From assembly GCA_019638775.1 (NCBI GenBank), contig JAHBTD010000001.1, forward strand, positions 806,001-870,000: a stretch of 64,000 nucleotides of DNA, given 5' to 3'. Below, in pieces: positions 1 through 64,000 of this stretch (its first letter is position 1; each line of letters begins with the position of its first letter). This stretch comes from Fimbriimonadaceae bacterium (GTDB lineage: Bacteria; Armatimonadota; Fimbriimonadia; Fimbriimonadales; Fimbriimonadaceae). Below the pieces are notes generated by a model. The model made no database searches, was not told where the DNA came from, and worked only from the letters and a program-made list of their open reading frames with translations. Made by a program: the position numbers and the translations under genes.

Positions 1-1582
1 AGAAGGAGTTGCGGAACTTAGTCCGCATCACCTCGGCCCGAATCTGAATCTGGGCGTTGGCGAGCGGCTCAGGCGCATCGGCGGGATAAACGTCGATCAC
101 TTTGACGATAAAGTCGGCGTCAGTGCCCGTCGTTGAGGCAAACAGATCGGCGACGACCGGCCCGGCGATGGTGATATCCTTGTCCAGCACTTCGGTCTGA
201 TAGGTCAGCACGTCGCTGCGGCCCTCGAGATAGCGCTGGTCCTCCACCATATAGGTACTCGGACGGCGGCGAATCGTTCCGGGCGCGTAAGGCACCGGAT
301 TGTCAGGATCGCTCAGGTACTGATCAAAGGCTACGCCTTTGATGAACGTATCCTGCTTGTCGCTGAGCTTTTTGTCTGCGTTCAAGTACAGCGTGTACGG
401 TTTGGCCTCTTTCGGGGGCCACACATCAAACTTGCGCCACTGATTGTTGCCCGTCTCGAACATTTCAGCTTCTGGGCGTTTCAGCTTGCCGTCACCCCGC
501 AGATAAGCGTCGAAGAACGGAAACTCAATCTCCTCGCGGAAATACTCGCCAAGCTGGCTTGCCGTCCCAAAGGTGAGCTTCCCCAGTCGGTTTCCGGCTC
601 CGCCCCAAGCGCCGTGGCTCCACGGCCCCACCACAATCCAGTTGTCAATGCCTGGATTCTGCTTTTCGGCGTGGCGATAGGTATCAAAAGCTCCATAGCC
701 GTCTTCTGCGTCGAACCATCCCCCAACCGTCAGCATCGCGCACTTGACGTTCTTGAGCTGCGGGGGCATGGAGCGGGCCTTCCAGAAGTCGTCCATCGCG
801 TCGTGGTTGCAGATGTCCAGCCAGAACGGAATGCGGCCTTTGTAGTATTTGGTGTCGGCATTGATGGCGCTGCCCAGTTCCAAAAAGAACTTGTAAGCAT
901 CCGGGCGCGGACCCATCGGCTCAATGTCGGGATGGCTCTGGGCCGGACCGGGCTTATCGTAGCCGAATCCAAAGTAGAAGTCAAAGTTGTCTTGAAGGAA
1001 GAACGCGCCGTTGTGATGGACGTCATCACCCAAGAACCACTCGCTGACCGGGGCTTGGGGAGACACCGCTTTGACCGCCGGATGGGTGTCGATCGCCGCA
1101 ACGGCTGCGTAAAAGCCGGGGTAAGAAACTCCCCAAAAGCCGACGCGACCGTTGTTGTCGGGGACATTTTTAATCAGGAAGTCCACCGTGTCGTAGGCGT
1201 CTGTGCTCTCGTCGATATCTTTCGGGCCCTTTTTGTTTGGGTTTTGCGGGCGTATCTCTTCCCATTTGCCTTCCGACATAAATCGTCCACGGACGTCTTG
1301 GTTTACAAAGATGTATCCGGCGTCTCTGAACTTGCTGGAGCCGCCAAATCCTCTCGGGATTCTTCCCGCGCCATAGGGTCCGGCGCTATATGGCGTGCGT
1401 TCGATGAGCATCGGGTGCTTGCCGGGTTTGGCGGTCGGCACATACACAGCGGTGTAGAGTTTCACCCCGTCGCGCATCGGGATATTGAACTCGTACTTCT
1501 TATACGGACCTTCCTGAACAGGGGTCGAAGACGCCGTTGCCGGAGCGAGCACAGCAAGGGCAAGCATGAAACCAAGTGCCAT
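1..1582 (-). CDS. CocE/NonD family alpha/beta hydrolase (partial, runs off left edge)
   Basis: Secreted hydrolase of the cocaine esterase / X-Pro dipeptidyl-peptidase (S15) type, predicted to cleave ester or amide bonds; the substrate cannot be told. About 527 codons are visible and no stop is reached before base 1, so the C-terminus is missing. Residues 1-18 look like a signal peptide ending in a TAS-S region. The core starts with an N-terminal YEFNIPMRDGVKL-type strand. The nucleophile motif GVSYPGF puts the catalytic Ser near residue 153. A C-terminal jelly-roll (VVADLFAS region) is beginning where the window ends. ATG at 1582 is chosen because the signal peptide follows directly; no clear Shine-Dalgarno is present. 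It is transcribed divergently from the saccharopine dehydrogenase gene. Confidence 0.85.
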   Translation of the reverse strand, partial: MALGFMLALAVLAPATASSTPVQEGPYKKYEFNIPMRDGVKLYTAVYVPTAKPGKHPMLIERTPYSAGPYGAGRIPRGFGGSSKFRDAGYIFVNQDVRGRFMSEGKWEEIRPQNPNKKGPKDIDESTDAYDTVDFLIKNVPDNNGRVGFWGVSYPGFYAAVAAIDTHPAVKAVSPQAPVSEWFLGDDVHHNGAFFLQDNFDFYFGFGYDKPGPAQSHPDIEPMGPRPDAYKFFLELGSAINADTKYYKGRIPFWLDICNHDAMDDFWKARSMPPQLKNVKCAMLTVGGWFDAEDGYGAFDTYRHAEKQNPGIDNWIVVGPWSHGAWGGAGNRLGKLTFGTASQLGEYFREEIEFPFFDAYLRGDGKLKRPEAEMFETGNNQWRKFDVWPPKEAKPYTLYLNADKKLSDKQDTFIKGVAFDQYLSDPDNPVPYAPGTIRRRPSTYMVEDQRYLEGRSDVLTYQTEVLDKDITIAGPVVADLFASTTGTDADFIVKVIDVYPADAPEPLANAQIQIRAEVMRTKFRNSF

Positions 1583-1692
1583 TGGTCAAGAGTACGCTAT
1601 CCAGCCCCCGTTTGCATCCCGCCGACAGGTAAAATCCGTGCAACTTCTGGCCGTTTCCTTTTGGCGACGGAGCCATTTGGAGAATCCCTTTT

Positions 1693-2868
1693 ATGAGCAA
1701 AACCTACGCCGTCTTGGGCGCGGGCATGCAAGGCACCGCGCTTGCATACGACCTCGCCAAATTTGCCAACCCTTCAAAAATCTTCTTGGGCGACATGAGC
1801 CTCGACCAGGCCAAAAAGAGCGCCCGCCGCGTGAATGAACTGATCGGTTCAGCGATTTGTGAGCCCGTACAGGTCTCGGCGCTTGATGCGGACGCTCTGG
1901 CAAGGTTCCTCTCTCCGGTAGATGTGCTCTGCAGCTGCGTCCCCTATTGGATGCACCCGCACATTGCCAAGGTTGCGATCGCGACAAAGACGAACATGGT
2001 GGACCTTGGCGGCAATACCGACGTTACGATGGAGACGTTGAAAATGGACCCGGATGCGAAGGCCGCCGGAGTGAGCCTGATTCCCGACTGCGGTCTCGCT
2101 CCTGGACTGGTCAACAGCCTCGCCTGCTACATCATCGAGAATATGGACACTGTGGACAGCGTGAAGCTGTATTGCGGCGTTCTCCCCCAAAATCCCAAGC
2201 CCCCGTTTAACTACAAACTCACCTTTAACATGGAGGGCCTCGTCACGGAGTACGACTATCAAGCGGTCTGCCTGAAGGACGACCAGATCGTTCTTGTGGA
2301 TACCCTCGAAGACCTTGAGGAGATTCACATCGACGGCCTTGGGCTGGACGGAAAGGGCAAGATGGAGGCGTTCAACACCTCCGGCGGCACCAGCACCGCC
2401 CCCTACACCTTTAAGGGCAAAGTTAAGAACTACGTCTACAAGACCATCCGCTTCCCCGGGCACTGCTTCCTGATGAAGATCTTTAAGGACTTCGGTTTTT
2501 GGAACGAAGAGGCGATTGAGGTTAAGGGAACTAAGATCGTGCCAAAAGATGTCTTCAATGCGGTTTTCGGTCCAGAGTTGGACAAGTTTGTGGACAAGGA
2601 CTTCTGCGCGGTTCGTGCTCTGGGTGTGGGCACGAAGGACGGCAAGCCCAAGACGATCCAGATCGACATCCTCGACAAGGAGGACGAAGTCACCGGGTTC
2701 ACGTCGATGGAGCGCCTGACCGGGTTCTCAGCAGCGATTTATGCGCACGAGATCGCCAAGGGCAACGTGCCGGAGGGAGCGATCCACTACGAGCTTGCCG
2801 TGCCGGGGACGAAGTATGTTGAAGAGATTCAGCAGCGCGGCGTGAAGCTCACCATCTCCGAAATTTGA
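1693..2868 (+). CDS. Saccharopine dehydrogenase-like oxidoreductase
   Basis: 391-residue NAD(P)-dependent oxidoreductase of the saccharopine dehydrogenase / Lys9 family. The N-terminal Rossmann fold begins VLGAGMQG (residues 7-14). A cysteine- and proline-containing segment DCGLAPG lies near residue 135, as in lysine-pathway homologues. In bacteria such enzymes act in lysine degradation or in carboxynorspermidine-type reductive condensations; which applies here cannot be decided. ATG 1693 is preceded by a GGAG about 11 bases upstream. Its last 62 coding bases are repeated almost exactly 970 bp downstream, so the end of this gene marks the left border of an apparent insertion. Confidence 0.85.
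   Translation: MSKTYAVLGAGMQGTALAYDLAKFANPSKIFLGDMSLDQAKKSARRVNELIGSAICEPVQVSALDADALARFLSPVDVLCSCVPYWMHPHIAKVAIATKTNMVDLGGNTDVTMETLKMDPDAKAAGVSLIPDCGLAPGLVNSLACYIIENMDTVDSVKLYCGVLPQNPKPPFNYKLTFNMEGLVTEYDYQAVCLKDDQIVLVDTLEDLEEIHIDGLGLDGKGKMEAFNTSGGTSTAPYTFKGKVKNYVYKTIRFPGHCFLMKIFKDFGFWNEEAIEVKGTKIVPKDVFNAVFGPELDKFVDKDFCAVRALGVGTKDGKPKTIQIDILDKEDEVTGFTSMERLTGFSAAIYAHEIAKGNVPEGAIHYELAVPGTKYVEEIQQRGVKLTISEI
2799..2860 (+). repeat. 62-bp direct repeat, copy 1 (inside the 3' end of the saccharopine dehydrogenase gene)
   Basis: Bases 2799-2860 match 3769-3830 at 61 of 62 positions. The only difference (G at 2811, T at 3781) is synonymous in the dehydrogenase frame (Thr ACG/ACT). After the repeat the copies diverge: this one ends Ser-Glu-Ile-stop, the other Ser-Ala-Ser-stop. 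Confidence 0.95.
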
Positions 2869-3004
2869 ACGGTTGCCGCACGCTTGGATCATTACGACCG
2901 GGATGAATAATTAACCAAATCTTTGTCAAGCTGTACAATCCTTCCGGTTACGATATGTAACGACAGGTTGGGTTACAATTCGGAGCTGGTTGAGGTGGCG
3001 CGGA

Positions 3005-3745
3005 TTGAAAAAGCATGTAGCGTTCCTAATAACGATTTGTGCGGTGGCGATTTCCGCCGCACAATCCTATGGTGATGGGGCATGGTTTGATGAGAAGTGG
3101 ACTGCAGATGAGAAGCCTTACCAAGAGGCAAGGCTTCTGATTTCAAAGATGAAGTCAGACACTAAAGTGTTAAAGGCATATGTTGAGGCACAAAGCAAAG
3201 TTGCCAGCCGATCTACGTCTAAGGCTATAGACGTTTATCGATGGGCATGTTCAGCGTTGACCCTTGCCAATCAGGATTATGATTTCTTTCTAACTCTTAC
3301 TACAACTTCTGACGCTTTTGAAAGATTTCGCAAGATTGCTTCGCCTAAGAGTTACGAATATTCGAGAGTAAGGCTGCTGTACATTATCAACGTCGATTTC
3401 CCTCACCAGGAAATGCGACAGTTAGCAGAACGAATGCTCAAAAAGGATGATAAAGATCTCCCAGTCATCAAAGCATTTCTCAGAATTTTGCAACCACAGA
3501 TAAATGAAAGTGACTGGAAAATAGGAAAGAATCTGGTTCAAGTTATTGAGGACATAGAACCAGATTCAACTAGCTCTTTGGCGTCTGTCGGATATTTTTA
3601 TTATAAGCGGTGGATGAAGACAAGAGATGAGGAAATGAAGTCCAAAGTGATCAAGTATTACGGATCATTTAAAGCCAAGGTCACGAATGAGAAACAAAAG
3701 AAAATTGCTGACTTCTTTCTCAATCAAGTCAAGGGATCGAAGTGA
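3005..3745 (+). CDS. Secreted protein of unknown function in a repeat-flanked cassette
   Basis: I do not recognise a family. The product (about 246 residues) begins with a typical Sec signal peptide (KKH, hydrophobic AFLITICAVAISAA, then AQSYGDG) and continues as a mostly helical, Lys-rich protein with Tyr-rich segments (EYSRVRLLYI, VGYFYYKRW) that could be TPR-like helices. TTG 3005 is chosen because GAGG lies upstream and the signal peptide starts there; an in-frame TTG at 2990 is the alternative. The gene is clearly more AT-rich than its neighbours, using many AAA, GAT and TTT codons. It lies between the two copies of a 62-bp repeat derived from the upstream gene, which points to acquisition by horizontal transfer. 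Confidence 0.7.
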   Translation: MKKHVAFLITICAVAISAAQSYGDGAWFDEKWTADEKPYQEARLLISKMKSDTKVLKAYVEAQSKVASRSTSKAIDVYRWACSALTLANQDYDFFLTLTTTSDAFERFRKIASPKSYEYSRVRLLYIINVDFPHQEMRQLAERMLKKDDKDLPVIKAFLRILQPQINESDWKIGKNLVQVIEDIEPDSTSSLASVGYFYYKRWMKTRDEEMKSKVIKYYGSFKAKVTNEKQKKIADFFLNQVKGSK

Positions 3746-3768
3746 CCGCAGTCCTTACGTTGCTGCTA

Positions 3769-3830
3769 CGTGCCGGGGACTAAGTATGTTGAAGAGATTC
3801 AGCAGCGCGGCGTGAAGCTCACCATCTCCG
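3769..3830 (+). repeat. 62-bp direct repeat, copy 2 (orphan 3' end of a saccharopine dehydrogenase gene)
   Basis: Near-exact copy of 2799-2860. It keeps the reading frame and runs on into its own stop codon (TAG at 3836-3838). It therefore looks like a genuine, slightly diverged gene end rather than a random duplication, and it is followed 28 bases later by a strong terminator that would suit the end of that gene. Confidence 0.95.
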
Positions 3831-3865
3831 CGAGCTAGGTTATCACAGCCTGAAATGGCTAGGAA

Positions 3866-3896
3866 CCCTCTGCAAGCCATGCAGAGGGCTCTTTTG
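3866..3896 (+). terminator. Rho-independent terminator
   Basis: Perfect 9-bp stem (3866-3874 with 3880-3888), 5-base loop, then a CTCTTTTGT tail. It probably ended the original saccharopine dehydrogenase transcript and now also ends the cassette gene. Confidence 0.75.
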
Positions 3897-3944
3897 TGCT
3901 TCGCTGTTCGGGTCAATGAATCCTGCATCCGCTAAACTACTGCC

Positions 3945-5213
3945 GTGACCGTCCTGCCTGAATTTTGGGAAGCTCTTGAGCTCGCGCGGGGGATGGATGC
4001 GTCGGCCTCGAACATCGAACGGGTAGGCAAATCCACATCGGCTGACGCGGCACGATGGGCGTTCACCCAGTGGGATCTGCGCAAACGGGCCAAGGTCAAG
4101 TTTGAGCGGGCGGAGGAGATGCTCTTCACCCGCGAGGCCCTGGAGCAGAGCACCGGTGAGGTGGTGGCGCGGTACCACGCATCGGCCTTTCCTGACGGGT
4201 CGCTGGTCGCGGACCTCACCTGCGGCATCGGCGGAGACCTAATCGCCTTGGCTCAGCGTGGGCCATCAGTGGGCTACGAGACCGACCCTGAGCGCACGAC
4301 CTATGCCCGGCACAACGTATCGGTTTATGGGTTGGACGCGGAGATTCGGGAGTCCTCTTGTTTGGAGGGGGAGTGGGCCTTCGACTATGCAATGGCCGAT
4401 CCCGCCCGGCGCGTAGGTGGCCGTCGCAGCATTGACCCAGATGACTTTGCCCCGAATCCTGTCGTGCTCGCTGAGAAGATGGCCGGCCTCAAACTCGGGC
4501 TGATAAAGCTTTCTCCGATGTTGCGTGATGATTTTCTGGAGTCGTTTGGCGGAGTGTTGGAGTTTGTGTCGTTTGGTGGCGAGTGCCGTGAAGCGTTGGT
4601 TTGGCTGGGACGTGAGTTGGGGTCTTTGACCCGCCCCTCCTCGGTTCGCGATGCTTACCGACCCTCCCCCTCAAGGGGAGGGGGGCTGCAAACCCCGGAC
4701 GAGATTTCCTCCCCTCGAGGGGGAGGAAGCGTGAACGAAGAGAACGCAGGAGGGGTGGCAAACCCAACCCGATTCGCCGTCCACCTCGAATCTGGCGAGC
4801 GCCTATCTGCCGACCCCCTCCCACCGCCAACCGTTGACACACCCTCGACCCATCTGTACGAAGCCGACCCCGCCGCCATCCGCGCCCACTGCCTGAACAC
4901 ACTTTGTGAGATGCACGGGCTCCGGGGGCTATCTGAAACAAACGGCTACCTCACCGGCGAAGCGGTGATTGAATCTCCGTGGCTGCGCGGTTGGGAAGTA
5001 GTGGCGGAGCCGCTGCCCGACCTGAAGCTCGTCAAACAGGAGTTGGAGAGGCTGGGGAGCGGGACACCCGTGGTCAAGGCAAGGGGAGTCGATATCGACC
5101 CGGCTGAGGTTCAAAAAAAGCTACGCCTGAAGGGAAAGCCCGCATATACTGTCTTCATCCATACCGTCGGGAAGAAGGTGAGATACATAATCGCCTCTTC
5201 GCACCGTTGCTAA
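3945..5213 (+). CDS. Class I SAM-dependent methyltransferase with THUMP-like C-terminal domain
   Basis: 422 residues from GTG 3945. Residues ~80-150 hold a Rossmann methyltransferase core: motif I is LTCGIGGDL, followed by GYETDPERT as the acidic SAM-ribose strand, and ADPARR stands at the motif IV position. The C-terminal ~110 residues (YEADPAAIRAH, then LKLVKQELERLG, to VFIHTVGKKVRYI) resemble the THUMP-like domain found in this methyltransferase family, suggesting a nucleic-acid, probably tRNA or rRNA, substrate. Between the two domains (around residues 235-275) is a low-complexity Pro/Gly/Arg linker encoded by two G/C palindromes, probably an inserted repeat that kept the frame. Confidence 0.8.
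   Translation: MTVLPEFWEALELARGMDASASNIERVGKSTSADAARWAFTQWDLRKRAKVKFERAEEMLFTREALEQSTGEVVARYHASAFPDGSLVADLTCGIGGDLIALAQRGPSVGYETDPERTTYARHNVSVYGLDAEIRESSCLEGEWAFDYAMADPARRVGGRRSIDPDDFAPNPVVLAEKMAGLKLGLIKLSPMLRDDFLESFGGVLEFVSFGGECREALVWLGRELGSLTRPSSVRDAYRPSPSRGGGLQTPDEISSPRGGGSVNEENAGGVANPTRFAVHLESGERLSADPLPPPTVDTPSTHLYEADPAAIRAHCLNTLCEMHGLRGLSETNGYLTGEAVIESPWLRGWEVVAEPLPDLKLVKQELERLGSGTPVVKARGVDIDPAEVQKKLRLKGKPAYTVFIHTVGKKVRYIIASSHRC
4662..4726 (+). repeat. Pair of G/C-rich palindromes inserted in frame in the methyltransferase gene
   Basis: Hairpin 1: 8-bp stem 4662-4669/4675-4682. Hairpin 2: 7-bp stem 4708-4714/4720-4726. Both contain CTCCCC/GGGGAG. They are translated without interruption as a PSRGGG...SSPRGGG linker between the two domains of the enzyme. 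Confidence 0.75.
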
Positions 5214-5285
5214 ACTCCAGTACAAAGGAGCTTGCGTCCGAACCCTTTCTTCCCTTTAAAGCGTTAGACTTGCTAAGGGTTGGAT

Positions 5286-6848
5286 ATGAGAAAGGGCATC
5301 ATTTGGTTTCTTGTTGGACTGTTTGCCATTGGAGTCATGGGCCGCTACGGCTACGCGAAGTGGCGCAACCGCACCTACATTCCACCGAGCGTTGTCGAAA
5401 GAGTCCAACACTTCGAGAGGGTTGTCGAAGCTGACCCGTCCGCCTTTGCCTGGCGACAGCTTGGCGATGCCTACGTCCTTGCCGAACAGTATGAGCAGGC
5501 GCCCATCGCCTATATGAACGCTTCGGAGATTTTCCGCGCCAAGGGCGACCGTAACGCCGCAGTGGTGATGGAGCGCCTTGCCGACACCTACGAAACCGAC
5601 ACGGAAGTCTATTACAGCCGTCTCCCCGAACTTAACTCCGTCGCCAAAACCTACACCGCCGCGAAGTTCGAGCCGCTCTATGGGGCGTACATCGGCGCTT
5701 TCGTCGATCACGAGGACAAGATCAAAAGCGCATTTCCCGACGAGTACGGCATCTTCCGGCGCAGTGTAAAGGAGTTTAGCGAAAGGGTTGGAACCGACCA
5801 CAGCGTCTATTTCATGTACCAGGGCTACGGCAGGCAGTTCCCTGCCAAATGGACGACGCACCTCAAGAAGAACGGCGCGGCGGCACAGATCGCGTTCGAG
5901 CCCAAGCACCTGAAAGATGTGAAAGACGACGAATACCTGCGGGGCTGGGCGCGGGCGGCGAAGGCTTCTGGCGTTCCCATCTTTCTGCGCTTTGCCAGCG
6001 AGATGAATGGTGATTGGACGCCCTATCACGGCGACCCGGAGCTTTACATCGAGAAATGGAAGCTGGTCACCAAGGTCATGCGCGAGGAGGCCCCGAATGT
6101 CGCGATGGTCTGGTGCGTGTTCGAGATGCCGCAGAACCGGATCGACGAGTATTTCCCCGGTGATGAGTGGGTGGACTGGGTTGGATTGAACGTGTACTCG
6201 GTGATGTATTTCAACAATAACCCAGACAAAAAGGGGGATCATCGCAATCCGGCAGACAGCGTCAAATACGTGTACGAGCGCTACTCACCCAAGCACCCGA
6301 TCATGATCTGCGAATATGCCGCCTCGCACCAGTCGAGCCTGGACATGACCTGGCGGTCAGAGCTTGCGCAGGCTAAGATCGGGCAGTTCTATGCTTCGTT
6401 GCCCCGCCTCTATCCGCGTGTGAAGGCGGTCTGCTGGCTAAGCATGAACGCGATTAAGCATGCGATGGAAGGCCGCCAAAGAAACAACTACTCTTTGCTG
6501 GACGACGGCAGGGTTGCGGAGCGCTATCGGCAAATGGTTTCTTCGCCGTACTTCATCAAGCAGTTTGGCGAGCAGGCAAAAGAGGAGATCGTTCCGATCG
6601 CCGAGGGACAGCGTGTTGCCGGAAGGCTAAGCCTGAGCGCGTGGGTGAAAACCTACATCAACAAGCCTGACGTCGCATGGGTTGTGAACGGGGAGGAGAT
6701 TGCCAGAAGCTCCATGCCCGGGCCTTATCAGTGGACTATCGACACGGCTGATTTCCCAAACGGTCCGGCGAGTGTGGAGTTAGTGGTTTATAACAACGCT
6801 GGCGAGCAAATTAGCCGCACGGCGCGGAAGATCAATATTCAGAATTAG
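5286..6848 (+). CDS. Membrane-anchored GH26-like glycoside hydrolase with N-terminal TPR and C-terminal Ig-like domain
   Basis: About 520 residues. Residues 1-20 form an uncleaved signal anchor (GIIWFLVGLFAIGVM). A short TPR-like helical region follows (residues ~45-100). A TIM-barrel region at ~120-420 carries LRFASEMNGDW with the putative acid/base Glu239, and MICEYAAS with the putative nucleophile Glu343. This fits clan GH-A, closest to family 26 mannanases. The His that normally precedes the acid/base Glu in GH26 is Ser here, so activity or specificity may differ. The last ~85 residues resemble a bacterial Ig-like domain. ATG 5286 is preferred; an in-frame TTG lies two codons upstream. 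Confidence 0.75.
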   Translation: MRKGIIWFLVGLFAIGVMGRYGYAKWRNRTYIPPSVVERVQHFERVVEADPSAFAWRQLGDAYVLAEQYEQAPIAYMNASEIFRAKGDRNAAVVMERLADTYETDTEVYYSRLPELNSVAKTYTAAKFEPLYGAYIGAFVDHEDKIKSAFPDEYGIFRRSVKEFSERVGTDHSVYFMYQGYGRQFPAKWTTHLKKNGAAAQIAFEPKHLKDVKDDEYLRGWARAAKASGVPIFLRFASEMNGDWTPYHGDPELYIEKWKLVTKVMREEAPNVAMVWCVFEMPQNRIDEYFPGDEWVDWVGLNVYSVMYFNNNPDKKGDHRNPADSVKYVYERYSPKHPIMICEYAASHQSSLDMTWRSELAQAKIGQFYASLPRLYPRVKAVCWLSMNAIKHAMEGRQRNNYSLLDDGRVAERYRQMVSSPYFIKQFGEQAKEEIVPIAEGQRVAGRLSLSAWVKTYINKPDVAWVVNGEEIARSSMPGPYQWTIDTADFPNGPASVELVVYNNAGEQISRTARKINIQN

Positions 6849-6850
6849 GG

Positions 6851-6936
6851 GAGGGAACCGCTCCGTCGGTTCCGCAAATTCGGGAGGGAGCCGCTCCGTC
6901 GGTTCCGTAAATATGGGAGGGAACGGCTCCATCAAT
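6851..6936 (+). repeat. Three tandem REP-like hairpin units
   Basis: Units of about 32 bases, each beginning GGGAGGG. Unit 1 has a 7-bp stem, GGAACCG/CGGTTCC, around the loop CTCCGT (6854-6873). Unit 2 (6887-6906) has the same loop and one G-T wobble in the stem. Unit 3 is decayed (CTCCAT loop) and overlaps the start codon of the adjacent transposase. Units with the same loop but other stem sequences occur elsewhere in the window. Confidence 0.85.
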
Positions 6937-7435
6937 GCCAAAAAACTCAGTTATGGATAGTGACTTACCTGATCGTAAGCGACCGATTCACTTACCCAAT
7001 AGACCTCTCCACAATCGTTCGACAATTCTCTTTGTCACCGTTTGCACTCATCAACGCAAGCCGATACTTGCAAACGATCCCGCTGTCGCACTTATCATTG
7101 ATAGTTGGCAACGGGCGTCGCATTGGCTTATCGGTCGGTATGTCATCCTCCCTGACCACATTCACTTCTTCTGCTCCCCGAGCGAGTGGCCAAGTCGCTC
7201 GCTTGTCAATTGGATTAAATATTGGAAGACCCTTGTCAGTTGCGAATGGCCACGACCGGAAGAACAGCCCATCTGGCAGCTTGATAGCTGGGATCGCCAA
7301 TTACGCTCAAATGAAAGTTATGGGGCGAAATGGGAGTACGTCAAGAGCAATCCTGTGAGACATGGGCTCGTCGAACACGCGGAAGATTGGCCTTATCAAG
7401 GTGAGCTGAATGAGTTTGAGTGGTATGACCCATGA
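6935..7435 (+). CDS. REP-associated tyrosine transposase (RAYT, Y1/HUH family)
   Basis: 166-residue single-domain HUH endonuclease related to the IS200/IS605 TnpA. It contains ILFVTVCTHQRK at the first strand, the HUH motif LPDHIHFF (residues ~74-81), a central LVNWIKYWK helix and the tyrosine-containing WEYVKSNPVRHGLV segment that closes this family. RAYTs nick and move short palindromic REP sequences rather than a flanking insertion sequence, and three such hairpins lie immediately upstream, one running into this start codon. No terminal inverted repeats or second gene are present, so this is a domesticated-type RAYT. The reading frame is intact. Confidence 0.88.
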   Translation: MPKNSVMDSDLPDRKRPIHLPNRPLHNRSTILFVTVCTHQRKPILANDPAVALIIDSWQRASHWLIGRYVILPDHIHFFCSPSEWPSRSLVNWIKYWKTLVSCEWPRPEEQPIWQLDSWDRQLRSNESYGAKWEYVKSNPVRHGLVEHAEDWPYQGELNEFEWYDP

Positions 7436-7496
7436 GCAAAAACCAACGGCATCGACGGAGCGATGCCCTCCCCGTGAGCCAAGTGAAAGCGCAAAA

Positions 7497-7536
7497 CAGC
7501 CAAAAACGCCCGTTCCGAAAGTCGGAACGGGCGTTT
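7497..7536 (-). terminator. Rho-independent terminator of the infA-rpsI block
   Basis: Perfect stem of about 15 bp (7504-7518 with 7522-7536) and a 3-base loop. Read on the minus strand it is followed by a T-rich stretch (TTTTTGG, later TTTTG). It lies about 40 bases after the rpsI stop. Confidence 0.85.
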
Positions 7537-7577
7537 CCCTGAATACCGGCACCGACTTTGCGATGCTCTTCCGAAGT

Positions 7578-7979
7578 TTAACGCTTAACGAACTGGAAGC
7601 CGCGTCGTGCTTTCTTGCGACCGTACTTCTTACGCTCTTTCACACGCGCATCGCGCGTCAAAAATCCTTCACCGCGCAAGGGCTTTCGCAAAGCTGAATC
7701 CATCTCCACAAGCGCACGGGAGATGCCAAGCCGGAGCGCGCCAGCTTGTCCGCTGATGCCGCCACCCTTCGTTGTGGCAACCACATCGTATCGGCCTTCA
7801 AGCTCAAGGGCCGTGAACGGGCTTCGAACCAAAATCTCAAGTACGGGGCGGCCAAGGTAATCGCCGTACGAACGTCCGTTAACGGTGATGTTGCCTTCGC
7901 CCGGCTTTAGCCAAACTCGTGCAATGGCTGCCTTGCGTCGGCCCGTGCCGTAATATGTGTCTGCTTGCTTCTTCGACAT
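7578..7979 (-). CDS. rpsI: 30S ribosomal protein S9
   Basis: 133 residues, the normal length. The N-terminal [16 protein letters not shown] signature and the C-terminal basic tail [22 protein letters not shown]-type ending (KR terminal, which contacts P-site tRNA) are intact. It follows rplM with a 3-base gap, the usual L13-S9 pair, and is the last gene of the block, ahead of a strong terminator. Confidence 0.98.
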
Positions 7980-7982
7980 GCT

Positions 7983-8423
7983 TTACTTATCCTTCGAAAT
8001 ATTCAGGGGCTTTGGGTTTTGTGCGGTATGCGGGTGCTCTGCGCCGGCATAAACTTTCAGCTTGCTAAAGATCTTGTCGCCGAGCTTGGTCTTGGAAGTC
8101 ATTCCCCACACAACCTTTTCGACGAGCTTAACCGGATTGGTTTCGAGCATCTTGCCGCGAGCGACGTTCTTGATACCGCCCGGCCAGCCTGTGTGCCAAT
8201 AAATGATCTCTTCGCCCTTACGGCCGGTCAGCTTGACCTTTGCCGCATTGATGATGACGACGAAATCGCCGCAATCCTGGTTGTAGGCAAAGTTCGGCTT
8301 GTGCTTGCCTCTCAATACCTGGGCGACTTGCGCAGCGAGGCGGCCCAGCGGTACATCCGTCGCATCGACGACAAACCACTGACGCTCTATTTCACCTACC
8401 CGTACGGGTGTTGTCCGATTCAT
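7983..8423 (-). CDS. rplM: 50S ribosomal protein L13
   Basis: About 146 residues when started at ATG 8423 (MNRTTPV...), the usual L13 length. The frame stays open 12 codons upstream, but that part is Lys/Arg-rich and unlike L13. Recognised by WFVVDATDVPLGRLA, the NAAKVKLTGRK strand and YWHTGWPGG. A GGAAAG/AGGT purine run precedes the chosen start. It is cotranscribed with truA upstream and rpsI downstream. Confidence 0.97.
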   Translation of the reverse strand: MNRTTPVRVGEIERQWFVVDATDVPLGRLAAQVAQVLRGKHKPNFAYNQDCGDFVVIINAAKVKLTGRKGEEIIYWHTGWPGGIKNVARGKMLETNPVKLVEKVVWGMTSKTKLGDKIFSKLKVYAGAEHPHTAQNPKPLNISKDK

Positions 8424-8494
8424 TTCTGTTAACCTAACTTTCCTTTTGCCTCGCTGCACTTTCGTGCAGCAAACTCTGAGCTTTCGCTCGAAAA

Positions 8495-9319
8495 CTACTC
8501 TTCGAAGCCATCATCTTCCTTGTTGCGACAGTCCTTTGGGTGGCGTCCATAGCGCACCCGCATCAGCATCAGCCCCTTCGCGGGCAATACTTCTGGCAAC
8601 ACTTCCTGGTCTCTCGTCTTGGGATCAAGGAGCCTTCCAACACTTTCAACGTCACGTTTGCCGAGTCCAACCTCAAGAAGGGCTCCGCTCATTCTGCGCA
8701 TCTGTCCACGCATGAACGCCGTTCCAACGATGTCGATGGAGATTCGTCCGGCGCGGTCCTTCACGGCGACGCTTCGAATCACGCGGATCGTATTATCGAC
8801 CCAATCGTCCAAGTTCGCGGTGAACGCCCGAAAGTCTTGTCTTCCAACCAACAGCTTTGCCGCTTCCTGCATTCGATCAATTCTTAGGCCAGGAAGCGCC
8901 CGATGGCTAATCCGCTCTAAAAAAGGATCGCGTTCGCCGGAGTTGATTCTGTATTTGTAAGTGCGGTCGTTCGCACAAAATCGACTGTGGAACGTATCGC
9001 TTACGGATACAGAAGACTTTACGACGACCGTCGCGGGTAGCCGGTGGTTCAGGACTCGGGTCCAGTTCTCAGGCGGTAAGTTCACCGCGCTGTCGAAATG
9101 GCAGACCTGACCAATGGCGTGAGCACCGCTATCGGTTCTGCTAGCTCCTATAATCTCGCAATCCTCGCCCGAGACCTGGCGAACGGCTTCTGTCAATGTA
9201 CTCTGGACTGTTACCAATCCAGCCTGTGCGGCCCAGCCGCAGAAATCGGTGCCGTCGTATGCAACGACGAGCTTAATTCTTTTAGTCGACAAGCTCCAAA
9301 ACCGCGGTGAGCGCTCCAT
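8495..9319 (-). CDS. truA: tRNA pseudouridine synthase A
   Basis: Isomerises uridines 38-40 of the tRNA anticodon arm to pseudouridine. 274 residues from ATG 9319. Motifs: KLVVAYDGTDFCGWA near the N-terminus, the catalytic Asp in GASRTDSGAHAIGQV (residues ~60-74), and FMRGQMRRM in the C-terminal half. The start overlaps the rplQ end by 38 bases. A TTG overlapping the rplQ stop (..TTGTCGACTAAA..) is an alternative giving a more typical N-terminus nine residues shorter. The rpoA-rplQ-truA-rplM-rpsI order is common in bacteria. Confidence 0.95.
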   Translation of the reverse strand: MERSPRFWSLSTKRIKLVVAYDGTDFCGWAAQAGLVTVQSTLTEAVRQVSGEDCEIIGASRTDSGAHAIGQVCHFDSAVNLPPENWTRVLNHRLPATVVVKSSVSVSDTFHSRFCANDRTYKYRINSGERDPFLERISHRALPGLRIDRMQEAAKLLVGRQDFRAFTANLDDWVDNTIRVIRSVAVKDRAGRISIDIVGTAFMRGQMRRMSGALLEVGLGKRDVESVGRLLDPKTRDQEVLPEVLPAKGLMLMRVRYGRHPKDCRNKEDDGFEE

Positions 9320-9731
9320 CGCCTCGGCGCAGGCCGGTCTTTGTCAGCCGGGTGCAGCCACCGTTGCGATTCTTATAGCGCGGACCGATTTCGTCGAAAA
9401 GATACTTGACCAAGTCTTCGCCGTTGAGCAAGCTCATGTTGCGCAGGATCGTTGTCTTTTCCATCGCTGTCTTGCCAGCCAGAGCCTTCACGGGCTTGGC
9501 GCTGGAAGAAGAGTGTCCGACAAGGATCTTTCGAGCCTCGCGTCGGGCCGTCAGCGTATCCGTCTTGCCGGTTGTGATCAGCTTCTCGACGATGCGCTGA
9601 AGCTCCTTCGCTCGCCCAAAGGTTGTATGAACATAGCCGTGTCGCACGAATTGACGTGCAAGGTTGTTCAAAAGGGCACGGCGTTGGTCGCTCGGCAAGC
9701 CTAGTTTTCTACGGTCAACTAAGTGTCGCAT
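9282..9731 (-). CDS. rplQ: 50S ribosomal protein L17
   Basis: 149 residues. MRHLVDRRKLGLPSDQRRALLNNLARQ is the usual start of L17, and the protein ends RNGGCTRLTKTGLRRGDGA, the conserved C-terminal signature. A central Ala/Ser-rich loop (SSSSAKPVKALAG) makes it longer than the ~120-residue E. coli protein. It follows rpoA closely and overlaps truA. Confidence 0.97.
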   Translation of the reverse strand: MRHLVDRRKLGLPSDQRRALLNNLARQFVRHGYVHTTFGRAKELQRIVEKLITTGKTDTLTARREARKILVGHSSSSAKPVKALAGKTAMEKTTILRNMSLLNGEDLVKYLFDEIGPRYKNRNGGCTRLTKTGLRRGDGALTAVLELVD

Positions 9732-9768
9732 CTATCAAATCTCCAATCAAATCAATCGTCGTTCAGTC

Positions 9769-10758
9769 TTAGAAATCGTCGTCGTCGTCCAGCAGGTCAA
9801 TCGCGCGGATGCCACCCTTAGGCGCCTTCAGCTCGATTCCATGCTCGGCAAGCTTATCGCGAACCTCGAACAGCGACTTCTTACCGAATCCTCGGATGCT
9901 GGTAAGGTCTGCCTCGGTCGCGGTTGCCAACGCTCGGAGCGTCAACAGGCCAGCGCGGCGAAGACAGTTGAAGGTGCGCTGCGAGAAGTCCAACTCCTCG
10001 ATGCGCATCTCAGGGATGTTCGAAAGCTCGGGCGAAACCTCATCCGGCTCAAGCTCTGCCGATTCAAAACCAGCATTCCCGAGGTCAAAGAAGAGTCGGA
10101 AATACTTGTCGAGAATGTGGGCGGCCTGGGAAACGGCATCGTTTGGCGAGATCGCTCCCGTGGTCCAGACATCGAGCACCAATCGCTCAAAGTCGGTACG
10201 CATTCCAACACGAGTCTGTTCGACCGTGTAGTTCACCTTGCGCATGGGGGTGAATTGGGCGCCGGTCGGAATGATTCCGATCATGCCCTTAAATCGCTCT
10301 TGCTTGTCGGGAAGCGTGTAGCCGACGCCCCATCCAACATACATCTCCATGGTCAAGGTTGCGCCCTTCTCGCTAATCGTTGCGATGTAAGCGTCGGGGT
10401 TCACGACTTCGACGCCTTCGGGGCAGACGATGTCGGCTCCGGTAACTCGGCCAGGGCCCTTAACCTCGATCTTCAGCACCTTGTCTTCTGCGGGGGGGCC
10501 ATCCTCTTCGTCGATGCGGATAGCGATGTCCTTCAGGTTAAGCAGAAGCTGGGTCGTGTCCTCTTTCACGCCGGGGATCGGGGCGAACTCGTGGAACACC
10601 TTGTCGATCTTGACGGCGCAGATTGCGGCTCCTTGGATGGAACTCAGCAGAACGCGGCGCAGCGCGTTGCCGATAGTCTGTCCATAACCGCGCTCAAGCG
10701 GCTCAAAGACAAACTTCCCGTAATCGAGATTCAAATCGAGAGTGGAAATGTGCGGCAT
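9769..10758 (-). CDS. rpoA: DNA-directed RNA polymerase subunit alpha
   Basis: 329 residues, standard length. The N-terminal dimerisation domain contains LERGYGQTIGNALRRVLLSS and later GWGVGYTLPDKQ. The C-terminal domain (residues ~245-315) has LDFSQRTFNCLRRAGLLTLRALATATEADLTSIRGFGKKS, the helix-hairpin-helix surface that binds UP elements and activators. It ends with an acidic DDDDDF tail. It follows rpsK directly, without the rpsD gene usual at this place. Confidence 0.98.
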   Translation of the reverse strand: MPHISTLDLNLDYGKFVFEPLERGYGQTIGNALRRVLLSSIQGAAICAVKIDKVFHEFAPIPGVKEDTTQLLLNLKDIAIRIDEEDGPPAEDKVLKIEVKGPGRVTGADIVCPEGVEVVNPDAYIATISEKGATLTMEMYVGWGVGYTLPDKQERFKGMIGIIPTGAQFTPMRKVNYTVEQTRVGMRTDFERLVLDVWTTGAISPNDAVSQAAHILDKYFRLFFDLGNAGFESAELEPDEVSPELSNIPEMRIEELDFSQRTFNCLRRAGLLTLRALATATEADLTSIRGFGKKSLFEVRDKLAEHGIELKAPKGGIRAIDLLDDDDDF

Positions 10759-10804
10759 AACTTTTTGCTTCTATCTGTCCAATAGCCAATAAATCAAATA
10801 ATCG

Positions 10805-11194
10805 TCAGACTCGTCGTCGCTTCGGCGGGCGGCATCCGTTGTGGGGAACCCGGGTGACGTCCATAATCGACGAAACCTCAAGCCCTTGAGCGGCCAGCGA
10901 GCGGATCGCGGTCTCTCGTCCAGACCCCGGACCGCAGACCTTCACTTCCACCTTTCGGAGGCCGTGGTCCATCGCCTTGCGCACTGCGTTCTCCGCAGCA
11001 ACAGAGGCGGCAAACGGCGTGCTCTTTCGGCTGCCCTTAAAGTTGCACGAGCCAGCGCTCGACGCGGCGATCACGTTGCCCTGGGGGTCCGTAATCGTTA
11101 CGATGGTGTTGTTGAACGATGCCTGGATGTGGACGACGCCCACCGGCACGTTCTTTCTTTCTTTAGCCTTTCCCTTTACGATCTTTCTTGCCAT
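10805..11194 (-). CDS. rpsK: 30S ribosomal protein S11
   Basis: 129 residues, normal length. Recognised by [49 protein letters not shown] and the C-terminal [18 protein letters not shown]-type rRNA-binding tail. It lies between rpsM and rpoA in the alpha-operon order. Confidence 0.98.
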
Positions 11195-11264
11195 GGCTTC
11201 CTTTAGGCTGCTCTTTCAAGGTTAGACCCCGATTCCCAAAAGGGGATACGGGGTCTGAAAATTG

Positions 11265-11642
11265 TTACTTCTTCGCCTTCTTCTTTCCGGCAACGGTCTT
11301 CGCCTTTCCTTTTCGCGTACGTGCATTGCTGCGCGTTCTCTGTCCGCGAGTGGGAAGTCCGCGTCGATGACGCAGGCCGCGATAGCTGTTGATATCGATC
11401 AAACGGCGGATGTTCGAGTTGACTTCGCGTCGAAGGTCTCCCTCAACGACATATTCCCGGTCAATGATTTCGCGAAGATGGGTGATGTCGGCCTCATCGA
11501 GGTCTTTCACTTTCTTTCGCGGGTCTAGCCCGGCCTTCGCAATCACTTCGCTTGCATTGTGCTTGCCAATGCCGTAAATCAGCGGCAAAGCGTATTCGAT
11601 CGCTTTCTCGCGGGGAAGGTCAACACCTGCTATACGTGCCAT
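11265..11642 (-). CDS. rpsM: 30S ribosomal protein S13
   Basis: 125 residues. [25 protein letters not shown] is the S13 N-terminus, and [24 protein letters not shown] the head-domain tail that contacts tRNA. It ends in a Lys-rich KKKAKK stretch. It starts 24 bases downstream of rpmJ. Confidence 0.98.
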
Positions 11643-11666
11643 TCTTCTCGGTTTCTCCTGGTCCTC

Positions 11667-11780
11667 TTAGCCCTGTCGCTGTTTGTGCTTCGGGTTGATG
11701 CACAACACGCGCACTACGCCCTTGCGTTTGATGATTTTGCATTTGTCGCAAATTTTTTTTACGCTGGCTCGAACTTTCAT
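11667..11780 (-). CDS. rpmJ: 50S ribosomal protein L36
   Basis: 37 residues ([15 protein letters not shown]... ending HKQRQG), the normal size of L36. Zinc-type CxxC...C...H pattern (Cys11, Cys14, Cys27, His32). It lies between infA and rpsM, the usual bacterial place. It was found by translating the gap between those two genes. Confidence 0.97.
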
Positions 11781-11931
11781 CGCCAAATCGTCCTATTGGT
11801 CCGTCTACAAGGTAAGGAGCTTTAATAGCGCCTGCCCGGCGTCTTGTATTTCTCCTTAGACGCAAGGGCAAATTATACCTACGGGTGAGCCTCAAGAGCT
11901 ACCCGCCCTATCTGATTCCTGGAGATTGAGC

Positions 11932-12195
11932 CTATTTGAAGCGGTAAACGATCCGACCCATGGTCAGATCGTAGGGCGAAAGCTCCACCTTCACACGATC
12001 GCCCGGCAAAATGCGAATGTAGTGCATCCTCATTTTGCCGCTGATGTGGCAGAGCAGTTCGATATCGCCTTCGTCGAGTTTCACCCTAAACTTAGCGTTC
12101 GGCAGGTTCTCAAGAACCGTACCGTCAACCTCAATTCCTTGTTCTTTCTCTGAGGTCTCTTTTCGCTTTCTGTACTGAAACTGTCTTCGGCCCAT
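11932..12195 (-). CDS. infA: Translation initiation factor IF-1
   Basis: 87 residues from ATG 12195. The S1/OB-fold core runs from [18 protein letters not shown] to [15 protein letters not shown]-1 is normally about 72 residues; this one has an Arg/Lys/Glu/Gln-rich N-terminal extension of about 16 residues ([18 protein letters not shown]). The start is supported by a GGAG four bases upstream. The frame remains open further upstream without a better site. It begins the second ribosomal block and is preceded by two promoter-like sequences. Confidence 0.95.
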
Positions 12196-12255
12196 AAATC
12201 TCCGGTTTCTCCCTGTGAGTTCGATGAGGACGATTTGGTCCCTATCGAAGAGACG

Positions 12256-12261
12256 ATTATA
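12256..12261 (-). promoter_or_regulatory. Consensus -10 box (TATAAT) for the infA block
   Basis: A perfect TATAAT on the minus strand, about 60 bases before the infA start. The -35 region at 17-18 bp spacing is poor, so it may be a weak or activated promoter. Confidence 0.5.
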
Positions 12262-12320
12262 GCCCCTCGAACTCGGCAAAACCTTGTGTAGGTGATAGTT
12301 TACTTGGTCTCGCTGGCCTC

Positions 12321-12349
12321 ACCATAGGCCCTGCATTTTGTACGGTCAA
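12321..12349 (-). promoter_or_regulatory. Sigma70-type promoter for the infA block
   Basis: TTGACC (12344-12349) and TATGGT (12321-12326) with a 17-bp spacer on the minus strand, in the gap between infA and the oppositely oriented membrane gene. Confidence 0.6.
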
Positions 12350-12399
12350 ATTCGAAATCGATATCTCTGGCACATCGGGTGCTGTTGATTTGCTTGAAA

Positions 12400-12732
12400 A
12401 TGGATTACGCACTCCAAGACCGATTGCACCTGCAGCGCAAGTCCAATATCGCGATCATAATCGCCCTGTCGCTCGCTATTGTTGGCGGCCTGATCATGGC
12501 TCCGCTGGCATATTACGGTCAAAGCCCGGTCCTCGCCGTCAACGCATCGGTGATCTGCTACTTCGCCGCTGTGGCATGGTTCAATGGACTCGCGTATTAC
12601 GTAGCCAGCAAAGGCTATCCGGCCCGGCACTGTTTGCTGGGGCTGTTCAGCATCGTTGGAGCGATCATCTTGATCTTTTTGCCGGATCAAACAAAGGGGC
12701 CAAACCCCCTACCCCGAACTTTGCGGTGGTGA
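12400..12732 (+). CDS. Small membrane protein of unknown function inside the ribosomal cluster
   Basis: About 110 residues, no recognised family. Three hydrophobic stretches predict three transmembrane helices: IAIIIALSLAIVGGLIMA, a SVICYFAAVAWFNGLAYYV segment, and CLLGLFSIVGAIILIFL. The ends are basic and polar. It is the only plus-strand gene between rpsI and rpsN, separating map from infA. ATG 12400 is chosen; a GTG 21 bases upstream is in frame. No convincing Shine-Dalgarno is seen, so the start is uncertain. It probably inserted into an ancestral map-infA junction. Confidence 0.65.
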   Translation: MDYALQDRLHLQRKSNIAIIIALSLAIVGGLIMAPLAYYGQSPVLAVNASVICYFAAVAWFNGLAYYVASKGYPARHCLLGLFSIVGAIILIFLPDQTKGPNPLPRTLRW

Positions 12733-12776
12733 CCCTCCCCCATAAAAGGGTTGCGCCCTACGAGAGAATGTCTTCC

Positions 12777-13526
12777 CTACTCGACGGTTAGGATTTCAGG
12801 ACCGTCTTTGGTAACGGCAACGGTATGCTCGAAGTGAGCGGACCAGGAGTTGTCGGCAGTGACAATAGTCCAGCCGTCAGAAAGGGTCCTTACTTTCCAA
12901 GTCCCCTTATTCACCATCGGCTCGATGCAGAAGGTCATGCCCTCTTTGATCACCGGTCCACGCCCAGCCTTGCCAAAATTCGGCACACTCGGTTCTTCGT
13001 GAATGGTGCGTCCGATACCATGCCCGACAAGATCGCGGACGATACCGTACCGATACTGGTTCACGTACTTCTCAATCGCCGCCGAGATGTCCCCGATCTT
13101 GTTGCCGACCTTCGCTTTGGCGATCCCCTGATAAAGGCTCTCTTTCGTGACGTTCAAAAGCTTCTGCATATCCGGGTCGATATTGCCCACCGGATACGTC
13201 CATGCGCCATCGGCATTCCAGCCGTCCAGCGTAACGCCAAGATCGAGATCGACGATGTCACCCTCCTGAAGGGGAACGTCGTTCGGGATTCCGTGGATGA
13301 CAACCTGATTCACCGAGATACACGCATTTGCCGGATATCCACGATAGCCGTTGAAGGCACAAACGCCACCCTCGGCAGCAACGATTTTGCCCGCAAGCTC
13401 ATCCAGCTGGCGCGGGGTTGTCTTCCCCGGCACGATCGCTTCCGAAAGTTCGCGAATGGTCTTGGCGACGATGCGGCCTGCGGCGCGCATCTTCGCAATC
13501 TCAAATCCTTTCTTTAAGTAGATCAC
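12777..13526 (-). CDS. map: Methionine aminopeptidase, type I
   Basis: Removes the initiator Met from nascent proteins. 249 residues. Metal ligands of the pita-bread fold are visible: DLDLGVTLDGWNADGAWT, GHGIGRTIHEEPSVPN, FCIEPMVN and FEHTVAVT. There is no N-terminal zinc-finger extension. Its start overlaps the adk stop by 4 bases, so the two are translationally coupled, as in the secY-adk-map-infA order of many bacteria. Confidence 0.97.
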   Translation of the reverse strand: MIYLKKGFEIAKMRAAGRIVAKTIRELSEAIVPGKTTPRQLDELAGKIVAAEGGVCAFNGYRGYPANACISVNQVVIHGIPNDVPLQEGDIVDLDLGVTLDGWNADGAWTYPVGNIDPDMQKLLNVTKESLYQGIAKAKVGNKIGDISAAIEKYVNQYRYGIVRDLVGHGIGRTIHEEPSVPNFGKAGRGPVIKEGMTFCIEPMVNKGTWKVRTLSDGWTIVTADNSWSAHFEHTVAVTKDGPEILTVE

Positions 13527-14170
13527 CGGCTAATCCCCTCAACGATGGCTTGGAAGACGCCTTCGGGAGACTTGGTTCCGTCCACTTCTTCGAGCAGCCC
13601 GCGCTCGCGGTAGAACTGGATAACGGGCTCGGTGCTTTCGTAAAAAACCTTCAGCCTTTCCCGAATCGTTTCCGGCTGATCGTCAGACCGCACAAACAGA
13701 GGACTGTTGCACTTATCGCAAAGGCCTTCGCGCTTGGGCGGTTTGGTATCGCGATGATAGATTTCGCCGCATTTGGTGCAGCCCATCCGCCCGCTCAGAC
13801 GGTGGACGATAAGGTCTTCGGGCGCGATGATGGAGACAACTTTGTCGATCGGCTGCTCCATCTCGTCAAGGATCGTTTCGAGAGCCTCGGCCTGACGGAC
13901 CGTTCTGGGAAAGCCGTCCAGCAGGAATCCGTGTTTGCGGCAATCTTCGGAGCGGATGCGCTTCGACATCATCTCGATGGTTATGCCGTTGGGGACGAGC
14001 TCACCACGGTCGATGTAGCTTTGGGCGAGTCGCCCAAGGTCGGTTTCCGCCTCAATCTCGCTTCGGAAAATCAGTCCTGAAGACAAAGTTTTCAGGCCGT
14101 ACTCCTTTTCAAGGAGTGCGGCCTGAGTGCCTTTCCCGACGCCCGGAGGGCCGATTAAGATGAGTCTCAC
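13523..14170 (-). CDS. adk: Adenylate kinase (zinc-lid type)
   Basis: Converts ATP + AMP to 2 ADP. 215 residues. P-loop GPPGVGKGTQA (residues 7-17), DGFPRTVRQAEAL in the NMP/core region, and a long LID domain containing CTKC and CDKC, a four-cysteine zinc site as in Gram-positive enzymes. It lies 8 bases downstream of secY and overlaps map. Confidence 0.98.
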   Translation of the reverse strand: MRLILIGPPGVGKGTQAALLEKEYGLKTLSSGLIFRSEIEAETDLGRLAQSYIDRGELVPNGITIEMMSKRIRSEDCRKHGFLLDGFPRTVRQAEALETILDEMEQPIDKVVSIIAPEDLIVHRLSGRMGCTKCGEIYHRDTKPPKREGLCDKCNSPLFVRSDDQPETIRERLKVFYESTEPVIQFYRERGLLEEVDGTKSPEGVFQAIVEGISR

Positions 14171-14178
14171 TCGATATC

Positions 14179-15519
14179 CTACGTTCCGTATTGCTTCATC
14201 AAGAGGTTCGCTTCAATCTGTCTCATCGTTTCCAGCGCAACGCTGACGACGATCAGGATCGAAGTGCCAAAGAAATAACCCGAACGCTGAATACCGGTGA
14301 TGTCGGTAGCCAGGTACTGGGTAAGAGCAACAGAGGCTAAGAAGATTGCGCCAACGATAGCGATGCGCGAAATGACCCCGTCAAGGAAGTCACGCGTTTG
14401 CTTACCTGGACGCACACCCGGAATAAACGAACCCGCTCGCTTCAAGTTGTTGCTCATGTCTTCCACATTGAACTGAATCGCCGCCCAGAAGTACTGGAAG
14501 AAGAAGATCAACGCTACGAAGAAGAGACAACCCGTAAAGCCTTTCAATCCGGTCTGGAGTGAAGGCACGAGATACGGCGTGGCCTTTTCGAGAAACTCAC
14601 CGATTGGCGATGTGCGCGGGAAGAACATGCCGAACTGCGAAGGCATGAACGCAATGGACATCGCAAAGATAATTGGGATGACGCCACCAATGTTCAGCGG
14701 GATCGGCAAATAGCTGGTCTGACCGCCAATCGCCTTCGTCCCAACTTGCCTACGCATATGTTGTATAGGTATTCGGCGCTGAGCGATGGTAAACAGAACG
14801 ATCACCCACGTTACAGCTACGAAGATGACAACCAAAAGCAGAATCTGCCACAGCTGAATGATCTGGCTTTGATACTGCGTCCAGATCGCACCCGCCGTGC
14901 TCGGCATAGATACGATAATGCCCGCAAAGATCATTAGCGACACACCGTTGCCGATGCCCTTTTCGCTAATCTGCTCACCCAGCCACAGCACGAACATCGC
15001 ACCCGCAGTCCAGAAGACAACTAGTGTGATCTGCACAAAGAGTGACATCTGAATCTCACTCCTCATGAGCCCGATCAGACCCATGCTTTGCGCAACACAA
15101 AGGATGAGCGTGAAAAGCCGAGTTCTTCGGTTCTGCTGCTTTCGAGCGTATTCGCCGCCCTCTTGCATCTCCTTTTTCCACGCCGGGAACGCCGTGGTCA
15201 GAATCTGCATGATAATCGACGAAGTGATGTAGGGGTTTAAGCCTAACGCAAAGATGGAAAGTCTCTTAAGCGCACCGCCACCAAAAGAGTCGAGAAGCTG
15301 GAAGAACTGAATCTTCATCAGCTTATCGAGCGCGTCTTGGGGCGACTCACCGGGGATAGGAACAGAAACGTTAATTCCGATGACGTAGACACAGAAGATG
15401 CCTAGCACAAAGATAATTCGCTGGCGCAGCTCAGGGTCTGCCCACGCCAGTCGTAACGTTTCCCATAACGGCAACGATAACGCTTTATCACCACCGCCTC
15501 CAAAAACTCCGCTATTCAC
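14179..15519 (-). CDS. secY: Protein translocase subunit SecY
   Basis: Central channel of the Sec translocon in the inner membrane. 446 residues with ten predicted transmembrane helices. Recognised by [14 protein letters not shown] near the N-terminus, [18 protein letters not shown] (plug/TM2 region), [25 protein letters not shown] and the C-terminal [30 protein letters not shown]. Its start overlaps the rplO stop by 4 bases. Confidence 0.98.
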
Positions 15520-15956
15520 AGAATGTTCGCCTCTCCGCCAGCCTTTTCGATCGCTTCTTTGGCCTTGGCGCTAAACTTGTGCGCAGAGACCTTGAGCTTC
15601 TTCGTCAGGCTACCGAACGCGAGGATCTTCACTCCGTCCTTAAGTCCCGGAATAATGCCGCTCTGGAGCAGCTTTTCCGTGGTTACGTCGTCGCCTGACT
15701 TGAACAGCCTTTCCAGGTCGTCCAAGTTGACGATTGCAAACTCTTTGTGGTTGATATTGCGGAAGCCTTTCTTGACCGGCAATCGGCGCTGGATTGGGGT
15801 TTGTCCACCTTCAAAATTCGGGTGGATTTGGCGTCTTGCCTTTTGCCCCTTCGTACCGCGAGTCGCGGTTTTGCCCATGCCGCTGCCGATACCACGCGCG
15901 ACGCGTCGCTTACGCTTCGTGCTTCCTGTATTCGGTCGTAAATCGTGCAAACCCAT
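15516..15956 (-). CDS. rplO: 50S ribosomal protein L15
   Basis: 146 residues. [40 protein letters not shown]-type Gly/Arg/Lys-rich N-terminus and the C-terminal [32 protein letters not shown]. It sits five bases downstream of rpmD and overlaps secY. Confidence 0.98.
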
Positions 15957-15961
15957 GATGC

Positions 15962-16411
15962 TTAGTCCTCGGTTTTCTTGGCTTTGGTCGTGCGCTTCGG
16001 CTTATCGGAAGCGTCTGCTGAATCTGTCTTTGCCTTGGCTGCCGGCTTTGCGGCTGGCTTCGCTGCCTTCGGCTTGGCTTCCTTGGCGGGAGCTTCGGCC
16101 ACGGCGGATTTGGCTGCGGGGGCTTCGGCTGCAGGAGCCTCTGCCTTTGGAGCCGCTGCCTTCTTGGCGGGAGCAGCCTTCTTCGGAGCTTCCGCCTTGC
16201 TGCCAGTTTTGTTGGCGCGCTTTGCCGGAGGCTGCCCTTCAACCACTTGGACATCCAGCATGTGCTTGACGTGGTGGATCATGCCGCGAATGGACGGGGA
16301 ATCTTCCTTGTCCACCGTTCGATTCATCTTCTTCAGCCCAAGAGCAGCGACCGTCGCACGGTTGCGCGGCGTTTGCCCGATCAGGCTTTTCACAAGCTTA
16401 ATGCGCAGCAT
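15962..16411 (-). CDS. rpmD: 50S ribosomal protein L30 with a long Ala/Lys/Pro-rich C-terminal extension
   Basis: The first ~60 residues are a standard L30 ([20 protein letters not shown] ... [19 protein letters not shown]). Bacterial L30 normally ends here. This product continues for about 89 residues made almost entirely of Ala, Lys, Pro, Glu and Ser ([15 protein letters not shown]-type repeats, ending [11 protein letters not shown]), like a histone H1 or HU tail. The frame is uninterrupted and meets rplO five bases later, so the extension belongs to the gene. It overlaps the rpsE end by 14 bases. Confidence 0.95.
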
Positions 16412-16973
16412 CGGCTTCCTCCTTTCTGGCTTGCTTCAGCCACGGAACCAGCTCGTTGACATCGAGACCGCGAGCATCCGCGTTCTTCTCGGGAACCGAG
16501 AGAGCCTGCAGAGCCTCCATCGTCGCGTAGGCGACGTTGATGGCGTTGCGGCTTCCAAGAATCTTGGAGAGAACGTTGTGAATGCCAGCGGCTTCGAGAC
16601 AAGCTCGAACCGCGCCGCCTGCTTTGACTCCCGTACCGGGCGATGCCGGGCGCAGGATAACCTGCGAGGAGCCTGAGGTGGCTCTGATCTCGTGAGGGAT
16701 GGTCTCACGAATCATGGGGATAGCAACCATCGCCTTCTTCGCGGCTTCTTCAGCCTTTCGGATGGCATCCGGAATTCCCCGGGCTTTGCCAAGACCGACG
16801 CCGACCTTGCCTTTGTTGTCGCCAACAACGACCAAGATGGACCAAGAAGCGGTCTTACCGCCCTTGTGGGTCTTGAAAACTTTGTTCGTGCGAATGACGC
16901 GCACATCAAGCTGCGGCCCATCGCCCTGCATCGAGCTTTGGCGCTTGCCACTGAGTCGGGACATCATTCTCAT
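16398..16973 (-). CDS. rpsE: 30S ribosomal protein S5
   Basis: 191 residues. The double-stranded-RNA-like N-terminal domain (VFKTHKGGKTASWSILVVVGDNKG, GLGKARGIPDAIRKA) and the C-terminal domain (PASPGTGVKAGGAVRACLEAAGI) are both present. The start lies two bases after the rplR stop, with GGAG eight bases before ATG. The C-terminus is somewhat longer than in E. coli. Confidence 0.98.
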   Translation of the reverse strand: MRMMSRLSGKRQSSMQGDGPQLDVRVIRTNKVFKTHKGGKTASWSILVVVGDNKGKVGVGLGKARGIPDAIRKAEEAAKKAMVAIPMIRETIPHEIRATSGSSQVILRPASPGTGVKAGGAVRACLEAAGIHNVLSKILGSRNAINVAYATMEALQALSVPEKNADARGLDVNELVPWLKQARKEEADAAH

Positions 16974-16975
16974 AA

Positions 16976-17329
16976 TTAAAACTCCAGCCCGGCCTCTCGG
17001 GCGCTATCGGCAAGGTTCGCAATCGCTCCGGTGTACTGAAGACCGCCACGATCAAAAACCACGGACTTGATGCCCTTCTCTTTGGCACGCTTTCCGACCA
17101 GTTCGCCGACCAGCTTTGCGCCATCAAGGTTGCCCGCGCCTTTCACATTCTTTTCGTATGTGCTAGCCGATGCGAGCGTCACGCCCTTGCTGTCGTCGAT
17201 AATCTGTGCCGAAATGTGTTTCAGGCTCTTATAAATGGCGAGCCTCGGCCGCTCGGCGGTACCCGTAACGCGTTTACGGATGCGAGCATGCCGAGCGACG
17301 CGCATATCGTTTCTACTTCGTTTAGCCAC
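16976..17329 (-). CDS. rplR: 50S ribosomal protein L18
   Basis: 117 residues, normal size. [33 protein letters not shown] is the 5S rRNA-binding N-terminal half; [30 protein letters not shown] closes the protein. Conserved order rplF-rplR-rpsE. Confidence 0.98.
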
Positions 17330-17342
17330 GTCTCAACTCTCC

Positions 17343-17909
17343 TTATTTCTTGCCCGCCGAAGCGCGCTTACCGGCCTTGAGGCGAACAACCTCGCCTGAG
17401 TAACGAATTCCTTTACCCTTGTAGGGATCGGGCTTGCGGACCTTGCGGATGTCTGCCGCCAACTGACCGACAAGTGCCTTGTCGGTGCCGGTGACCGTGA
17501 TCTTCTCCGTACGCGCTTTCTCGTCGCGCAGAACCTCAAAGGTCACACCGTCAACCGGCGCAATCCGCACCGGGTGCGAATAGCCCATATTGAGGAGCAG
17601 TCCACGCCCTTCCATCTGCGCACGGTAGCCAACGCCGACGATATCAAGCGTCTTCGAGTGGCCCTTCGTCACGCCCTCAATCATGTTAAAGATCAAGGTG
17701 CGTGCAAGCCCGTGCTGCGAGCGCTGGATACGGTCGTTGGTCGGCCTTTCGACCGTAATCACTGAATCTGCTTGTTCAATCTTAAGTTCGCTGTAAAGCG
17801 CCTGAGAAAGTTCACCCTTCGGGCCCTTCACGCTAACGACATTCTCGGGGCTGATGGTAACCGTCACGCCCGCGGGAATCGATATCGGTAGTCTTCCAAT
17901 TCTCGACAT
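17343..17909 (-). CDS. rplF: 50S ribosomal protein L6
   Basis: 188 residues, two repeated alpha/beta domains. SRIGRLPISIPAGVTVTI at the N-terminus; the C-terminal signature PDPYKGKGIRYSGEVVRLKAGKRA is intact. Confidence 0.98.
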   Translation of the reverse strand: MSRIGRLPISIPAGVTVTISPENVVSVKGPKGELSQALYSELKIEQADSVITVERPTNDRIQRSQHGLARTLIFNMIEGVTKGHSKTLDIVGVGYRAQMEGRGLLLNMGYSHPVRIAPVDGVTFEVLRDEKARTEKITVTGTDKALVGQLAADIRKVRKPDPYKGKGIRYSGEVVRLKAGKRASAGKK

Positions 17910-17921
17910 GATGTGACCTCC

Positions 17922-18317
17922 TTACCAAACCTCGCAAAGAATCTCGCCGCCAATATGTCGCTTTCGGGCTTCGCGGTCGGTCATCACGCCTTGGCTGGTC
18001 GAGATAATCCGAGTGGCGAGGCCGCTGCGAACCGGCTTCATCTCATCGACCGGCTTGTAAACGCGGAGACCCGGCTTACTGACGCGGCTGATGTGACTGA
18101 TCACCGATTGGCGCTTGCTGTTGTATTTCATGTGAACCCGAATCGTTGGGAACTTCGTTTCGGTCACGACTTCGAAATTACCGACATAGCCCTCTGCGGC
18201 AAGGATCTTGACGATCTCCACCTTGATCTTGCTGTGAGGAATGTCAACCGATTGCAGGCGCGACTGCGCGCCATTGCGAATGCGTGTCAACAGGTCGGCG
18301 ATAGGATCGCTGTGCAT
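17922..18317 (-). CDS. rpsH: 30S ribosomal protein S8
   Basis: 131 residues. DPIADLLTRIRNG at the start and the C-terminal rRNA-binding ISTSQGVMTDREARKRHIGGEILCEVW are typical. In E. coli S8 autoregulates the spc operon. Here S8 is the second gene of the block, which has a short leader with possible hairpins. Confidence 0.98.
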   Translation of the reverse strand: MHSDPIADLLTRIRNGAQSRLQSVDIPHSKIKVEIVKILAAEGYVGNFEVVTETKFPTIRVHMKYNSKRQSVISHISRVSKPGLRVYKPVDEMKPVRSGLATRIISTSQGVMTDREARKRHIGGEILCEVW

Positions 18318-18336
18318 CTCATAACCTCCGTCAGCC

Positions 18337-18522
18337 TTACCAGCTGGACTTCTTCACGCCGGGGAGAAGGCCCTTGTGAGCCAACTCGCGTAGACAAATT
18401 CGGCACGTACCGAAGAATCGGAAGTAGCCGTGTGCACGGCCACAGATGCTGCAGCGGTTGTAAGCGCGAGCCTTATACTTCGGCTTACGACGTTGCTTTT
18501 CTCTTAAACATTGTTTTGCCAT
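18337..18522 (-). CDS. rpsN: 30S ribosomal protein S14, type Z (zinc-binding)
   Basis: 61 residues from ATG 18522: [20 protein letters not shown] followed by a CSIC...CRIC zinc ribbon and the conserved ending [11 protein letters not shown]. The short zinc-type length matches. The frame is open upstream, but that extension does not resemble S14. It is the first gene of this block; the usual upstream partners (rplN, rplX, rplE) are not in the window. Confidence 0.97.
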
Positions 18523-18617
18523 ATTCACCCGCCGTTCCCAGGTAGGTACGTCTCGTGGAGACGCCTTGCCTGTGGCTGATTTGTGTCTGCGAAAGACAGA
18601 GTCCACGCAGGATGCGA

Positions 18618-18646
18618 AGGATACCCCGAATCCGAACCTGCGTCAA
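18618..18646 (-). promoter_or_regulatory. Promoter of the rpsN-map block
   Basis: TTGACG (18641-18646) and TATCCT (18618-18623) with an exact 17-bp spacer on the minus strand, about 95 bases upstream of rpsN. The transcribed leader contains two short hairpins (TGTCT/AGACA and CGTCTC/GAGACG). Confidence 0.7.
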
Positions 18647-18667
18647 TTGGGCTAGGACCGAGATGGC

Positions 18668-18878
<211 letters not shown>

Positions 18879-18910
18879 AAAGAATGATCCGTCACTTTGC
18901 GTTCAAAATG

Positions 18911-18978
18911 CAATCTGCAATCTGCAATCTGCAATCTGCAATCTGCAATCTGCAATCTGCAATCTGCAATCTGCAATC
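18911..18978. repeat. Heptanucleotide tandem array, CAATCTG x 9.7
   Basis: Nine full CAATCTG units plus five bases. A further run of four GATAGCC-like heptamers follows at 18988-19015. Apart from these arrays and the promoter, the 559-base gap between rpsN and the next gene holds no gene that I can support. Confidence 0.98.
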
Positions 18979-19026
18979 AAGTGTGAAGATAGCTGATCGC
19001 CGATAGCCGATAGCCCGCCTAATAGC

Positions 19027-19059
19027 AAGAGGCCCGAAGGCAATGCCTTCGGGCCTCTT
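19027..19059 (-). terminator. Terminator-like hairpin downstream of the lipoprotein gene
   Basis: Perfect 15-bp stem (19027-19041 with 19045-19059) and AAT loop, 22 bases after the stop. There is no good T-run on the minus-strand side, so efficiency is uncertain. Confidence 0.65.
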
Positions 19060-19081
19060 CGTCTCTCAACCTACCGTATGG

Positions 19082-21028
19082 CTACGGTACGTCGAGGTTG
19101 GTTGTGCGGTTGATGTTGAACGCGCCGGAGCCGCCGAATAGGCCGATCCAGCTACCGCTGAACGTGATCGTCGTTGTTCCATCAGCCGATCCAAGCGTGA
19201 GCGAGAATGTTCTGGATGGAAGCGACGGGAACGTAATGTTCGCGCCCGAGAGCGAGTCGGTCGAACCAAGCTTGTTGGACAAGCTAAGCTCACCAGTCGG
19301 GATCTCATGGCCTGCGCTATCGAGGAATCGCGTGGTGAAGTTGAAAATATCACCGTTGTTTCCTGCAAATGCACCAGCGCCGTTCACGATCTGCGCACCG
19401 CTCACATCGTTTGCACGATAGATGAGTTTCGAGGGCTTACCAAAGACCTCGATGGTCAGCATGTTCGATGCCGTCGGAAGCGGGTTACCGCCTGCGTCCG
19501 TCACCTGAACCGTAACTTGTCCTGCAACTGTGCCTGCCGCAAGCTGGATCGAGGAGCCCGTTGCCGAGCCGCTGATCGCCGATGCGGAAGTTGATTGCGT
19601 AGTCAAGTCGCCGTTGTCGCCGATGTTGTTGCCGCTATTGTCGACGTTCACAACATCCCATACAAACGGGCCTGTCGGCGTCGCAACGTTGTCGTTGTCG
19701 ACGTCTACGCCGTTCGTGATGCGGATATTCTGCGGGTCGAGAATGTTGGACGGAGTCGTCGTGCCAACGTCGATTCGCGCCGGGCCTACGATCGTGACGC
19801 TTTCAAGCGGTCGGACGATGGTGATGTCTTGGGTGTTCGAGACAACTGCGCCGATAAAGGCAGCGACTCGGTTCACTCCCTTGGGAGCCTTATCGCCTCC
19901 AGCGAGTGCACCGTCAACTGGGTTCGGAGTTTGAAGAACGGCCCCAGCGTCGCCTCCAGCATTTGTTGCCGGATCTACACCAGAGAAAACGCTTCCTACA
20001 GACGTCGTATTCCAGACTGCCGGATGGGTTAGCGTGTTGCTTTCTTCAACCTCAACCGCGCGCCAATCGACCGGAAGTCCAGCCATCGGAGCGCCATATT
20101 GGTTCATAACGTTTGCACTCAGCAAGGAACCGTTTACAGAACCGCCCGACTCTTCCCAAAGCAGCGTTGGCGAACCAACGAGCTGAAGGGCGATGGAGGT
20201 TACGGTGCCCTGAGTGTAATCGGCGTCGTAGCTGAGCGAAACGGGAGCTCCGGGAGCTTCCGAAACGGTTACAACGACGGTCGCCGATGTTTGTGCCGCA
20301 ACTGCCGTGAGCTTATTCGCTGCGTACGTTAGTCGCGTGTTGTCGTCGGTCACGACGGTGGGCGTAATGCCACTCTTCGCCGTACCTTCCTCGTCGAAGA
20401 AAGCCACGGTCGTGTCGTATGTGTTGCCGCCGATCCAGTCGCCGCCAGTTGCGGTCTCAGGATCGTGGAACGGTGCAGCCGAAGTGCCGGGATTGCCACC
20501 ACGGTTGCGAAGCCAAAGTCGAATCGAAGCTGTCGGACCAGGCGTATATGTGCCAGGGTCGTTCAGGTCGAGAGCAAGCGTCGTACCGTTATCTACGGTC
20601 GTACCGAGCGACTGAATCTGAGCCGATCCGAACGATCGTGCAACGCCGTTGCGTTGAAGTCCGGTGGCTGAAATGGTCATCTGGTACGGTGCGACGTTTT
20701 GCGTCACGGTTGCGGCGATCACGTTGCCGTCCGACATGAAGAATGTCTCTGAGTCAGGCGATCGAGTGATCGTACCGTCGGCTACAGCAAGCGTAACCGA
20801 ACCGGTGGCATCCGGGACGAAGTAGCCAGCCGGCGGCACGCTACTCGGTGAAATAATAACGCTATCTCCAGTTCCCGAACCAGCTGTCCCCTCTACGTAA
20901 ACAAAGCCCACAACTAAGCGGGTCACAGGGAAAACTGCCGGGGCGGAACTGCCGCTGCTGCCACCACACCCTGTGAAAATCAGGGCGGCGACGGCTGCGG
21001 AAGCAATTAGGCAAAGTCCTTTGCGCAT
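19082..21028 (-). CDS. Surface lipoprotein with Ig-like repeats
   Basis: 648 residues from ATG 21028, chosen for its strong AGGAGG Shine-Dalgarno and because a lipoprotein signal follows (KGLCLIASAAVAALIFTGC, Cys near residue 20). The mature part is rich in Thr, Ser, Gly and Asn. It contains several beta-sandwich segments resembling bacterial Ig-like (BIG/invasin) domains, such as VTDDNTRLTYAANKLTAV, SATVVVTVSEAPG, and VTVQVTDAGGNPLPTAS. It probably sits on the cell surface in adhesion or envelope structure; no catalytic motif is visible. It stands alone with its own terminator. Confidence 0.8.
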   Translation of the reverse strand: MRKGLCLIASAAVAALIFTGCGGSSGSSAPAVFPVTRLVVGFVYVEGTAGSGTGDSVIISPSSVPPAGYFVPDATGSVTLAVADGTITRSPDSETFFMSDGNVIAATVTQNVAPYQMTISATGLQRNGVARSFGSAQIQSLGTTVDNGTTLALDLNDPGTYTPGPTASIRLWLRNRGGNPGTSAAPFHDPETATGGDWIGGNTYDTTVAFFDEEGTAKSGITPTVVTDDNTRLTYAANKLTAVAAQTSATVVVTVSEAPGAPVSLSYDADYTQGTVTSIALQLVGSPTLLWEESGGSVNGSLLSANVMNQYGAPMAGLPVDWRAVEVEESNTLTHPAVWNTTSVGSVFSGVDPATNAGGDAGAVLQTPNPVDGALAGGDKAPKGVNRVAAFIGAVVSNTQDITIVRPLESVTIVGPARIDVGTTTPSNILDPQNIRITNGVDVDNDNVATPTGPFVWDVVNVDNSGNNIGDNGDLTTQSTSASAISGSATGSSIQLAAGTVAGQVTVQVTDAGGNPLPTASNMLTIEVFGKPSKLIYRANDVSGAQIVNGAGAFAGNNGDIFNFTTRFLDSAGHEIPTGELSLSNKLGSTDSLSGANITFPSLPSRTFSLTLGSADGTTTITFSGSWIGLFGGSGAFNINRTTNLDVP

Positions 21029-21277
21029 CAAGTGTTCCTCCTCGCATGGTGGCCCATAGATGTAGGTCCCCAAAAGGACATGCATCTTCGAGCCTCCCTG
21101 GTAATTGTGACGGTATTTACCAAAATTTTGAGGCTAAATTGAGCGGAAAGCATCAAAAAAATTCATATCGCTCCGAAAAATAGAGGTTTTTTGGCAAAAC
21201 TTGCAACTCGTACCCAGCGGTGAACGAGGTCTTAGTCAAGTCTTTCGTAAATAAGTAAAGTGCTAAGGGACATCCAA

Positions 21278-21751
21278 ATGAGCGATCAAAGCACGCCTGA
21301 CAAGAAAAATAAACGCGCCAATAAGCCACGAGACATGGATACGATCATGCTCTTTGGCTGCACGGGTTTCGTCGGGGCATCGATCGGCACATACATCCTC
21401 ACGATATGGCCGCATATCGTTTTCCTGGACATCTATACAATGAATGCACTATTCCTGGGTGCGTTGGCGGGGATGCTGCCCGCCTTGATCGTAGGAGGCA
21501 TTGTCACACGGAAGTTTGGCCTACCGGGGGCAGCCGGATTTCTGGGTGGATCGATGGCCTCAGGCGTGTTCTTTTACCTACGTCTTCGGCAAGCGCTCAT
21601 GTTTCGAGGCGTACCGCAAGCGCCCCAGCCCGAGTACCCCGACGCGTTTCTATGGATGATTCCACTGGGCTGGGTCCTCATCACGGTCACCGTCATTTTT
21701 CTGCTGATTCCGCGCGATGAACTCACAATCGATTCAAAAGATCGCCCATAA
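21278..21751 (+). CDS. Small integral membrane protein, unknown function
   Basis: 157 residues from ATG 21278, supported by AAGGGA seven bases upstream. A polar Lys-rich start (DKKNKRANKPRD) is followed by about four hydrophobic helices (TIMLFGCTGFVGASIGTYIL; NALFLGALAGMLPALIVGGIV; PGAAGFLGGSMASGVFFYL; FLWMIPLGWVLITVTVIFLLI). No family is recognised. It lies 72 bases upstream of fliS on the same strand, but nothing shows a flagellar role. Confidence 0.75.
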   Translation: MSDQSTPDKKNKRANKPRDMDTIMLFGCTGFVGASIGTYILTIWPHIVFLDIYTMNALFLGALAGMLPALIVGGIVTRKFGLPGAAGFLGGSMASGVFFYLRLRQALMFRGVPQAPQPEYPDAFLWMIPLGWVLITVTVIFLLIPRDELTIDSKDRP

Positions 21752-21823
21752 ACCTGGGAATCCTCTTGAGATTTTGAAAGTTGCTCCGACAATCCAAAGT
21801 GTCTCTAGGTGAGGAGTGGACCG

Positions 21824-22234
21824 TTGGCATATAACAAGTCGGCTTTAGAATACAAAAAGAACGCAGTCAATGGGGCGTCGCCCCTTCAGCTCATCGTAAT
21901 GCTCTACGATGGCGCCCTTCGCTTTATGGAAGCTGGAAAGCACCATATGAAGGAGCGGAATCTCGAAAAGCAGAACGACAGTCTGCAAAAGGCTCAACGA
22001 ATCGTTCTTGAGCTGATGGCTTCTCTGGACATGGAGAAGGGTGGAGAGATCGCCAAGAACCTTTTCTCGCTGTACGGCTACGTCACAAACGAACTGATCA
22101 CGGCAAACATCAACGACGATCCCGTGCCGATCGACCGCTCGATCAAGGTCCTGAGCGATTTGCGCGAAAGTTGGGTTGCTCTCGAAAGCAGCCAGCATCT
22201 TGACGGACCAGCGGAGGCGCAGCTTGCCGCTTAG
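21824..22234 (+). CDS. fliS: Flagellar export chaperone FliS
   Basis: 136 residues, typical for FliS, a four-helix cytosolic chaperone that binds the flagellin C-terminus and prevents early polymerisation. The signature AYNKSALEYKKNAVNGASPLQLIVMLYDGALRFME matches the conserved YKxxxVxxASPxxLIxMLYDGA pattern. TTG 21824 is chosen as start because GAGGAG lies seven bases upstream; a GTG 15 bases earlier would lie on the Shine-Dalgarno. The stop overlaps the next gene, so the two are coupled. Confidence 0.92.
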   Translation: MAYNKSALEYKKNAVNGASPLQLIVMLYDGALRFMEAGKHHMKERNLEKQNDSLQKAQRIVLELMASLDMEKGGEIAKNLFSLYGYVTNELITANINDDPVPIDRSIKVLSDLRESWVALESSQHLDGPAEAQLAA

Positions 22235-22523
22235 CCACTCGGCTGATCTGGCTCAGAAGCTCTTGCTCATCACGCTGGAGCTGGCGCAAACCTCTCCCGA
22301 TGCCGAGACACTGCGGGGCTTGGTCCAAGCTCGTGCCGAAGTTCTCGACAAGCTCGAAAAGCTAAACCTCGATCCAAAGGCACGGCACATTCTCGCCCGT
22401 GTTCAGGACGCTGAAACCGAGGCGCTGCTGACCCTCCAAGATTGGCGTGGAGAGATCACCTCGGAAGTGACACTTTCGCGCCAGCACCGAGTGGCCGCAG
22501 AAACTTACGCTCGCGCGGCCTAA
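22224..22523 (+). CDS. Probable FliT-like flagellar chaperone
   Basis: 99 residues from TTG 22224, with GGAGG seven bases upstream inside fliS. Almost wholly helical with heptad-like Leu (LAQKLLLITLELAQT, LRGLVQARAEVLDKLEKLNL, RVQDAETEALLTLQDWRGEI). Sequence alone does not identify it. Its size, helical make-up and 11-base overlap with the fliS end are those of fliT genes, whose products bind the cap protein FliD and help regulate flagellar assembly. Confidence 0.65.
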   Translation: MPLSHSADLAQKLLLITLELAQTSPDAETLRGLVQARAEVLDKLEKLNLDPKARHILARVQDAETEALLTLQDWRGEITSEVTLSRQHRVAAETYARAA

Positions 22524-22535
22524 CCCGAATACACG

Positions 22536-23246
22536 CTACTTCGATCTCTTTCGACGTCGAAGAAGCAATAATCCGCCTGCCGCAATTGCCGAGAGGCTTG
22601 CTGGCTCCGGCACCGCCTGAAACGCTCCGTGGACCTGGGCTTGAATCCCGGTAGGGTTCCTCCCGGCAAACACGGCATTCTGAACGCGGAATTCGAGCGT
22701 GTTCTCACCCGCCTTGAACATCTGACCGGTAAAGCCGGTGTCGAAGCTTGCCCAAGTCGCCCAAGGACGCTCGGCTTCATTCGTTCCGCCAATGTAGCTG
22801 CCGTTGAGATAAACCCCAATGCCGATGTCGTCGGACGCCCACCGACCCCACAGACGGAAGCGATATCCATCCAAAGTTTCTGGGTTTGGCCCGTTGTTCA
22901 AAGGGCCGCCGCCCGAGCCAAGACCTTCAATCATGAACTTGGTACGATAGACATAAAGCCCAGCTGGGGCATCTCCGTTGATCGTGGACCCTGGCGCAAT
23001 CCACCGGCTCGTGCCTTGATCGGGTAACCAATAAGGTCCGTTGAGCGGGAAATAGCCCGTTAGGGGTGTGCGAGCCGCGCCGTTCACCGGCGAATCGACA
23101 AGTGTATAGTGCCCATCAGTAGCGGTATCTCCAAGTGCCGTGCCATTGTTATTGACGCCGGTGCCGTACAGCCCAGTGATCGACACCGCATGAACAGTGC
23201 CCGCAAAGCCTGCCAAAAATAAGATAGTCCAACCTTTCCAATACAT
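22536..23246 (-). CDS. PEP-CTERM sorted secreted protein
   Basis: 236 residues. Signal peptide WTILFLAGFAGTVHA (cut after residue ~20). The body resembles a carbohydrate-binding/galactose-binding-like beta sandwich (YRFRLWGRWASDDIGIGVYLNGSYIGG). The C-terminus VPEPASLSAIAAGGLLLLRRRKRSK has the VPEP motif, a hydrophobic helix and an Arg/Lys tail, the PEP-CTERM signal recognised by exosortase. It ends 12 bases from the stop of the convergent fliT-like gene. Confidence 0.88.
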   Translation of the reverse strand: MYWKGWTILFLAGFAGTVHAVSITGLYGTGVNNNGTALGDTATDGHYTLVDSPVNGAARTPLTGYFPLNGPYWLPDQGTSRWIAPGSTINGDAPAGLYVYRTKFMIEGLGSGGGPLNNGPNPETLDGYRFRLWGRWASDDIGIGVYLNGSYIGGTNEAERPWATWASFDTGFTGQMFKAGENTLEFRVQNAVFAGRNPTGIQAQVHGAFQAVPEPASLSAIAAGGLLLLRRRKRSK

Positions 23247-23458
23247 GGGTGGCCTCCTTCAATTGCCACGAACTCCCCCATGAATTGAACAACAACATTT
23301 GCTCCTTTGGGATGCTTGCACACAAAATCTGGCAGTTCTGGCAGGGATGATGTTTGAACTTACAGTTGGCCCATTCAAGGTTCAAAATGCCGCAGCCGTT
23401 GTGCTCAAATCCAGACTTTCTATCACGCGCTTGGGTCTGCGTCAGGTACCTTCCCGGC

Positions 23459-24575
23459 ATGCTGACTATTGAACAGCATCAAGCGCTGTCCGAAGCCAAG
23501 GGGCGGCTGGACGCTATCGGAGGTCATCTTTGACGTACCGATGCTTCAGCAACTCATACACGAGCTAGAAGAAAAATCTGCTCAACCCGATTACTGGAAC
23601 GATCCCGCATCCGCGAACAAGGAGCTGCAAAAGCTGTCGCGCTTGAAGGGCATCCTCCAGCCTTTCTTAGCACTTACCAAAACCCAATTGGATATCCAGG
23701 AGATGTACGAACTCCTGCAGATGGAAGCCAGTCCCGAACTTGAGAAAGAGACGGACCAAATGGCGCTCCAATTCTTGAAGGACGTCGATGCGTTTGAACT
23801 CAAAACGCTCTTGAGCGGCGAGCACGACGACCGAAACGCGCTTCTCGAAATTAGCGCCGGAGCAGGCGGAACCGAAGCCTGCGACTGGGCCTCCATGCTC
23901 TTCCGGATCTACACTCGCTGGGCCGAGCGAAGGGGTTTTGCGCTTGAAGTCCTCAGCCAGACAGAGGGCGATGTTGCCGGCATCCGCAATGTCACTTTCC
24001 AGATCAAGGGCGACTTTGCCTACGGCTATCTCAAGAGTGAAAACGGGGTACATCGGCTCGTGCGAATTTCACCTTTCGACGCAAACTCACGACGCCACAC
24101 CTCGTTTTGCCGCGTCGAAGTCATGCCCGAGTTTGAAGAAACCGAAGTCGATATCAACCCCGACGACCTCAAGGTCGAGACCCTCCGCGCAGGCGGCGCA
24201 GGCGGTCAGCACGTGAACAAAACCGAGTCGGCTGTGCGCCTCACCCACATCCCCACCGGGATTGTGGTCCAGTGCCAAAACGAGCGATCTCAGCATAAGA
24301 ATCGAGCCTCCGCGATGACCGTTCTTGCGGCAAGGCTCAAAGAGCTTGAAACCGCCAAAACCGAAGATCAAGCGCGAGCGATCAAGGGAGTCATCGGTCC
24401 GGCGGAATGGGGGCGGCAGATCCGAAGCTATGTCATGCAGCCGTACACGATGGTGAAAGATCATCGGACAGCAGAGGAGACGGGCAACGTTATCGGCGTC
24501 CTTGACGGGGATATCGACGGCTTCATCGAGGCTTATCTGCGGCAAAAACCAACAGAAGACGCGTATGTCGATTAA
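23459..24575 (+). CDS. prfB: Peptide chain release factor 2, expressed through a programmed +1 frameshift
   Basis: RF2 releases peptides at UGA and UAA. The gene must be read as 23459-23530 joined to 23532-24575 (371 residues). The first frame gives 24 codons ([15 protein letters not shown]...) and ends CTT TGA at 23528-23533; slipping +1 at CTT continues with Asp into the body. A GGAGGT lies just upstream of the CTT TGA C site, exactly as in the E. coli system. The body carries the SPF anticodon tripeptide ([15 protein letters not shown]) and the catalytic GGQ ([16 protein letters not shown]). The site works as an autoregulatory sensor of RF2 level. Confidence 0.96.
23519..23534 (+). promoter_or_regulatory. 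Programmed +1 frameshift site of prfB
   Basis: Internal Shine-Dalgarno GGAGGT (23519-23524) followed by CAT and the slippery CTT TGA C (23528-23534). The spacing between the Shine-Dalgarno and CTT is three bases, as in known prfB sites. Confidence 0.95.
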
Positions 24576-24887
24576 ACAATTCGAAATTACAGATCGCCGA
24601 TTGCTGATTGCCGATAGCTGATAACCGATAGCCGATAGCTGATCACTGATTTTCATCCCTCCAACCGCTTGCGGTGGGGGGTCTAATCGCAGCCTTGTGT
24701 TGAGGCTCTGCGAACTCTGCGCCTCTGCGTGAGACTTCTCGGCAACGACGAGCGTTGCCCTCCCAGAGAAGCTCGCGTGACAGCCGATAGCCGATTGCCG
24801 ATCGCCGATAGCTGATAGCTGATAGCTGATAGCCGATTGCCGATAGCTGATAGCCGATTGCTGACAGCCGACAGCCGATAGCCGATT
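24576..24887. repeat. Repeat island: heptamers, CTCTGCG-type repeat and REP hairpin
   Basis: Non-coding gap between the convergent ends of prfB and the PhyH gene. 24595-24645 and 24780-24887 are runs of GATAGCY/GATTGCC-like heptamers. 24660-24682 is a decayed CCCTCC-CCGCTTGCGG-GGGGGG palindrome. 24704-24733 is the CTCTGCG / CTCTGCGC / CTCTGCGTGA repeat. 24741-24764 is a REP hairpin (GGCAACG/CGTTGCC stem, then CTCCC). Confidence 0.9.
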
Positions 24888-25889
24888 TCAATCCTCATGC
24901 GGCTCAAGCGCTGGCTCCTGCGCTTCCATCGTCCCGTCTTTCGTCGCCATCATCATCGTTGGCGTCGCTCCCCGATCCGATACTGACGGCTCTGGCTTGA
25001 GCGCGGCGCAAGGCGTCCCGAACTTCGGCTTGGCGTAGGGGAGCGACGTGTTGCCTCTCGCCAGGATGTGCTTGTGGTTGCCCTCGTCCCAGGTGTTGTA
25101 GCTTCGGGCGTTGCTGTAGTGGCTGACAAAGGCGCGCCGGAAGCGGTCGGTCGTCTTGTTGCTCAGAGAGCGATGCAGAATATGCCCGCCGAAAAACGCC
25201 ACGTCTCCCGGCTCCAGAATCACGGGCACCCAGTCGTTCTCGCGGTACTTGTTGGCGATGGGCCAGAGCGAGTTGCCGGGATCATCGTCGGTGTTGCTGT
25301 GCCCTCCTACCGCCGATACCTGATGAATCTCCTTGAGGTTGAAATCGCCGTAGCCATAGCCGTGCGCCGGTGGATAGACCGGCTCGGTCTGGCTTCCCCG
25401 CGCCATCCACATGCAGCCGTTCTCGATGTCGGCGCGGTCGAGCGCGATCCACGCCCCGATCAGTGTGTCCGGGAAGGTCGGAATGTAGTAGGTGTCCTGA
25501 TGCCAGCCCTGACCGTCGGCCCCGGGAGCTTTGATAAACAGCATCGTCTGCATGGCGCTCACGTCCGGCCCGATCAGCGACTCCACGATGTCGAGCACGC
25601 GCGGATGCAGGAGCACCCGCTCATGGAGGGGGAGTTCGCGGTGGAGCATATGAATGCGCAAAAGCCGCTTCTCGATCTCTGCCGGGGTTGCGCCAGGGGG
25701 TGGGGGCTCAAGGCCGGGAACGGTGACACGCCCGTACATCAGGTCTTCGGTGTGGGCAACCAGCTCTTGGATGTCGCTGGGGGGTACGACACCGCGCGCG
25801 ATCAGAAAGCCGTCGCGGCGAAAGGCTGTGTACTCCTCGACTGTGAGGATATAGCGGTCGTATCCCGGAATGCGGTTGAGCGTTTCCAT
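24888..25889 (-). CDS. Phytanoyl-CoA dioxygenase (PhyH) family protein
   Basis: 333-residue Fe(II)/2-oxoglutarate-dependent oxygenase. Starts with YTAFRRDGFLIARGVVPPSDI, the family N-terminus. The iron ligands are the HxD in GWHQDTYYIP (residues ~136-140) and a distal His in GGHILHRSLSNKTTDRFRRAF, which also supplies the Arg for 2-oxoglutarate. Substrate unknown. The last ~35 residues (Pro/Glu/Ala-rich, after KFGTPCAALKPE) look unstructured and end exactly where the repeat island begins, so the tail may have been reshaped by repeat insertion. Confidence 0.88.
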   Translation of the reverse strand: METLNRIPGYDRYILTVEEYTAFRRDGFLIARGVVPPSDIQELVAHTEDLMYGRVTVPGLEPPPPGATPAEIEKRLLRIHMLHRELPLHERVLLHPRVLDIVESLIGPDVSAMQTMLFIKAPGADGQGWHQDTYYIPTFPDTLIGAWIALDRADIENGCMWMARGSQTEPVYPPAHGYGYGDFNLKEIHQVSAVGGHSNTDDDPGNSLWPIANKYRENDWVPVILEPGDVAFFGGHILHRSLSNKTTDRFRRAFVSHYSNARSYNTWDEGNHKHILARGNTSLPYAKPKFGTPCAALKPEPSVSDRGATPTMMMATKDGTMEAQEPALEPHED

Positions 25890-26161
25890 GGCGATCTAAG
25901 TGACATTTTCCACGATGCTCGGCGTTCCTGGGTTGATTTTCTTCGGAATGTTTCACCCCAGCACGAAGTTCTCAGATGAGTCACGCAGAGTTTGGGGTGA
26001 ATGCCCCTGCGAACTCTGCGTCTTAGCGTGAAAAAAGGTGAATGTCTCTGCGAACTCTGCGCCTTTGCGTGAAATATAGAGACGGAACTTCGCCCTGCCG
26101 CATCCTTCACCATTCCCAATCATCGTTCATCGTTCATCCTTCATCCTTCCTCACTCATCAC
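25890..26161. repeat. Repeat island between the PhyH and endonuclease genes
   Basis: Contains two CTCTGCG/CTTAGCGTGAA-type repeat blocks (25984-26033 and 26042-26080) and heptamers of the GTTCATC/CTTCATC type (26120-26180). The latter run into the 3' end of the neighbouring gene. No coding sequence is supported. Confidence 0.85.
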
Positions 26162-27001
26162 TCATCGTTCATCGTTAACTATCTCCACCGTTGCAACTAC
26201 CGGCGCGTGGTCGGAAATCCAGCGTCCGTCCACCTTGTCCTTCACAATTTCAGCAGACAAAACCTTGGTCTTCGCATCGACAAACAAGTAGTCGATCTTG
26301 TCCTTTCCGTAGCTTTTGAATCCGCTAAACGTGCCCACCTCATTCGCCTCTGGATGCAGGACGCGGAAAGAGTCGCGCCAACCCGCCTCTTTCAGGGCGC
26401 GGATCGCAGTGTTGTCCTCGCCAGCGTTGAAGTCGCCGGAGATGAGCACAGGATCGGCAGTGCCGCGTTCGGCGATGCGCTGGAGGAGCAGGGCGACGCT
26501 CTTCTCCCGGCTTGGCTGGGATTCATGGTCGAGGTGCAGGTTGTAGAGGTAGAAGTATCGGCCCGTCCCGAGGTCTTTGAAGAATGCCCAGGTGCAGATG
26601 CGCACGACGTTGTTCCCCCAACCCTTGGAAGCCACAACGTTGGGCGTATCTGAGAGCCAGAAGGTGTCGGATCGGAGGACTTTGAGACGGGAGGCGTCGA
26701 AGAGGATCGCGGAGAATTCTCCCTTGCTCTTGCCGTCGTCGCGGCCCACGCCGACGGACTGGTATCCGCTCATGCCCTCTAGCAGCTCGCCGATCTGGAA
26801 GTCGAGGACTTCCTGCATGCCGATGAGCTCGGGCCGCCGCTTTTGCAGGGCGGAGATCGTGGCGGGTTTTCGCAGCTTCCAATGGTTGTCTCCGTCGTTG
26901 GCTGTGCCGTAGCGGATGTTGAACGACATGACGGAGAGCGGGGCGGCGGGTTCCTGCACGATGATTGAGCTTAGCAGAGCGACGGCGGCGATCAGGGACA
27001 T
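26162..27001 (-). CDS. Secreted endonuclease/exonuclease/phosphatase family protein
   Basis: 279 residues with an N-terminal signal peptide (MSLIAAVALLSSIIVQEPAAP). EEP-fold motifs in order: LSVMSFNIRYG, LIGMQEVLDFQ (metal-binding Glu), LYNLHLDHESQ, VLISGDFNAGEDN (catalytic DxN), and ISDHAPVVATV (terminal Asp-His pair). Substrate could be nucleic acid, a phosphoester lipid or a sugar phosphate. Its last codons (EIVNDER) overlap the heptamer repeats of the adjoining island, so the C-terminus is repeat-derived. Confidence 0.88.
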   Translation of the reverse strand: MSLIAAVALLSSIIVQEPAAPLSVMSFNIRYGTANDGDNHWKLRKPATISALQKRRPELIGMQEVLDFQIGELLEGMSGYQSVGVGRDDGKSKGEFSAILFDASRLKVLRSDTFWLSDTPNVVASKGWGNNVVRICTWAFFKDLGTGRYFYLYNLHLDHESQPSREKSVALLLQRIAERGTADPVLISGDFNAGEDNTAIRALKEAGWRDSFRVLHPEANEVGTFSGFKSYGKDKIDYLFVDAKTKVLSAEIVKDKVDGRWISDHAPVVATVEIVNDER

Positions 27002-27016
27002 GGCATAAAGGATACG

Positions 27017-27988
27017 TCAGAGTGCGTCTCCGGGAAACCCTTCAAGGTCGTCCAGATAAGGTTTCCTCAACGTACTCAGATACCAATCCAGCTTGGCTTG
27101 AGCATAGCCGCGGCCCATACTCAACTGAGACATGATTTGATGAACGATCTCTTTCTCGAATGCATAGAGGTCTGTTGCAAGACTATCTTTAAGCCTCTCC
27201 GCGAGGAAATCAAGGGTGAGCCGCTCCTGCAAGTAATCAACGTTCTCAGCGATCAGACCTGCATCATGGATTTCCGATTCTGACTGGTTAAGAACTACGC
27301 CGGTGCCGATGCGGTTCGAAGATGTGTGAACTACAAATGGCGCTGAATTGATCGGATATGCAATTCCTGTGGCAAGCACAATCCAGAACTGAGCACGTCC
27401 TGATGTCTTGACGTTTGACAGAGTTTCCCAAATCCGAGCCGTGATCAATGAGCATTGCCCCAAGGCGTGAAAGGTCCAAAGAAAGAAATGACAGGTATCG
27501 CGACCGCCATGCTGCGTCCACTCAAGCTTGCCTGACCAGTTATCCACGCCTTCGATAAACCCATCATGCATCCAGTCCAATACTGCTTCTCGGCGATTCT
27601 GGTCCATCATTCTCCAGAGCACTTCACCTCGATACATCGCACGGTAAATGTCGATTTCCCCTGCTGGCCAGCTTTCTGCATTGAAAGTGAAATCACGCCA
27701 ATGGATGAGGATTCCTGGGCAGAGGTAGTCGAAGAGTTCCCTCTGTAGCGGGGCGTGAGCCCAGTCCATCAGGCAGTACCAGTAGTCACTCCTTTCAATC
27801 TCATGCCAAGGCTTGCTCGACAGGATTTCGAGCTTTCTTTGACAACCGTCTACTTGCTCTTCGGTAACGACATCAGGCGGTTTTGGGTACCCGAAAATCT
27901 CGGTGATCTCGGCGACGAAGGGTCGGGCATACCAGGCCTGGATGTTCATTCTCGTGTTTGCATTATATGCGGCAAGAACTTGGTTCAA
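27017..27988 (-). CDS. Conserved-looking protein of unknown function
   Basis: 323 residues (310 if the second Met at 27949 is used); no family recognised. Soluble, with several aromatic-rich helices (SDYWYCLMDWAHAPLQRELFDYL, EVLWRMMDQNRREAVLDWMHDGFIEG, CHFFLWTFHALGQCSLIT). No signal peptide. Base composition is more AT-rich than the adjoining genes, which suggests later acquisition. It lies 15 bases upstream of the endonuclease gene on the same strand. Confidence 0.6.
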   Translation of the reverse strand: MNQVLAAYNANTRMNIQAWYARPFVAEITEIFGYPKPPDVVTEEQVDGCQRKLEILSSKPWHEIERSDYWYCLMDWAHAPLQRELFDYLCPGILIHWRDFTFNAESWPAGEIDIYRAMYRGEVLWRMMDQNRREAVLDWMHDGFIEGVDNWSGKLEWTQHGGRDTCHFFLWTFHALGQCSLITARIWETLSNVKTSGRAQFWIVLATGIAYPINSAPFVVHTSSNRIGTGVVLNQSESEIHDAGLIAENVDYLQERLTLDFLAERLKDSLATDLYAFEKEIVHQIMSQLSMGRGYAQAKLDWYLSTLRKPYLDDLEGFPGDAL

Positions 27989-28041
27989 GCCCTTACCGCG
28001 AGCCTAAACGATCGCAATGCCCTTGGCGTAAGCTTCGTTTC

Positions 28042-29118
28042 TTACGGAGCCTCAACCCGCAAGGCGCGAATACCCTCGTCGCTCCACGCCGCGATCACCA
28101 AACCCCGGTCAGGGCTCGACGACGCAACCGGCGATAAACCTCGAACGGTGAGATCAACGGCCTCACCTGCCGGGTTCGTCATCGCAATCCCACGGCCTTT
28201 CATCCACAGCAGGTAAGGACCCTGTTTGCCATACACTGCCCAGGGCTGCTGCCCTGTGCCCAGTGCCCGCTCTTTGGACTCGGTACCTGCCATCGCATAG
28301 ACCGTGCTTTCTGTGCGCCACGTCGTGACCACTTGCCCGGCATCGCCCACTGCAAGCGAGCCGCCATCCATCGGGCAGGCGTTCAATATCCATGTCTCCT
28401 GGCCTAACTTTTTGGCCGGGGAGAAGGTTTTTCCAAGATCGCCGCTGGACATCAAATACATATCCCGCGCCCCGTCGATCAGATTGCGAAACATCACGTA
28501 AAGCCGCCCTTTCATATCGAAAGTCATCGACGGATGACAACACTCGCAAATAGTCCCCGACGGCGACGCATAGACCAGCGAGTTCTTCGACCATGTTGCG
28601 CCTCCGTCCTTGGAGCTCGACATGTACAGCGTCGTGCCTTTTGCCCGCATGTCGAGCCAAGTGCAGGACACGGTGCCGTCGGGAGCGACTGCCATCGCAT
28701 GCAAACCTTCCCTTGCCGCGCTCTCGACGTCGTTTACTCTTGCCGGACCGCTCCAGGTCTTGCCCTTATCTGCCGACTTCCAAGCCACAAGGTCGCCGTC
28801 TTGCCCACGCCCCACTGGCCCATAGATCGCCGAAACCGTGACAACGCCTTTGTGGACGGTAATCCGCGGCCCACGCCGCATACCCAGCGAGAGTTTTCCC
28901 GCTTCGCCGATCTTCGTGGGTTCGCCGTAGCTCTTGCCCCCGTCGTCAGAGGTCGATAGATACAGTGTGTTCGCCATTCCGAAGGCGATATAGATGCGGC
29001 GGTCAACGTCAATGGCAATTTGGGGCTCACGCGCGCGCTCAAATCCGGCTGGAGTGACGCTGACAACCGGCTCGGCAAAAACGTGTGCGACCGTCGAACA
29101 GAAGAGCAGAGCAAGCAT
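28042..29118 (-). CDS. Secreted BNR/Asp-box repeat protein (sialidase-like propeller)
   Basis: 358 residues. Signal peptide LALLFCSTVAHVFA. At least four Asp-box motifs (SxDxGxxW-like) are visible: STSDDGGKSY, SADKGKTWS, SSKDGGATWS and SSGDLGKTFS, spaced as in a six-bladed sialidase/exo-alpha-sialidase propeller. A CECCHP segment in the middle is unusual and could bind a metal. The catalytic Arg triad and nucleophile Tyr of true sialidases cannot be placed, so activity is open. Confidence 0.75.
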   Translation of the reverse strand: MLALLFCSTVAHVFAEPVVSVTPAGFERAREPQIAIDVDRRIYIAFGMANTLYLSTSDDGGKSYGEPTKIGEAGKLSLGMRRGPRITVHKGVVTVSAIYGPVGRGQDGDLVAWKSADKGKTWSGPARVNDVESAAREGLHAMAVAPDGTVSCTWLDMRAKGTTLYMSSSKDGGATWSKNSLVYASPSGTICECCHPSMTFDMKGRLYVMFRNLIDGARDMYLMSSGDLGKTFSPAKKLGQETWILNACPMDGGSLAVGDAGQVVTTWRTESTVYAMAGTESKERALGTGQQPWAVYGKQGPYLLWMKGRGIAMTNPAGEAVDLTVRGLSPVASSSPDRGLVIAAWSDEGIRALRVEAP

Positions 29119-29350
29119 AGGTATAGCATGCCCGAATTGAGTCGCTTGGGGCCAGCCTTAGCGTCGCAATGCGAATAAGTATCGAGTCGCGATCGCTCAG
29201 AACAGGTCTCCTTCATATCCATCAACCCCCTCCTCACCTCCAAAAAGGCGTATTCAAGAATAAGAGCTGGACTTAGCCCGGCAGGAAAGTCCTAGCGCAG
29301 AGCAGTTATTTAACGTCTTATATTTGCATTTGGAACTATTTTTTACAGTT

Positions 29351-29362
29351 GAGTGTTCACTC
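29351..29362. promoter_or_regulatory. Small inverted repeat upstream of the DoxX gene
   Basis: GAGTG-TT-CACTC, 27 bases before the DoxX start codon. It has the size and place of an operator for a dimeric regulator, but this is only a shape argument. Confidence 0.3.
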
Positions 29363-29389
29363 CTACGTAGCACTCGAAAGGAGACTCAA

Positions 29390-29818
29390 ATGGAAAACTC
29401 AACACAACACAATCGAGATCGAACATCAGTCGATGTGGCTCTACTCGTCCTCCGCCTTTTCCTTGGCGTTATTTTCGCGATTCACGGCGCGCAGAAGTTT
29501 GGCGCTTTCGACGGCCCCGGCATCGAAGCGGTCGTAAAGGGCATGGGCCCGGTCGGCTATTTGGTGACCATCGGCGAACTCTTCGGCGGCCTCGGGCTGA
29601 TCGTTGGATTTTTGTCCCGCTTTTCATCCGCAGCCCTAACCGTGATTATGATTGGCGCGATCCAAAAGGTTCACTTTGCCAACGGCTTCTTCATGCCGGG
29701 CGGATATGAGTACAACCTGGCGCTGATCGGCATGTCCTTGACCATTCTGATCGCAGGCCCAGGTCGGTATGCGTTTACAAATGTCCTGCCGCAAAAGGTA
29801 CAGAAGTTTCTGAGCTAA
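29390..29818 (+). CDS. DoxX family membrane protein
   Basis: 142 residues from ATG 29390, preceded by AAAGGAGA. Four transmembrane helices; the family motif LRLFLGVIFAIHGAQKFGAF opens the first. It also has GPVGYLVTIGELFGGLGLIVGF and the final LIGMSLTILIAGPGRYAF. DoxX proteins are thought to act with thiol/quinone redox stress systems in the inner membrane. It stands alone, followed by a repeat island. Confidence 0.88.
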   Translation: MENSTQHNRDRTSVDVALLVLRLFLGVIFAIHGAQKFGAFDGPGIEAVVKGMGPVGYLVTIGELFGGLGLIVGFLSRFSSAALTVIMIGAIQKVHFANGFFMPGGYEYNLALIGMSLTILIAGPGRYAFTNVLPQKVQKFLS

Positions 29819-29879
29819 AGCCAAGCGGGCTGGGTTCACCAGCTCCTACACTGGAAAGGATGTGTTGGCACAAAGTGGA

Positions 29880-30285
29880 AACTATGTCATGGCACAGGAC
29901 ACTTGCGGTGGAGGGTTCAACCGAACGCCTGTAGCTGACAGCTGATAGCTGATAGCCGACAGCTACTCTGGGACAGCATGGCTTTACATCCCTCCGCCGC
30001 TTGCGGTGGAGGGTCCAACCGACCGCCTGTAGCTGACAGCCGATAGCTGACAGCTGATAGCCGATAGCCGATAGCCGACTGCTACTCCGGGAGGGCAAGG
30101 CTTGACATCCCTCCGCCGCTTGCGGTGGAGGGTCCAACCGACCGCCTGTAGCTGACAGCTGACTGCTACTCCGGGAGGGCAAGGCTTGACATCCCTCCGC
30201 CGCTCGCGGTGGAGGGTCCAACGCCGATAGCTGATACCTGATAGCCGACAGCTACTATGGGAGGGCAACGCTCCGTCGTTGCCGA
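29880..30285. repeat. Repeat island: heptamers plus two palindrome families
   Basis: Three near-identical modules of about 90-120 bases, each made of GATAGCY/GACAGCY heptamers, a CTACTCYGGGAGGGCAAGGCTT-like segment, and a palindrome CCCTCCGCCGC/GCGGTGGAGGG (29989-30012, 30110-30133, 30192-30215). A REP hairpin (GGCAACG-CTCCGT-CGTTGCC, 30259-30283) closes the island. With the remaining bases to 30358 it fills the 540-base gap between DoxX and the VOC gene; nothing coding is supported. Confidence 0.92.
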
Positions 30286-30358
30286 AAAGTCTCACAAAGG
30301 CGAAAAGTTTGGCTTGCAGGTAGCTGCTGGAGATTTTTACGAAAACCAAACCACGAAC

Positions 30359-30865
30359 ATGAACGACATCAAACCCAATAAACCCATCGACCCCGGTGTC
30401 CGAATCGGACACGTCCACCTCAAGGTCGCCGACCTTGACCGTGCGCTGGCATTCTACGTTGGTGTGCTGTGCTTTGAGCTCACCCAACGTTACGGGCGCG
30501 GCGCGGCATTCGTGTCGGCAGGCGGCTACCACCATCACATCGGCCTCAACACGTGGGAGAGCAAGGGCGGGTCGCCGCCCGCCCCCGGGACCACCGGCCT
30601 GTATCACCTGGCTATCCTCTATCCGAGCCGTGCCGCCCTCGCCGATGCCCTGCGGCGGCTGGTCGAGGCAGGAATTGAACTCGACGGGGCGAGCGATCAC
30701 GGCGTGAGCGAAGCTCTCTACGTACGCGATCCAGACGGCAACGGCGTCGAGCTTTACTGGGATAGGCCGACGGAGCTTTGGCCCAAGACCCCCGAGGGTC
30801 ATCTGGCGATGGTCAGCGAACCGTTGAACGTGGACAATTTGCTAAGCGAGATCGCTCCTGATTGA
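30359..30865 (+). CDS. VOC (glyoxalase/extradiol dioxygenase-like) family protein
   Basis: 168 residues. Two beta-alpha-beta-beta-beta modules: RIGHVHLKVADLDRALAFYV with the first metal His, GYHHHIGLNTW at the second, TTGLYHLAILYPSR, and VRDPDGNGVELYWDRP with the closing Glu. This arrangement resembles single-module catechol 2,3-dioxygenase-like VOC proteins. The substrate is unknown. Start ATG 30359 lacks a clear Shine-Dalgarno; upstream codons come from repeat sequence and are not counted. Confidence 0.85.
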   Translation: MNDIKPNKPIDPGVRIGHVHLKVADLDRALAFYVGVLCFELTQRYGRGAAFVSAGGYHHHIGLNTWESKGGSPPAPGTTGLYHLAILYPSRAALADALRRLVEAGIELDGASDHGVSEALYVRDPDGNGVELYWDRPTELWPKTPEGHLAMVSEPLNVDNLLSEIAPD

Positions 30866-30939
30866 TCCACGATTCCTGGCAGATCAGGGGCACCAACCAC
30901 ACTTCTGTTTCCTCGACCCGCAAACGAAAGCGGAGAAAA

Positions 30940-31012
30940 GCTGAGGCCTGTGTTGCCCCCAACCCCTCCGTGCCTCTGTGGTACTTAGTGCACTCTGTGA
31001 GAAATCCCTCCC
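30940..31012. repeat. CTCTGTG-type short repeat block
   Basis: Copy of the CCTCTGTG / CTCTGTGAGAAATCCC repeat, also seen near 32400-32445, 32540-32580 and, inverted, near 35160-35200. It sits in the 220-base gap before the lyase-like gene. Confidence 0.75.
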
Positions 31013-31085
31013 TTGAGTCTCGCAAAATGCGCAAGTGCTCAGCTTCATTGCGCCTGAGCAAGAAATCCCGTGTACGATAAACAAA

Positions 31086-31970
31086 ATGCTCACTCTTTTC
31101 GCATTGCTCTGCCTCTCTCAAAACCAACCGCAGCAGACCGGTCTTGCCGCCAAGTACCCGGCCGACCAAGGCATCGCCAAAGACCCCGCCGTCCTCTTTG
31201 CCGAGGACTTCGAGAAGAACGACATCACGATCTGGGAGGACAGAAAGGGTTCCCCCGTAATCACCGAACACGCACCGAACGGCGGCAAGAAGTGCATCGA
31301 GATGCCGATGACGCGCGGCAAGGACACCGGCGCGCATCTGGTGAAGTGGTTTATGCCGGGCGCCGACATCGTTTATGCCCGCTTCTACGTGAAGTTCGCG
31401 AAGGATTATCAGTACGCCCACCACTTCGTGATGCTTCTCGCCAACCCGCCAGAGAACAAATGGAAGGCGTTTGGCAAGGCGGGCCTTAAGCCGGACGGCT
31501 CCTATTTCTCCACCGGCATGGAGCCTTGGTTCGCGTGGGGAAAGAACCCACCACCAGGGGAGGTCAACCTCTACACCTACTATCCCGACATGGACATCGA
31601 CCCCAAGATGAACAAGTATTGGGGCAACGCCTTCTTCCCTCCCGGACCAGGAAAGGGAGAGCCAGCCAGCTCAAAAAGAGTGATCCCACCGTTGGACAAG
31701 TGGCAATGCTGGGAGTTCATGATCCAGGCAAACTCTGCGCCCGAAAAGGCCGATGGCAAACAGGCAATGTGGGTGGATGGAAAGCTAATCGGCGAGTTCA
31801 CCGGCATCCGCTGGCGCACCCGCAACGATGTAAAAGTCAACTGCTTCTGGCTGGAGCACTACGGCTACGACCCCGGCGACCCGACGAAGGCGTACTGGAA
31901 AGACAAGCAGTCGGTGTGGTTCGATGACATTGTGATTGCGACGAAATACATCGGGCCACGTTCGGGGTAG
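31086..31970 (+). CDS. Secreted protein, polysaccharide-lyase-like beta-jelly-roll (tentative)
   Basis: 294 residues from ATG 31086 with a short signal peptide (LTLFALLCLSQNQ). The segment VYARFYVKFAKDYQYAHHFVMLLA, a WQCWEFMIQANS strand, MWVDGKLIGEFTGIRWR and the final VWFDDIVIATKYIGP are laid out like the concanavalin-type jelly roll of alginate/heparin-lyase relatives (such as PL14). The family assignment is by fold pattern only; no catalytic residues were verified. Confidence 0.55.
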   Translation: MLTLFALLCLSQNQPQQTGLAAKYPADQGIAKDPAVLFAEDFEKNDITIWEDRKGSPVITEHAPNGGKKCIEMPMTRGKDTGAHLVKWFMPGADIVYARFYVKFAKDYQYAHHFVMLLANPPENKWKAFGKAGLKPDGSYFSTGMEPWFAWGKNPPPGEVNLYTYYPDMDIDPKMNKYWGNAFFPPGPGKGEPASSKRVIPPLDKWQCWEFMIQANSAPEKADGKQAMWVDGKLIGEFTGIRWRTRNDVKVNCFWLEHYGYDPGDPTKAYWKDKQSVWFDDIVIATKYIGPRSG

Positions 31971-32684
31971 ATGTCGGCCGTCGTTAATCGGCAGCCCTGA
32001 CCGCTCTTATGTCTCTGGCAGAACCCGCAACGCACGCCGAGTTTGAGCAGAGGTCTCTGCGAACTCTGCACCTCTGCGTGAAGCCAAATTCTCTTTCTCG
32101 CAAAGACGCCAAGGCGCAAAGCCTATTCATCGTATCTCTTCGAACTTTGCGCCTCTGCGTAGGACTCTTCGGCGACGACGGAGCGTTGCCCTCCCAGAGT
32201 AGCAGTCGGCTATCGGCTATCAGCTATCAGCGTTAGACCCTCCACCGCAAGCGGCGGAGGGATATCTAGCCTTGCCCTCCCAGGGAAGCTATCGGATATC
32301 AGCGATCAGCTATCTACCTCTGCTTGCCTTCCTGCTTTCCCCTATTCATCACTCGTCATCCCTAAATCATCGCTTAGGAAATCAGCTTGTGCTCTCTCGC
32401 ACCCTCTGTGCCTCTGTGGTGCTCCGTGCGCTCTGTGAGAAATCCCTTAGCTGATGATCGACCACTCGTTTCTTTCTCGCAAAGACGCCAAGGCGCAAAG
32501 TATCACGCGGCAACAACAGAGTGTTGTCATCCCATTCCCTCTGTGTCTCTGTGGTTCTCCGTGCGCTCTGTGAGAAATGACTTCCCTTGCCCTGCGCAAC
32601 ACCCTCTCCCAGATTTTTCATTCATCGGAAGAGGCATACCGCTCCCTCAAATCCAAAATCCAAAACCTAAAATCCAAAATCAGA
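31971..32684. repeat. Large repeat island (about 700 bases) between convergent genes
   Basis: Contains CTCTGCG-type blocks (32050-32083, 32140-32158), GCAAAGACGCCAAGGCGCAAAG copies (near 32098 and 32478), a REP hairpin with one G-T wobble (32171-32190, then CTCCC), GGCTATC heptamers (32205-32232), an inverted CCCTCC palindrome (32240-32263), a half REP, more heptamers (32287-32312), two CTCTGTG blocks (32400-32445, 32540-32578), and AAATCCA heptamers (32648-32680). No gene is supported. Confidence 0.9.
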
Positions 32685-35096
32685 TCATCCGCCACAGCAC
32701 CCGATCGGACTTCCCGGCAGAGGTGCAAGCGGTTTGGGAATGCGCCTTGCCGACTCTGCCGGCCGCGTCAAAAACCGCTCGATATCGGCAAGCATATCCT
32801 GAGCCATTTGCTTATCGAATCCCGATTTCGTCTTGGCCATTTGAGTCAGCTTTGCCTTCACCTCACCAAGCGCAATCATCACCCTCGACCGCACATTGCG
32901 CGGCACGTTGGCATCGGCAAGGTCCAGTAGCCGCTCCAAGTAAACCGCCTGAATGCCGCGCGAAATCTCCATCGTTCGAGGCTCCGTGTAGTTCAGGCCA
33001 AAGACAAAGTCGGTCGTCTTTTGCAACATCTCATCCAAGGACATCGGACCGACTCCTTCCCGCGTCCTCAACTCGACCATACGCACCGCTCGGATAGGGG
33101 AAAGGAGCTCAGCAAGCACCATGTCCGCAGCCGTATTCGCCGCTCCCAGAGCATCAAAAACGTACGTCGTGTTCGATTTGAACTTCTCGCGACTATCGCC
33201 ATAGCCGGGGGCGCGCGGATTCAGAATGTTAAAAAGGCTGTGCGGCAGGTCCAGGTTCGCTGGATCAATGCACTTAAAGACAGCCTGCAAAGCCTCGCGC
33301 TGATTCTCCGCGCCGATCACCCGCATCGGCGGGTTCAACCCGCCATCTTTGACGGTGTGCGTATACATCACACCGCCGATCACCTTCAGAGCCGCATCCA
33401 GCGAGTACCGATGGTAGAAGTAAACCGGTCCAAGTACCTCTTCAAGCTCCGACCTCGGTTCCCCATCTCGGAGGTTGCGCTGGTCAAACCGGTCAAGCCC
33501 GATTTTGCGCACGGCAAGGCTGCTCAAAAGGTCGGCGACCGGGTCGTTGCCGTTGTCAAACCGGGTCGCCCTCCAATCGGCTCCACCCGAACCCGGCGCA
33601 TCGTCGTCGGTGAGATAAAGCAACGGTGTTTTTTGAAGCTCGGCACGGATGGCCTGCACTTCGTCAACGCCTGGGCCGAAGTCGGCATAGCCAAGCTTGA
33701 TCGCGAACTTGTCCCAATCCCCAACCCCCACGCCATAAGCGTTGCTCAGGTCGAGCGAGCCGTCTTCCTTCGGCACGATCAGCGGCGCGGGATAGTCCAT
33801 CACCGAAGCCCGTCCGCCGTAAGTGCTGGCGGCGAAATTGTGGCGCAGACCGAGCGTGTGTCCAACCTCATGGGCCGATAACTGCCGAATCCGCATGAGC
33901 GCGATCTTCGAAAGCTCGTCTGGCTTGTCGGTGCCCATAAGCCCCTCGAAGATCTTCATGTCCTGACGCCCACGCGAAGAATCCAAACGCACCGCCCCCT
34001 TCAGAATCTCCCCGGTACGAGGATCGGTAAAGCTCCCGCCCACCGAATATCCCCGGGTAGAGCGGTGGATCCATTGGATCACGTTGTAGCGGATATCCAG
34101 CGGGTGCATGTCGGCGGGCATGATCTCCACCTTGAAAGCATCCAGATAACCCGCCTCTTCAAAAGCCTTCGCCCACCAGCTTGCTCCCTCGATCAATGCC
34201 GAACGGATCGGTTCTGGCGTCCCCCGATCCAGGTAGTAAACGACCGGCTTCTTCACGGGTGAGGGTGCAGCGCCTGGGTTCACTTTTTCCAGCCGATGCC
34301 GTGCAATCAAGCGCTTTAACAAGGGTTTGTCCAAGGGCGCCGAAAAGTCGTAGTAGGTGATCCCAAAGTAGCCCATTCGGGGGTCATAAAATCGGGGCTT
34401 AAAGCCGTCCGTGTCGGGCAGTTCCACTAAAGAGTGATGCTGGACAAGGCTTACATGCTTGGGGTTGGGGGTTGTCTCCCCCACCGCTCGGCTGCCTTGG
34501 CCCGTGAAAGTCAACTGCGCATCGAACTCCAAGTTCTTCGGGAAGGAGAAGCAGCTCTCTGGCATCAGAAAGCTCTTGCCCATATCCAGTGAGTAGCCCG
34601 ACAACACCTGAGCGCTGCCGTGTGCATCGCGAACGAGGAAGTCCGTGAAATCGACGACAGTCGTCCCGTCGGCATCGCGCCCGGTGAGATTGCCCGACCA
34701 CATCACCGAAGTCGGAAACGAAGCCGCCGCCGCTTGCCGTTCGGCTTCGTCGGGATTGCTGGCTCGGAAGGTCGTATTCACCGCTTCAACGATCGCCTTT
34801 GCTCCCCGAATCCGAATCCGGATGATGAACTCATCGCCACCCTCTCCACGGTCGAGCGAGATATCGTTCGACCCCATGCCGGTGGTCATCCCCTCGGCGT
34901 AGAGATACTCGCCCACCAGGCCATCGGGTGACTTGGGGGCGGGAAGCTTGAGATAGAGCTTGCCCGTGTTCTTGTCGATATAGTTCTCGATAAGACCGGT
35001 CCGCTTCTCAAGTCCCTTGACCGCGTCGGCGGTACTTGGAAGCGCTTGGGCTTGAAGCAGGCCCATGGATGCAGCGAGAATCAGTGACAGGGGCAT
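32685..35096 (-). CDS. Secreted zinc-dependent metalloprotease (metzincin-type, DUF4953/DUF5117-like)
   Basis: 803 residues. Signal peptide LSLILAASMGLLQAQA. The extended zinc site HEVGHTLGLRH (His409, Glu410, His413, His419) and a downstream SVMDYP Met-turn (Met433) define a metzincin. A long N-terminal domain (residues ~60-290) precedes it, and a helical C-terminal half follows. This layout fits the large bacterial family labelled with DUF5117 and DUF4953. The protein ends in IGCCGG. It is probably a periplasmic or secreted endopeptidase. Its stop lies at the edge of the repeat island. Confidence 0.88.
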   Translation of the reverse strand: MPLSLILAASMGLLQAQALPSTADAVKGLEKRTGLIENYIDKNTGKLYLKLPAPKSPDGLVGEYLYAEGMTTGMGSNDISLDRGEGGDEFIIRIRIRGAKAIVEAVNTTFRASNPDEAERQAAAASFPTSVMWSGNLTGRDADGTTVVDFTDFLVRDAHGSAQVLSGYSLDMGKSFLMPESCFSFPKNLEFDAQLTFTGQGSRAVGETTPNPKHVSLVQHHSLVELPDTDGFKPRFYDPRMGYFGITYYDFSAPLDKPLLKRLIARHRLEKVNPGAAPSPVKKPVVYYLDRGTPEPIRSALIEGASWWAKAFEEAGYLDAFKVEIMPADMHPLDIRYNVIQWIHRSTRGYSVGGSFTDPRTGEILKGAVRLDSSRGRQDMKIFEGLMGTDKPDELSKIALMRIRQLSAHEVGHTLGLRHNFAASTYGGRASVMDYPAPLIVPKEDGSLDLSNAYGVGVGDWDKFAIKLGYADFGPGVDEVQAIRAELQKTPLLYLTDDDAPGSGGADWRATRFDNGNDPVADLLSSLAVRKIGLDRFDQRNLRDGEPRSELEEVLGPVYFYHRYSLDAALKVIGGVMYTHTVKDGGLNPPMRVIGAENQREALQAVFKCIDPANLDLPHSLFNILNPRAPGYGDSREKFKSNTTYVFDALGAANTAADMVLAELLSPIRAVRMVELRTREGVGPMSLDEMLQKTTDFVFGLNYTEPRTMEISRGIQAVYLERLLDLADANVPRNVRSRVMIALGEVKAKLTQMAKTKSGFDKQMAQDMLADIERFLTRPAESARRIPKPLAPLPGSPIGCCGG

Positions 35097-35606
35097 GTCT
35101 TGTTATACATCATGAGCGGATCATAGGGCCAATTTGCCGCCGTCACCAACAAGAGGGATTTCTCACAGAGCGCACGGCGCACCACAGAGACGCAGAGGGA
35201 TCGGGAGGGCACACAAGTTGATCCCAAAACGATGATTTAGGAATGATGAATGATGAATGAGGAATGAGGAATAGGGGAGAGCGGGAAGGCAGGCAAAGGT
35301 AGATAGCTGATAGCCGATAGCTTCCCTGGGAGGGCAACACTCCGTTGTTGCCGCGCGACACAAGGTCAGCGTAGGCAGGAATACCTGCACCACAACTATT
35401 TGAGCAGGCTTTGCGCCTTGGCGACTTTGCGAGAAAAGTAGAAGTTCTCGCAGAGTTCGCCGAGACCTCAACTCAAACTCTGCGTTCTCTGCGAACTTCG
35501 CGTGAAACAATAAACAGCGATTGCGTCAGCATGCGAAACACGTAATCCGTGATCCGTGATCCGACCGCCGATCTCAGATATCCGATCTCCGATTTCTAAC
35601 TCCCCC
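35097..35606. repeat. Repeat island upstream of the metalloprotease gene
   Basis: Inverted CTCTGTG block (35158-35205), GAATGAT/GAATGAG heptamers (35238-35275), GATAGCY heptamers (35300-35322), a REP hairpin with a compensated stem pair (GGCAACA/TGTTGCC, 35333-35352), inverted CCAAGGCGCAAAG and CTCTGCG blocks (35408-35510), and GTGATCC/CCGATCT heptamers (35540-35597). Nothing coding is supported. Confidence 0.9.
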
Positions 35607-36299
35607 CTATTCCCGACCGTCAAACCATCGCACTTTTTCGGCTATAGGCTTGCGCTCTCCAGCAGGCCAATCCACCTTCGGCCAGCCGCAGTGAAACATT
35701 CCAAGGAGCCGGGCAGGAGCCTCCCAGCCTAGCGCCTTTCCAACGGCTGGATGAATGGACGACCCTTTGGAGTGCCACATCCCGGCAAGACCCGCAGCGC
35801 TGGCAACGAGGTGCAAATTATGAACGGCGCAGGAAACCGCCATCACCTCCTCCTCTTCGCTCGTGACCGGGGTTCCGTCCGGCTCATGCGGTGGGTCAAC
35901 CGCTATCGCAATCCAAACCGGAGCGGCAAAGGCACGGTCCCGGTGTGCCTTGAGGTGATCCTCTCGAAACTCTTCCCCCGACTCCTGAATGTCGTAACGA
36001 TACGCCTGCTCGAAGGCATCGGCAAGAGCGCCTCGACCTTCGCCCGTGAACACACAGAATCGCCAAGGTTCGGTGTCGCGGTGGCTTGGAGCCCAGTTGG
36101 CAGCTTCAAGCATAAGCTCAATAAGCTTGGGGTTCACATCGTCCGGCTTAAAGCGAGATAGACCCAGACTGCGCCTGTGGGCAATCCCCCAAAGCAAACC
36201 CTGCAAAAGCTCGGGCGCTCCCCCGGGAGCGCCCCCACCCTGACTGCCTTGCGACAGCGCGGCTCGTTCAGCATCGAATGTGTGATTCGTGTAATCCAT
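35607..36299 (-). CDS. Nitroreductase family flavoprotein
   Basis: 230 residues. FMN-dependent NAD(P)H oxidoreductase fold: RRSLGLSRFKPDDVNPKLIELMLEAANWAPSHRDTEPWRF is the N-terminal FMN-binding signature (RRSxRxF and APSxxNxQPWxF type), and GLAGMWHSKGSSIHPAVGKALGWE forms the later active-site segment. The ~35 residues before it (HTFDAERAALSQGSQGGGAPGG) are low complexity; an internal start would give a more standard size. Substrate unknown. Confidence 0.85.
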   Translation of the reverse strand: MDYTNHTFDAERAALSQGSQGGGAPGGAPELLQGLLWGIAHRRSLGLSRFKPDDVNPKLIELMLEAANWAPSHRDTEPWRFCVFTGEGRGALADAFEQAYRYDIQESGEEFREDHLKAHRDRAFAAPVWIAIAVDPPHEPDGTPVTSEEEEVMAVSCAVHNLHLVASAAGLAGMWHSKGSSIHPAVGKALGWEAPARLLGMFHCGWPKVDWPAGERKPIAEKVRWFDGRE

Positions 36300-36391
36300 A
36301 GGACTCCGCTAAGGTACTCCCCGAGGATTGAGCGTAACCGTTAGTCTGTGAGGATTGCTCGCCAAATCTGATGAATCGCACAGATACAGAC

Positions 36392-36421
36392 ACAAGAAAG
36401 CCGCTCGAAAGTCGAGCGGCT
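36392..36421 (-). terminator. Rho-independent terminator of the PEP-CTERM gene
   Basis: Perfect 10-bp stem (36399-36408 with 36412-36421) and 3-base loop, followed on the minus strand by TTTCTTGTG, 26 bases after the stop. Confidence 0.8.
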
Positions 36422-36447
36422 CTCTCATTGTGGTTTGGAACGTACAG

Positions 36448-37179
36448 TTAAGCTTTGCGTCGACGTCGCATCAAAGCAACTACACCAAGACCAAGAACCG
36501 CCATCGTAGCGGGCTCTGGTACCGGAGTGTAAACAAGCTTCGTCATCGTGAAGGCTGCTTGCGCGCCAACAGTTGCGGTATCGCCAGCTGCGGTAAACGA
36601 GCGATAATCGGTTCCGTAGCCAACACCCGTCGTCGCAACGGCCTCTGCAAATGTATTCGCAGGATTGATGATGTTACTGCCGGTGTGTCGAATTTCGACC
36701 AGCAAGTGCCCGCCTGTATAGATGTGCGGGGTTCCGAAATTAATCGTGTCCTGCCAAGCGTTGGGAACTGCACCGGAAGCTCCAGAAGTGAAGCCCGTCA
36801 TCGTCAGCCCACCTGTCTGAACGAGCGTCGATCCGCCCACAAAATTTGTGGCGAACGTTGCCGTTGCAAGGCTGGGAGCCACACTCTCGCCCAAACGAAT
36901 GTCATAACTCGTCCAGGTCGCCCCCGTATAGGTGGACACAGCGCCGTTATAAAGCCGGAACGCCATACCAGTGATCCGATCTCCGGGAAGTAAACCACCA
37001 AGCTGATTCTGATTGATCAGAATCTGAGCCGTACGTGGAGCTCCAGAATCGCGAATGACCGTGTTGAGCCCATTCGCAGGTGCGAACGGCGTGTTTGCAT
37101 AAAAGTTCGCCGCAACAATATCGACTGCAAAAGCGGACCCAGTTAGCGCTGTCAGCGCCAAAACTCCGTAAATCTTCAT
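36448..37179 (-). CDS. PEP-CTERM sorted secreted protein
   Basis: 243 residues. Signal peptide KIYGVLALTALTGSAFA. The body is a Thr/Gly/Asn-rich beta structure. The C-terminal signal VPEPATMAVLGLGVVALMRRRRKA has the VPEP motif, a hydrophobic helix and four Arg. It does not resemble the first PEP-CTERM protein (22536-23246) apart from this tail. It is monocistronic with its own terminator. Confidence 0.88.
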   Translation of the reverse strand: MKIYGVLALTALTGSAFAVDIVAANFYANTPFAPANGLNTVIRDSGAPRTAQILINQNQLGGLLPGDRITGMAFRLYNGAVSTYTGATWTSYDIRLGESVAPSLATATFATNFVGGSTLVQTGGLTMTGFTSGASGAVPNAWQDTINFGTPHIYTGGHLLVEIRHTGSNIINPANTFAEAVATTGVGYGTDYRSFTAAGDTATVGAQAAFTMTKLVYTPVPEPATMAVLGLGVVALMRRRRKA

Positions 37180-37483
37180 TTCTCCTCCAAACTATGCCTA
37201 CAGCTACAGGCTACAAAGAACACCGTGCTTGCTTCGTCAACTACCAGTATATCAGCGAGGCCAAACTATGCAATACGAAACACTTATTGTAAATAAAAAC
37301 AAGCAAATATACTGGATGGCCTGAACTCCAAACTCTTCGTTTTGAACCTATTGTTCAGAAATCTCCCAAGCAGTTGGGCTCACCAATGTTCACAATTTAT
37401 GCTAACAGGATAGCCAGACTAAGAAGTCAGTCGCAGACGCACAGCGTGCAACAGGGTTGCTGGTCACCGACTTCAGACGATCA
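37180..37483. other. AT-rich intergenic region (304 bases)
   Basis: Holds the upstream region of the PEP-CTERM gene. A TTTACA...17 bp...CATAGT pair on the minus strand near 37250-37280 could be its promoter. No gene, clear hairpin or repeat is seen. Confidence 0.4.
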
Positions 37484-38896
37484 TCACGCCCTAAACACCC
37501 CAACCGGATTGGGCGTGAACCCAGGGAATATCCCACTTGAGTCGCTCGTTGCCATCCGCTTAGCCAACAACTCCGACAGCACCGACCGATAGTCCGTCGT
37601 CACCCGCAGGTCCCCAGGCCCCTCAAGCTTATCGGTGGCAAGGCTCGGCCAATCGACATGGACTTTTCCGCCATCGACATTGCCCCCGAAGACGAACATA
37701 GCGCTGCCTCGACCGTGATCCGTTCCGTAACCGGCGTTCTCTTCAACCCGCCGTCCAAACTCGGTCATAACGACGACGGTGACCCGGTTCATGGTCGGCC
37801 CCATATCATCCACAAACGCGCGGACCGACTTCGCCAAATCGTCAAGCAGCAAAGTCATCCAGCCCGAAGAGGCGCCCTGGGCCACGTGGGTATCCCAACC
37901 GCCCTTATCCAGTGCAGCAACCTCCAGACCAACCTCGGCTTTGAGCAGCATCGCCACCTGTTTGAGGCCGTTGCCAAGGTCGCTGGTAGGATACGCCGCG
38001 CCGCCGGAGCTTTTATAGCTCTTCAGATCGAGCCGGTTCAGCGTTTCCAAAACGTCGAGCGTCTCCTTACCGGCTTGGGTGACAGCGTCGTTATCCACGT
38101 CGTACATCCGTTTCAGGCTGGAGCCGAATGCCTCTGCCCGAGCCCGATCCGTCGCCAGGCGAAACTCTTCGAGCGAGGTTAAGGCAATCGCGCTGGTCGC
38201 TCCGCGCAAAGAGTCGGGCATGGTCGGGCTGAACGCCACCGCCCGAAGCGGGGAGCTTTCGGCAGGCTTGCTCTCATTCAAAAACCGAGCCAGCCATCCG
38301 CTTGCCGCCCCTGTGCCGGCGCGGGCAAGACCCTTCTCCATCGCCGTCATTGCCTCAAAGTGCGACCGGGTTTGATCTTGCGAACCGACCGCATGCAGCA
38401 CCGCCAGCTTGCCGTCTTTATAGAGCGGTAGCCACGGCGCAAGGGCGGGATTGAATCCAAAATTGCCATCGAGGTCCAGAACGCGGTCAGCGTTTGGTCC
38501 AGAGTTTGGCGCTGCCAACTTGAGCGAAGGGCGGGCCTTGAAGTATTCGTCTTCGCGGTAGGGCACGACGACGTTGAGGCCGTCCATGCCGCCACGCAAG
38601 AAGATGACCACCAAGGTGTCGCCCCGCACACCGCGATTGGGATTCACGCTAAGTTGGGCGAGGGCGGAGTTTTGTCCAGCAAGCCAGGAGATCGTGCTTA
38701 GAGCCGCACCGTAGAGCATAGCTCGGCGTGAGATTCCAGAAGCGGTATCTGAAGTGGCATGGGCGTCTCGCCCATGCGTCTCACGGGCGTCCCGCCCGTG
38801 ATCGGAGTTATCCATCGGCGAAACCTCCGTGCCGCTTTCCAGTCCAGCCACGCCCTTCCCATCACAACTCCACCATTGTTCTTGTTGATTCTTCAT
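37484..38896 (-). CDS. DUF1501 family protein (Tat-exported)
   Basis: 470 residues from ATG 38896, chosen because GGAG lies six bases upstream; an ATG two codons earlier overlaps the stop of the preceding gene. A Tat-type motif SRRAMLYGAALSTISWLAG lies around residues 57-75, unusually far from the start, since residues ~32-47 (HGRDARETHGRDAHAT) are encoded by an inserted palindromic repeat. The sulfatase-like DUF1501 body contains VVIFLRGGMDGLNVVVPY, TRSHFEAMTAMEKGL, GGWDTHVAQG and VVVMTEFGRRVEENAGYGTDHGRGSAMFVFGG, the family's metal-site-like motifs. It forms an operon with DUF1800. Confidence 0.9.
   Translation of the reverse strand: MKNQQEQWWSCDGKGVAGLESGTEVSPMDNSDHGRDARETHGRDAHATSDTASGISRRAMLYGAALSTISWLAGQNSALAQLSVNPNRGVRGDTLVVIFLRGGMDGLNVVVPYREDEYFKARPSLKLAAPNSGPNADRVLDLDGNFGFNPALAPWLPLYKDGKLAVLHAVGSQDQTRSHFEAMTAMEKGLARAGTGAASGWLARFLNESKPAESSPLRAVAFSPTMPDSLRGATSAIALTSLEEFRLATDRARAEAFGSSLKRMYDVDNDAVTQAGKETLDVLETLNRLDLKSYKSSGGAAYPTSDLGNGLKQVAMLLKAEVGLEVAALDKGGWDTHVAQGASSGWMTLLLDDLAKSVRAFVDDMGPTMNRVTVVVMTEFGRRVEENAGYGTDHGRGSAMFVFGGNVDGGKVHVDWPSLATDKLEGPGDLRVTTDYRSVLSELLAKRMATSDSSGIFPGFTPNPVGVFRA
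38757..38801. repeat. Double palindrome inserted in frame in the DUF1501 gene
   Basis: Two hairpins: GCATGGGCG/CGCCCATGC (38757-38765/38769-38777) and TCACGGGCG/CGCCCGTGA (38781-38789/38793-38801), each with a 3-base loop. It is translated as GRDARETHGRDAHAT, a peptide type I recall from scattered bacterial proteins. Confidence 0.85.
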
Positions 38897-38898
38897 GG

Positions 38899-40374
38899 TC
38901 ATCTCCACTGGAATCCGGGCGCTGCAATACAAAGCGCCGCCGTCTCATGCAGAATGCTCTGCCCCGTCTCGATCGGAAGATTCTCCCGTCGCCTTAGCTC
39001 GCTGAGCAGCCTTCCCGACGCCCCCACCGGATCGATGTGACCGTGGGTGAGCTTCACAAATCCCTCGTTCGTAGAGTCCTGCATACGCTCCACCAAATCT
39101 TCAAGATTCGCCTTCGTGCCGGGAATCGCCCCCGCTGTGAGCGCCAGAGAGTAGTTCCAGCGCGCCAAGAGCGAGCTTGTCCAAGCATCGGTTTTGTCCG
39201 GATATCCATCCGGCATGGGCCACTGGTAAAGCGGCTGCCCGATCTTGTCGAGATGCCCCTGAATGCCCGTGTTGCCATCGGTATCCGTCGCAAAAGTGCG
39301 CAACGAAGAAATGAGGAAATCGAACGGACGCTTCATGATCGGGGGACCCGACAGCAGCAGATCGGAGTTCAAAATCATCGTCACCATCGCTTTGATGTCG
39401 CCATCGGTGCGTGTAAACTCCGCCGCCACCTGGTCCTCAAGCGCGGACCCCGCGTCGCCCAAGAAATATCGGCATAGCTTATAGGAGATGAACTTCGCAC
39501 ACGACGGATGCGCCACCAAGATATTCAGGACGCGCTCGACATCTTTGTCTCCACCATTCGCTGGAATGGTCTTGCCAAGAACCCTCTTTGACCCCTTGTC
39601 GTGAACGCCGGTGTTAAAGCGGAACTTGCCGCGAGGATACAGGAAGCGATTCTCGATCTGCCAGCCGGTGTAGCACCGCGCGACCTCTTTGACGTCCTCC
39701 TGTGTATAGCCTCCATGAACGCCCAGCGTGTGCAGCTCCATCAGCTCCCGCGCATAGTTCTCGTTCGGGCCACGGTTGGTGTTCACCTGGTTGTCCAGGT
39801 ACACCAGCATTGCAGGGCTCTTGGTCGAGGCTTCGATGATGTCTCTGAACTTCCCAAGCGCATGCTTTCGGATCACCTGCATCTGGTCGGTATAGACCCG
39901 ATACGCAGTGTTTTCCTTGCGTGCATACACATTGAAGTGGTTCGTCCAAAAGTCGACCATTCGCTCCATGAGCTGGTTTGGGTTGTAAACCGCCCGAAGA
40001 ATGGCGGCCTGCTGAAGCTGCCGAATAATCTCCTCTTGGGGAAGATCGCGAAGCTCCGAGGCGTCGATCTGGGTCACGTCAAGCCGCCTCAACGCAAACG
40101 TAAGCGCAATCGGCTCCGACTCTTCAGCCCTAAGCTGCTCGTCGATGTAAGCCTGTTTCCCGATCTTTGCGACTCGATCGAGTTCGCCGGGGGTTGCCCC
40201 GAATGCGACTCGGTTGACGAGCCGAAGCGTCTCGTTCGGCTTCTCTGTAGGAAACTCGATCTTGTCGGGAAGCTGCTGCTTTGCCACCTGTGGCATCCGC
40301 GAACAGCCTGCCACGCTTGCCGCAGCCGCCGACGCCAAGCCCAGCTTGAGGGCTTCTCGGCGAGACAGCTTCAC
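38899..40374 (-). CDS. DUF1800 family protein
   Basis: 491 residues. The N-terminus SRREALKLGLASAAAASVAGC combines a twin-Arg motif with a lipobox-like AGC, so it may be a Tat lipoprotein. Family segments: NRVAFGATPGELDRV, LMERMVDFWTNHFNVYA, VYLDNQVNTNRGPNENYARELMELHTLGV, YTQEDVKEVARCYTGW. DUF1800 and DUF1501 proteins are regularly encoded together and are thought to act jointly at the cell envelope; their reaction is not known. The stop overlaps an ATG of the DUF1501 gene. Confidence 0.92.
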   Translation of the reverse strand: MKLSRREALKLGLASAAAASVAGCSRMPQVAKQQLPDKIEFPTEKPNETLRLVNRVAFGATPGELDRVAKIGKQAYIDEQLRAEESEPIALTFALRRLDVTQIDASELRDLPQEEIIRQLQQAAILRAVYNPNQLMERMVDFWTNHFNVYARKENTAYRVYTDQMQVIRKHALGKFRDIIEASTKSPAMLVYLDNQVNTNRGPNENYARELMELHTLGVHGGYTQEDVKEVARCYTGWQIENRFLYPRGKFRFNTGVHDKGSKRVLGKTIPANGGDKDVERVLNILVAHPSCAKFISYKLCRYFLGDAGSALEDQVAAEFTRTDGDIKAMVTMILNSDLLLSGPPIMKRPFDFLISSLRTFATDTDGNTGIQGHLDKIGQPLYQWPMPDGYPDKTDAWTSSLLARWNYSLALTAGAIPGTKANLEDLVERMQDSTNEGFVKLTHGHIDPVGASGRLLSELRRRENLPIETGQSILHETAALCIAAPGFQWR

Positions 40375-40375
40375 G

Positions 40376-40900
40376 CTAAGACCTCACGTCAAAGTTCGGC
40401 TGCGCATCGCCAAGCGGCTGAGGCTGCAGTCTGCTAAAGAGAGACATCGTTCCCGCACCGAGCGACATGATGATCATGAGCGGGGTGAAGAAGAACCAGC
40501 CAACGAGCGGCACCAAGGACAACGCAACCATGAGGCCACCACCTCTGGCCATGTTCTTGAATGAGCTGACATCCGGGTCGAGCGGGCTGATACGGTTGCC
40601 CAACACCTTCGCCAAGCCACCGGCCCCCATCAGCGCAACGCTGAGCGCGACCATAAAGAGTGTAAAGGAGAAGACTCGGGTTAGCGGCACAACCCATAGC
40701 ATCGTCACAAGGACTGAGATGAACAGGACCGTCCCGAAGCCCACGCCGAAGACCACGCCCGGCTTGGTTTCAAAAGAGGTTTGAGCGTGCTTGACTTTGT
40801 TTGAAAACAGCAAGCATGAAGCCATGATCGTTGCCCAGATTGAGGCGCAGATGAAGATAATCGAAGCTACGACTGCGAGCACATCGCCGATGATAAGCAT
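40376..40900 (-). CDS. Integral membrane protein, unknown function
   Basis: 174 residues from ATG 40900, with a purine-rich GGAAGGAAAG upstream. Four to five transmembrane helices: VLAVVASIIFICASIWATIMASCLLF, GVVFGVGFGTVLFISVLVTMLWVV, FSFTLFMVALSVALMGAGGL, GGGLMVALSLVPLVGWFFFTPLMIIMSLGAG. It ends one base before the DUF1800 start, so the three genes probably form one operon with this gene first. Confidence 0.75.
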   Translation of the reverse strand: MLIIGDVLAVVASIIFICASIWATIMASCLLFSNKVKHAQTSFETKPGVVFGVGFGTVLFISVLVTMLWVVPLTRVFSFTLFMVALSVALMGAGGLAKVLGNRISPLDPDVSSFKNMARGGGLMVALSLVPLVGWFFFTPLMIIMSLGAGTMSLFSRLQPQPLGDAQPNFDVRS

Positions 40901-41294
40901 TTGACTTTCCTTCCTTCCTCCCGAGCATCGTCGCTCGGAAGTAGGGGCATTGTCGTGCACCTTCTCCAAAACGCCAAGGCGTACCGGGCCAAGGTCCCTG
41001 CAGATTTGGGACATTTAGAGGCGAAGGTCCCTCTCGCATCAAGGGAAAGGGAATTCGCTTCGGCCTTGGGTTACGGAACTTCCTCCCCCTTGAGTGTGGC
41101 TCCGACTGAGCAACGCGAAGGTGGAAAGGTCCGTAAGCGCAGCGAACGTGTTGGGGGTGATTGGATTACTCAGTCAGCCGACCAAGCCTGACTGCCCTTG
41201 ATTTCCGCTCACCGCAAGTCGCGCTATTCATCAGATTCTCTCTTGGTCCCCCTCCCCCCAAGGAGTTGGGAGATTTCGGAGTAAAGTTCCGTTG
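40901..41294. other. Intergenic region of about 390 bases
   Basis: No gene supported. A hairpin CCGAGC-ATCGTC-GCTCGG (40921-40938) lies just upstream of the membrane-protein Shine-Dalgarno. It resembles a REP hairpin in shape but not in sequence. Confidence 0.5.
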
Positions 41295-41753
41295 ATGATT
41301 TCTCCCGACCAGGCCAAGGCAATCGTCGATGCCGTCAAAGCCTCCTCCCTCACCGGCTCTGCCCTCCGCAAGTTTGCCATGCAGCAGCTTGACCAACTTC
41401 CCACTTACAACTGGTCGGGCATTTACCGCCTGGAAGGCGACACGCTGGTCCTGGATGAATATGTCGGAGCAGAAACCGATCACACGCGTATCCCGGTCGG
41501 ACGCGGTGTGTGCGGAACCGCCGTTGCCGAGCGGGCCAATCAGGTCATTGCCGACGTTCGCGAGCTGACGAACTATCTATCGTGCTCCGTGAGTACGAGG
41601 TCGGAACTGGTCGTTCTGATCTACACGCCGACCGGCGAAATCCTCGGACAGATCGACATCGACGGACACGAGGTCGGCGCATTTGACGAATCCGACGAAA
41701 AGATGCTTGAGGAGATCGCCTCTATCCTCGCCGAGCGTTGGGAAGAAGCTTAA
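41295..41753 (+). CDS. GAF-domain protein similar to free methionine-(R)-sulfoxide reductase
   Basis: 152 residues from ATG 41295. The whole length aligns by eye with fRMsr enzymes: NWSGIYRLEGDTLVLDEYVG, HTRIPVGRGVCGTAVAERANQVIADV, LSCSVSTRSELVVLIYTPTGEILGQIDIDGHEVGAFDESDEKMLEEIA. Of the three conserved fRMsr cysteines, the ones in GVCG and in the LSCS position are kept, but the one before RIP (usually ACxRIP) is Thr/His here. Catalysis may therefore use a single disulfide pair or be lost. The gene is convergent with nadA and the stops overlap by 4 bases. Confidence 0.82.
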   Translation: MISPDQAKAIVDAVKASSLTGSALRKFAMQQLDQLPTYNWSGIYRLEGDTLVLDEYVGAETDHTRIPVGRGVCGTAVAERANQVIADVRELTNYLSCSVSTRSELVVLIYTPTGEILGQIDIDGHEVGAFDESDEKMLEEIASILAERWEEA

Positions 41754-42850
41754 GACAGCGCCAGCATCCGATCCAGCGCCAACCTTGCAAACTGCCGCGT
41801 CTTCTCCGGCACGATCACCTCGTTCACGACATTCCCCTTCACCAACTCCTCCAACGTCCACAGCAGGAACGAAGGATGGATACGGTACATGGTCGAGCAT
41901 GGGCAGATTTGCGGATCAAGGCAGAAGACTGTCTTGTCCGGGTTCTCTTTTGCAAGCCGAGAGACGAGGTTAATCTCCGTCCCCACCGCCCAAACCGAAC
42001 CTGCAGGCGACTTCTCGACTGTCTTGATGATGTACTCGGTGCTGCCGTTTTCGTCGGATGCGCGCACGACGTCGATTGGGCATTCCGGGTGGACCACAAC
42101 ACGGACATCCGGGTGTGAGCGGCGGGCTTCCTCAATCTGCGCGACCGTAAAGCGGCTATGGACCGAGCAATGGCCCTTCCAAAGCAGAAACTTGGCCTGT
42201 CGCAGGGCTTCCGGAGTGTTTCCCCCGAACGGCTTGAACGGGTCCCAAACCACCATGTCAGCGTCGGGGTCATAGCCGAGCTTCACGCCCGTGTTTCGCC
42301 CCAAATGCTGGTCGGGGAAGAAAAGCACCTTCTCGGCTTGGTCAAGCGCCCACTTCACGGCGACAGGGGCGTTAGTGGAGGTGCAAACCGTCCCACCCTT
42401 CTCGCCTACGAATCCCTTTAGATTCGCTGCAGAGTTGATGTAAGTGATCGGCTGGACGGTCTTCTCCAGCTCGACCGTGGGCTGCAACGCCTCTTCGAGC
42501 TGCTTCCAGCAGTTCTTCACCTGAAAGATATTCGCCATATCCGCCATCGAACAGCCCGCCGCCATGTTCGGCAGGATCACACGCTTGTCGGTCAGGATGT
42601 TGGCGCTTTCGGCCATGAAGTGAACGCCGCAAAAGACGATGAATTCAGCTTCGGGCCGCTTTTGGGCGTCCTTGCAAAGCTTGTAGCTGTCGCCGCGAAA
42701 GTCGGCGTGTTCGATTATTTCGTCGCGCTGGTAATGGTGTCCCAGAATGACCAGCTTCTGACCAAGTGCGGCCTTAGCGGCGCGGATGCGCTCAGCGCAA
42801 ACGATGGGATCGAGGTCTTGATACTCGATAGGCAGGGGCGCCTGATGCAT
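41750..42850 (-). CDS. nadA: Quinolinate synthase A
   Basis: 366 residues from ATG 42850, with AGGAGA upstream. [4Fe-4S] enzyme that condenses iminoaspartate with dihydroxyacetone phosphate to quinolinate in de novo NAD synthesis. Recognised by VILGHHYQRDEIIEHADFRGDS, VFCGVHFMAESANIL (first Cys), GGTVCTSTNAP (second Cys), FFPDQHLGRNTG, VHPECPIDV, and DPQICPCSTMYRI (third cluster Cys). nadB and nadC are not in the window. The leader is highly structured and matches an NAD+ riboswitch core. Confidence 0.97.
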   Translation of the reverse strand: MHQAPLPIEYQDLDPIVCAERIRAAKAALGQKLVILGHHYQRDEIIEHADFRGDSYKLCKDAQKRPEAEFIVFCGVHFMAESANILTDKRVILPNMAAGCSMADMANIFQVKNCWKQLEEALQPTVELEKTVQPITYINSAANLKGFVGEKGGTVCTSTNAPVAVKWALDQAEKVLFFPDQHLGRNTGVKLGYDPDADMVVWDPFKPFGGNTPEALRQAKFLLWKGHCSVHSRFTVAQIEEARRSHPDVRVVVHPECPIDVVRASDENGSTEYIIKTVEKSPAGSVWAVGTEINLVSRLAKENPDKTVFCLDPQICPCSTMYRIHPSFLLWTLEELVKGNVVNEVIVPEKTRQFARLALDRMLALS

Positions 42851-42867
42851 TTTCTTCTCCTGTCGTT

Positions 42868-42946
42868 TCTGGACGCGATGCCCATGAAGAAAGGCTTCGC
42901 GCACTCCAGACGGTTACAGTCCTTGCGGACGGGGTTGTTGTAACCG
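42868..42946 (-). ncRNA. Structured nadA leader, probable NAD+-I (nadA-motif) riboswitch
   Basis: On the minus strand the nadA 5' UTR forms two adjacent hairpins. The upstream one (42946-42911) has P1 CGGTTAC/GTAACCG, a 9-base internal strand AACAACCCC, and P2 GTCC/GGAC closed by a GCAA tetraloop, with a single U opposite the internal strand. From memory this is the architecture of the first domain of the nadA-motif riboswitch of Acidobacteria: P1, AACAACCCC, P2, U, P1'. The downstream hairpin (42910-42868) pairs TCTGGA/TCCAGA and CGCGA/TCGCG, and ends about seven bases from the AGGAG Shine-Dalgarno, suiting translational control. The second domain lacks an AACAACCCC copy. Confidence 0.75.
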
Positions 42947-42957
42947 CTCTTATCCTT

Positions 42958-42963
42958 ATTATA
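42958..42963 (-). promoter_or_regulatory. -10 box (TATAAT) of nadA
   Basis: Perfect TATAAT on the minus strand, 12 bases upstream of the riboswitch-like leader. The -35 at 17-18 bp spacing (ATCTTC or TATCTT) is weak. Confidence 0.6.
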
Positions 42964-42964
42964 C

Positions 42965-42997
42965 GACCCGCGTCTCTCTTGAAGATAGACGCGGGTC
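42965..42997. promoter_or_regulatory. 11-bp inverted repeat abutting the nadA -10 box
   Basis: GACCCGCGTCT / AGACGCGGGTC with an 11-base spacer covering the expected -35 and spacer of the nadA promoter. It could be an operator or a second terminator-like hairpin after the lipoprotein gene. Confidence 0.5.
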
Positions 42998-43003
42998 CAA
43001 AGG

Positions 43004-43036
43004 CAAAAGAACGGGCCGCTCCCGAAGAAGCGGCCC
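43004..43036 (-). terminator. Rho-independent terminator after the pseudopilin-lipoprotein pair
   Basis: Stem GGGCCGCT/AGCGGCCC (43013-43020 with 43029-43036), followed on the minus strand by GTTCTTTTG. It lies 21 bases after the lipoprotein stop. Confidence 0.8.
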
Positions 43037-43057
43037 ACTCCTATGCTGCACGGAGTC

Positions 43058-43219
43058 TTACTCGTTCGGCGCAGCCGCTGGCTGATCCGGCAAGTTCGGA
43101 GTGTCCGAGGTTTTTGTCCCGGGATCGGGCTCCTTACCGGCATCCGTCTCAGGCGTACCGCATCCGGCAACCGTCATGATCGCCGCGAGAGCGGCCCCAA
43201 TCAGCATAAGTTTCTTCAT
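43058..43219 (-). CDS. Small lipoprotein
   Basis: 53 residues. KKLMLIGAALAAIMTVAGC is a lipoprotein signal with Cys at residue 20, leaving a ~34-residue acidic Pro/Asp/Glu/Thr-rich tail (PETDAGKEPDPGTKTSD). Its ATG shares one base with the TGA stop of the upstream pseudopilin gene, so translation is coupled. It is probably an envelope partner of the pseudopilin; no further function can be said. Confidence 0.8.
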   Translation of the reverse strand: MKKLMLIGAALAAIMTVAGCGTPETDAGKEPDPGTKTSDTPNLPDQPAAAPNE

Positions 43220-44064
43220 CAGTTCCAGCTCCCTGGCCACATCAGCGGGTGGATCCACGTTCCGTTCGAGAGTTGTCGACGGCCCAGAATCTGACCGCGA
43301 TAGTCTTTCGCCTTTGCCGAACCGTCGGTCGCGGCGTAGATCGTCAGACCATCGGGATATCGACAACCCGTCTGAGGGACCTTGGATCGCTTTCGTGCGT
43401 GCGGTCCAAAGATCGTCTGCTTGGGCGAAGCGTCCCAATCGGGACCCCATGAGGCACAGAATCCGAGCTTAAAGCTCTGATCGTAAATACCCCACCACAG
43501 ATCCCACTGGTTGGCCTCACAGAAAAGGATCACGTCGGAGACGTTCTCGATCTGTGTTTGGCTGAGCGAAGGAGCGCTTCGCGAGGCGTACCAACCACCA
43601 GGGGTTTCGACGCCAGCGCCAAGGATGCCGTCAAACTGAACCGGAACGTTGCCCGTGAAGGTCGCGTTCGTCCAGGTGAAGTTTGTCGTGCTTGGGCCAT
43701 TGACGGCAGCGGCGCGCTGCAGACCGCCCCATGCTTGGAGCCTCTGCCAATATTCACGCGGCCCGCTGGGCGGGTTCATCTTCGGGTGCCATGCCACTTG
43801 CCAGTTCTTGGTATAGGGCTGAATAAGACCTGTCCACACGTTCCAGCCGCCTGTATTGGAGGTAGCTGAGAGCGGTAGATAATCGTCGTAGTCCGCCGAG
43901 TACATCAGACCGGCGAGACCGATTTGTTTTACGTTGCTTAAGGCCGCAGTATCCTTTGCAGAATCTTTGGCTTGGGCAAACACAGGGAATAGTATTGCTG
44001 CGAGGATCGCGATAATTGCGATCACGACTAGGAGTTCAATTAATGTAAATGCTTTTTTTAGCAT
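43219..44064 (-). CDS. Type II secretion-like pseudopilin (prepilin-type N-terminal methylation protein)
   Basis: 281 residues from ATG 44064, with GGAGG six bases upstream. The class III signal KKAFTLIELLVVIAIIAILAAILFPVFAQA is cut by prepilin peptidase before Phe, giving an N-methylated Phe and Glu5. The globular part contains NVKQIGLAGLMYSADYDDYLP, typical of the planctomycete/armatimonadete pseudopilin expansion (DUF1559-like), and a C-terminal DGSAKAKDYRGQI segment. It is probably a minor pilin or secretion substrate, and is cotranscribed with the small lipoprotein. Confidence 0.9.
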   Translation of the reverse strand: MLKKAFTLIELLVVIAIIAILAAILFPVFAQAKDSAKDTAALSNVKQIGLAGLMYSADYDDYLPLSATSNTGGWNVWTGLIQPYTKNWQVAWHPKMNPPSGPREYWQRLQAWGGLQRAAAVNGPSTTNFTWTNATFTGNVPVQFDGILGAGVETPGGWYASRSAPSLSQTQIENVSDVILFCEANQWDLWWGIYDQSFKLGFCASWGPDWDASPKQTIFGPHARKRSKVPQTGCRYPDGLTIYAATDGSAKAKDYRGQILGRRQLSNGTWIHPLMWPGSWN

Positions 44065-44426
44065 GATTCCTCCGGCGTGGCAATTCACTCACGCCTGGTA
44101 CACACTTCTACTGGTGTGCTCGCTTATATCTAAGCCTGTTTTGGGAGGAACCCCAAATTGTGGCAACACTCGAACAAGCCTTTGTCAGCGTCAAAATAGA
44201 CTATTGAAATGCAATGTTTGGGACAATTTCTACTTTTTTGAATAACTTATGATCAACGAACTAGAGTAACCCTCTCCCCCAGTTAACTTGCCGTGATATT
44301 ACGAAACATTTTTTGAAGAAAATGAGTGTCGTGGAAACATCGAAGTCATTTGTCCTGGCGCTCAAAAAATGGGCTTGTTTGCACGAATGTCGTGCACATC
44401 CTGGCCTTTATCCCGGTCGAGATGCC
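44065..44426. other. Intergenic region of about 360 bases between dxs and the pseudopilin gene
   Basis: AT-rich upstream region of the pseudopilin gene. It contains TGCACGA-ATG-TCGTGCA (44380-44396), a 7-bp hairpin 30 bases after the dxs stop. A T6 run follows about ten bases further on the minus strand, so it may be a weak dxs terminator. No gene is seen. Confidence 0.45.
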
Positions 44427-46322
44427 TTATACGCGAGGCACAACCGCCGTGACAACCGAGACAATATCATCGGCTGCCAGGCCGCATTCAGCTCTGATGA
44501 TGGGCTGGGAACCGTGCTCGACGAATCGGTCGGGAAGAGCCATCAGCCGGTACTGAGCCTTCTGTAAACCTGCCTCGTTTACCGCTGCCAACACCGCCTC
44601 GCCAAACCCACCAGCTTGAACGTTCTCCTCGATCGAGACCCAGGAGCCTGTCTTCTTGATGCTATTCCCAATCGTTTGAATGTCGAGGGGCTTGATAAAT
44701 CGAGCGTTGATCACCTCCGCGTCGATGCCCTGCTGCGAAAGGAGACTCGCCGCCTCATAAGCAACGCTGACCATCGATCCAACCGCGACGAGCGTCACAT
44801 CCGAACCCTCCCGAATTACCTCCGCCTTGCCCATTTGGATCGCAGAACGCCCTTCTGGCAGGCGATCATCGCCCGCTCCGCGCGGGTACCGAACGGCAAT
44901 CGGACCGCTGTCGAACGTGCGCATAAAGTGCGTCATCTCGCGCAGCTCGGTCGTGTCTCGGGGAGCCATCAGCACGATGTTCGGGATAAACCTCAGATAG
45001 CTGATGTCAAAAGCTCCGTGATGCGTCGGACCGTCGTCACCCACCAAACCAGCCCGATCCATAAAGAACCGCACTGGCAAGTTCTGAATACAAACGTCGT
45101 GCAACACCTGATCAAATCCGCGCTGCAAGAAGGTCGAATAGATGGCGCAGAACGGCTTCATGCCCCCTGCCGCCAATCCCGCCGCGAACGTGACCGCATG
45201 CTGTTCGGCAATTCCAGTGTCGTAATAACGCGTCGGGAATTTCTTGCTGTAACCGTTCAGCCCGGTGCCGTCGGGCATCGCCGCAGTGATGGCCACCACC
45301 CGATCATCGGCCTCGGCACACTCCACCGCCGCATCTCCAAAAGCCTGAGTAAAGGAGATTGGCCCCGCCGACTTCGCCATCTCGCACGACTCCAAATCAA
45401 ACGGCACGACTCCGTGCCACTTGCGAGCGTCATCTTCGGCAACTTGATAACCCTTGCCCTTCACCGTAATCGCATGCACAAAAACCGGCCCCTTCACATC
45501 GCGAAGGTTGCGGAAGATCTCCAACAGCGTTCGGAAGTCGTGCCCATCCACCGGACCGATGTATTCAAATCCGATCTCCTCAAAAATCGTTCCGGTCTCT
45601 TCAGGAGCAAAATAGTGCGTGATTCCGTGCCGAAGTCCCGCCGCAATTCGCGGTGCAGGACCAGGGATTTTCTCGACAATTCGCTTTGCCCTTTGCGCAA
45701 GGCTCTGGATGAACGGGCGTGAGCGCAGCCGTGTGAAATAGGAGGTAAGCGCCCCAACATTCGGAGCAATCGACATGCGGTTGTCGTTCAAAACGACGAT
45801 GAGATCAGTATTCAGCTCGCCAGCATGATTCAACGCTTCCCAGCTCATTCCCGAGCAGATCGACGCGTCGCCGGTAACTGCGACCACTTTGCCCGTCCCC
45901 GCCTGCTGGTCCCTGGCAGCCGCAAAGCCAAGCGCCGCTGAGATCGCCGTTCCCGCATGGCCCGCGCCAAAGAAGTCCATCTCGTGCTCCTCCCGCCTCA
46001 GGAACCCAGAGATGCCCTTGTGCTTGCGAAGTGTGTCGAACTGAGAAAGACGTCCCGTGAGCAGTTTATGGGGGTAAGCCTGGTGTCCGGTGTCCCACAC
46101 AACCTTGTCGGGAGGCATGTTCAGCGAAGCATACAGCGCGACCGTGAGCTCTACGGTCCCGAGATTCGAGCTGAAGTGCCCTCCCGTCTTGCTGACGTTG
46201 TCGAGAATGGCTTGTCGCACCTCGCGCGACACCTGCTCCAACTCATCGTCGGAAAGGTGTTTCAGATCGGCAGGAGTGACGATCTTGGAAAGCAGCGGGT
46301 ATTGGGTGATATCGACAGCCAT
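44427..46322 (-). CDS. dxs: 1-Deoxy-D-xylulose-5-phosphate synthase
   Basis: 631 residues, normal length. The thiamin-diphosphate enzyme makes DXP from pyruvate and glyceraldehyde 3-phosphate, the first step of the MEP isoprenoid pathway. Motifs: GGHFSSNLGTVELTVAL, VVWDTGHQAYPHKLLTGR, FFGAGHAGTAISAALG, the ThDP motif VTGDASICSGMSWEALNHAGELNTDLIVVLNDN (GD...NDN), VKGKGYQVAEDD, DTGIAEQHAVTFAAGLA (catalytic Glu), and VGDDGPTHHGAFD. No other MEP gene is in the window. Confidence 0.98.
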   Translation of the reverse strand: MAVDITQYPLLSKIVTPADLKHLSDDELEQVSREVRQAILDNVSKTGGHFSSNLGTVELTVALYASLNMPPDKVVWDTGHQAYPHKLLTGRLSQFDTLRKHKGISGFLRREEHEMDFFGAGHAGTAISAALGFAAARDQQAGTGKVVAVTGDASICSGMSWEALNHAGELNTDLIVVLNDNRMSIAPNVGALTSYFTRLRSRPFIQSLAQRAKRIVEKIPGPAPRIAAGLRHGITHYFAPEETGTIFEEIGFEYIGPVDGHDFRTLLEIFRNLRDVKGPVFVHAITVKGKGYQVAEDDARKWHGVVPFDLESCEMAKSAGPISFTQAFGDAAVECAEADDRVVAITAAMPDGTGLNGYSKKFPTRYYDTGIAEQHAVTFAAGLAAGGMKPFCAIYSTFLQRGFDQVLHDVCIQNLPVRFFMDRAGLVGDDGPTHHGAFDISYLRFIPNIVLMAPRDTTELREMTHFMRTFDSGPIAVRYPRGAGDDRLPEGRSAIQMGKAEVIREGSDVTLVAVGSMVSVAYEAASLLSQQGIDAEVINARFIKPLDIQTIGNSIKKTGSWVSIEENVQAGGFGEAVLAAVNEAGLQKAQYRLMALPDRFVEHGSQPIIRAECGLAADDIVSVVTAVVPRV

Positions 46323-46589
46323 GAGAAATTCTCCCCTTCAGTGTACTAACGAAGTCGGAAAAGAAACAGTGCCAACGGCCCGACAAGCCCTATAACGCGG
46401 AAACAGAGCCCCATATGCTCAAGCTTTTGCTAAATCTGTGTTGACTTCGTTGCAGTCTGGGCTCAAGGCGATGTAACATGAACGGAGCCTTTGGGGAGAG
46501 TACGTGTGCTCGGCAATGATCGCCATCGATATGATTTCATTCGCTAGCGCCGTAAGCAGTAGTCTTATCTTTTGATACGGTAAACGATC

Positions 46590-47039
46590 ATGACTGAATC
46601 CAAGACACTACTTTTAGTCGAGGACAATGCGGATGATGAGCGCCTGCTTGTGCGCGCCCTAGCCATCACCGAGTCGAAACTCCATGTGTCGGTTGCCCGC
46701 GATGGCGAACAAGCCATCCAAATGCTGTTTGGACAGGATGATCCAAAGATGGTGAAGCCCAAGGTCATCCCAACGGCGGTCTTGGTGGACCTAAAACTCC
46801 CGAAAGTGAACGGGCTGGAGTTCATCCAAATCTTCCGCAAGAACCCTTACACCGCCTCGATCCCGGTGATCGTTCTCTCCTCTTCATCCGAAGAGATCGA
46901 TGTGGTTTCCAGCTATCGCCTGGGAGCAAACAGCTACATCATCAAGCCGGTATCGTTTGACGACTTTGTGGAGACCGTACGCTTCGTCGAGCAGTACTGG
47001 TTCAACATGAACATTCAACCCGTCAAAGACGCGATCTAA
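46590..47039 (+). CDS. Single-domain response regulator
   Basis: 149 residues, receiver domain only. Acidic pair in LLLVEDNADDERLLVRAL, phosphoacceptor Asp in AVLVDLKLPKVNGLEF, Ser/Thr switch in IVLSSSSEEID, and Lys in YIIKPVSFDDFVETV. The insertion-rich N-terminal half and the length resemble Rcp1-type regulators that partner phytochrome-like kinases; no kinase is encoded nearby. The stop overlaps by 4 bases the stop of the convergent gene. Confidence 0.93.
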   Translation: MTESKTLLLVEDNADDERLLVRALAITESKLHVSVARDGEQAIQMLFGQDDPKMVKPKVIPTAVLVDLKLPKVNGLEFIQIFRKNPYTASIPVIVLSSSSEEIDVVSSYRLGANSYIIKPVSFDDFVETVRFVEQYWFNMNIQPVKDAI

Positions 47040-47962
47040 GGGATTCCAAGCTCGCTGCACGCGAGCGTTAGTGTCTCAATCGAGGATTTGCCCCTCGCCG
47101 GGATCAACTCCAAGCAGGGGATGCCCTCCCACCGCGCCCGATCCAACCCACCGGTAGCGACTTCAAAATCCGTTTGCTTCCCACCCACCCTATCGCCAAG
47201 GTTGAGCGTCCGCCCCAACAGCACCTCTCTAGACAAGTGCAAAAGGAAAGCCTCTGCCAACTGCTTTGAGCCTGCATTCAGGTCGGTTATCTCAAGCTCG
47301 GGAAGGGCGAATTTCTGCATCCCCAGAGTAAATGCCGACAGCTTATCCTCAGCCGCAAAAAACCTCACGGCGATATGATCGGCTGCGACGAACGGCTCTC
47401 CGTGGGAGCGCGGACTGACGAGCTCCTCAGGCAGCAAATACCTTTGAGAAACGGGGTCGGCGATTGCTCCGTCGGCTAACTCGGCAAGCTTCTTGGCAAG
47501 CTTCTGCAAGAAGTCGAGCGCCGGGTAAACCATCGCGTCATGAGACTCGAACGTAAGCTGAATAAGGTGCCAAGCGCCGCGAATTCTCGCGGTCAACTCG
47601 GGGGAAAGTTGATCCGCCATTGAGCTGCGCAGGAGCACCTCCGGGTCGTAACCCGCCTCGTCTCGATGCACAACCAACATCCGCAAAACCGTCTTGCGAT
47701 CGGGCGAAGCGACAGCGTACGCCCCTCTGACAAGTGGCTTGGAGAGGTCCTCTTTGGTCGCGTCGGCAGCAAGGGGGGCTCCGAATCCCTGAATAGCCGC
47801 GTTGTCGCCCTTCGGATTCACGACCTCCAAGATTGATGGCAAGGTTGCCCGTGAGGCTAGGACAGACAGATAGAAGTTGCGGTTTATTCCAAATCCAGGG
47901 TTTTTCGGCTTACGAAACTGCCAAGGCCTCACGCTAAATGCTCCTGCGCGATGATAGCGCAA
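47036..47962 (-). CDS. Protein of unknown function
   Basis: 308 residues; no family recognised. Soluble and mixed alpha/beta, with no signal peptide. Segments such as RMLVVHRDEAGYDPEVLLRSSMADQLSPELTARIRGAWHLIQLTFESHDAMVYPALDFLQKLAKKLAELADG and FFAAEDKLSAFTLGMQKFALPELEITDLN (read in parts) suggest two domains of about 140 residues. The second resembles proteins that pair a DUF-type domain with a helical N-terminus, but I cannot name it. It is convergent with the response regulator. Confidence 0.6.
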   Translation of the reverse strand: MRYHRAGAFSVRPWQFRKPKNPGFGINRNFYLSVLASRATLPSILEVVNPKGDNAAIQGFGAPLAADATKEDLSKPLVRGAYAVASPDRKTVLRMLVVHRDEAGYDPEVLLRSSMADQLSPELTARIRGAWHLIQLTFESHDAMVYPALDFLQKLAKKLAELADGAIADPVSQRYLLPEELVSPRSHGEPFVAADHIAVRFFAAEDKLSAFTLGMQKFALPELEITDLNAGSKQLAEAFLLHLSREVLLGRTLNLGDRVGGKQTDFEVATGGLDRARWEGIPCLELIPARGKSSIETLTLACSELGIP

Positions 47963-48000
47963 AAATATACAAAAAAGGAAGTTATATTCAAAAAGATTGC

Positions 48001-49221
48001 CTATTCTAAAGACTTATTTAATAGCCTCCGCCAAAGTCCCGGCAGTACGACGAGCGGCCAGGCTCCGATAGATCGAATCATGGCGCTTTTCGCACCGCTT
48101 GTAGTTTTACCTTCCGCCTTCCAGTCATTCGCTTCCCCATCTGGAAGATAATCGACAAAATTGAATGGATCCATAGCCTGAAGCGCCAACGCAGGCCCCG
48201 GCTTCAGTTTGCGATCAGACGGGGCAAAGACCCGAACACGCAGTTTCTTGAACCTCTCGCCAACAGATTTAGCCCAGCCGCTCATCTCCTGCCCCTCAAA
48301 GAAGCTGAGATAGGTCGCAATCATGATGAAGGCAAACAGCGGAATATTCATGGAGTATTCGATGAAAAGGTGCATGCCCACCCCGGCGAGCAGGGCGTAT
48401 TTGCGGAGTGGCTTGTAGAACACGATCGTTGCCATAGCCAACTCCGTTGCCAGAGTCCCGTAGGTTGAGATCATGACGATGGTCGGGTTCTCTCGCATAA
48501 AGTCCGGCAACCAAAAACGATGAAACTCGTTCAAGTGCATCGGGTAGTAGGCGGCCGTTCCGTCTTTCCAGTGAAAGCCCATCCACTTCGACCAAACGGT
48601 CGTGTAATACACCACAGCGATCTGAATCTGCATAAGGCGCTGAGGCCACATCGAAACGTCTACCGGGATTGGAGGCGCCTTCCCTTTCCAAAGCTTAAGA
48701 AGCCGATCCACCGAACAAGCCGCGCCCGAAGGTGCGAACGCGATGTAGATCAAGGCCATTCGCAAGATGACATCTCCACCGTGAAGCACGACCATATTGC
48801 GATGGTGCAGCGTGATCATGCCGATGGCGAGTACGGCGCTGCTCACACGAGACCACAACCCGATCATCGTCAGAAAGGCTGATAGGGTGATGAGCAGATA
48901 AAAGGCAAGGGTTATGCGCCCGTCATAAACGTTCCCCAGCAGATTCAGCCGCCAGATCTCGCCCGCATAGGTCCGGGCCACCTCTTGCGGCACGTAGCCC
49001 CTCTCGGTAAACCAATCTTCAAAGCCGGGAAGGATGAGCAGCAGATTCGCAAGGGCAAGAAACCCAAGAGTAAGCCGCATCACGCCCATCGTTACCGGAG
49101 AGGCATGCCCAAACATCCATCGATCCAGCAGGCGTGGCATTGAGCCGAGATACTCGATCAGCCCCGGCTCGGCCTCGCCGGGCTTTACCTTCGAGACAGA
49201 AGGCGGCTTTTTGCGGTCCAT
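48001..49221 (-). CDS. HTTM-domain membrane protein (vitamin K-dependent gamma-carboxylase-like)
   Basis: 406 residues from ATG 49221, with GGAGG five to six bases upstream. Multi-pass membrane protein. VMRLTLGFLALANLLLILPGFEDWFTERGYVP is the start of the HTTM (horizontally transferred transmembrane) domain. It also has MITLHHRNMVVLHGGDVILRMALIYIAFAPSG, IQIAVVYYTTVWSKWMGFHWKDGTAAYY, and VGMHLFIEYSMNIPLFAFIMIATYLSFF. The cytosolic C-terminus carries EANDWKAEGKTTSG. In animals this fold carboxylates Glu; the bacterial role is unknown. It overlaps the upstream partner gene by 37 bases. Confidence 0.88.
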   Translation of the reverse strand: MDRKKPPSVSKVKPGEAEPGLIEYLGSMPRLLDRWMFGHASPVTMGVMRLTLGFLALANLLLILPGFEDWFTERGYVPQEVARTYAGEIWRLNLLGNVYDGRITLAFYLLITLSAFLTMIGLWSRVSSAVLAIGMITLHHRNMVVLHGGDVILRMALIYIAFAPSGAACSVDRLLKLWKGKAPPIPVDVSMWPQRLMQIQIAVVYYTTVWSKWMGFHWKDGTAAYYPMHLNEFHRFWLPDFMRENPTIVMISTYGTLATELAMATIVFYKPLRKYALLAGVGMHLFIEYSMNIPLFAFIMIATYLSFFEGQEMSGWAKSVGERFKKLRVRVFAPSDRKLKPGPALALQAMDPFNFVDYLPDGEANDWKAEGKTTSGAKSAMIRSIGAWPLVVLPGLWRRLLNKSLE

Positions 49222-49883
49222 CCGTCCTCCTTCATCTCTTTTAGTCTCGCCTGATCGACGTTCCACTCATAGAATCTAAACTCGCCGTACTCTTCCGGCA
49301 GCGGCTTGCCAATGCCCGGCAACACCATGGTGTGAACGTACAGCACAACCTTCACCGGTGGGTTGTCGGGGTCGTTCCAACTTAGATAGGCGGCGCGCTG
49401 CGCGAAGATCGGCGCGATGTAGTGGCTGAACTTCGAATCGCCAGCCCGCTCGAAGAATTTTCGATACCGCTCCTTGACGTACTTCTCTGGAATGGGGAGT
49501 TCGTACATTCGGGGATATCGCCAGCGCTTAACCGTCCCGTCCTTATAGTGGATGTCGGCGTCGCCCCACATGTCCACGGATGCAGGGTCGGGAGCAAACA
49601 TGTCCCAATACTGCCAAACCCCCAGGCTTAGGTTGTAATACGCAATCGGGCTGTGATACTTGAGCTGCTGCAGCCACATATCGGGCTTCTCTTCGTTCGG
49701 GGGAACGCGGACCTTGAACGTCTGGTAGTTCCATTGCAGGAGCTTCATCGTTCCCTGAGGCTCGACGATGCCCTCCGCAACCGATTGCGGGGGATTCGGC
49801 AACGACCATATCACGATAGCAAGGACGTGAAACGCCACAAAGAGCTTCACCAGGATATGCGCGTTCCGTTTTTGCGCGGGCAT
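49185..49883 (-). CDS. Membrane-anchored partner of the HTTM protein
   Basis: 232 residues. One N-terminal transmembrane segment (LVKLFVAFHVLAIVIWSLP), then a soluble domain with NLSLGVWQYWDMFAPDPASVDMWGDADIHYKDG, RMYELPIPEKYVKERYRKFFERAG and VVLYVHTMVLPGIGKPLPEEYGEFRFYEWN. I do not recognise the family by name. The WQYWDMFAPDP region looks like the small proteins I recall beside HTTM genes. Translational overlap with the HTTM gene supports a shared complex. Confidence 0.7.
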   Translation of the reverse strand: MPAQKRNAHILVKLFVAFHVLAIVIWSLPNPPQSVAEGIVEPQGTMKLLQWNYQTFKVRVPPNEEKPDMWLQQLKYHSPIAYYNLSLGVWQYWDMFAPDPASVDMWGDADIHYKDGTVKRWRYPRMYELPIPEKYVKERYRKFFERAGDSKFSHYIAPIFAQRAAYLSWNDPDNPPVKVVLYVHTMVLPGIGKPLPEEYGEFRFYEWNVDQARLKEMKEDGWTAKSRLLSRR

Positions 49884-49887
49884 CTTG

Positions 49888-51714
49888 CTAGCCTATTTCG
49901 CTAAGGACCTCTTCCAATTCCTTGTTGGGTCCAACTGCTTCGCGAATCTGATTTGCCATTTGACGGGCTTCGTCCGCACGTCCTGATCGGAATGCGGCCA
50001 GCGCAAGGTTCACGTGCACACCAAGCGATTGCGGCATGTTCTGGGCGGCCCAGCGCAGGAAGTTGTAAGCCTCTTCATGCTTGCCTTGACCGTGCATCGA
50101 GGCGGAAAGTTCGCCGTAAGCAGGTTCGCATCCAGGGAAGAGCTCCAGAAGGCGTCTTGCCGAATCTTCGGCATCGGCAAACTCGCCCAGCGCATTGTAA
50201 GCAGAGCTCATGAGCGCCCACATCTTCCAATAATCGGCGAGCCAGTTCTTCAACGGCCGCAGGTCTTTAAGTGCGTCTTCGAAGTTGCCCTGCTCCATCT
50301 TGGTGCGAGCTTGATCGACGATCTCGGTTCGGCGTGGCTGCTCAAGTTCGATGAGCCATCCGAGCGTTTGCGCTCGTGTGTTCGGATCGGGATTCGCGCC
50401 AAGAACGTCGCGAAGGATTTTTGGAACCTCAAACTCTCTGCCAGCGGCCTGCAGCGTCTGGGCATATTCAAGCAACAGCGGAACGTCCGTCGGAGCGGCA
50501 TCCAAACAGTCCTCATAAAAGTCCATCGCCCGGTCGTAATCTTGCTTCTGGGCAAGGACGGGAGCGTAGTATCTCTTGACGATGACATTGTCCTCGATCA
50601 CTTCCAGCGCGGTTTCGAAAGCGCGGATGCCCTCTTCCTCCTTGTTGTCGTTAAAGAGCGAGATCGCGTACTTGATCCGAGCCTGTCCGTCATCGGGGTT
50701 GTTGTCGACCTGCTCCTTCCAAAGTGCCGGGACCTCGTGGGCACGGTTTGTCTGCTGCAGAACCTGGGCGAGATAGTCGATCGACGGCTTGTCCGGGCCT
50801 TCAAGCTCGATGGCCTTGCGGAATTGTCGCTCTGCATTCACGGGCATTCCCAGCGCCATCTGGGTCATACCGAGTCGGACATACAGGGATGGCTCGTTTG
50901 CCTCGATCTTGATCGCCTTCTCGAAGAAATCGGCAGCCTTGGCAAGGTCATTGACCGACTGGTAAAGCTCACCGAGGGCAAAGTAGGCGCGAAAATCGTC
51001 CGGGGCGATGGTGCTGAGCTCCACCAAAGGAGCTTCAATCGACTCGAACGACCCGAGTCGATACTGCGCACACAGGCGGCAAAGCTGCACCAGGGTCTCG
51101 TACGGCCCCAAGAACTCCTTGTCGATCTTGACGCTCTCCAAAAGAGCTTGAATCGCTGGTTCGGGGGAGAACTCTTGGGCGACGCGCCCCTGAGTTTGGT
51201 TGATGTAGGTAACCGAATCGTAGCCCTCAAGGAATTTAAGGAAAGCCTCGGGATCGTCGGTACCAAAATCCAGGTTCTTCTGGTCGTCAGGAAGATCGAC
51301 CTCAGCGTACTTGGCCAAGTTGTCAACCAGCTTTTGCAGAACGGTGAAAACGCCCGGCTTCAGGAAGGTGTCCGTTTCGCTGTAAATCGGCTCTTCCTGC
51401 TCCTTCGAATGGAATCGGATCGTAAGGTTAAACTTTTCGCCGTCCTGTTGCAGCAAGCCGTCCATCGCGATGTCAACGCCCGACTGCTCGAACAGTTGGT
51501 TGATCCAGTCTCGCTCTAGCAAAGAGTCGGCGATGTTCACAAATGCGGCCCGACCGCCCTCGCCCTCCTCAATCTGGGTGAGAAAGCTGACGGGGTTGAT
51601 ATCGGCGCCCGTCGCCATCCGCACGGTTTCGCCGGCGAAATTTGAGAACTGGCGTCCGAGCGCGGGCTTAGTGCCCTCGGCAGCATTGAAAGGAAGCGTT
51701 GCGACCTTCGACAT
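49888..51714 (-). CDS. Tetratricopeptide-repeat protein
   Basis: 608 residues, cytosolic (no signal peptide). The N-terminal ~130 residues form a separate alpha/beta domain ([45 protein letters not shown]). The rest is a chain of TPR units, e.g. [29 protein letters not shown] and [47 protein letters not shown] (read in parts). The first domain resembles the FlgO/adenylate-cyclase-associated TPR layout, in which an alpha/beta domain reports system activity, but this is only a guess. It ends five bases upstream of the HTTM partner. Confidence 0.82.
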
Positions 51715-51798
51715 ATTAGGCAGAGTGTACCTGCGAGAGGCCGATTTTCATGGGTCTGCAAAAGCGGCTCGAATGCCCTGCACGAGTACACTTTTGCC

Positions 51799-52359
51799 AT
51801 GCCGAACACCCGCGAAGACGCCCGTGCACTCCTTGAGGCCCACACCGACAGCCCATCCCTACGCAGGCATTGCCTCGGTGTCGCGGTCTGTATGGAGGGC
51901 TATGCCCGTCGTCTTGGCGAAGATGCAGACAAGTGGTGGATCACCGGCCTCCTACATGACTTTGACTACGAGAAGCACCCCGACGACCATCCTGCTTGGG
52001 GGATGAGGCTGATGGAGCAGGAGGGGTGGGACCCCGAAGTCATTCGCGCGATTGGCTCGCACAACGACGCACTGGGCATCTCTCGTGACTCCGTGATGGA
52101 GAAGTATCTGTATGCGTGCGACGAACTGAGCGGATTTATCGCCGCCGTCACGTTCGTTCGCCCGAGCAAAAATGTAGCCGATGTTGAAGTCAAAAGCGTG
52201 AACAAGAAGCTCAAAGAGAAGTCCTTTGCGGCAGGTGTCCACCGTGACGAAGTCTATGCCGGGGCCGAACTGATCGGTATGGAGTTGGACACCCACATCG
52301 CCAATCTCATCGAGTTTTTGCAAGGGAGCGCGCAAGAACTTGGGCTTTCTGGGGTGTGA
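51799..52359 (+). CDS. HD-domain hydrolase
   Basis: 186 residues. HD superfamily phosphohydrolase: [21 protein letters not shown], then [24 protein letters not shown] with the His-Asp metal pair, and later [13 protein letters not shown] plus [30 protein letters not shown]. This matches the small HDIG-related HDOD-less family often labelled 'HD domain-containing protein'. Substrate unknown, most likely a phosphorylated nucleotide. It is divergent from the TPR gene, with an 84-base gap. Confidence 0.88.
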
Positions 52360-52428
52360 GCAAAGGCGCTTTTTGGACGACCGCCCCTCTTTGTTTTGCG
52401 TTCGGAAATGCGCACAAAGAGGTACGTG

Positions 52429-52479
52429 ACAAATGACATCAAAATGATATCAAAGAGATATCATTTTGATGTCATTTGT
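52429..52479. repeat. Perfect 23-bp inverted repeat between convergent genes
   Basis: Arms 52429-52451 and 52457-52479 are exact reverse complements, with a 5-base AAAGA loop. It is AT-rich, begins ACAAATGACATC, and lies two bases from the stop of the DUF1579-like gene. It probably acts as a bidirectional transcription barrier or mRNA stabiliser; no T-run follows. Confidence 0.9.
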
Positions 52480-52481
52480 GG

Positions 52482-53021
52482 TTAGCCGCTGACCTTCTTC
52501 AAAGTCATCTCCATGAATTTGTACCAAAGGTTGCCGTCAAGCTTCACTTCACCTATTTCAACCCATTGCCCCTTCTCATCGAGAGAGATGCTGTACTTGA
52601 TGTGTCGGTCGTCAGTTTTGATCTCCCAGACGATCGACTTGTCTCCAATTGTCGCCGGGAAGACCCCCGATTGGCCGTTCATCACGTAGGAGCGGATGGT
52701 GTAGGCTTTCTTCTCGAGGTCGTAGGACATGACTCCATAGGCGTCGTGTCCAACGATCCCGGTCTTCGTGTCTTTGCCGATTCCTTGGAACGAGACGACC
52801 GTACCCCCCGCTCGGGGGTGAACACTTTCTTTCACGGTATAGGTCGAGCGCTCCTGCCCCATCTGGACCCAGCCCGTTCCTTCCCATTCGCCAAAGAGGA
52901 AGCTCAGCTTCTTCATGGCTTCGGCATAAGGCCGCCCAGCATCTGCATTCTGCTGAGCAGGAGCTGATAACGAGAGTGCAAGCGCACAAGCGACTGCAAA
53001 AAGGCATACGATCTTTGTCAT
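52482..53021 (-). CDS. Secreted lipocalin-like beta-barrel protein (DUF1579/THAP4-like, tentative)
   Basis: 179 residues. Signal peptide KIVCLFAVACALALSLSAPA. Mature core: FLFGEWEGTGWVQMG, then alternating strands VHPRAGGTVVSFQGIG, AYGVMSYDLEKKAYTIRSYVMNG, KSIVWEIKTDDRHIKYSISLDEKGQWVEIGEVKLDG. GEWEGxG with ten strands is typical of the DUF1579 and THAP4-like heme-binding barrels. No His ligand can be assigned. Confidence 0.65.
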   Translation of the reverse strand: MTKIVCLFAVACALALSLSAPAQQNADAGRPYAEAMKKLSFLFGEWEGTGWVQMGQERSTYTVKESVHPRAGGTVVSFQGIGKDTKTGIVGHDAYGVMSYDLEKKAYTIRSYVMNGQSGVFPATIGDKSIVWEIKTDDRHIKYSISLDEKGQWVEIGEVKLDGNLWYKFMEMTLKKVSG

Positions 53022-53063
53022 GCTTGCAGTTTACAGACTCTGTGAAATAGCGTCTTGGACAAA

Positions 53064-53855
53064 TCAGACATCACGACGGATGTCGCCGTGGGAGATGTGC
53101 TCGATGCAGTGCTTCTCAAACTCGGTGGGGGTGAGGCCAAAGAAGTTCGTGAACTCGCGGACGAGATGCGACTGATCAGCATATCCATGCTCGTTTGCGA
53201 TCTGCCCCCAGCTTGGCGATACGCCGTCAACAGCGTCAATGGCGGCGGCGCGGAGTCGGCAAATCCGTGCAAATTGCTTTGGACTCAATCCTACTTCGGT
53301 GCGAAAAAGGCGAAGGAACTGCCTTTCGCTAAACCCCACGATCGCGCAGATATCGGCGATTTTTGACTGCCCGTGCGACCGCAAAATCTCACTGATGCCG
53401 CGAGCGACGTTTCGATCTGGCGGTCGATGAGACTTCAGATGGGCTTCCAGAATCTTGCCGGTCACGCTCGGTATCTGCTCGAAATCTTTGGCATTGACGA
53501 AGGCGGGATAAAGCTCCTGATCAAGAGCAGCCGCGACTTCACGAAGCGGCAGGTGACGCTCAAAGAGTTCTCTTCCCGAGACTCCGACAATCGACCGGGC
53601 TGCACCGGGCAAGAGCCGCACTCCCCAGAACCGATCTCCGGCACATATGGGGACGCGCAAACTGGTGAGCCGAGGGCCGACAATGGCGCAACCCTGAAAC
53701 CGTGGGTTTCGGGGGATGTAAGCGATGGAGACGCAGCCATCCACGGGGATGACATGCATGTAACCCTGGGGAAGGTCCGCGCCTGCGGTGAACTCCCAGA
53801 AACTGGCGACGCTTCCACTAAGTCCACCTACCGGCGCGATCTCGTGATAGTGCAT
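53064..53855 (-). CDS. AraC family transcriptional regulator
   Basis: 263 residues from ATG 53855, preceded by AAGGG; an ATG seven codons upstream lacks a Shine-Dalgarno. The N-terminal ~150 residues resemble a sensing domain with a WEFTAG/HVIPVDGCVSIAY strand pattern. The C-terminal DNA-binding domain has two helix-turn-helix units: SKIADICAIVGFSERQFLRLFRTEVGLSPKQFARICRL and SWGQIANEHGYADQSHLVREFTNFFGLTPTEF (read in parts). Target genes unknown; the DUF1579-like gene just downstream is a candidate. Confidence 0.92.
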   Translation of the reverse strand: MHYHEIAPVGGLSGSVASFWEFTAGADLPQGYMHVIPVDGCVSIAYIPRNPRFQGCAIVGPRLTSLRVPICAGDRFWGVRLLPGAARSIVGVSGRELFERHLPLREVAAALDQELYPAFVNAKDFEQIPSVTGKILEAHLKSHRPPDRNVARGISEILRSHGQSKIADICAIVGFSERQFLRLFRTEVGLSPKQFARICRLRAAAIDAVDGVSPSWGQIANEHGYADQSHLVREFTNFFGLTPTEFEKHCIEHISHGDIRRDV

Positions 53856-53947
53856 CGGTAACCCTTGAGCAAGCATGGAATCATTGTATCTCTCGGGCAG
53901 CGATGATTCCCGTGTGATTTCGATCCGATGTCGGCGGGCCGATGGGC

Positions 53948-53991
53948 AAAAAGAAACCGGCTACTCTGATCCGCAGATCGTGAGTAGCCGG
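53948..53991 (-). terminator. Rho-independent terminator of the S41 peptidase gene
   Basis: 10-bp stem CCGGCTACTC/GAGTAGCCGG (53957-53966 with 53982-53991), loop with an inner GATC pair, followed on the minus strand by TTTCTTTTTG. It lies 24 bases after the stop. Confidence 0.85.
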
Positions 53992-54014
53992 ATGTGTTTA
54001 TGAAGAGCTATGGT

Positions 54015-55313
54015 TTAGTTGCCGCTCTTGCCTTTTGCTTTGAGCAGTTCTATGGCCTTGTCCACTCCAGGATCGGAGCCATCTTGGCCCCCTCCGGCGG
54101 CTTCGGCGTCGGGTTGAATGGGATTTCCTTCGAGGCGTGTTCCCATCGCGGTGATGTAGTCCGTCACCGGATACTGCATTTGGAAACCGTGCGGCAATCT
54201 TCCGAAGACGGAAGCGAGCACCGCACCTGCCGAACGCGAACCCACGATCACCGCAGAGCGCTGCTCCTTGAGAGCCGCAGCGACGATCTCGGAGGCGCTT
54301 GCCGATCCACGGTTGATCAGAACGGCGAGGTTGCCCTTAAAGGAGTCGATTGCTCCTTTGCGCGTTTTGGATTGACGGTCCGACCATTTTGCGATGGCGA
54401 CCACGTCGGCGGGGTCGCCGCCGGTCTTCTCTTTGAAGTCGTTCGCCATCGTTTTGTTGACGAAGGTGCCCACAACTGTCTCTGGCTCCATGAGCAAGCT
54501 GAGGAAGTGGTTCATGTTGTTGACGGCTCCGCCTCCGTTCGAGCGGAGATCAACGATCAGATTCTTCGCCTTGGCGGCTTCCTTCATAAGTTCGTCGATG
54601 TTTTTGCGGTCGTAGCCGTTGCTGAACGTCCAAATGCGGATCACAGCCGTGTCGCCATCGACCCACTTCAGCGTTTCGGGGCGGGCGGTCGAGTATGTCT
54701 TTCGCTGAACTTCTACATTGCGAGTGGCCCCGTCGGCGGCCTGTACTTTAAGCTTGACGGTTGTGCCTTCGGGTCCGGCCAGATCGGCGTTGCTGGTCGC
54801 GGGTTTGCCTTCAATTTCGATGATGATCTCGCCGACCTTCAGTCCAGCCTCTTCGGCAGGAGCCTTGTTGATGACGCTTGTGATCTTGAGGCCCTTGCCT
54901 TCTTCGACCTGGGTTTGCAACCCAACGCCGATGGCTCGGGGGCCGTTATCACGAGCCGTCGCGGCTCTGGGTGAGAGGAGGCGGATATGGCTAAATCCGA
55001 ATTCGCGGAAGGCCCGGTTGAGCGCCGATGCAAAGGCGTTTGCGGTTTCGGCATTGTCGACGGCCTCTTTGTGCTTTGACATGAACTCCGGCCACTTGGT
55101 GGCATCGAAGCCAGACGCGAACATACGTCGCTCCATGGTCTCCTGGACCGATTTCAAAATCTCCGCTTTCTGTTCGGCGGTTACCGCAGGATTATTCTCC
55201 TGCTGAGCCGGTGGAGTGGTTGGCGGTGATTGTTGGGCCTGGGCAAGGGCTGCGGCACAAATGATAAATAACGGCAAAAGCCGATTCCAAAAAGGAGTTC
55301 TGCGGACGTCCAT
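54015..55313 (-). CDS. Secreted S41-family C-terminal processing peptidase
   Basis: 432 residues from ATG 55313. Signal peptide with LLPLFIICAAALAQA. Helical region, then a PDZ domain (GVGLQTQVEEGKGLKITSVINKAPAEEAGLKVGEIIIEIEGKPA), then the S41 catalytic core. KNLIVDLRSNGGGAVNNMNHFLSLLM and AVLINRGSASASEIVAAALKEQRSAVIVGSRSAGAVLA carry the Ser nucleophile (SASE) and the general base region. It is shorter than Tricorn and similar to CtpA. Promoter not seen. Confidence 0.9.
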   Translation of the reverse strand: MDVRRTPFWNRLLPLFIICAAALAQAQQSPPTTPPAQQENNPAVTAEQKAEILKSVQETMERRMFASGFDATKWPEFMSKHKEAVDNAETANAFASALNRAFREFGFSHIRLLSPRAATARDNGPRAIGVGLQTQVEEGKGLKITSVINKAPAEEAGLKVGEIIIEIEGKPATSNADLAGPEGTTVKLKVQAADGATRNVEVQRKTYSTARPETLKWVDGDTAVIRIWTFSNGYDRKNIDELMKEAAKAKNLIVDLRSNGGGAVNNMNHFLSLLMEPETVVGTFVNKTMANDFKEKTGGDPADVVAIAKWSDRQSKTRKGAIDSFKGNLAVLINRGSASASEIVAAALKEQRSAVIVGSRSAGAVLASVFGRLPHGFQMQYPVTDYITAMGTRLEGNPIQPDAEAAGGGQDGSDPGVDKAIELLKAKGKSGN

Positions 55314-55472
55314 AGCGATATGCTCCCACCTGCGCCGACTGCAGTACAGCGCACTATATGGTTCTGAAAGGATAGTACGCATTCCTGGTGAAGATGTTCA
55401 CCGGATGTGCTTTTTCGCGTTTTTGTTGCACGGTGGGCGCACGATCACAACCCAGTAAGTCTTGAATGAGTT

Positions 55473-55504
55473 GGCCCTATAGGACGGATTTGTCCTATAG
55501 GGCC
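55473..55504. repeat. 13-bp perfect hairpin near the class I aldolase 3' end
   Basis: GGCCCTATAGGAC/GTCCTATAGGGCC (55473-55485 with 55492-55504), 6-base loop. It lies 31 bases after the aldolase stop; no T-run on the minus strand, so either a factor-dependent terminator or a repeat hairpin. Confidence 0.7.
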
Positions 55505-55534
55505 TCGTTGATGTTCTTGTGCTGGCGCAGTTGA

Positions 55535-56620
55535 TTAGGCCACTGTGATCTTGTCTTCGAGGTAGACATCCTGGATGGCGTTTAGCAAAGCCACGCCTTC
55601 ATCAAGCGGCTTCTGGAATGCCTTTCGCCCGGAGATTAATCCCATACCGCCTGCGCGCTTGTTGATAACTGCCGTTTTGACCGCATCGGAGAGGTCGTTG
55701 TCGCCCGAAGCTCCACCGGAATTGATGAGCCCGGCGCGTCCCATGAAGCAGTTCGCGACCTGATAGCGGGTGAGGTCGATCGGGTGATCGGAAGAAAGCT
55801 CCGTATAGATTCGCTTGTCCATCTTGCCGTAGCTGCTGTCGCCCGAGTTCAAGGCCAGATAGCCGCCGTTGCACTCGGGCATCTTTTGCTTGATAATGTC
55901 GGCCCCAATGGTGACGCCGAGGTGGTTGGCTTGACCGGTGAGATCGGCGGAAAGGTGGTAATCCTTGTCCTTCTTGAATGCGTTGTTGCGGAGATAGCAC
56001 CAGAGGATTGTCGCCATGCCAAGCTCGTGGGCGTGAGCGAAGGCCTCGGCGACTTCGACGATCTGTCGCCCGGATTCATCGCTGCCGAAGTAGACCGTCG
56101 CGCCGACGGCGACCGCGCCCATGTCGTATGCCTGGTCGATGGTGCCGAACATGATCTGGTCGGCCTTGTTTGGATAGGTCAACAGCTCGTTGTGGTTGAT
56201 CTTGACGATGTAAGGAATCTTGTGGGCGTATTTGCGGGCGGTCATTCCGAGCACGGCAAAGGTCGAAGCCACGGCGTTGCACCCGCCTTCAATCGCGAGC
56301 TTGACGATGTTCTCGGGGTCGAAATAGTCGGGATTCTTGGCAAAGCTCGCTCCTCCGCTGTGCTCGATGCCCTGGTCTACGGGAAGGATGCTCAAGTAGC
56401 CGGTGCCACCAAGGCGTCCGTGCTCGTACATCGCCTCAAGGCTGCGCATCACGCGGTTGTTGCGGTCCGTTTCTTTGAAAATCCGATCCACAAAATCGGG
56501 GCCGGGCAAGTGCAGACGTGACTTGTCTACAGTCGCACATCGGTGATTCAGCAGGGAATCGGCATCTGAGCCGAGCAGTTCGACCAAGCGGTCGTATCCA
56601 GTCATTGCAACGCTAGCCAT
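55535..56620 (-). CDS. fbaB: Class I fructose-bisphosphate aldolase (DhnA/FbaB type)
   Basis: 361 residues. Schiff-base aldolase cleaving fructose 1,6-bisphosphate to DHAP and glyceraldehyde 3-phosphate. [49 protein letters not shown] (read in parts) and [17 protein letters not shown], with a candidate lysine. Later [44 protein letters not shown] and the phosphate-binding [11 protein letters not shown]. The start ATG 56620 or an ATG five codons later. Monocistronic, between unrelated genes. Confidence 0.93.
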
Positions 56621-56675
56621 GGGTGATCTCTGTACTATATTTTGGCGGATTCTTTGGGCAAGCTTGGGAATTCGT

Positions 56676-57236
56676 CTATTCTTCGGTGGAATCGAGCTTT
56701 CCGCCTAGGGCTTCGAGCGCGCCTTTGAGGTCGGCAACTGCCACACCGATGAGGTCAGACAGTCCCTTTCCGGCGTAGTTGGGGTTCTCCTCTTCGAACC
56801 CGGACGCAATTCCTTGGGCGTCTTCGAGGTTGTGGATCGAGTCGTTAATCGCCTGGATCGCTTTCGTCCTTATTGCTTCATACTCCGCGAGCTTGGCTTT
56901 GATCTCCTCAACGGGTGGGGGGTCCGTTGCGAAGTCGGAAATCTGCGCGCCCGCGCTGTCGATGAAATCGAGAACCTCGGCAAGTCCTTCCTTGACCGCG
57001 CCGGAGGACTTCGACTCGGCATCCGTTGCCTTTGCCAAGGCTTCCGCAATCGACTCCGAGGCCGCATTAAGCTGGAACGCGGCTGATCGAAGCTGCTCTT
57101 GCAGCTTTGCCTCGGGAGTCATGGGCGTATCGGTAACTTCGGATGTCCCGCTGCTGGTGTGTTTTTCCACGGTCGTCTTGCCCTGACATCCGACCAGCAA
57201 AGAACCCACAAAAAGGATTGCGATAAGCCACTTCAC
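56676..57236 (-). CDS. Helical lipoprotein of unknown function
   Basis: 186 residues starting at GTG 57236, chosen because a lipoprotein signal ([16 protein letters not shown]) follows at once; the open frame upstream is composed of antisense sequence of the next gene and is ignored. After Cys the protein is hydrophilic, with long amphipathic helices ([83 protein letters not shown]). No named family. It is divergent from the Tudor-like gene. Confidence 0.75.
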
Positions 57237-57310
57237 AACGGCACAAAGGGTACCTCTTGCTTTGGGGACTTCAAGGGCCGAATGCAACCCATGTGCGTAA
57301 AATAGGTTAG

Positions 57311-57919
57311 GTGGAACGCTTAACGTCGGAGCAGATGCAGGAGGTCTTGGCGCGGGCTGAAGAGATTCGGCGGCAGGAGGAGGCCAAGATCGAGTGGACC
57401 AATGAGCTTGAGCAGTGGGTTCACGCAGCCGAGGAAGCGGGAATCTCGCGCCCGACTTTGGAGCAGGCCCTTCGCGAAAGGTTCTCTCTTTACGGTTCGA
57501 CGTTAGAGCCTGGAGAGCATGTCTTCGCCAAGTCGAAGAACGGTCGCTTTTATGCTGCAAAGCTCCTGAGCTTAGAAGAGAGCGTTGCCAAGGTCGAGTT
57601 TGTGAGCGGTGGGGAGTGCAGGCTGCCGATTTCTGAACTTCGCCCCTTTAGCCTGCTTCCCGGTGAAAAGGTGGAGTGTGATTGGGCGAACTGGGGTTGG
57701 TGGACGTGCACGGTGACCAGCTACGACAAGAACCTTATGAAGGTTTATGCGAACGACGGTTGGGGGACGACGCAGGGGTTTGACATCTCCCAAGTTCGCT
57801 TGAACGTTCCCGAACCGGGCAAAACCTCCTTCGCGAGTCGGTTTGGGCTTGTTGTGGGGCCGTTGCTTGCGGGGACAGCCATTGGCACCCTCATCACTTG
57901 GTTGGTGATGAGGGGGTGA
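57311..57919 (+). CDS. Tail-anchored protein with Tudor/Agenet-like domain
   Basis: 202 residues from GTG 57311. The N-terminal half is helical (SEQMQEVLARAEEIRRQEEAKIEWTNELEQWVHAAEEAGI). Residues ~65-165 hold two short beta modules (EPGEHVFAKSKNGRFYAAKLLSLEESVAKVEFV, then PGEKVECDWANWGWWTCTVTSYDKNLMKVYANDGWG) resembling Tudor/Agenet/SH3-like folds, with aromatic-rich WANWGWW as a possible ligand cage. A C-terminal helix VVGPLLAGTAIGTLITWLVM anchors it in the membrane. No known family. Confidence 0.7.
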   Translation: MERLTSEQMQEVLARAEEIRRQEEAKIEWTNELEQWVHAAEEAGISRPTLEQALRERFSLYGSTLEPGEHVFAKSKNGRFYAAKLLSLEESVAKVEFVSGGECRLPISELRPFSLLPGEKVECDWANWGWWTCTVTSYDKNLMKVYANDGWGTTQGFDISQVRLNVPEPGKTSFASRFGLVVGPLLAGTAIGTLITWLVMRG

Positions 57920-58043
57920 GAGTAGCTAGGAGCTATGAGTAAGTAGCTGGGAGCGGGGAGCTATGAGCCGATCTTTCTTACTCATAGCTGCTCACTCCTA
58001 GCTCCTAGCTAATTACGCCCAGCTCCCAGCTACTAGCTGCCAG
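57920..58043. repeat. Imperfect repeat/palindromic gap between convergent genes
   Basis: About 100 bases of AGCTAGGAGCTATGAGTAAGT-type near-heptamer words, with the second half (57970-58040) repeating them as reverse complement (CTCATAGCTGCTCACTCCTAGC). This gives a long imperfect hairpin between the Tudor-like and Tricorn stops. Confidence 0.8.
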
Positions 58044-61000
58044 CTACTTCGGGGGGTCGTGCTTCTTCGCATCGCTGGGTGGGTCTTGCCGTTTCACTCG
58101 CTCGATCGGATTCTTCAACAAGTCTGCTTTGAGGATCTCGATCGCCTTGTCGATTTGAGGGTCGCGGCCTGCCAAGAACGAAGCGGTGTCGTCCATCACG
58201 TAGTTCTTGGGGATGAAGCCAGTGCCGTCGGGCAGCCATTTGCCGTCGGGTGTGAACGATCCGGCTTGGACAGTGCTGACGCTGCCGCCGTCGATGGTTG
58301 AGAACCCTCCAACGGCTGCGTAGCCGCCCCAGGTTTTGGAGCCGACGATTTGGCCCATCTTCAGCCAATCGAACATCGTGCAGAAATACTCGCCATCGGA
58401 GCTGGTGCCCTGATTGCAGAGCACAGCCACCCGTCCGGCGAAGTATCCGGGGTGAAAGGCGTTGAGCGCACCATAGCGGCTTTGGTCGTATTCCACGATG
58501 GCGCGTCGCAGCTTTTCGATGATCATCATCGAGGTGATTCCGCCTGAGTTGTGGCGAACGTCGACGATGAGGGCGTCCTTGTCGAGATTCGCGAAGAACT
58601 GCTTGACGAACTCATCGACGCCACCGTTGCCCATGTCGGGGAGATGGATGTAGGCGAAGTTTTCGCCTCCGTTTCGGATCGTGTACTCGCGGTTTTTGTT
58701 CACCCAATGCGCGTCGCGTTGAGCCGAGTCGCTGCGAAGGGCTTTGATGCGGATGGTCCTTGCCCCCTCCATTGTGGGCGCGGAGTTCACGGTGAGGGTG
58801 ATGACTTTGCCCGCTTGCTCAAGAAGGTACATGTTCGGATCGATGTCTCGGCTTAGCTCATTGCCGTTGATCGCCAAGAGGTAATCGCCGACGTTGACAT
58901 TTAGTCCGGGCTCCATCAGGGGCGAACGCGTCTCGGGGTCGTAGCCATCACCCTCAAAGATCGCGGTGAATTTGTAGGCTTTGTCCACGATGTTCCAATC
59001 GAAGTCGGCCCCAATCGCGGCAATGGGCGATGACTGCTGCCCTCGTGGGCGCGAATAGCCGCCGCCAACAAACTCGTGAGAGACGTTCATCTCAGCGATC
59101 ATCTCGCCGATGATCTCGTTGAGCTCGAAGCGGGCTCCAACAGCGGGAAGAAGCGCTTCGTACCGTTTTCGGATGGCTTCCCAGTCTTGGCCGTGCATTT
59201 TGGGGTCGTAGAAGGTGTCTCGCTGCTGACGCCATGCCGAATGCAGAATCTGCTTCCACTCCATTTCCGGCTCGACTTGGACTCGCCACCCGGCTAGGTC
59301 GACGCGGCCTTGGGCGGGACTGACGGGCATGCCGAAGTTGCCGATTTGGATGTTTGTGGGGCTGTGAAGGATGGCGATTTTGCGTCCGTTGGTCGAGAGG
59401 TCGTAGGCCCGGACCCCTTGAGAGAACTCCGATTCGTCTTTGTCGGCGAGTTCGAAGTACATCAGGGTTCCTTCTTTGATGTAGAGCACTCCCCCGCGAA
59501 CCCCCGCGACCTGATTGAAGGAGCCGGGTTCGATGGGGAGTTCGATCAGGCGCTTTTGGATGCCGTCAAGGTCGATCTTTACGGCATTTGAATCTGCGGG
59601 AGCGGCCTGCTCATCTCCTTCCTCTTCGTCTTCGTCGGCCTTTTTCCCACCGATCGGCGGCTCTTCATCGCTCTTGACGGCGAATGGGGAGGGGGTGGAC
59701 TTTGCGAGCGTGACCAAGAACAGCTTGTCGGTGTTCTGATAGTTCATCTGGAAGTCTTTTGCGTCCCATTCGCCTGCGATGTTTCGTGCGCCGACGAAGT
59801 AGAGATACTTGCCTTCGGGGCCCCAGGTTGGGGAGGTGTCGGTGGTTGGGGCGTTGGTGATTCGGGTTGTCTGCTTGGTTTCAAAGTTGTAAAGGAAGAT
59901 CGCACTCTGGTTGTTTCGCTCGCCCATCCCGAAGGCTATCCATTTGCTGTCTGGCGAGAAGCTGTATCCGGCGATGCCGTATTCGCTTTGGGCGATTTGG
60001 GTGAGGGCGAGGCTTTCGATATCGACCGACATCAGCTTTTGATCGAGGGTGGTGAAGGCTATCGACTTTGAATCTCTTGACCAGATGATGTTCGAGGGCA
60101 TCATGCCCTTGTACTTCGTGATCTGTTTGGGTTCGCCGGAGCCATCGCCGGGGGTTGCCCAGATATTCCAATCTCCATCGCGGTCGGAGATGAACGCGAT
60201 CCACTTGCCGTCCGGTGACCATTCCGGCTCTTGGCTTGCCGTGCCGATCAGTGGGGCTATCGTGCGAATCTCGCCCTCTTCGGCGGGGACGCTAAAGAGC
60301 TGGCTCCTTCCCGCAATGACGAGTCGTTTTCCGGTCGGGCCGATGCTGAAGCCTTGAATTGAACCGGCGACGCTGTGGGGGCGGACGTGGATGCGGTCGG
60401 TGCTGAGTTTAAGCTTGACTTTTGTGTTTGCGTTTGTTGCCGGGTCGTAAACAAAGAGATCATCGCCGAATTGGTAGATGATCCGCTTTCCGTCCGACGA
60501 CGAAGGAAACTTCACATCAAGACCGGTGTGGCTGGTCAGCTTTTGAGAACGCGCTGTGGCGGGATCGAGCTTGTAGAGATTCGCCGAGCCGTCCTTCTCC
60601 GAAACGTAGTAAATCGAACTCCCGAGCCAAACCGGATACTGCTCGTTGATGGCGTCGGTGGTGACTCTTTGAAATGTGTTGCGCTGGAGATCGCCGATAT
60701 AGATGTCGTTTGCAAGACCGCCTTTGTAGCGCTTCCATCGGTGATTGTCGAGATTGTTGAGGCAATAGGCGAACCGGTTGCCGTCGGGCGCGAAGGAGGC
60801 CTGGGCGGCATATTCCATGGGCAGTGGTGTCGGAAAGCCCCCGCTTACGGGGACTTTGAACAGCCGCTGACCCCGGATCGGCATGAGATGCGAGGAGCGA
60901 TAGACGATGCTCTTGCCGTCGGGGGTCCAAGAAACCATCGTTGCGCCGGTGGGATCGTATGTTACACGCCGTGGCGCACCGCCGTCGATGGGCATTACGT

Positions 61001-61283
61001 ACACTTCGGTGTTGCCGTCGTACTGTCCGGTGAAGGCGATCCACTTGCCGTCGGGCGAGAACTTCGGGAAGATCTCATTCCCTTCGTGAATGGTGATGCG
61101 ATGGGCCTCTCCCGAGGAGAGCGTTCCCAGCCAGATATCACCTTCGGCACAGAAGGTGACCCTGTCGCCTTGGATGTCGGGCATACGAACCATTCGGCGA
61201 GGTTCGATTTGGGCGAATGCCGTGGCGACAAATAGGCACGAAAAAGCGATTGCGGCGGTGCGTTTCAACATTCCTGAGCGCAT
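58044..61283 (-). CDS. Tricorn protease-like S41 peptidase
   Basis: About 1079 residues, the expected size for bacterial Tricorn homologues. Signal peptide (AAIAFSCLFVATAFA). Residues ~20-320 and ~320-620 are TolB/WD-like propellers with repeated FSPDGKWIAFTGQYDGN and WSPDGKWIAFISDRDGD units. A core/PDZ domain follows (LNVNVGDYLLAINGNEL). The C-terminal catalytic domain has ALIVDVRHNSGG and the Ser motif in NQGTSSDGEYFCTMFDWL, with a GYAAVGGFSTIDGG loop. ATG 61283 is chosen (GGAG 12 bases upstream); ATG 61271 is possible. Probably a secreted peptide-degrading protease. Confidence 0.93.
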   Translation of the reverse strand: MRSGMLKRTAAIAFSCLFVATAFAQIEPRRMVRMPDIQGDRVTFCAEGDIWLGTLSSGEAHRITIHEGNEIFPKFSPDGKWIAFTGQYDGNTEVYVMPIDGGAPRRVTYDPTGATMVSWTPDGKSIVYRSSHLMPIRGQRLFKVPVSGGFPTPLPMEYAAQASFAPDGNRFAYCLNNLDNHRWKRYKGGLANDIYIGDLQRNTFQRVTTDAINEQYPVWLGSSIYYVSEKDGSANLYKLDPATARSQKLTSHTGLDVKFPSSSDGKRIIYQFGDDLFVYDPATNANTKVKLKLSTDRIHVRPHSVAGSIQGFSIGPTGKRLVIAGRSQLFSVPAEEGEIRTIAPLIGTASQEPEWSPDGKWIAFISDRDGDWNIWATPGDGSGEPKQITKYKGMMPSNIIWSRDSKSIAFTTLDQKLMSVDIESLALTQIAQSEYGIAGYSFSPDSKWIAFGMGERNNQSAIFLYNFETKQTTRITNAPTTDTSPTWGPEGKYLYFVGARNIAGEWDAKDFQMNYQNTDKLFLVTLAKSTPSPFAVKSDEEPPIGGKKADEDEEEGDEQAAPADSNAVKIDLDGIQKRLIELPIEPGSFNQVAGVRGGVLYIKEGTLMYFELADKDESEFSQGVRAYDLSTNGRKIAILHSPTNIQIGNFGMPVSPAQGRVDLAGWRVQVEPEMEWKQILHSAWRQQRDTFYDPKMHGQDWEAIRKRYEALLPAVGARFELNEIIGEMIAEMNVSHEFVGGGYSRPRGQQSSPIAAIGADFDWNIVDKAYKFTAIFEGDGYDPETRSPLMEPGLNVNVGDYLLAINGNELSRDIDPNMYLLEQAGKVITLTVNSAPTMEGARTIRIKALRSDSAQRDAHWVNKNREYTIRNGGENFAYIHLPDMGNGGVDEFVKQFFANLDKDALIVDVRHNSGGITSMMIIEKLRRAIVEYDQSRYGALNAFHPGYFAGRVAVLCNQGTSSDGEYFCTMFDWLKMGQIVGSKTWGGYAAVGGFSTIDGGSVSTVQAGSFTPDGKWLPDGTGFIPKNYVMDDTASFLAGRDPQIDKAIEILKADLLKNPIERVKRQDPPSDAKKHDPPK

Positions 61284-61385
61284 ATCGCGAGCGTACTCCA
61301 AGCAGTGCCGATAGTACGCCTTGGTAAGTCCAATGTGTCAAACTATTGCAACGTTCGCGACGACGCGAAAAAGGGTCAGAAATCT

Positions 61386-62603
61386 ATGCCGATCATTTCC
61401 GTGCGCATTCCTCAAATGGGAGAGGGCTTGCAAGAAGCCCGACTCGTGGCTGTTCTCAAGCAACCTGGCGAGCAGATCAAACGTGACGAGCCGATTTACC
61501 AAATGGAGACCGACAAGGCCGTCATGGACGTCGAGTCGCCCTACGAAGGAACGCTGATCGGCTGGACAGCCGAAGTGGATTCGATTCTTCCTATTGGGGC
61601 GCCCGTTGCCAAGATGGAAGTTGCCGAAGGCACGCGTGAGATGGAAGTCCACGGTGGCCCGGCTGACGAAGCCGTTGCCGCTACTGCCGATTCCGCAGCG
61701 GCGACCGCCGAACCGGCGACCGCAGCAGGAGCGCGAAACGCGATGATCCCGCCGCGCACTCGTGCTTACGCGAAGGAGAAAGGGATTTCCGATGACGTTC
61801 TGGGAACGATCTCATCGCGGTCGGGCAAGCTTATGCCCAGCGATATCGATGCGTTCTTGGAAGGTGGAGATGATTCGGGCGCGGTCACACCGGTGGCGTC
61901 GGGGGTCGGTGGAAAGTTTGTCGAGGAGGCCGTGGCCCCTGCACAGCGGCTTTTGGCTTCACGTCTCGTTCGGGGAACTCAGCTTGTCGTTCCTGGCACC
62001 ATCAGCGTTGCGGCTGTATGGGAGTCGATTGAGCGAGTTCGGGCGATTTATAAGTCCTCGGGAGACGAGTTCCAGCCCTCTGCCTTTACGATGTTCGCCT
62101 ACGCGGTTGCTCAGGCCACCAAGAAGTTTCCGTCGTTCCGATCAACCCTGATCGGCAACGATGTACTGCGCACCTATCAGCACGTCAATATCGGCATTGC
62201 GGTGGCGCTCCCTGGTGATGAACTGGTGCTGGCAGTGGTGCAGGAAGCCGACAAGATGGACTTCCGAACCTTTGGCGAAGAGTGCCGACGCGTTATCAAA
62301 CTGGCCCGCGAAGGTCAGGACCAAGCCAACGAGTCGGTGACCATCAGCCTTACGAACATGCAGCACTACGGCTTGCGCGATGCGGTGCCGGTGGTCGTTC
62401 CGCCATCGGTAGGAACGCTCTTCCTTGGCGAAGTCTATAACGGTCTCGACAACGATTCGGTCGATACGATCTCGATGAAGCGAACCGTGAACCTCGCGCT
62501 CACCTTTGACCATCGTGTCATTAACGGCGTTGGTGCGGCGGAGTACCTGCAAGCGATCAAGACGAATGTCGAAACGGCCTTGTCGGTCGTGCCTGGACCA
62601 TGA
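61386..62603 (+). CDS. 2-Oxo acid dehydrogenase E2 (dihydrolipoamide acyltransferase)
   Basis: 405 residues from ATG 61386. Lipoyl domain residues 1-80, with Lys in METDKAVMDVESP. A ~45-residue Ala/Thr/Pro-rich linker follows. A peripheral subunit-binding domain comes next (IPPRTRAYAKEKGISDDVLGTISSRSGKLMPSDIDAFL). The catalytic domain ends with FDHRVINGVGAAEYLQAI. The usual HRxxxDG motif has Asn (HRVINGxG) instead of Asp, so the stabilising Asp of the transferase is altered. E1 and E3 genes are not in the window. First gene of a three-gene operon with 4-base overlaps. Confidence 0.9.
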   Translation: MPIISVRIPQMGEGLQEARLVAVLKQPGEQIKRDEPIYQMETDKAVMDVESPYEGTLIGWTAEVDSILPIGAPVAKMEVAEGTREMEVHGGPADEAVAATADSAAATAEPATAAGARNAMIPPRTRAYAKEKGISDDVLGTISSRSGKLMPSDIDAFLEGGDDSGAVTPVASGVGGKFVEEAVAPAQRLLASRLVRGTQLVVPGTISVAAVWESIERVRAIYKSSGDEFQPSAFTMFAYAVAQATKKFPSFRSTLIGNDVLRTYQHVNIGIAVALPGDELVLAVVQEADKMDFRTFGEECRRVIKLAREGQDQANESVTISLTNMQHYGLRDAVPVVVPPSVGTLFLGEVYNGLDNDSVDTISMKRTVNLALTFDHRVINGVGAAEYLQAIKTNVETALSVVPGP

Positions 62604-63313
62604 AGCCCATCATCGGAATCACTGTCGATTGCCGGTACAAACCCGAAGACGCTCGCACTCACGGCGACTTTAAGCAGAACTGGAACTATCCAGAGATGAT
62701 CGCCGAGGCGGGCGGTGTCCCTTTTGTGATTCCCCCGATGGCGGACATGAACGAGGTCGCGCAAATCATCGACGGTTGGATGATCCCCGGTGGTGACGAT
62801 ATGAACGCCAGTCGGTTTGGCGAGGAGAACCACCCTAAGGTTGTGCTCCAAGACCCGAAGCGATATGACGCCGAAGCCGCGCTTTGGGAGGCCGTCCCTT
62901 CGGAGATGCCAGTGCTCGGGATCTGCTATGGATGTCAATTCCTGAATGTCGTTCGGGGCGGGACGCTGATACAGCACTTGCCCGACGTCGTCCATCACGA
63001 AAATCACTCGGGTGGGACGCTTGAAACGATCTCTTTGAAGGTGGGCTCCAAGACGGCTCAAGCTGTCGGCACAACGACCCCGAAGGGCAAGAGCTACCAC
63101 CATCAAGCCGTTGGCAGACTTGGCGAGGGTCTTGCCGTTTCGGGCTGTCACGAAGATGGAACGATTGAGGCGTTTGAAGCCACAGATCGGCCTTGGCTGA
63201 TCGCGGTGCAATGGCACCCTGAGCGAACCCCAGACGATGCGGAGACGAAGCATCTGTTCCGCGCTTTTGTGGAAGCGGCTATGGCTTATAAGACAGGCAA
63301 GGGGTCGGCATGA
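62600..63313 (+). CDS. Peptidase C26 / gamma-glutamyl hydrolase-like glutamine amidotransferase
   Basis: 237 residues. Class I glutamine amidotransferase-like fold of the C26 (PuuD-like) type. GWMIPGGDDMNASRFGEENHPKV (second strand), LGICYGCQFLNVVRGGTLIQHLPDV with catalytic Cys in GICYGCQ, SYHHQAVGRLGEGLAVSG, and QWHPERTPDD with catalytic His and Glu. Such enzymes hydrolyse gamma-glutamyl or gamma-glutamyl-GABA compounds. ATG overlaps the E2 stop by 4 bases, so a functional link with the E2 is likely but of unknown nature. Confidence 0.88.
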   Translation: MKPIIGITVDCRYKPEDARTHGDFKQNWNYPEMIAEAGGVPFVIPPMADMNEVAQIIDGWMIPGGDDMNASRFGEENHPKVVLQDPKRYDAEAALWEAVPSEMPVLGICYGCQFLNVVRGGTLIQHLPDVVHHENHSGGTLETISLKVGSKTAQAVGTTTPKGKSYHHQAVGRLGEGLAVSGCHEDGTIEAFEATDRPWLIAVQWHPERTPDDAETKHLFRAFVEAAMAYKTGKGSA

Positions 63314-63744
63314 AGAGGATTGTCAACGAAGTGGAGATGGAGCTTGCCGAAGGCGCGAACATGACCGTCTCTCAAGCCACTGACCGATTGCTCGTCAAGA
63401 CACCCGAAGGCACATTTTCAGCGCTCGCTTCGACGGTTGGCGATACGACATACGTGTCTTATAAGGGCCGCCAGTACAAGGTCGAGAAAGCCACGCGAAG
63501 CCGTGCGCTGAAGAGCGCTGGCAACGGAGAGACACATGCACCGATGCCTGGGCTCATCGTCGAGGTCTTCGTTCAGGCAGGGCAGAGCGTGGTGAAAGGG
63601 GACAAACTGGTCGTGCTTGAGGCGATGAAGACGCAACAGACGTTCACGGCGGCTTTTGACGGCACCGTGTCTGAAGCTCCCGTTGGAGCGGGGGAACAGG
63701 TCGTCGAGGGCCAGCTTCTGGTCAAAGTCGAAGTGCCTTCATAA
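63310..63744 (+). CDS. Biotin/lipoyl carrier domain protein (BCCP-like)
   Basis: 144 residues. The C-terminal ~75 residues form a biotinyl/lipoyl domain: HAPMPGLIVEVFVQAGQSVVKGDKLVVLEAMKTQQTFTAAFDGTV, with Lys in EAMKTQ (biotin motif EAMKM with Met to Thr). The N-terminal half (ELAEGANMTVSQATDRLLVKTPEGTFSALAST) is a smaller beta domain. It resembles the biotin-carrier subunits of acyl-CoA or oxaloacetate carboxylases. It overlaps the C26 gene by 4 bases; no biotin carboxylase is encoded here. Confidence 0.85.
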   Translation: MKRIVNEVEMELAEGANMTVSQATDRLLVKTPEGTFSALASTVGDTTYVSYKGRQYKVEKATRSRALKSAGNGETHAPMPGLIVEVFVQAGQSVVKGDKLVVLEAMKTQQTFTAAFDGTVSEAPVGAGEQVVEGQLLVKVEVPS

Positions 63745-63825
63745 TTTACTGTCCGCCTGCTGTTGCGCCCGTAAGCATCTTACTATGCATCAAATGGAAT
63801 ATCAATGACCGTATTAAGGAGCAAA

Positions 63826-64000
63826 GTGTTCGTACCCTTAGATGTTGTGACTTTTTGTATACAGCTCTATCTTTGGCTCTATGTAAGCAGGGAATATGAA
63901 ATTGATGTATCGCTGTATTGCACTGCAATACTTTTCGTAGGATTCTTTGTGCTTATCAATAGCGTGTTGCGAGACTACTCACAATTATTGAGGTTTTTAT
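63826..64000 (+). CDS. Membrane protein, partial (runs off right edge)
   Basis: At least 58 codons with no stop before the window ends. GTG 63826 is chosen because AAGGAG lies four bases upstream; ATG 63805 is in frame. Two hydrophobic stretches are visible: FVPLDVVTFCIQLYLWLYV and SLYCTAILFVGFFVLINSVL, separated by a short polar loop (SREYEIDV). The start of the gene is markedly AT-rich against the ~60% GC operon before it, a hint of foreign origin. No family recognised. Confidence 0.6.
   Translation, partial: MFVPLDVVTFCIQLYLWLYVSREYEIDVSLYCTAILFVGFFVLINSVLRDYSQLLRFL

Follow-up and report, generated by a model that had tools for sequence, protein, structure and literature searches.

A single-domain RNA element with the NAD+-I pocket core upstream of nadA in Armatimonadota

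The closest described relatives of the RNA considered here belong to the NAD+-I (nadA motif) class of riboswitches. The published class comprises 101 examples confined to Acidobacteria (PMC7749635), and a nearly identical second domain is described as invariably following the motif (PMC10702441). In the crystal structure of domain 1 from C. koribacter, the core reads CA-ACAACCCC-G ... C-UG (PMC7297122). The bound ADP packs against the C:G pair that is penultimate in the P1 helix, is stacked on A8, and is held by a Mg2+ bound to the bulge (PMC7297122). Published domain 1 further has a P1a helix of 7 bp and a GYG internal loop, J2, that pairs with a C4 stretch.

The window analyzed here is a stretch of 64,000 nucleotides from a Fimbriimonadaceae bacterium of the Armatimonadota (contig JAHBTD010000001.1, positions 806,001 to 870,000) and thus lies outside Acidobacteria. 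It encodes a quinolinate synthase whose identity as nadA is secure (Table 1). On the minus strand, the leader of this gene reads, 5' to 3' from 42947 to 42910, GCGGTTACA-ACAACCCC-GTCC-GCAA-GGAC-TGTAACCGT. Every sequence element that a first-pass annotation had described in this leader, i.e., P1, an adjoining strand, a second helix with a GCAA loop and the closing half of P1, was found. Its statement that the strand is identical to that of the crystallized Acidobacteria domain 1 was correct, as C. koribacter reads ...UUCAACAACCCCG...CUGGA... (PMC7297122), and its description of the class as Acidobacteria-only agrees with the published count. The pairing had to be redrawn: what had been drawn as a 9-base strand opposite a single U is better described as an 8-nt bulge next to an A-U pair, the arrangement of the published structure.

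Table 1. Features of the nadA locus and its leader in the window
Feature	Coordinates	Strand	Evidence
nadA, quinolinate synthase, 366 aa	41750..42850	-	Pfam NadA E 5.6e-96; NCBIfam TIGR00550 304.8 bits, above cut-off
Shine-Dalgarno AGGAG	42857..42861	-	sequence
Second hairpin, aptamer to Shine-Dalgarno	42869..42909	-	stable fold z -3.67; without RF03013 or R1 match
Whole single-domain NAD+-I-like aptamer (putative): P1 9 bp, 8-nt bulge, P1a 4 bp, GCAA loop	42910..42947	-	sequence, RF03013, R1/R2 models, fold
P1 3' strand TGTAACCGT	42910..42918	-	sequence; covariation
P1a 3' strand GGAC	42922-42919	-	sequence
GCAA tetraloop of P1a	42926-42923	-	sequence
P1a 5' strand GTCC	42930-42927	-	sequence
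J1 bulge ACAACCCC	42931..42938	-	sequence; ACANCCCC exact in 73/78 leaders (others: one A8C, four C13U)
P1 5' strand GCGGTTACA, final CA pairing with UG	42939..42947	-	sequence; CA invariant 78/78
-10 box TATAAT, 19 nt ahead of J1 bulge	42958..42963	-	consensus match alone

Folded alone, the hairpin at 42947-42910 reached -15.8 kcal/mol (z -3.95), and none of 200 shuffled sequences was equally stable. The Rfam nadA model (RF03013) matched the leader at 42945-42912 with E 3e-6 in a 501-base search; this match, at 34.5 bits, is just below the gathering cut-off of 37.5 bits. The alignment retains P1, the bulge and the outer part of P1a; the 32 model positions with the internal loop and P1b are passed over. 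No Rfam 15 family reached its gathering score anywhere in the window. A model built from leader family f13 only, R2, from which the window sequence was absent, found the element with E 6.8e-5, the sole match at E<=0.01 in that genome (E-values of R2, and of the model R1 described below, are rough). The fold, the RF03013 match and the R2 match together argue that the hairpin did not arise by chance; it is real and strongly conserved. The proposal that a known NAD+-I riboswitch precedes nadA holds for the pocket core of domain 1 and for its position, but not for membership of the tandem class.

Relative to NAD+-I domain 1, the window retains the CA/UG end of P1, the bulge, which is identical to that of C. 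koribacter domain 1, and the G-C pair at the opening of P1a, but it lacks the 7-bp P1a and the J2-C4 pairing. The Armatimonadota element in general resembles domain 1 (RF03013) in the CA/UG end, the 8-nt ACANCCCC bulge, the G-C pair that opens P1a and the location upstream of nadA. It differs in that P1a varies from 3 to 10 bp, with loops short or long, instead of being fixed at 7 bp, in having no clear GYG loop and no tandem second domain, and in its occurrence in Armatimonadota instead of Acidobacteria. NAD+-I domain 2 is likewise a bulged hairpin without J2, and its P1 adjoins or contains the ribosome binding site, as in most families here. However, the bulge of domain 2 has 7 nt (PMC7297122), whereas the Armatimonadota element has the 8-nt bulge of the domain-1 type, and it stands without a domain 1. 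The ubiB variant of the nadA motif (PMC7297122) shares the 8-nt bulge and the penultimate C:G pair; it differs from the Armatimonadota element in retaining J2, the P1a of 7 bp and a second stem-loop.

The copy in the window turned out to be one of many. RF03013 had matches at E<=0.02 in 34 of 291 Armatimonadota genomes, many of them directly upstream of nadA, and none of the 291 genomes had a match over the cut-off. NadA was located in 151 Armatimonadota genomes, and their nadA leaders were collected. A first scan for the combination of bulge, P1 and P1a was positive in 56 of 142 leaders, whereas shuffled leaders gave 1.0 matches on average and 4 at most; one match among the 56 (genome G153) was judged to be due to chance. 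With newly found leaders added and the f13 form allowed, the element was present in 78 of 159 nadA leaders. These fall into eight families: f1 (26/74), f13 (16/16), f3 (15/15, not an unbiased rate because the f3 set was fetched on model matches), f19 (10/10), f2 (6/7), f12 (3/11), f4 (1/1) and f14 (1/1), and other families had none.

The element precedes two NadA subfamilies. Model R1, which was built without family f3, recovered 15 f3 leaders outside its training set, all ahead of NF006878 NadA instead of NF006884. At E<=0.01, 58 of the 60 R1 matches were nadA leaders; R2 gave more stray matches than R1 in other genomes. Every verified case was linked to nadA alone. A pattern scan of viral contigs for the element found nothing, and a literature search that did not extend to the original class papers (Malkowski 2019, Weinberg 2017) yielded no report of an Armatimonadota form. 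Our genome search covered Armatimonadota, and the element may be distributed beyond this phylum.

Alignment of other Armatimonadota nadA leaders, a check that had been suggested for the window, found the bulge strand and its flanking helices kept in relatives. All 78 leaders have the same C and A at the end of P1, and the bulge bases are invariant too except for a free N, one A8C and four C13U changes. It is these near-invariant positions, in the C:G pair and in the bulge, that touch ADP and Mg2+ in the crystallized RNA. The UG partner, which the 78-leader search required, is invariant in alignments A2 and A4. In a covariation test, which is biased because the sequences were chosen partly by pairing, 39 distinct non-f13 sequences had 119 both-side changes that still paired, compared with 39.8 +/- 5.0 after shuffling (0/500 shuffles). 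The covariation score of this set was 0.607 versus 0.158 shuffled and was lost when the partner strand was slid, and the f13 alignment had 24 covarying cells versus 4.8 shuffled. When sequences were picked by the bulge string alone, P1 and P1a flanked 64 of 72 nadA-leader copies versus 0 of 14 background copies, the latter a small sample. The bulge-string test, the recovery of f3 by R1 and the match of R2 to the window are three less circular checks, and they agree with the pairing covariation.

Several natural variants were observed. In one nadA leader (L301, genome G123), P1 and P1a are intact and the bulge reads CCAUCCCC, i.e., A8 is replaced by C; this leader is a natural test of the base on which ADP is stacked in the crystallized domain. 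Four f13 leaders (L216, L219, L230 and L243) have U at bulge C13, and P1 of family f13 has a 3/1 internal loop beside the bulge. P1a loops track stem length across f1, f2 and f19, with GNRA-like loops on several 4-bp stems, and UNNAAC loops recur across families on 6-bp GUCCCG/CGGGAC P1a stems.

The best overall explanation of these data, to which we assign a probability of roughly three in four, is a J2-less NAD+-I-type sensor whose ligand-stabilized P1 turns nadA off. We infer that the single-domain RNA binds NAD+ through the ADP moiety. The ADP half of NAD+, together with Mg2+, would sit in a pocket made by the ACANCCCC bulge and the CA/UG end of P1, and binding would stabilize P1. That a pocket without J2 is able to bind is supported by one study (PMC7708056) and contested by another (PMC10702441). 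In the former, domain 1 bound ADP and NAD+ even when the G contacts of J2 had been removed by the G36A/G38A mutation, domain 2 bound ADP weakly (3.4 mM), J2 placed the affinity of domain 1 about 35-fold above that of domain 2, and cellular NAD+ is given as millimolar (PMC7708056). In the latter, isolated domain II showed no binding (PMC10702441).

The same pocket could have ATP, ADP or another ADP-containing cofactor as its physiological ligand, in which case nadA would follow adenylate pools. Published domain 1 reads the ADP moiety only, full-length NAD+-I cannot exclude ATP (PMC10702441, PMC7297122), and domain 2, the proposed reader of nicotinamide, is absent here. However, the linkage to nadA alone in all verified cases points to NAD+, and we consider an adenylate ligand unlikely.

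The Armatimonadota element is a single-domain variant with the NAD+-I pocket core and is not the published tandem riboswitch. Matches at E<=0.01 gave one element per genome, bar one weak extra each in G168 (R1) and G185 (R2). A -10-like box lies ahead of the element in 56 of 78 leaders, versus 15% in shuffles, and mostly ends 15-36 nt before the bulge; f13 leaders are mostly without a recognizable box there. A box this close to the element places it, in most leaders, at the start of the predicted transcript, which leaves no domain ahead of it to be transcribed. In the window, too, the position of TATAAT places the aptamer at the opening of the predicted nadA transcript. No clear case of J2 as a GYG internal loop occurred in the 78 leaders, including those with longer P1a stems, one leader (G038, f12) being ambiguous, and the window hairpin is without J2, a 7-bp P1a or P1b. 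Searches of the window for a second bulged domain yielded no further RF03013 or R1 match.

The first-pass annotation took the leader for the tandem riboswitch already described, with a second domain that has diverged. A stable second hairpin (z -3.67) does sit where domain 2 would, but it is without the ACANCCCC bulge, has no model match and is not kept in sequence in relatives, and we rejected it in that role; it is possibly an expression platform. The tandem reading is further opposed by the single element per genome found with R1 and R2 (the two weak extras aside), by a first domain without J2, and by the other families, in which only 6-38 nt separate P1 from the start codon, little or no room for another domain; it is thus highly improbable. 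Because it has no second domain, as the published definition demands, and scores below the Rfam cut-off, the element stands outside NAD+-I as published. A protein-binding or mRNA-stabilizing 5' hairpin with no small-molecule ligand would suit a location at or near the predicted transcript 5' end but is very unlikely, as the near-invariant bases are the ADP and Mg2+ contacts of the NAD+-I structure and a mere stabilizing hairpin would not retain an 8-nt bulge.

For the J2-less NAD+-I-type sensor, the leader layout suggests how nadA might be controlled. In seven of the eight families, the P1 end is separated from the start codon by a median of 11.5-18 nt, directly 5' of the Shine-Dalgarno sequence; f1, the family of the window, has a median distance of 47 nt, and in the window it is 59 nt. 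The adjacency in families other than f1 suggests that a ligand-stabilized P1 blocks translation. In most families, a stable P1 beside the Shine-Dalgarno sequence would hinder 30S loading and turn nadA off when NAD+ is plentiful, whereas in f1 the second hairpin between P1 and the Shine-Dalgarno sequence would have to relay the signal. Hindrance of 30S loading by P1 is the most economical reading and fits the OFF behavior of the class (PMC10702441). Stable hairpins between P1 and the Shine-Dalgarno sequence are general in f1 (Stouffer -4.4). In the window, the Shine-Dalgarno sequence is predicted to be accessible with P1 formed, which counts against the blocking model there.

No conserved alternative switching structure was found in the leaders examined. 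A UUUCUUC loop had suggested by eye that the f1 linker pairs with the Shine-Dalgarno sequence, but such pairing was not above shuffles over 24 leaders (Stouffer -0.005). In f3 and f19, an anti-P1 hairpin upstream of the element was not consistently kept, and both candidates were dropped. In f13 leaders (e.g., L215 and L222), the 5' strand of P1, GGGCGAUGU, is able to form an alternative hairpin with the bulge, ACAUCCCC, and this hairpin would exclude P1. Compared with chance, such a bulge-P1 hairpin gave a weak signal in f13 (Stouffer -1.9) and a stronger one in f3 (-3.9), and the GGGCGAUGU/ACAUCCCC hairpin of f13 is suggestive, not statistically clear.

Two further structures were seen upstream of the nadA leader in the window. 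A perfect 11-bp inverted repeat, GACCCGCGTCT/AGACGCGGGTC, at 42965-42997 stops one base short of the nadA TATAAT, covers the -35 position and occurs nowhere else in the window; it may serve as a transcription-factor operator. A strong terminator-like hairpin on the minus strand at 43007-43042, upstream of the nadA promoter, probably closes the preceding gene.

What is new here is the one-domain form, found in about half of the Armatimonadota nadA leaders examined, of a class known before as two-domain and from Acidobacteria. Some 78 single-domain relatives in a second phylum nearly double the published count of 101. Neither the second domain nor the J2 contact is present in these relatives, which are relevant to the dispute over whether NAD+ can be sensed by a lone domain lacking J2 and to the reason why the described class is tandem. 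The element lies upstream of nadA in two cultured type strains, Fimbriimonas ginsengisoli Gsoil 348 (G080, element at 926807-926848 of contig 1) and Chthonomonas calidirosea T49 (G045), which makes a test practical. We also suggest, tentatively and as the less probable outcome, that the free-standing J2-less domain may be a minimal and possibly older NAD+-I sensor, in which an adenylate pocket and a P1 that gates the ribosome would respond to millimolar NAD+ or to ADP moieties in general, the Acidobacterial tandem having perhaps arisen by duplication.
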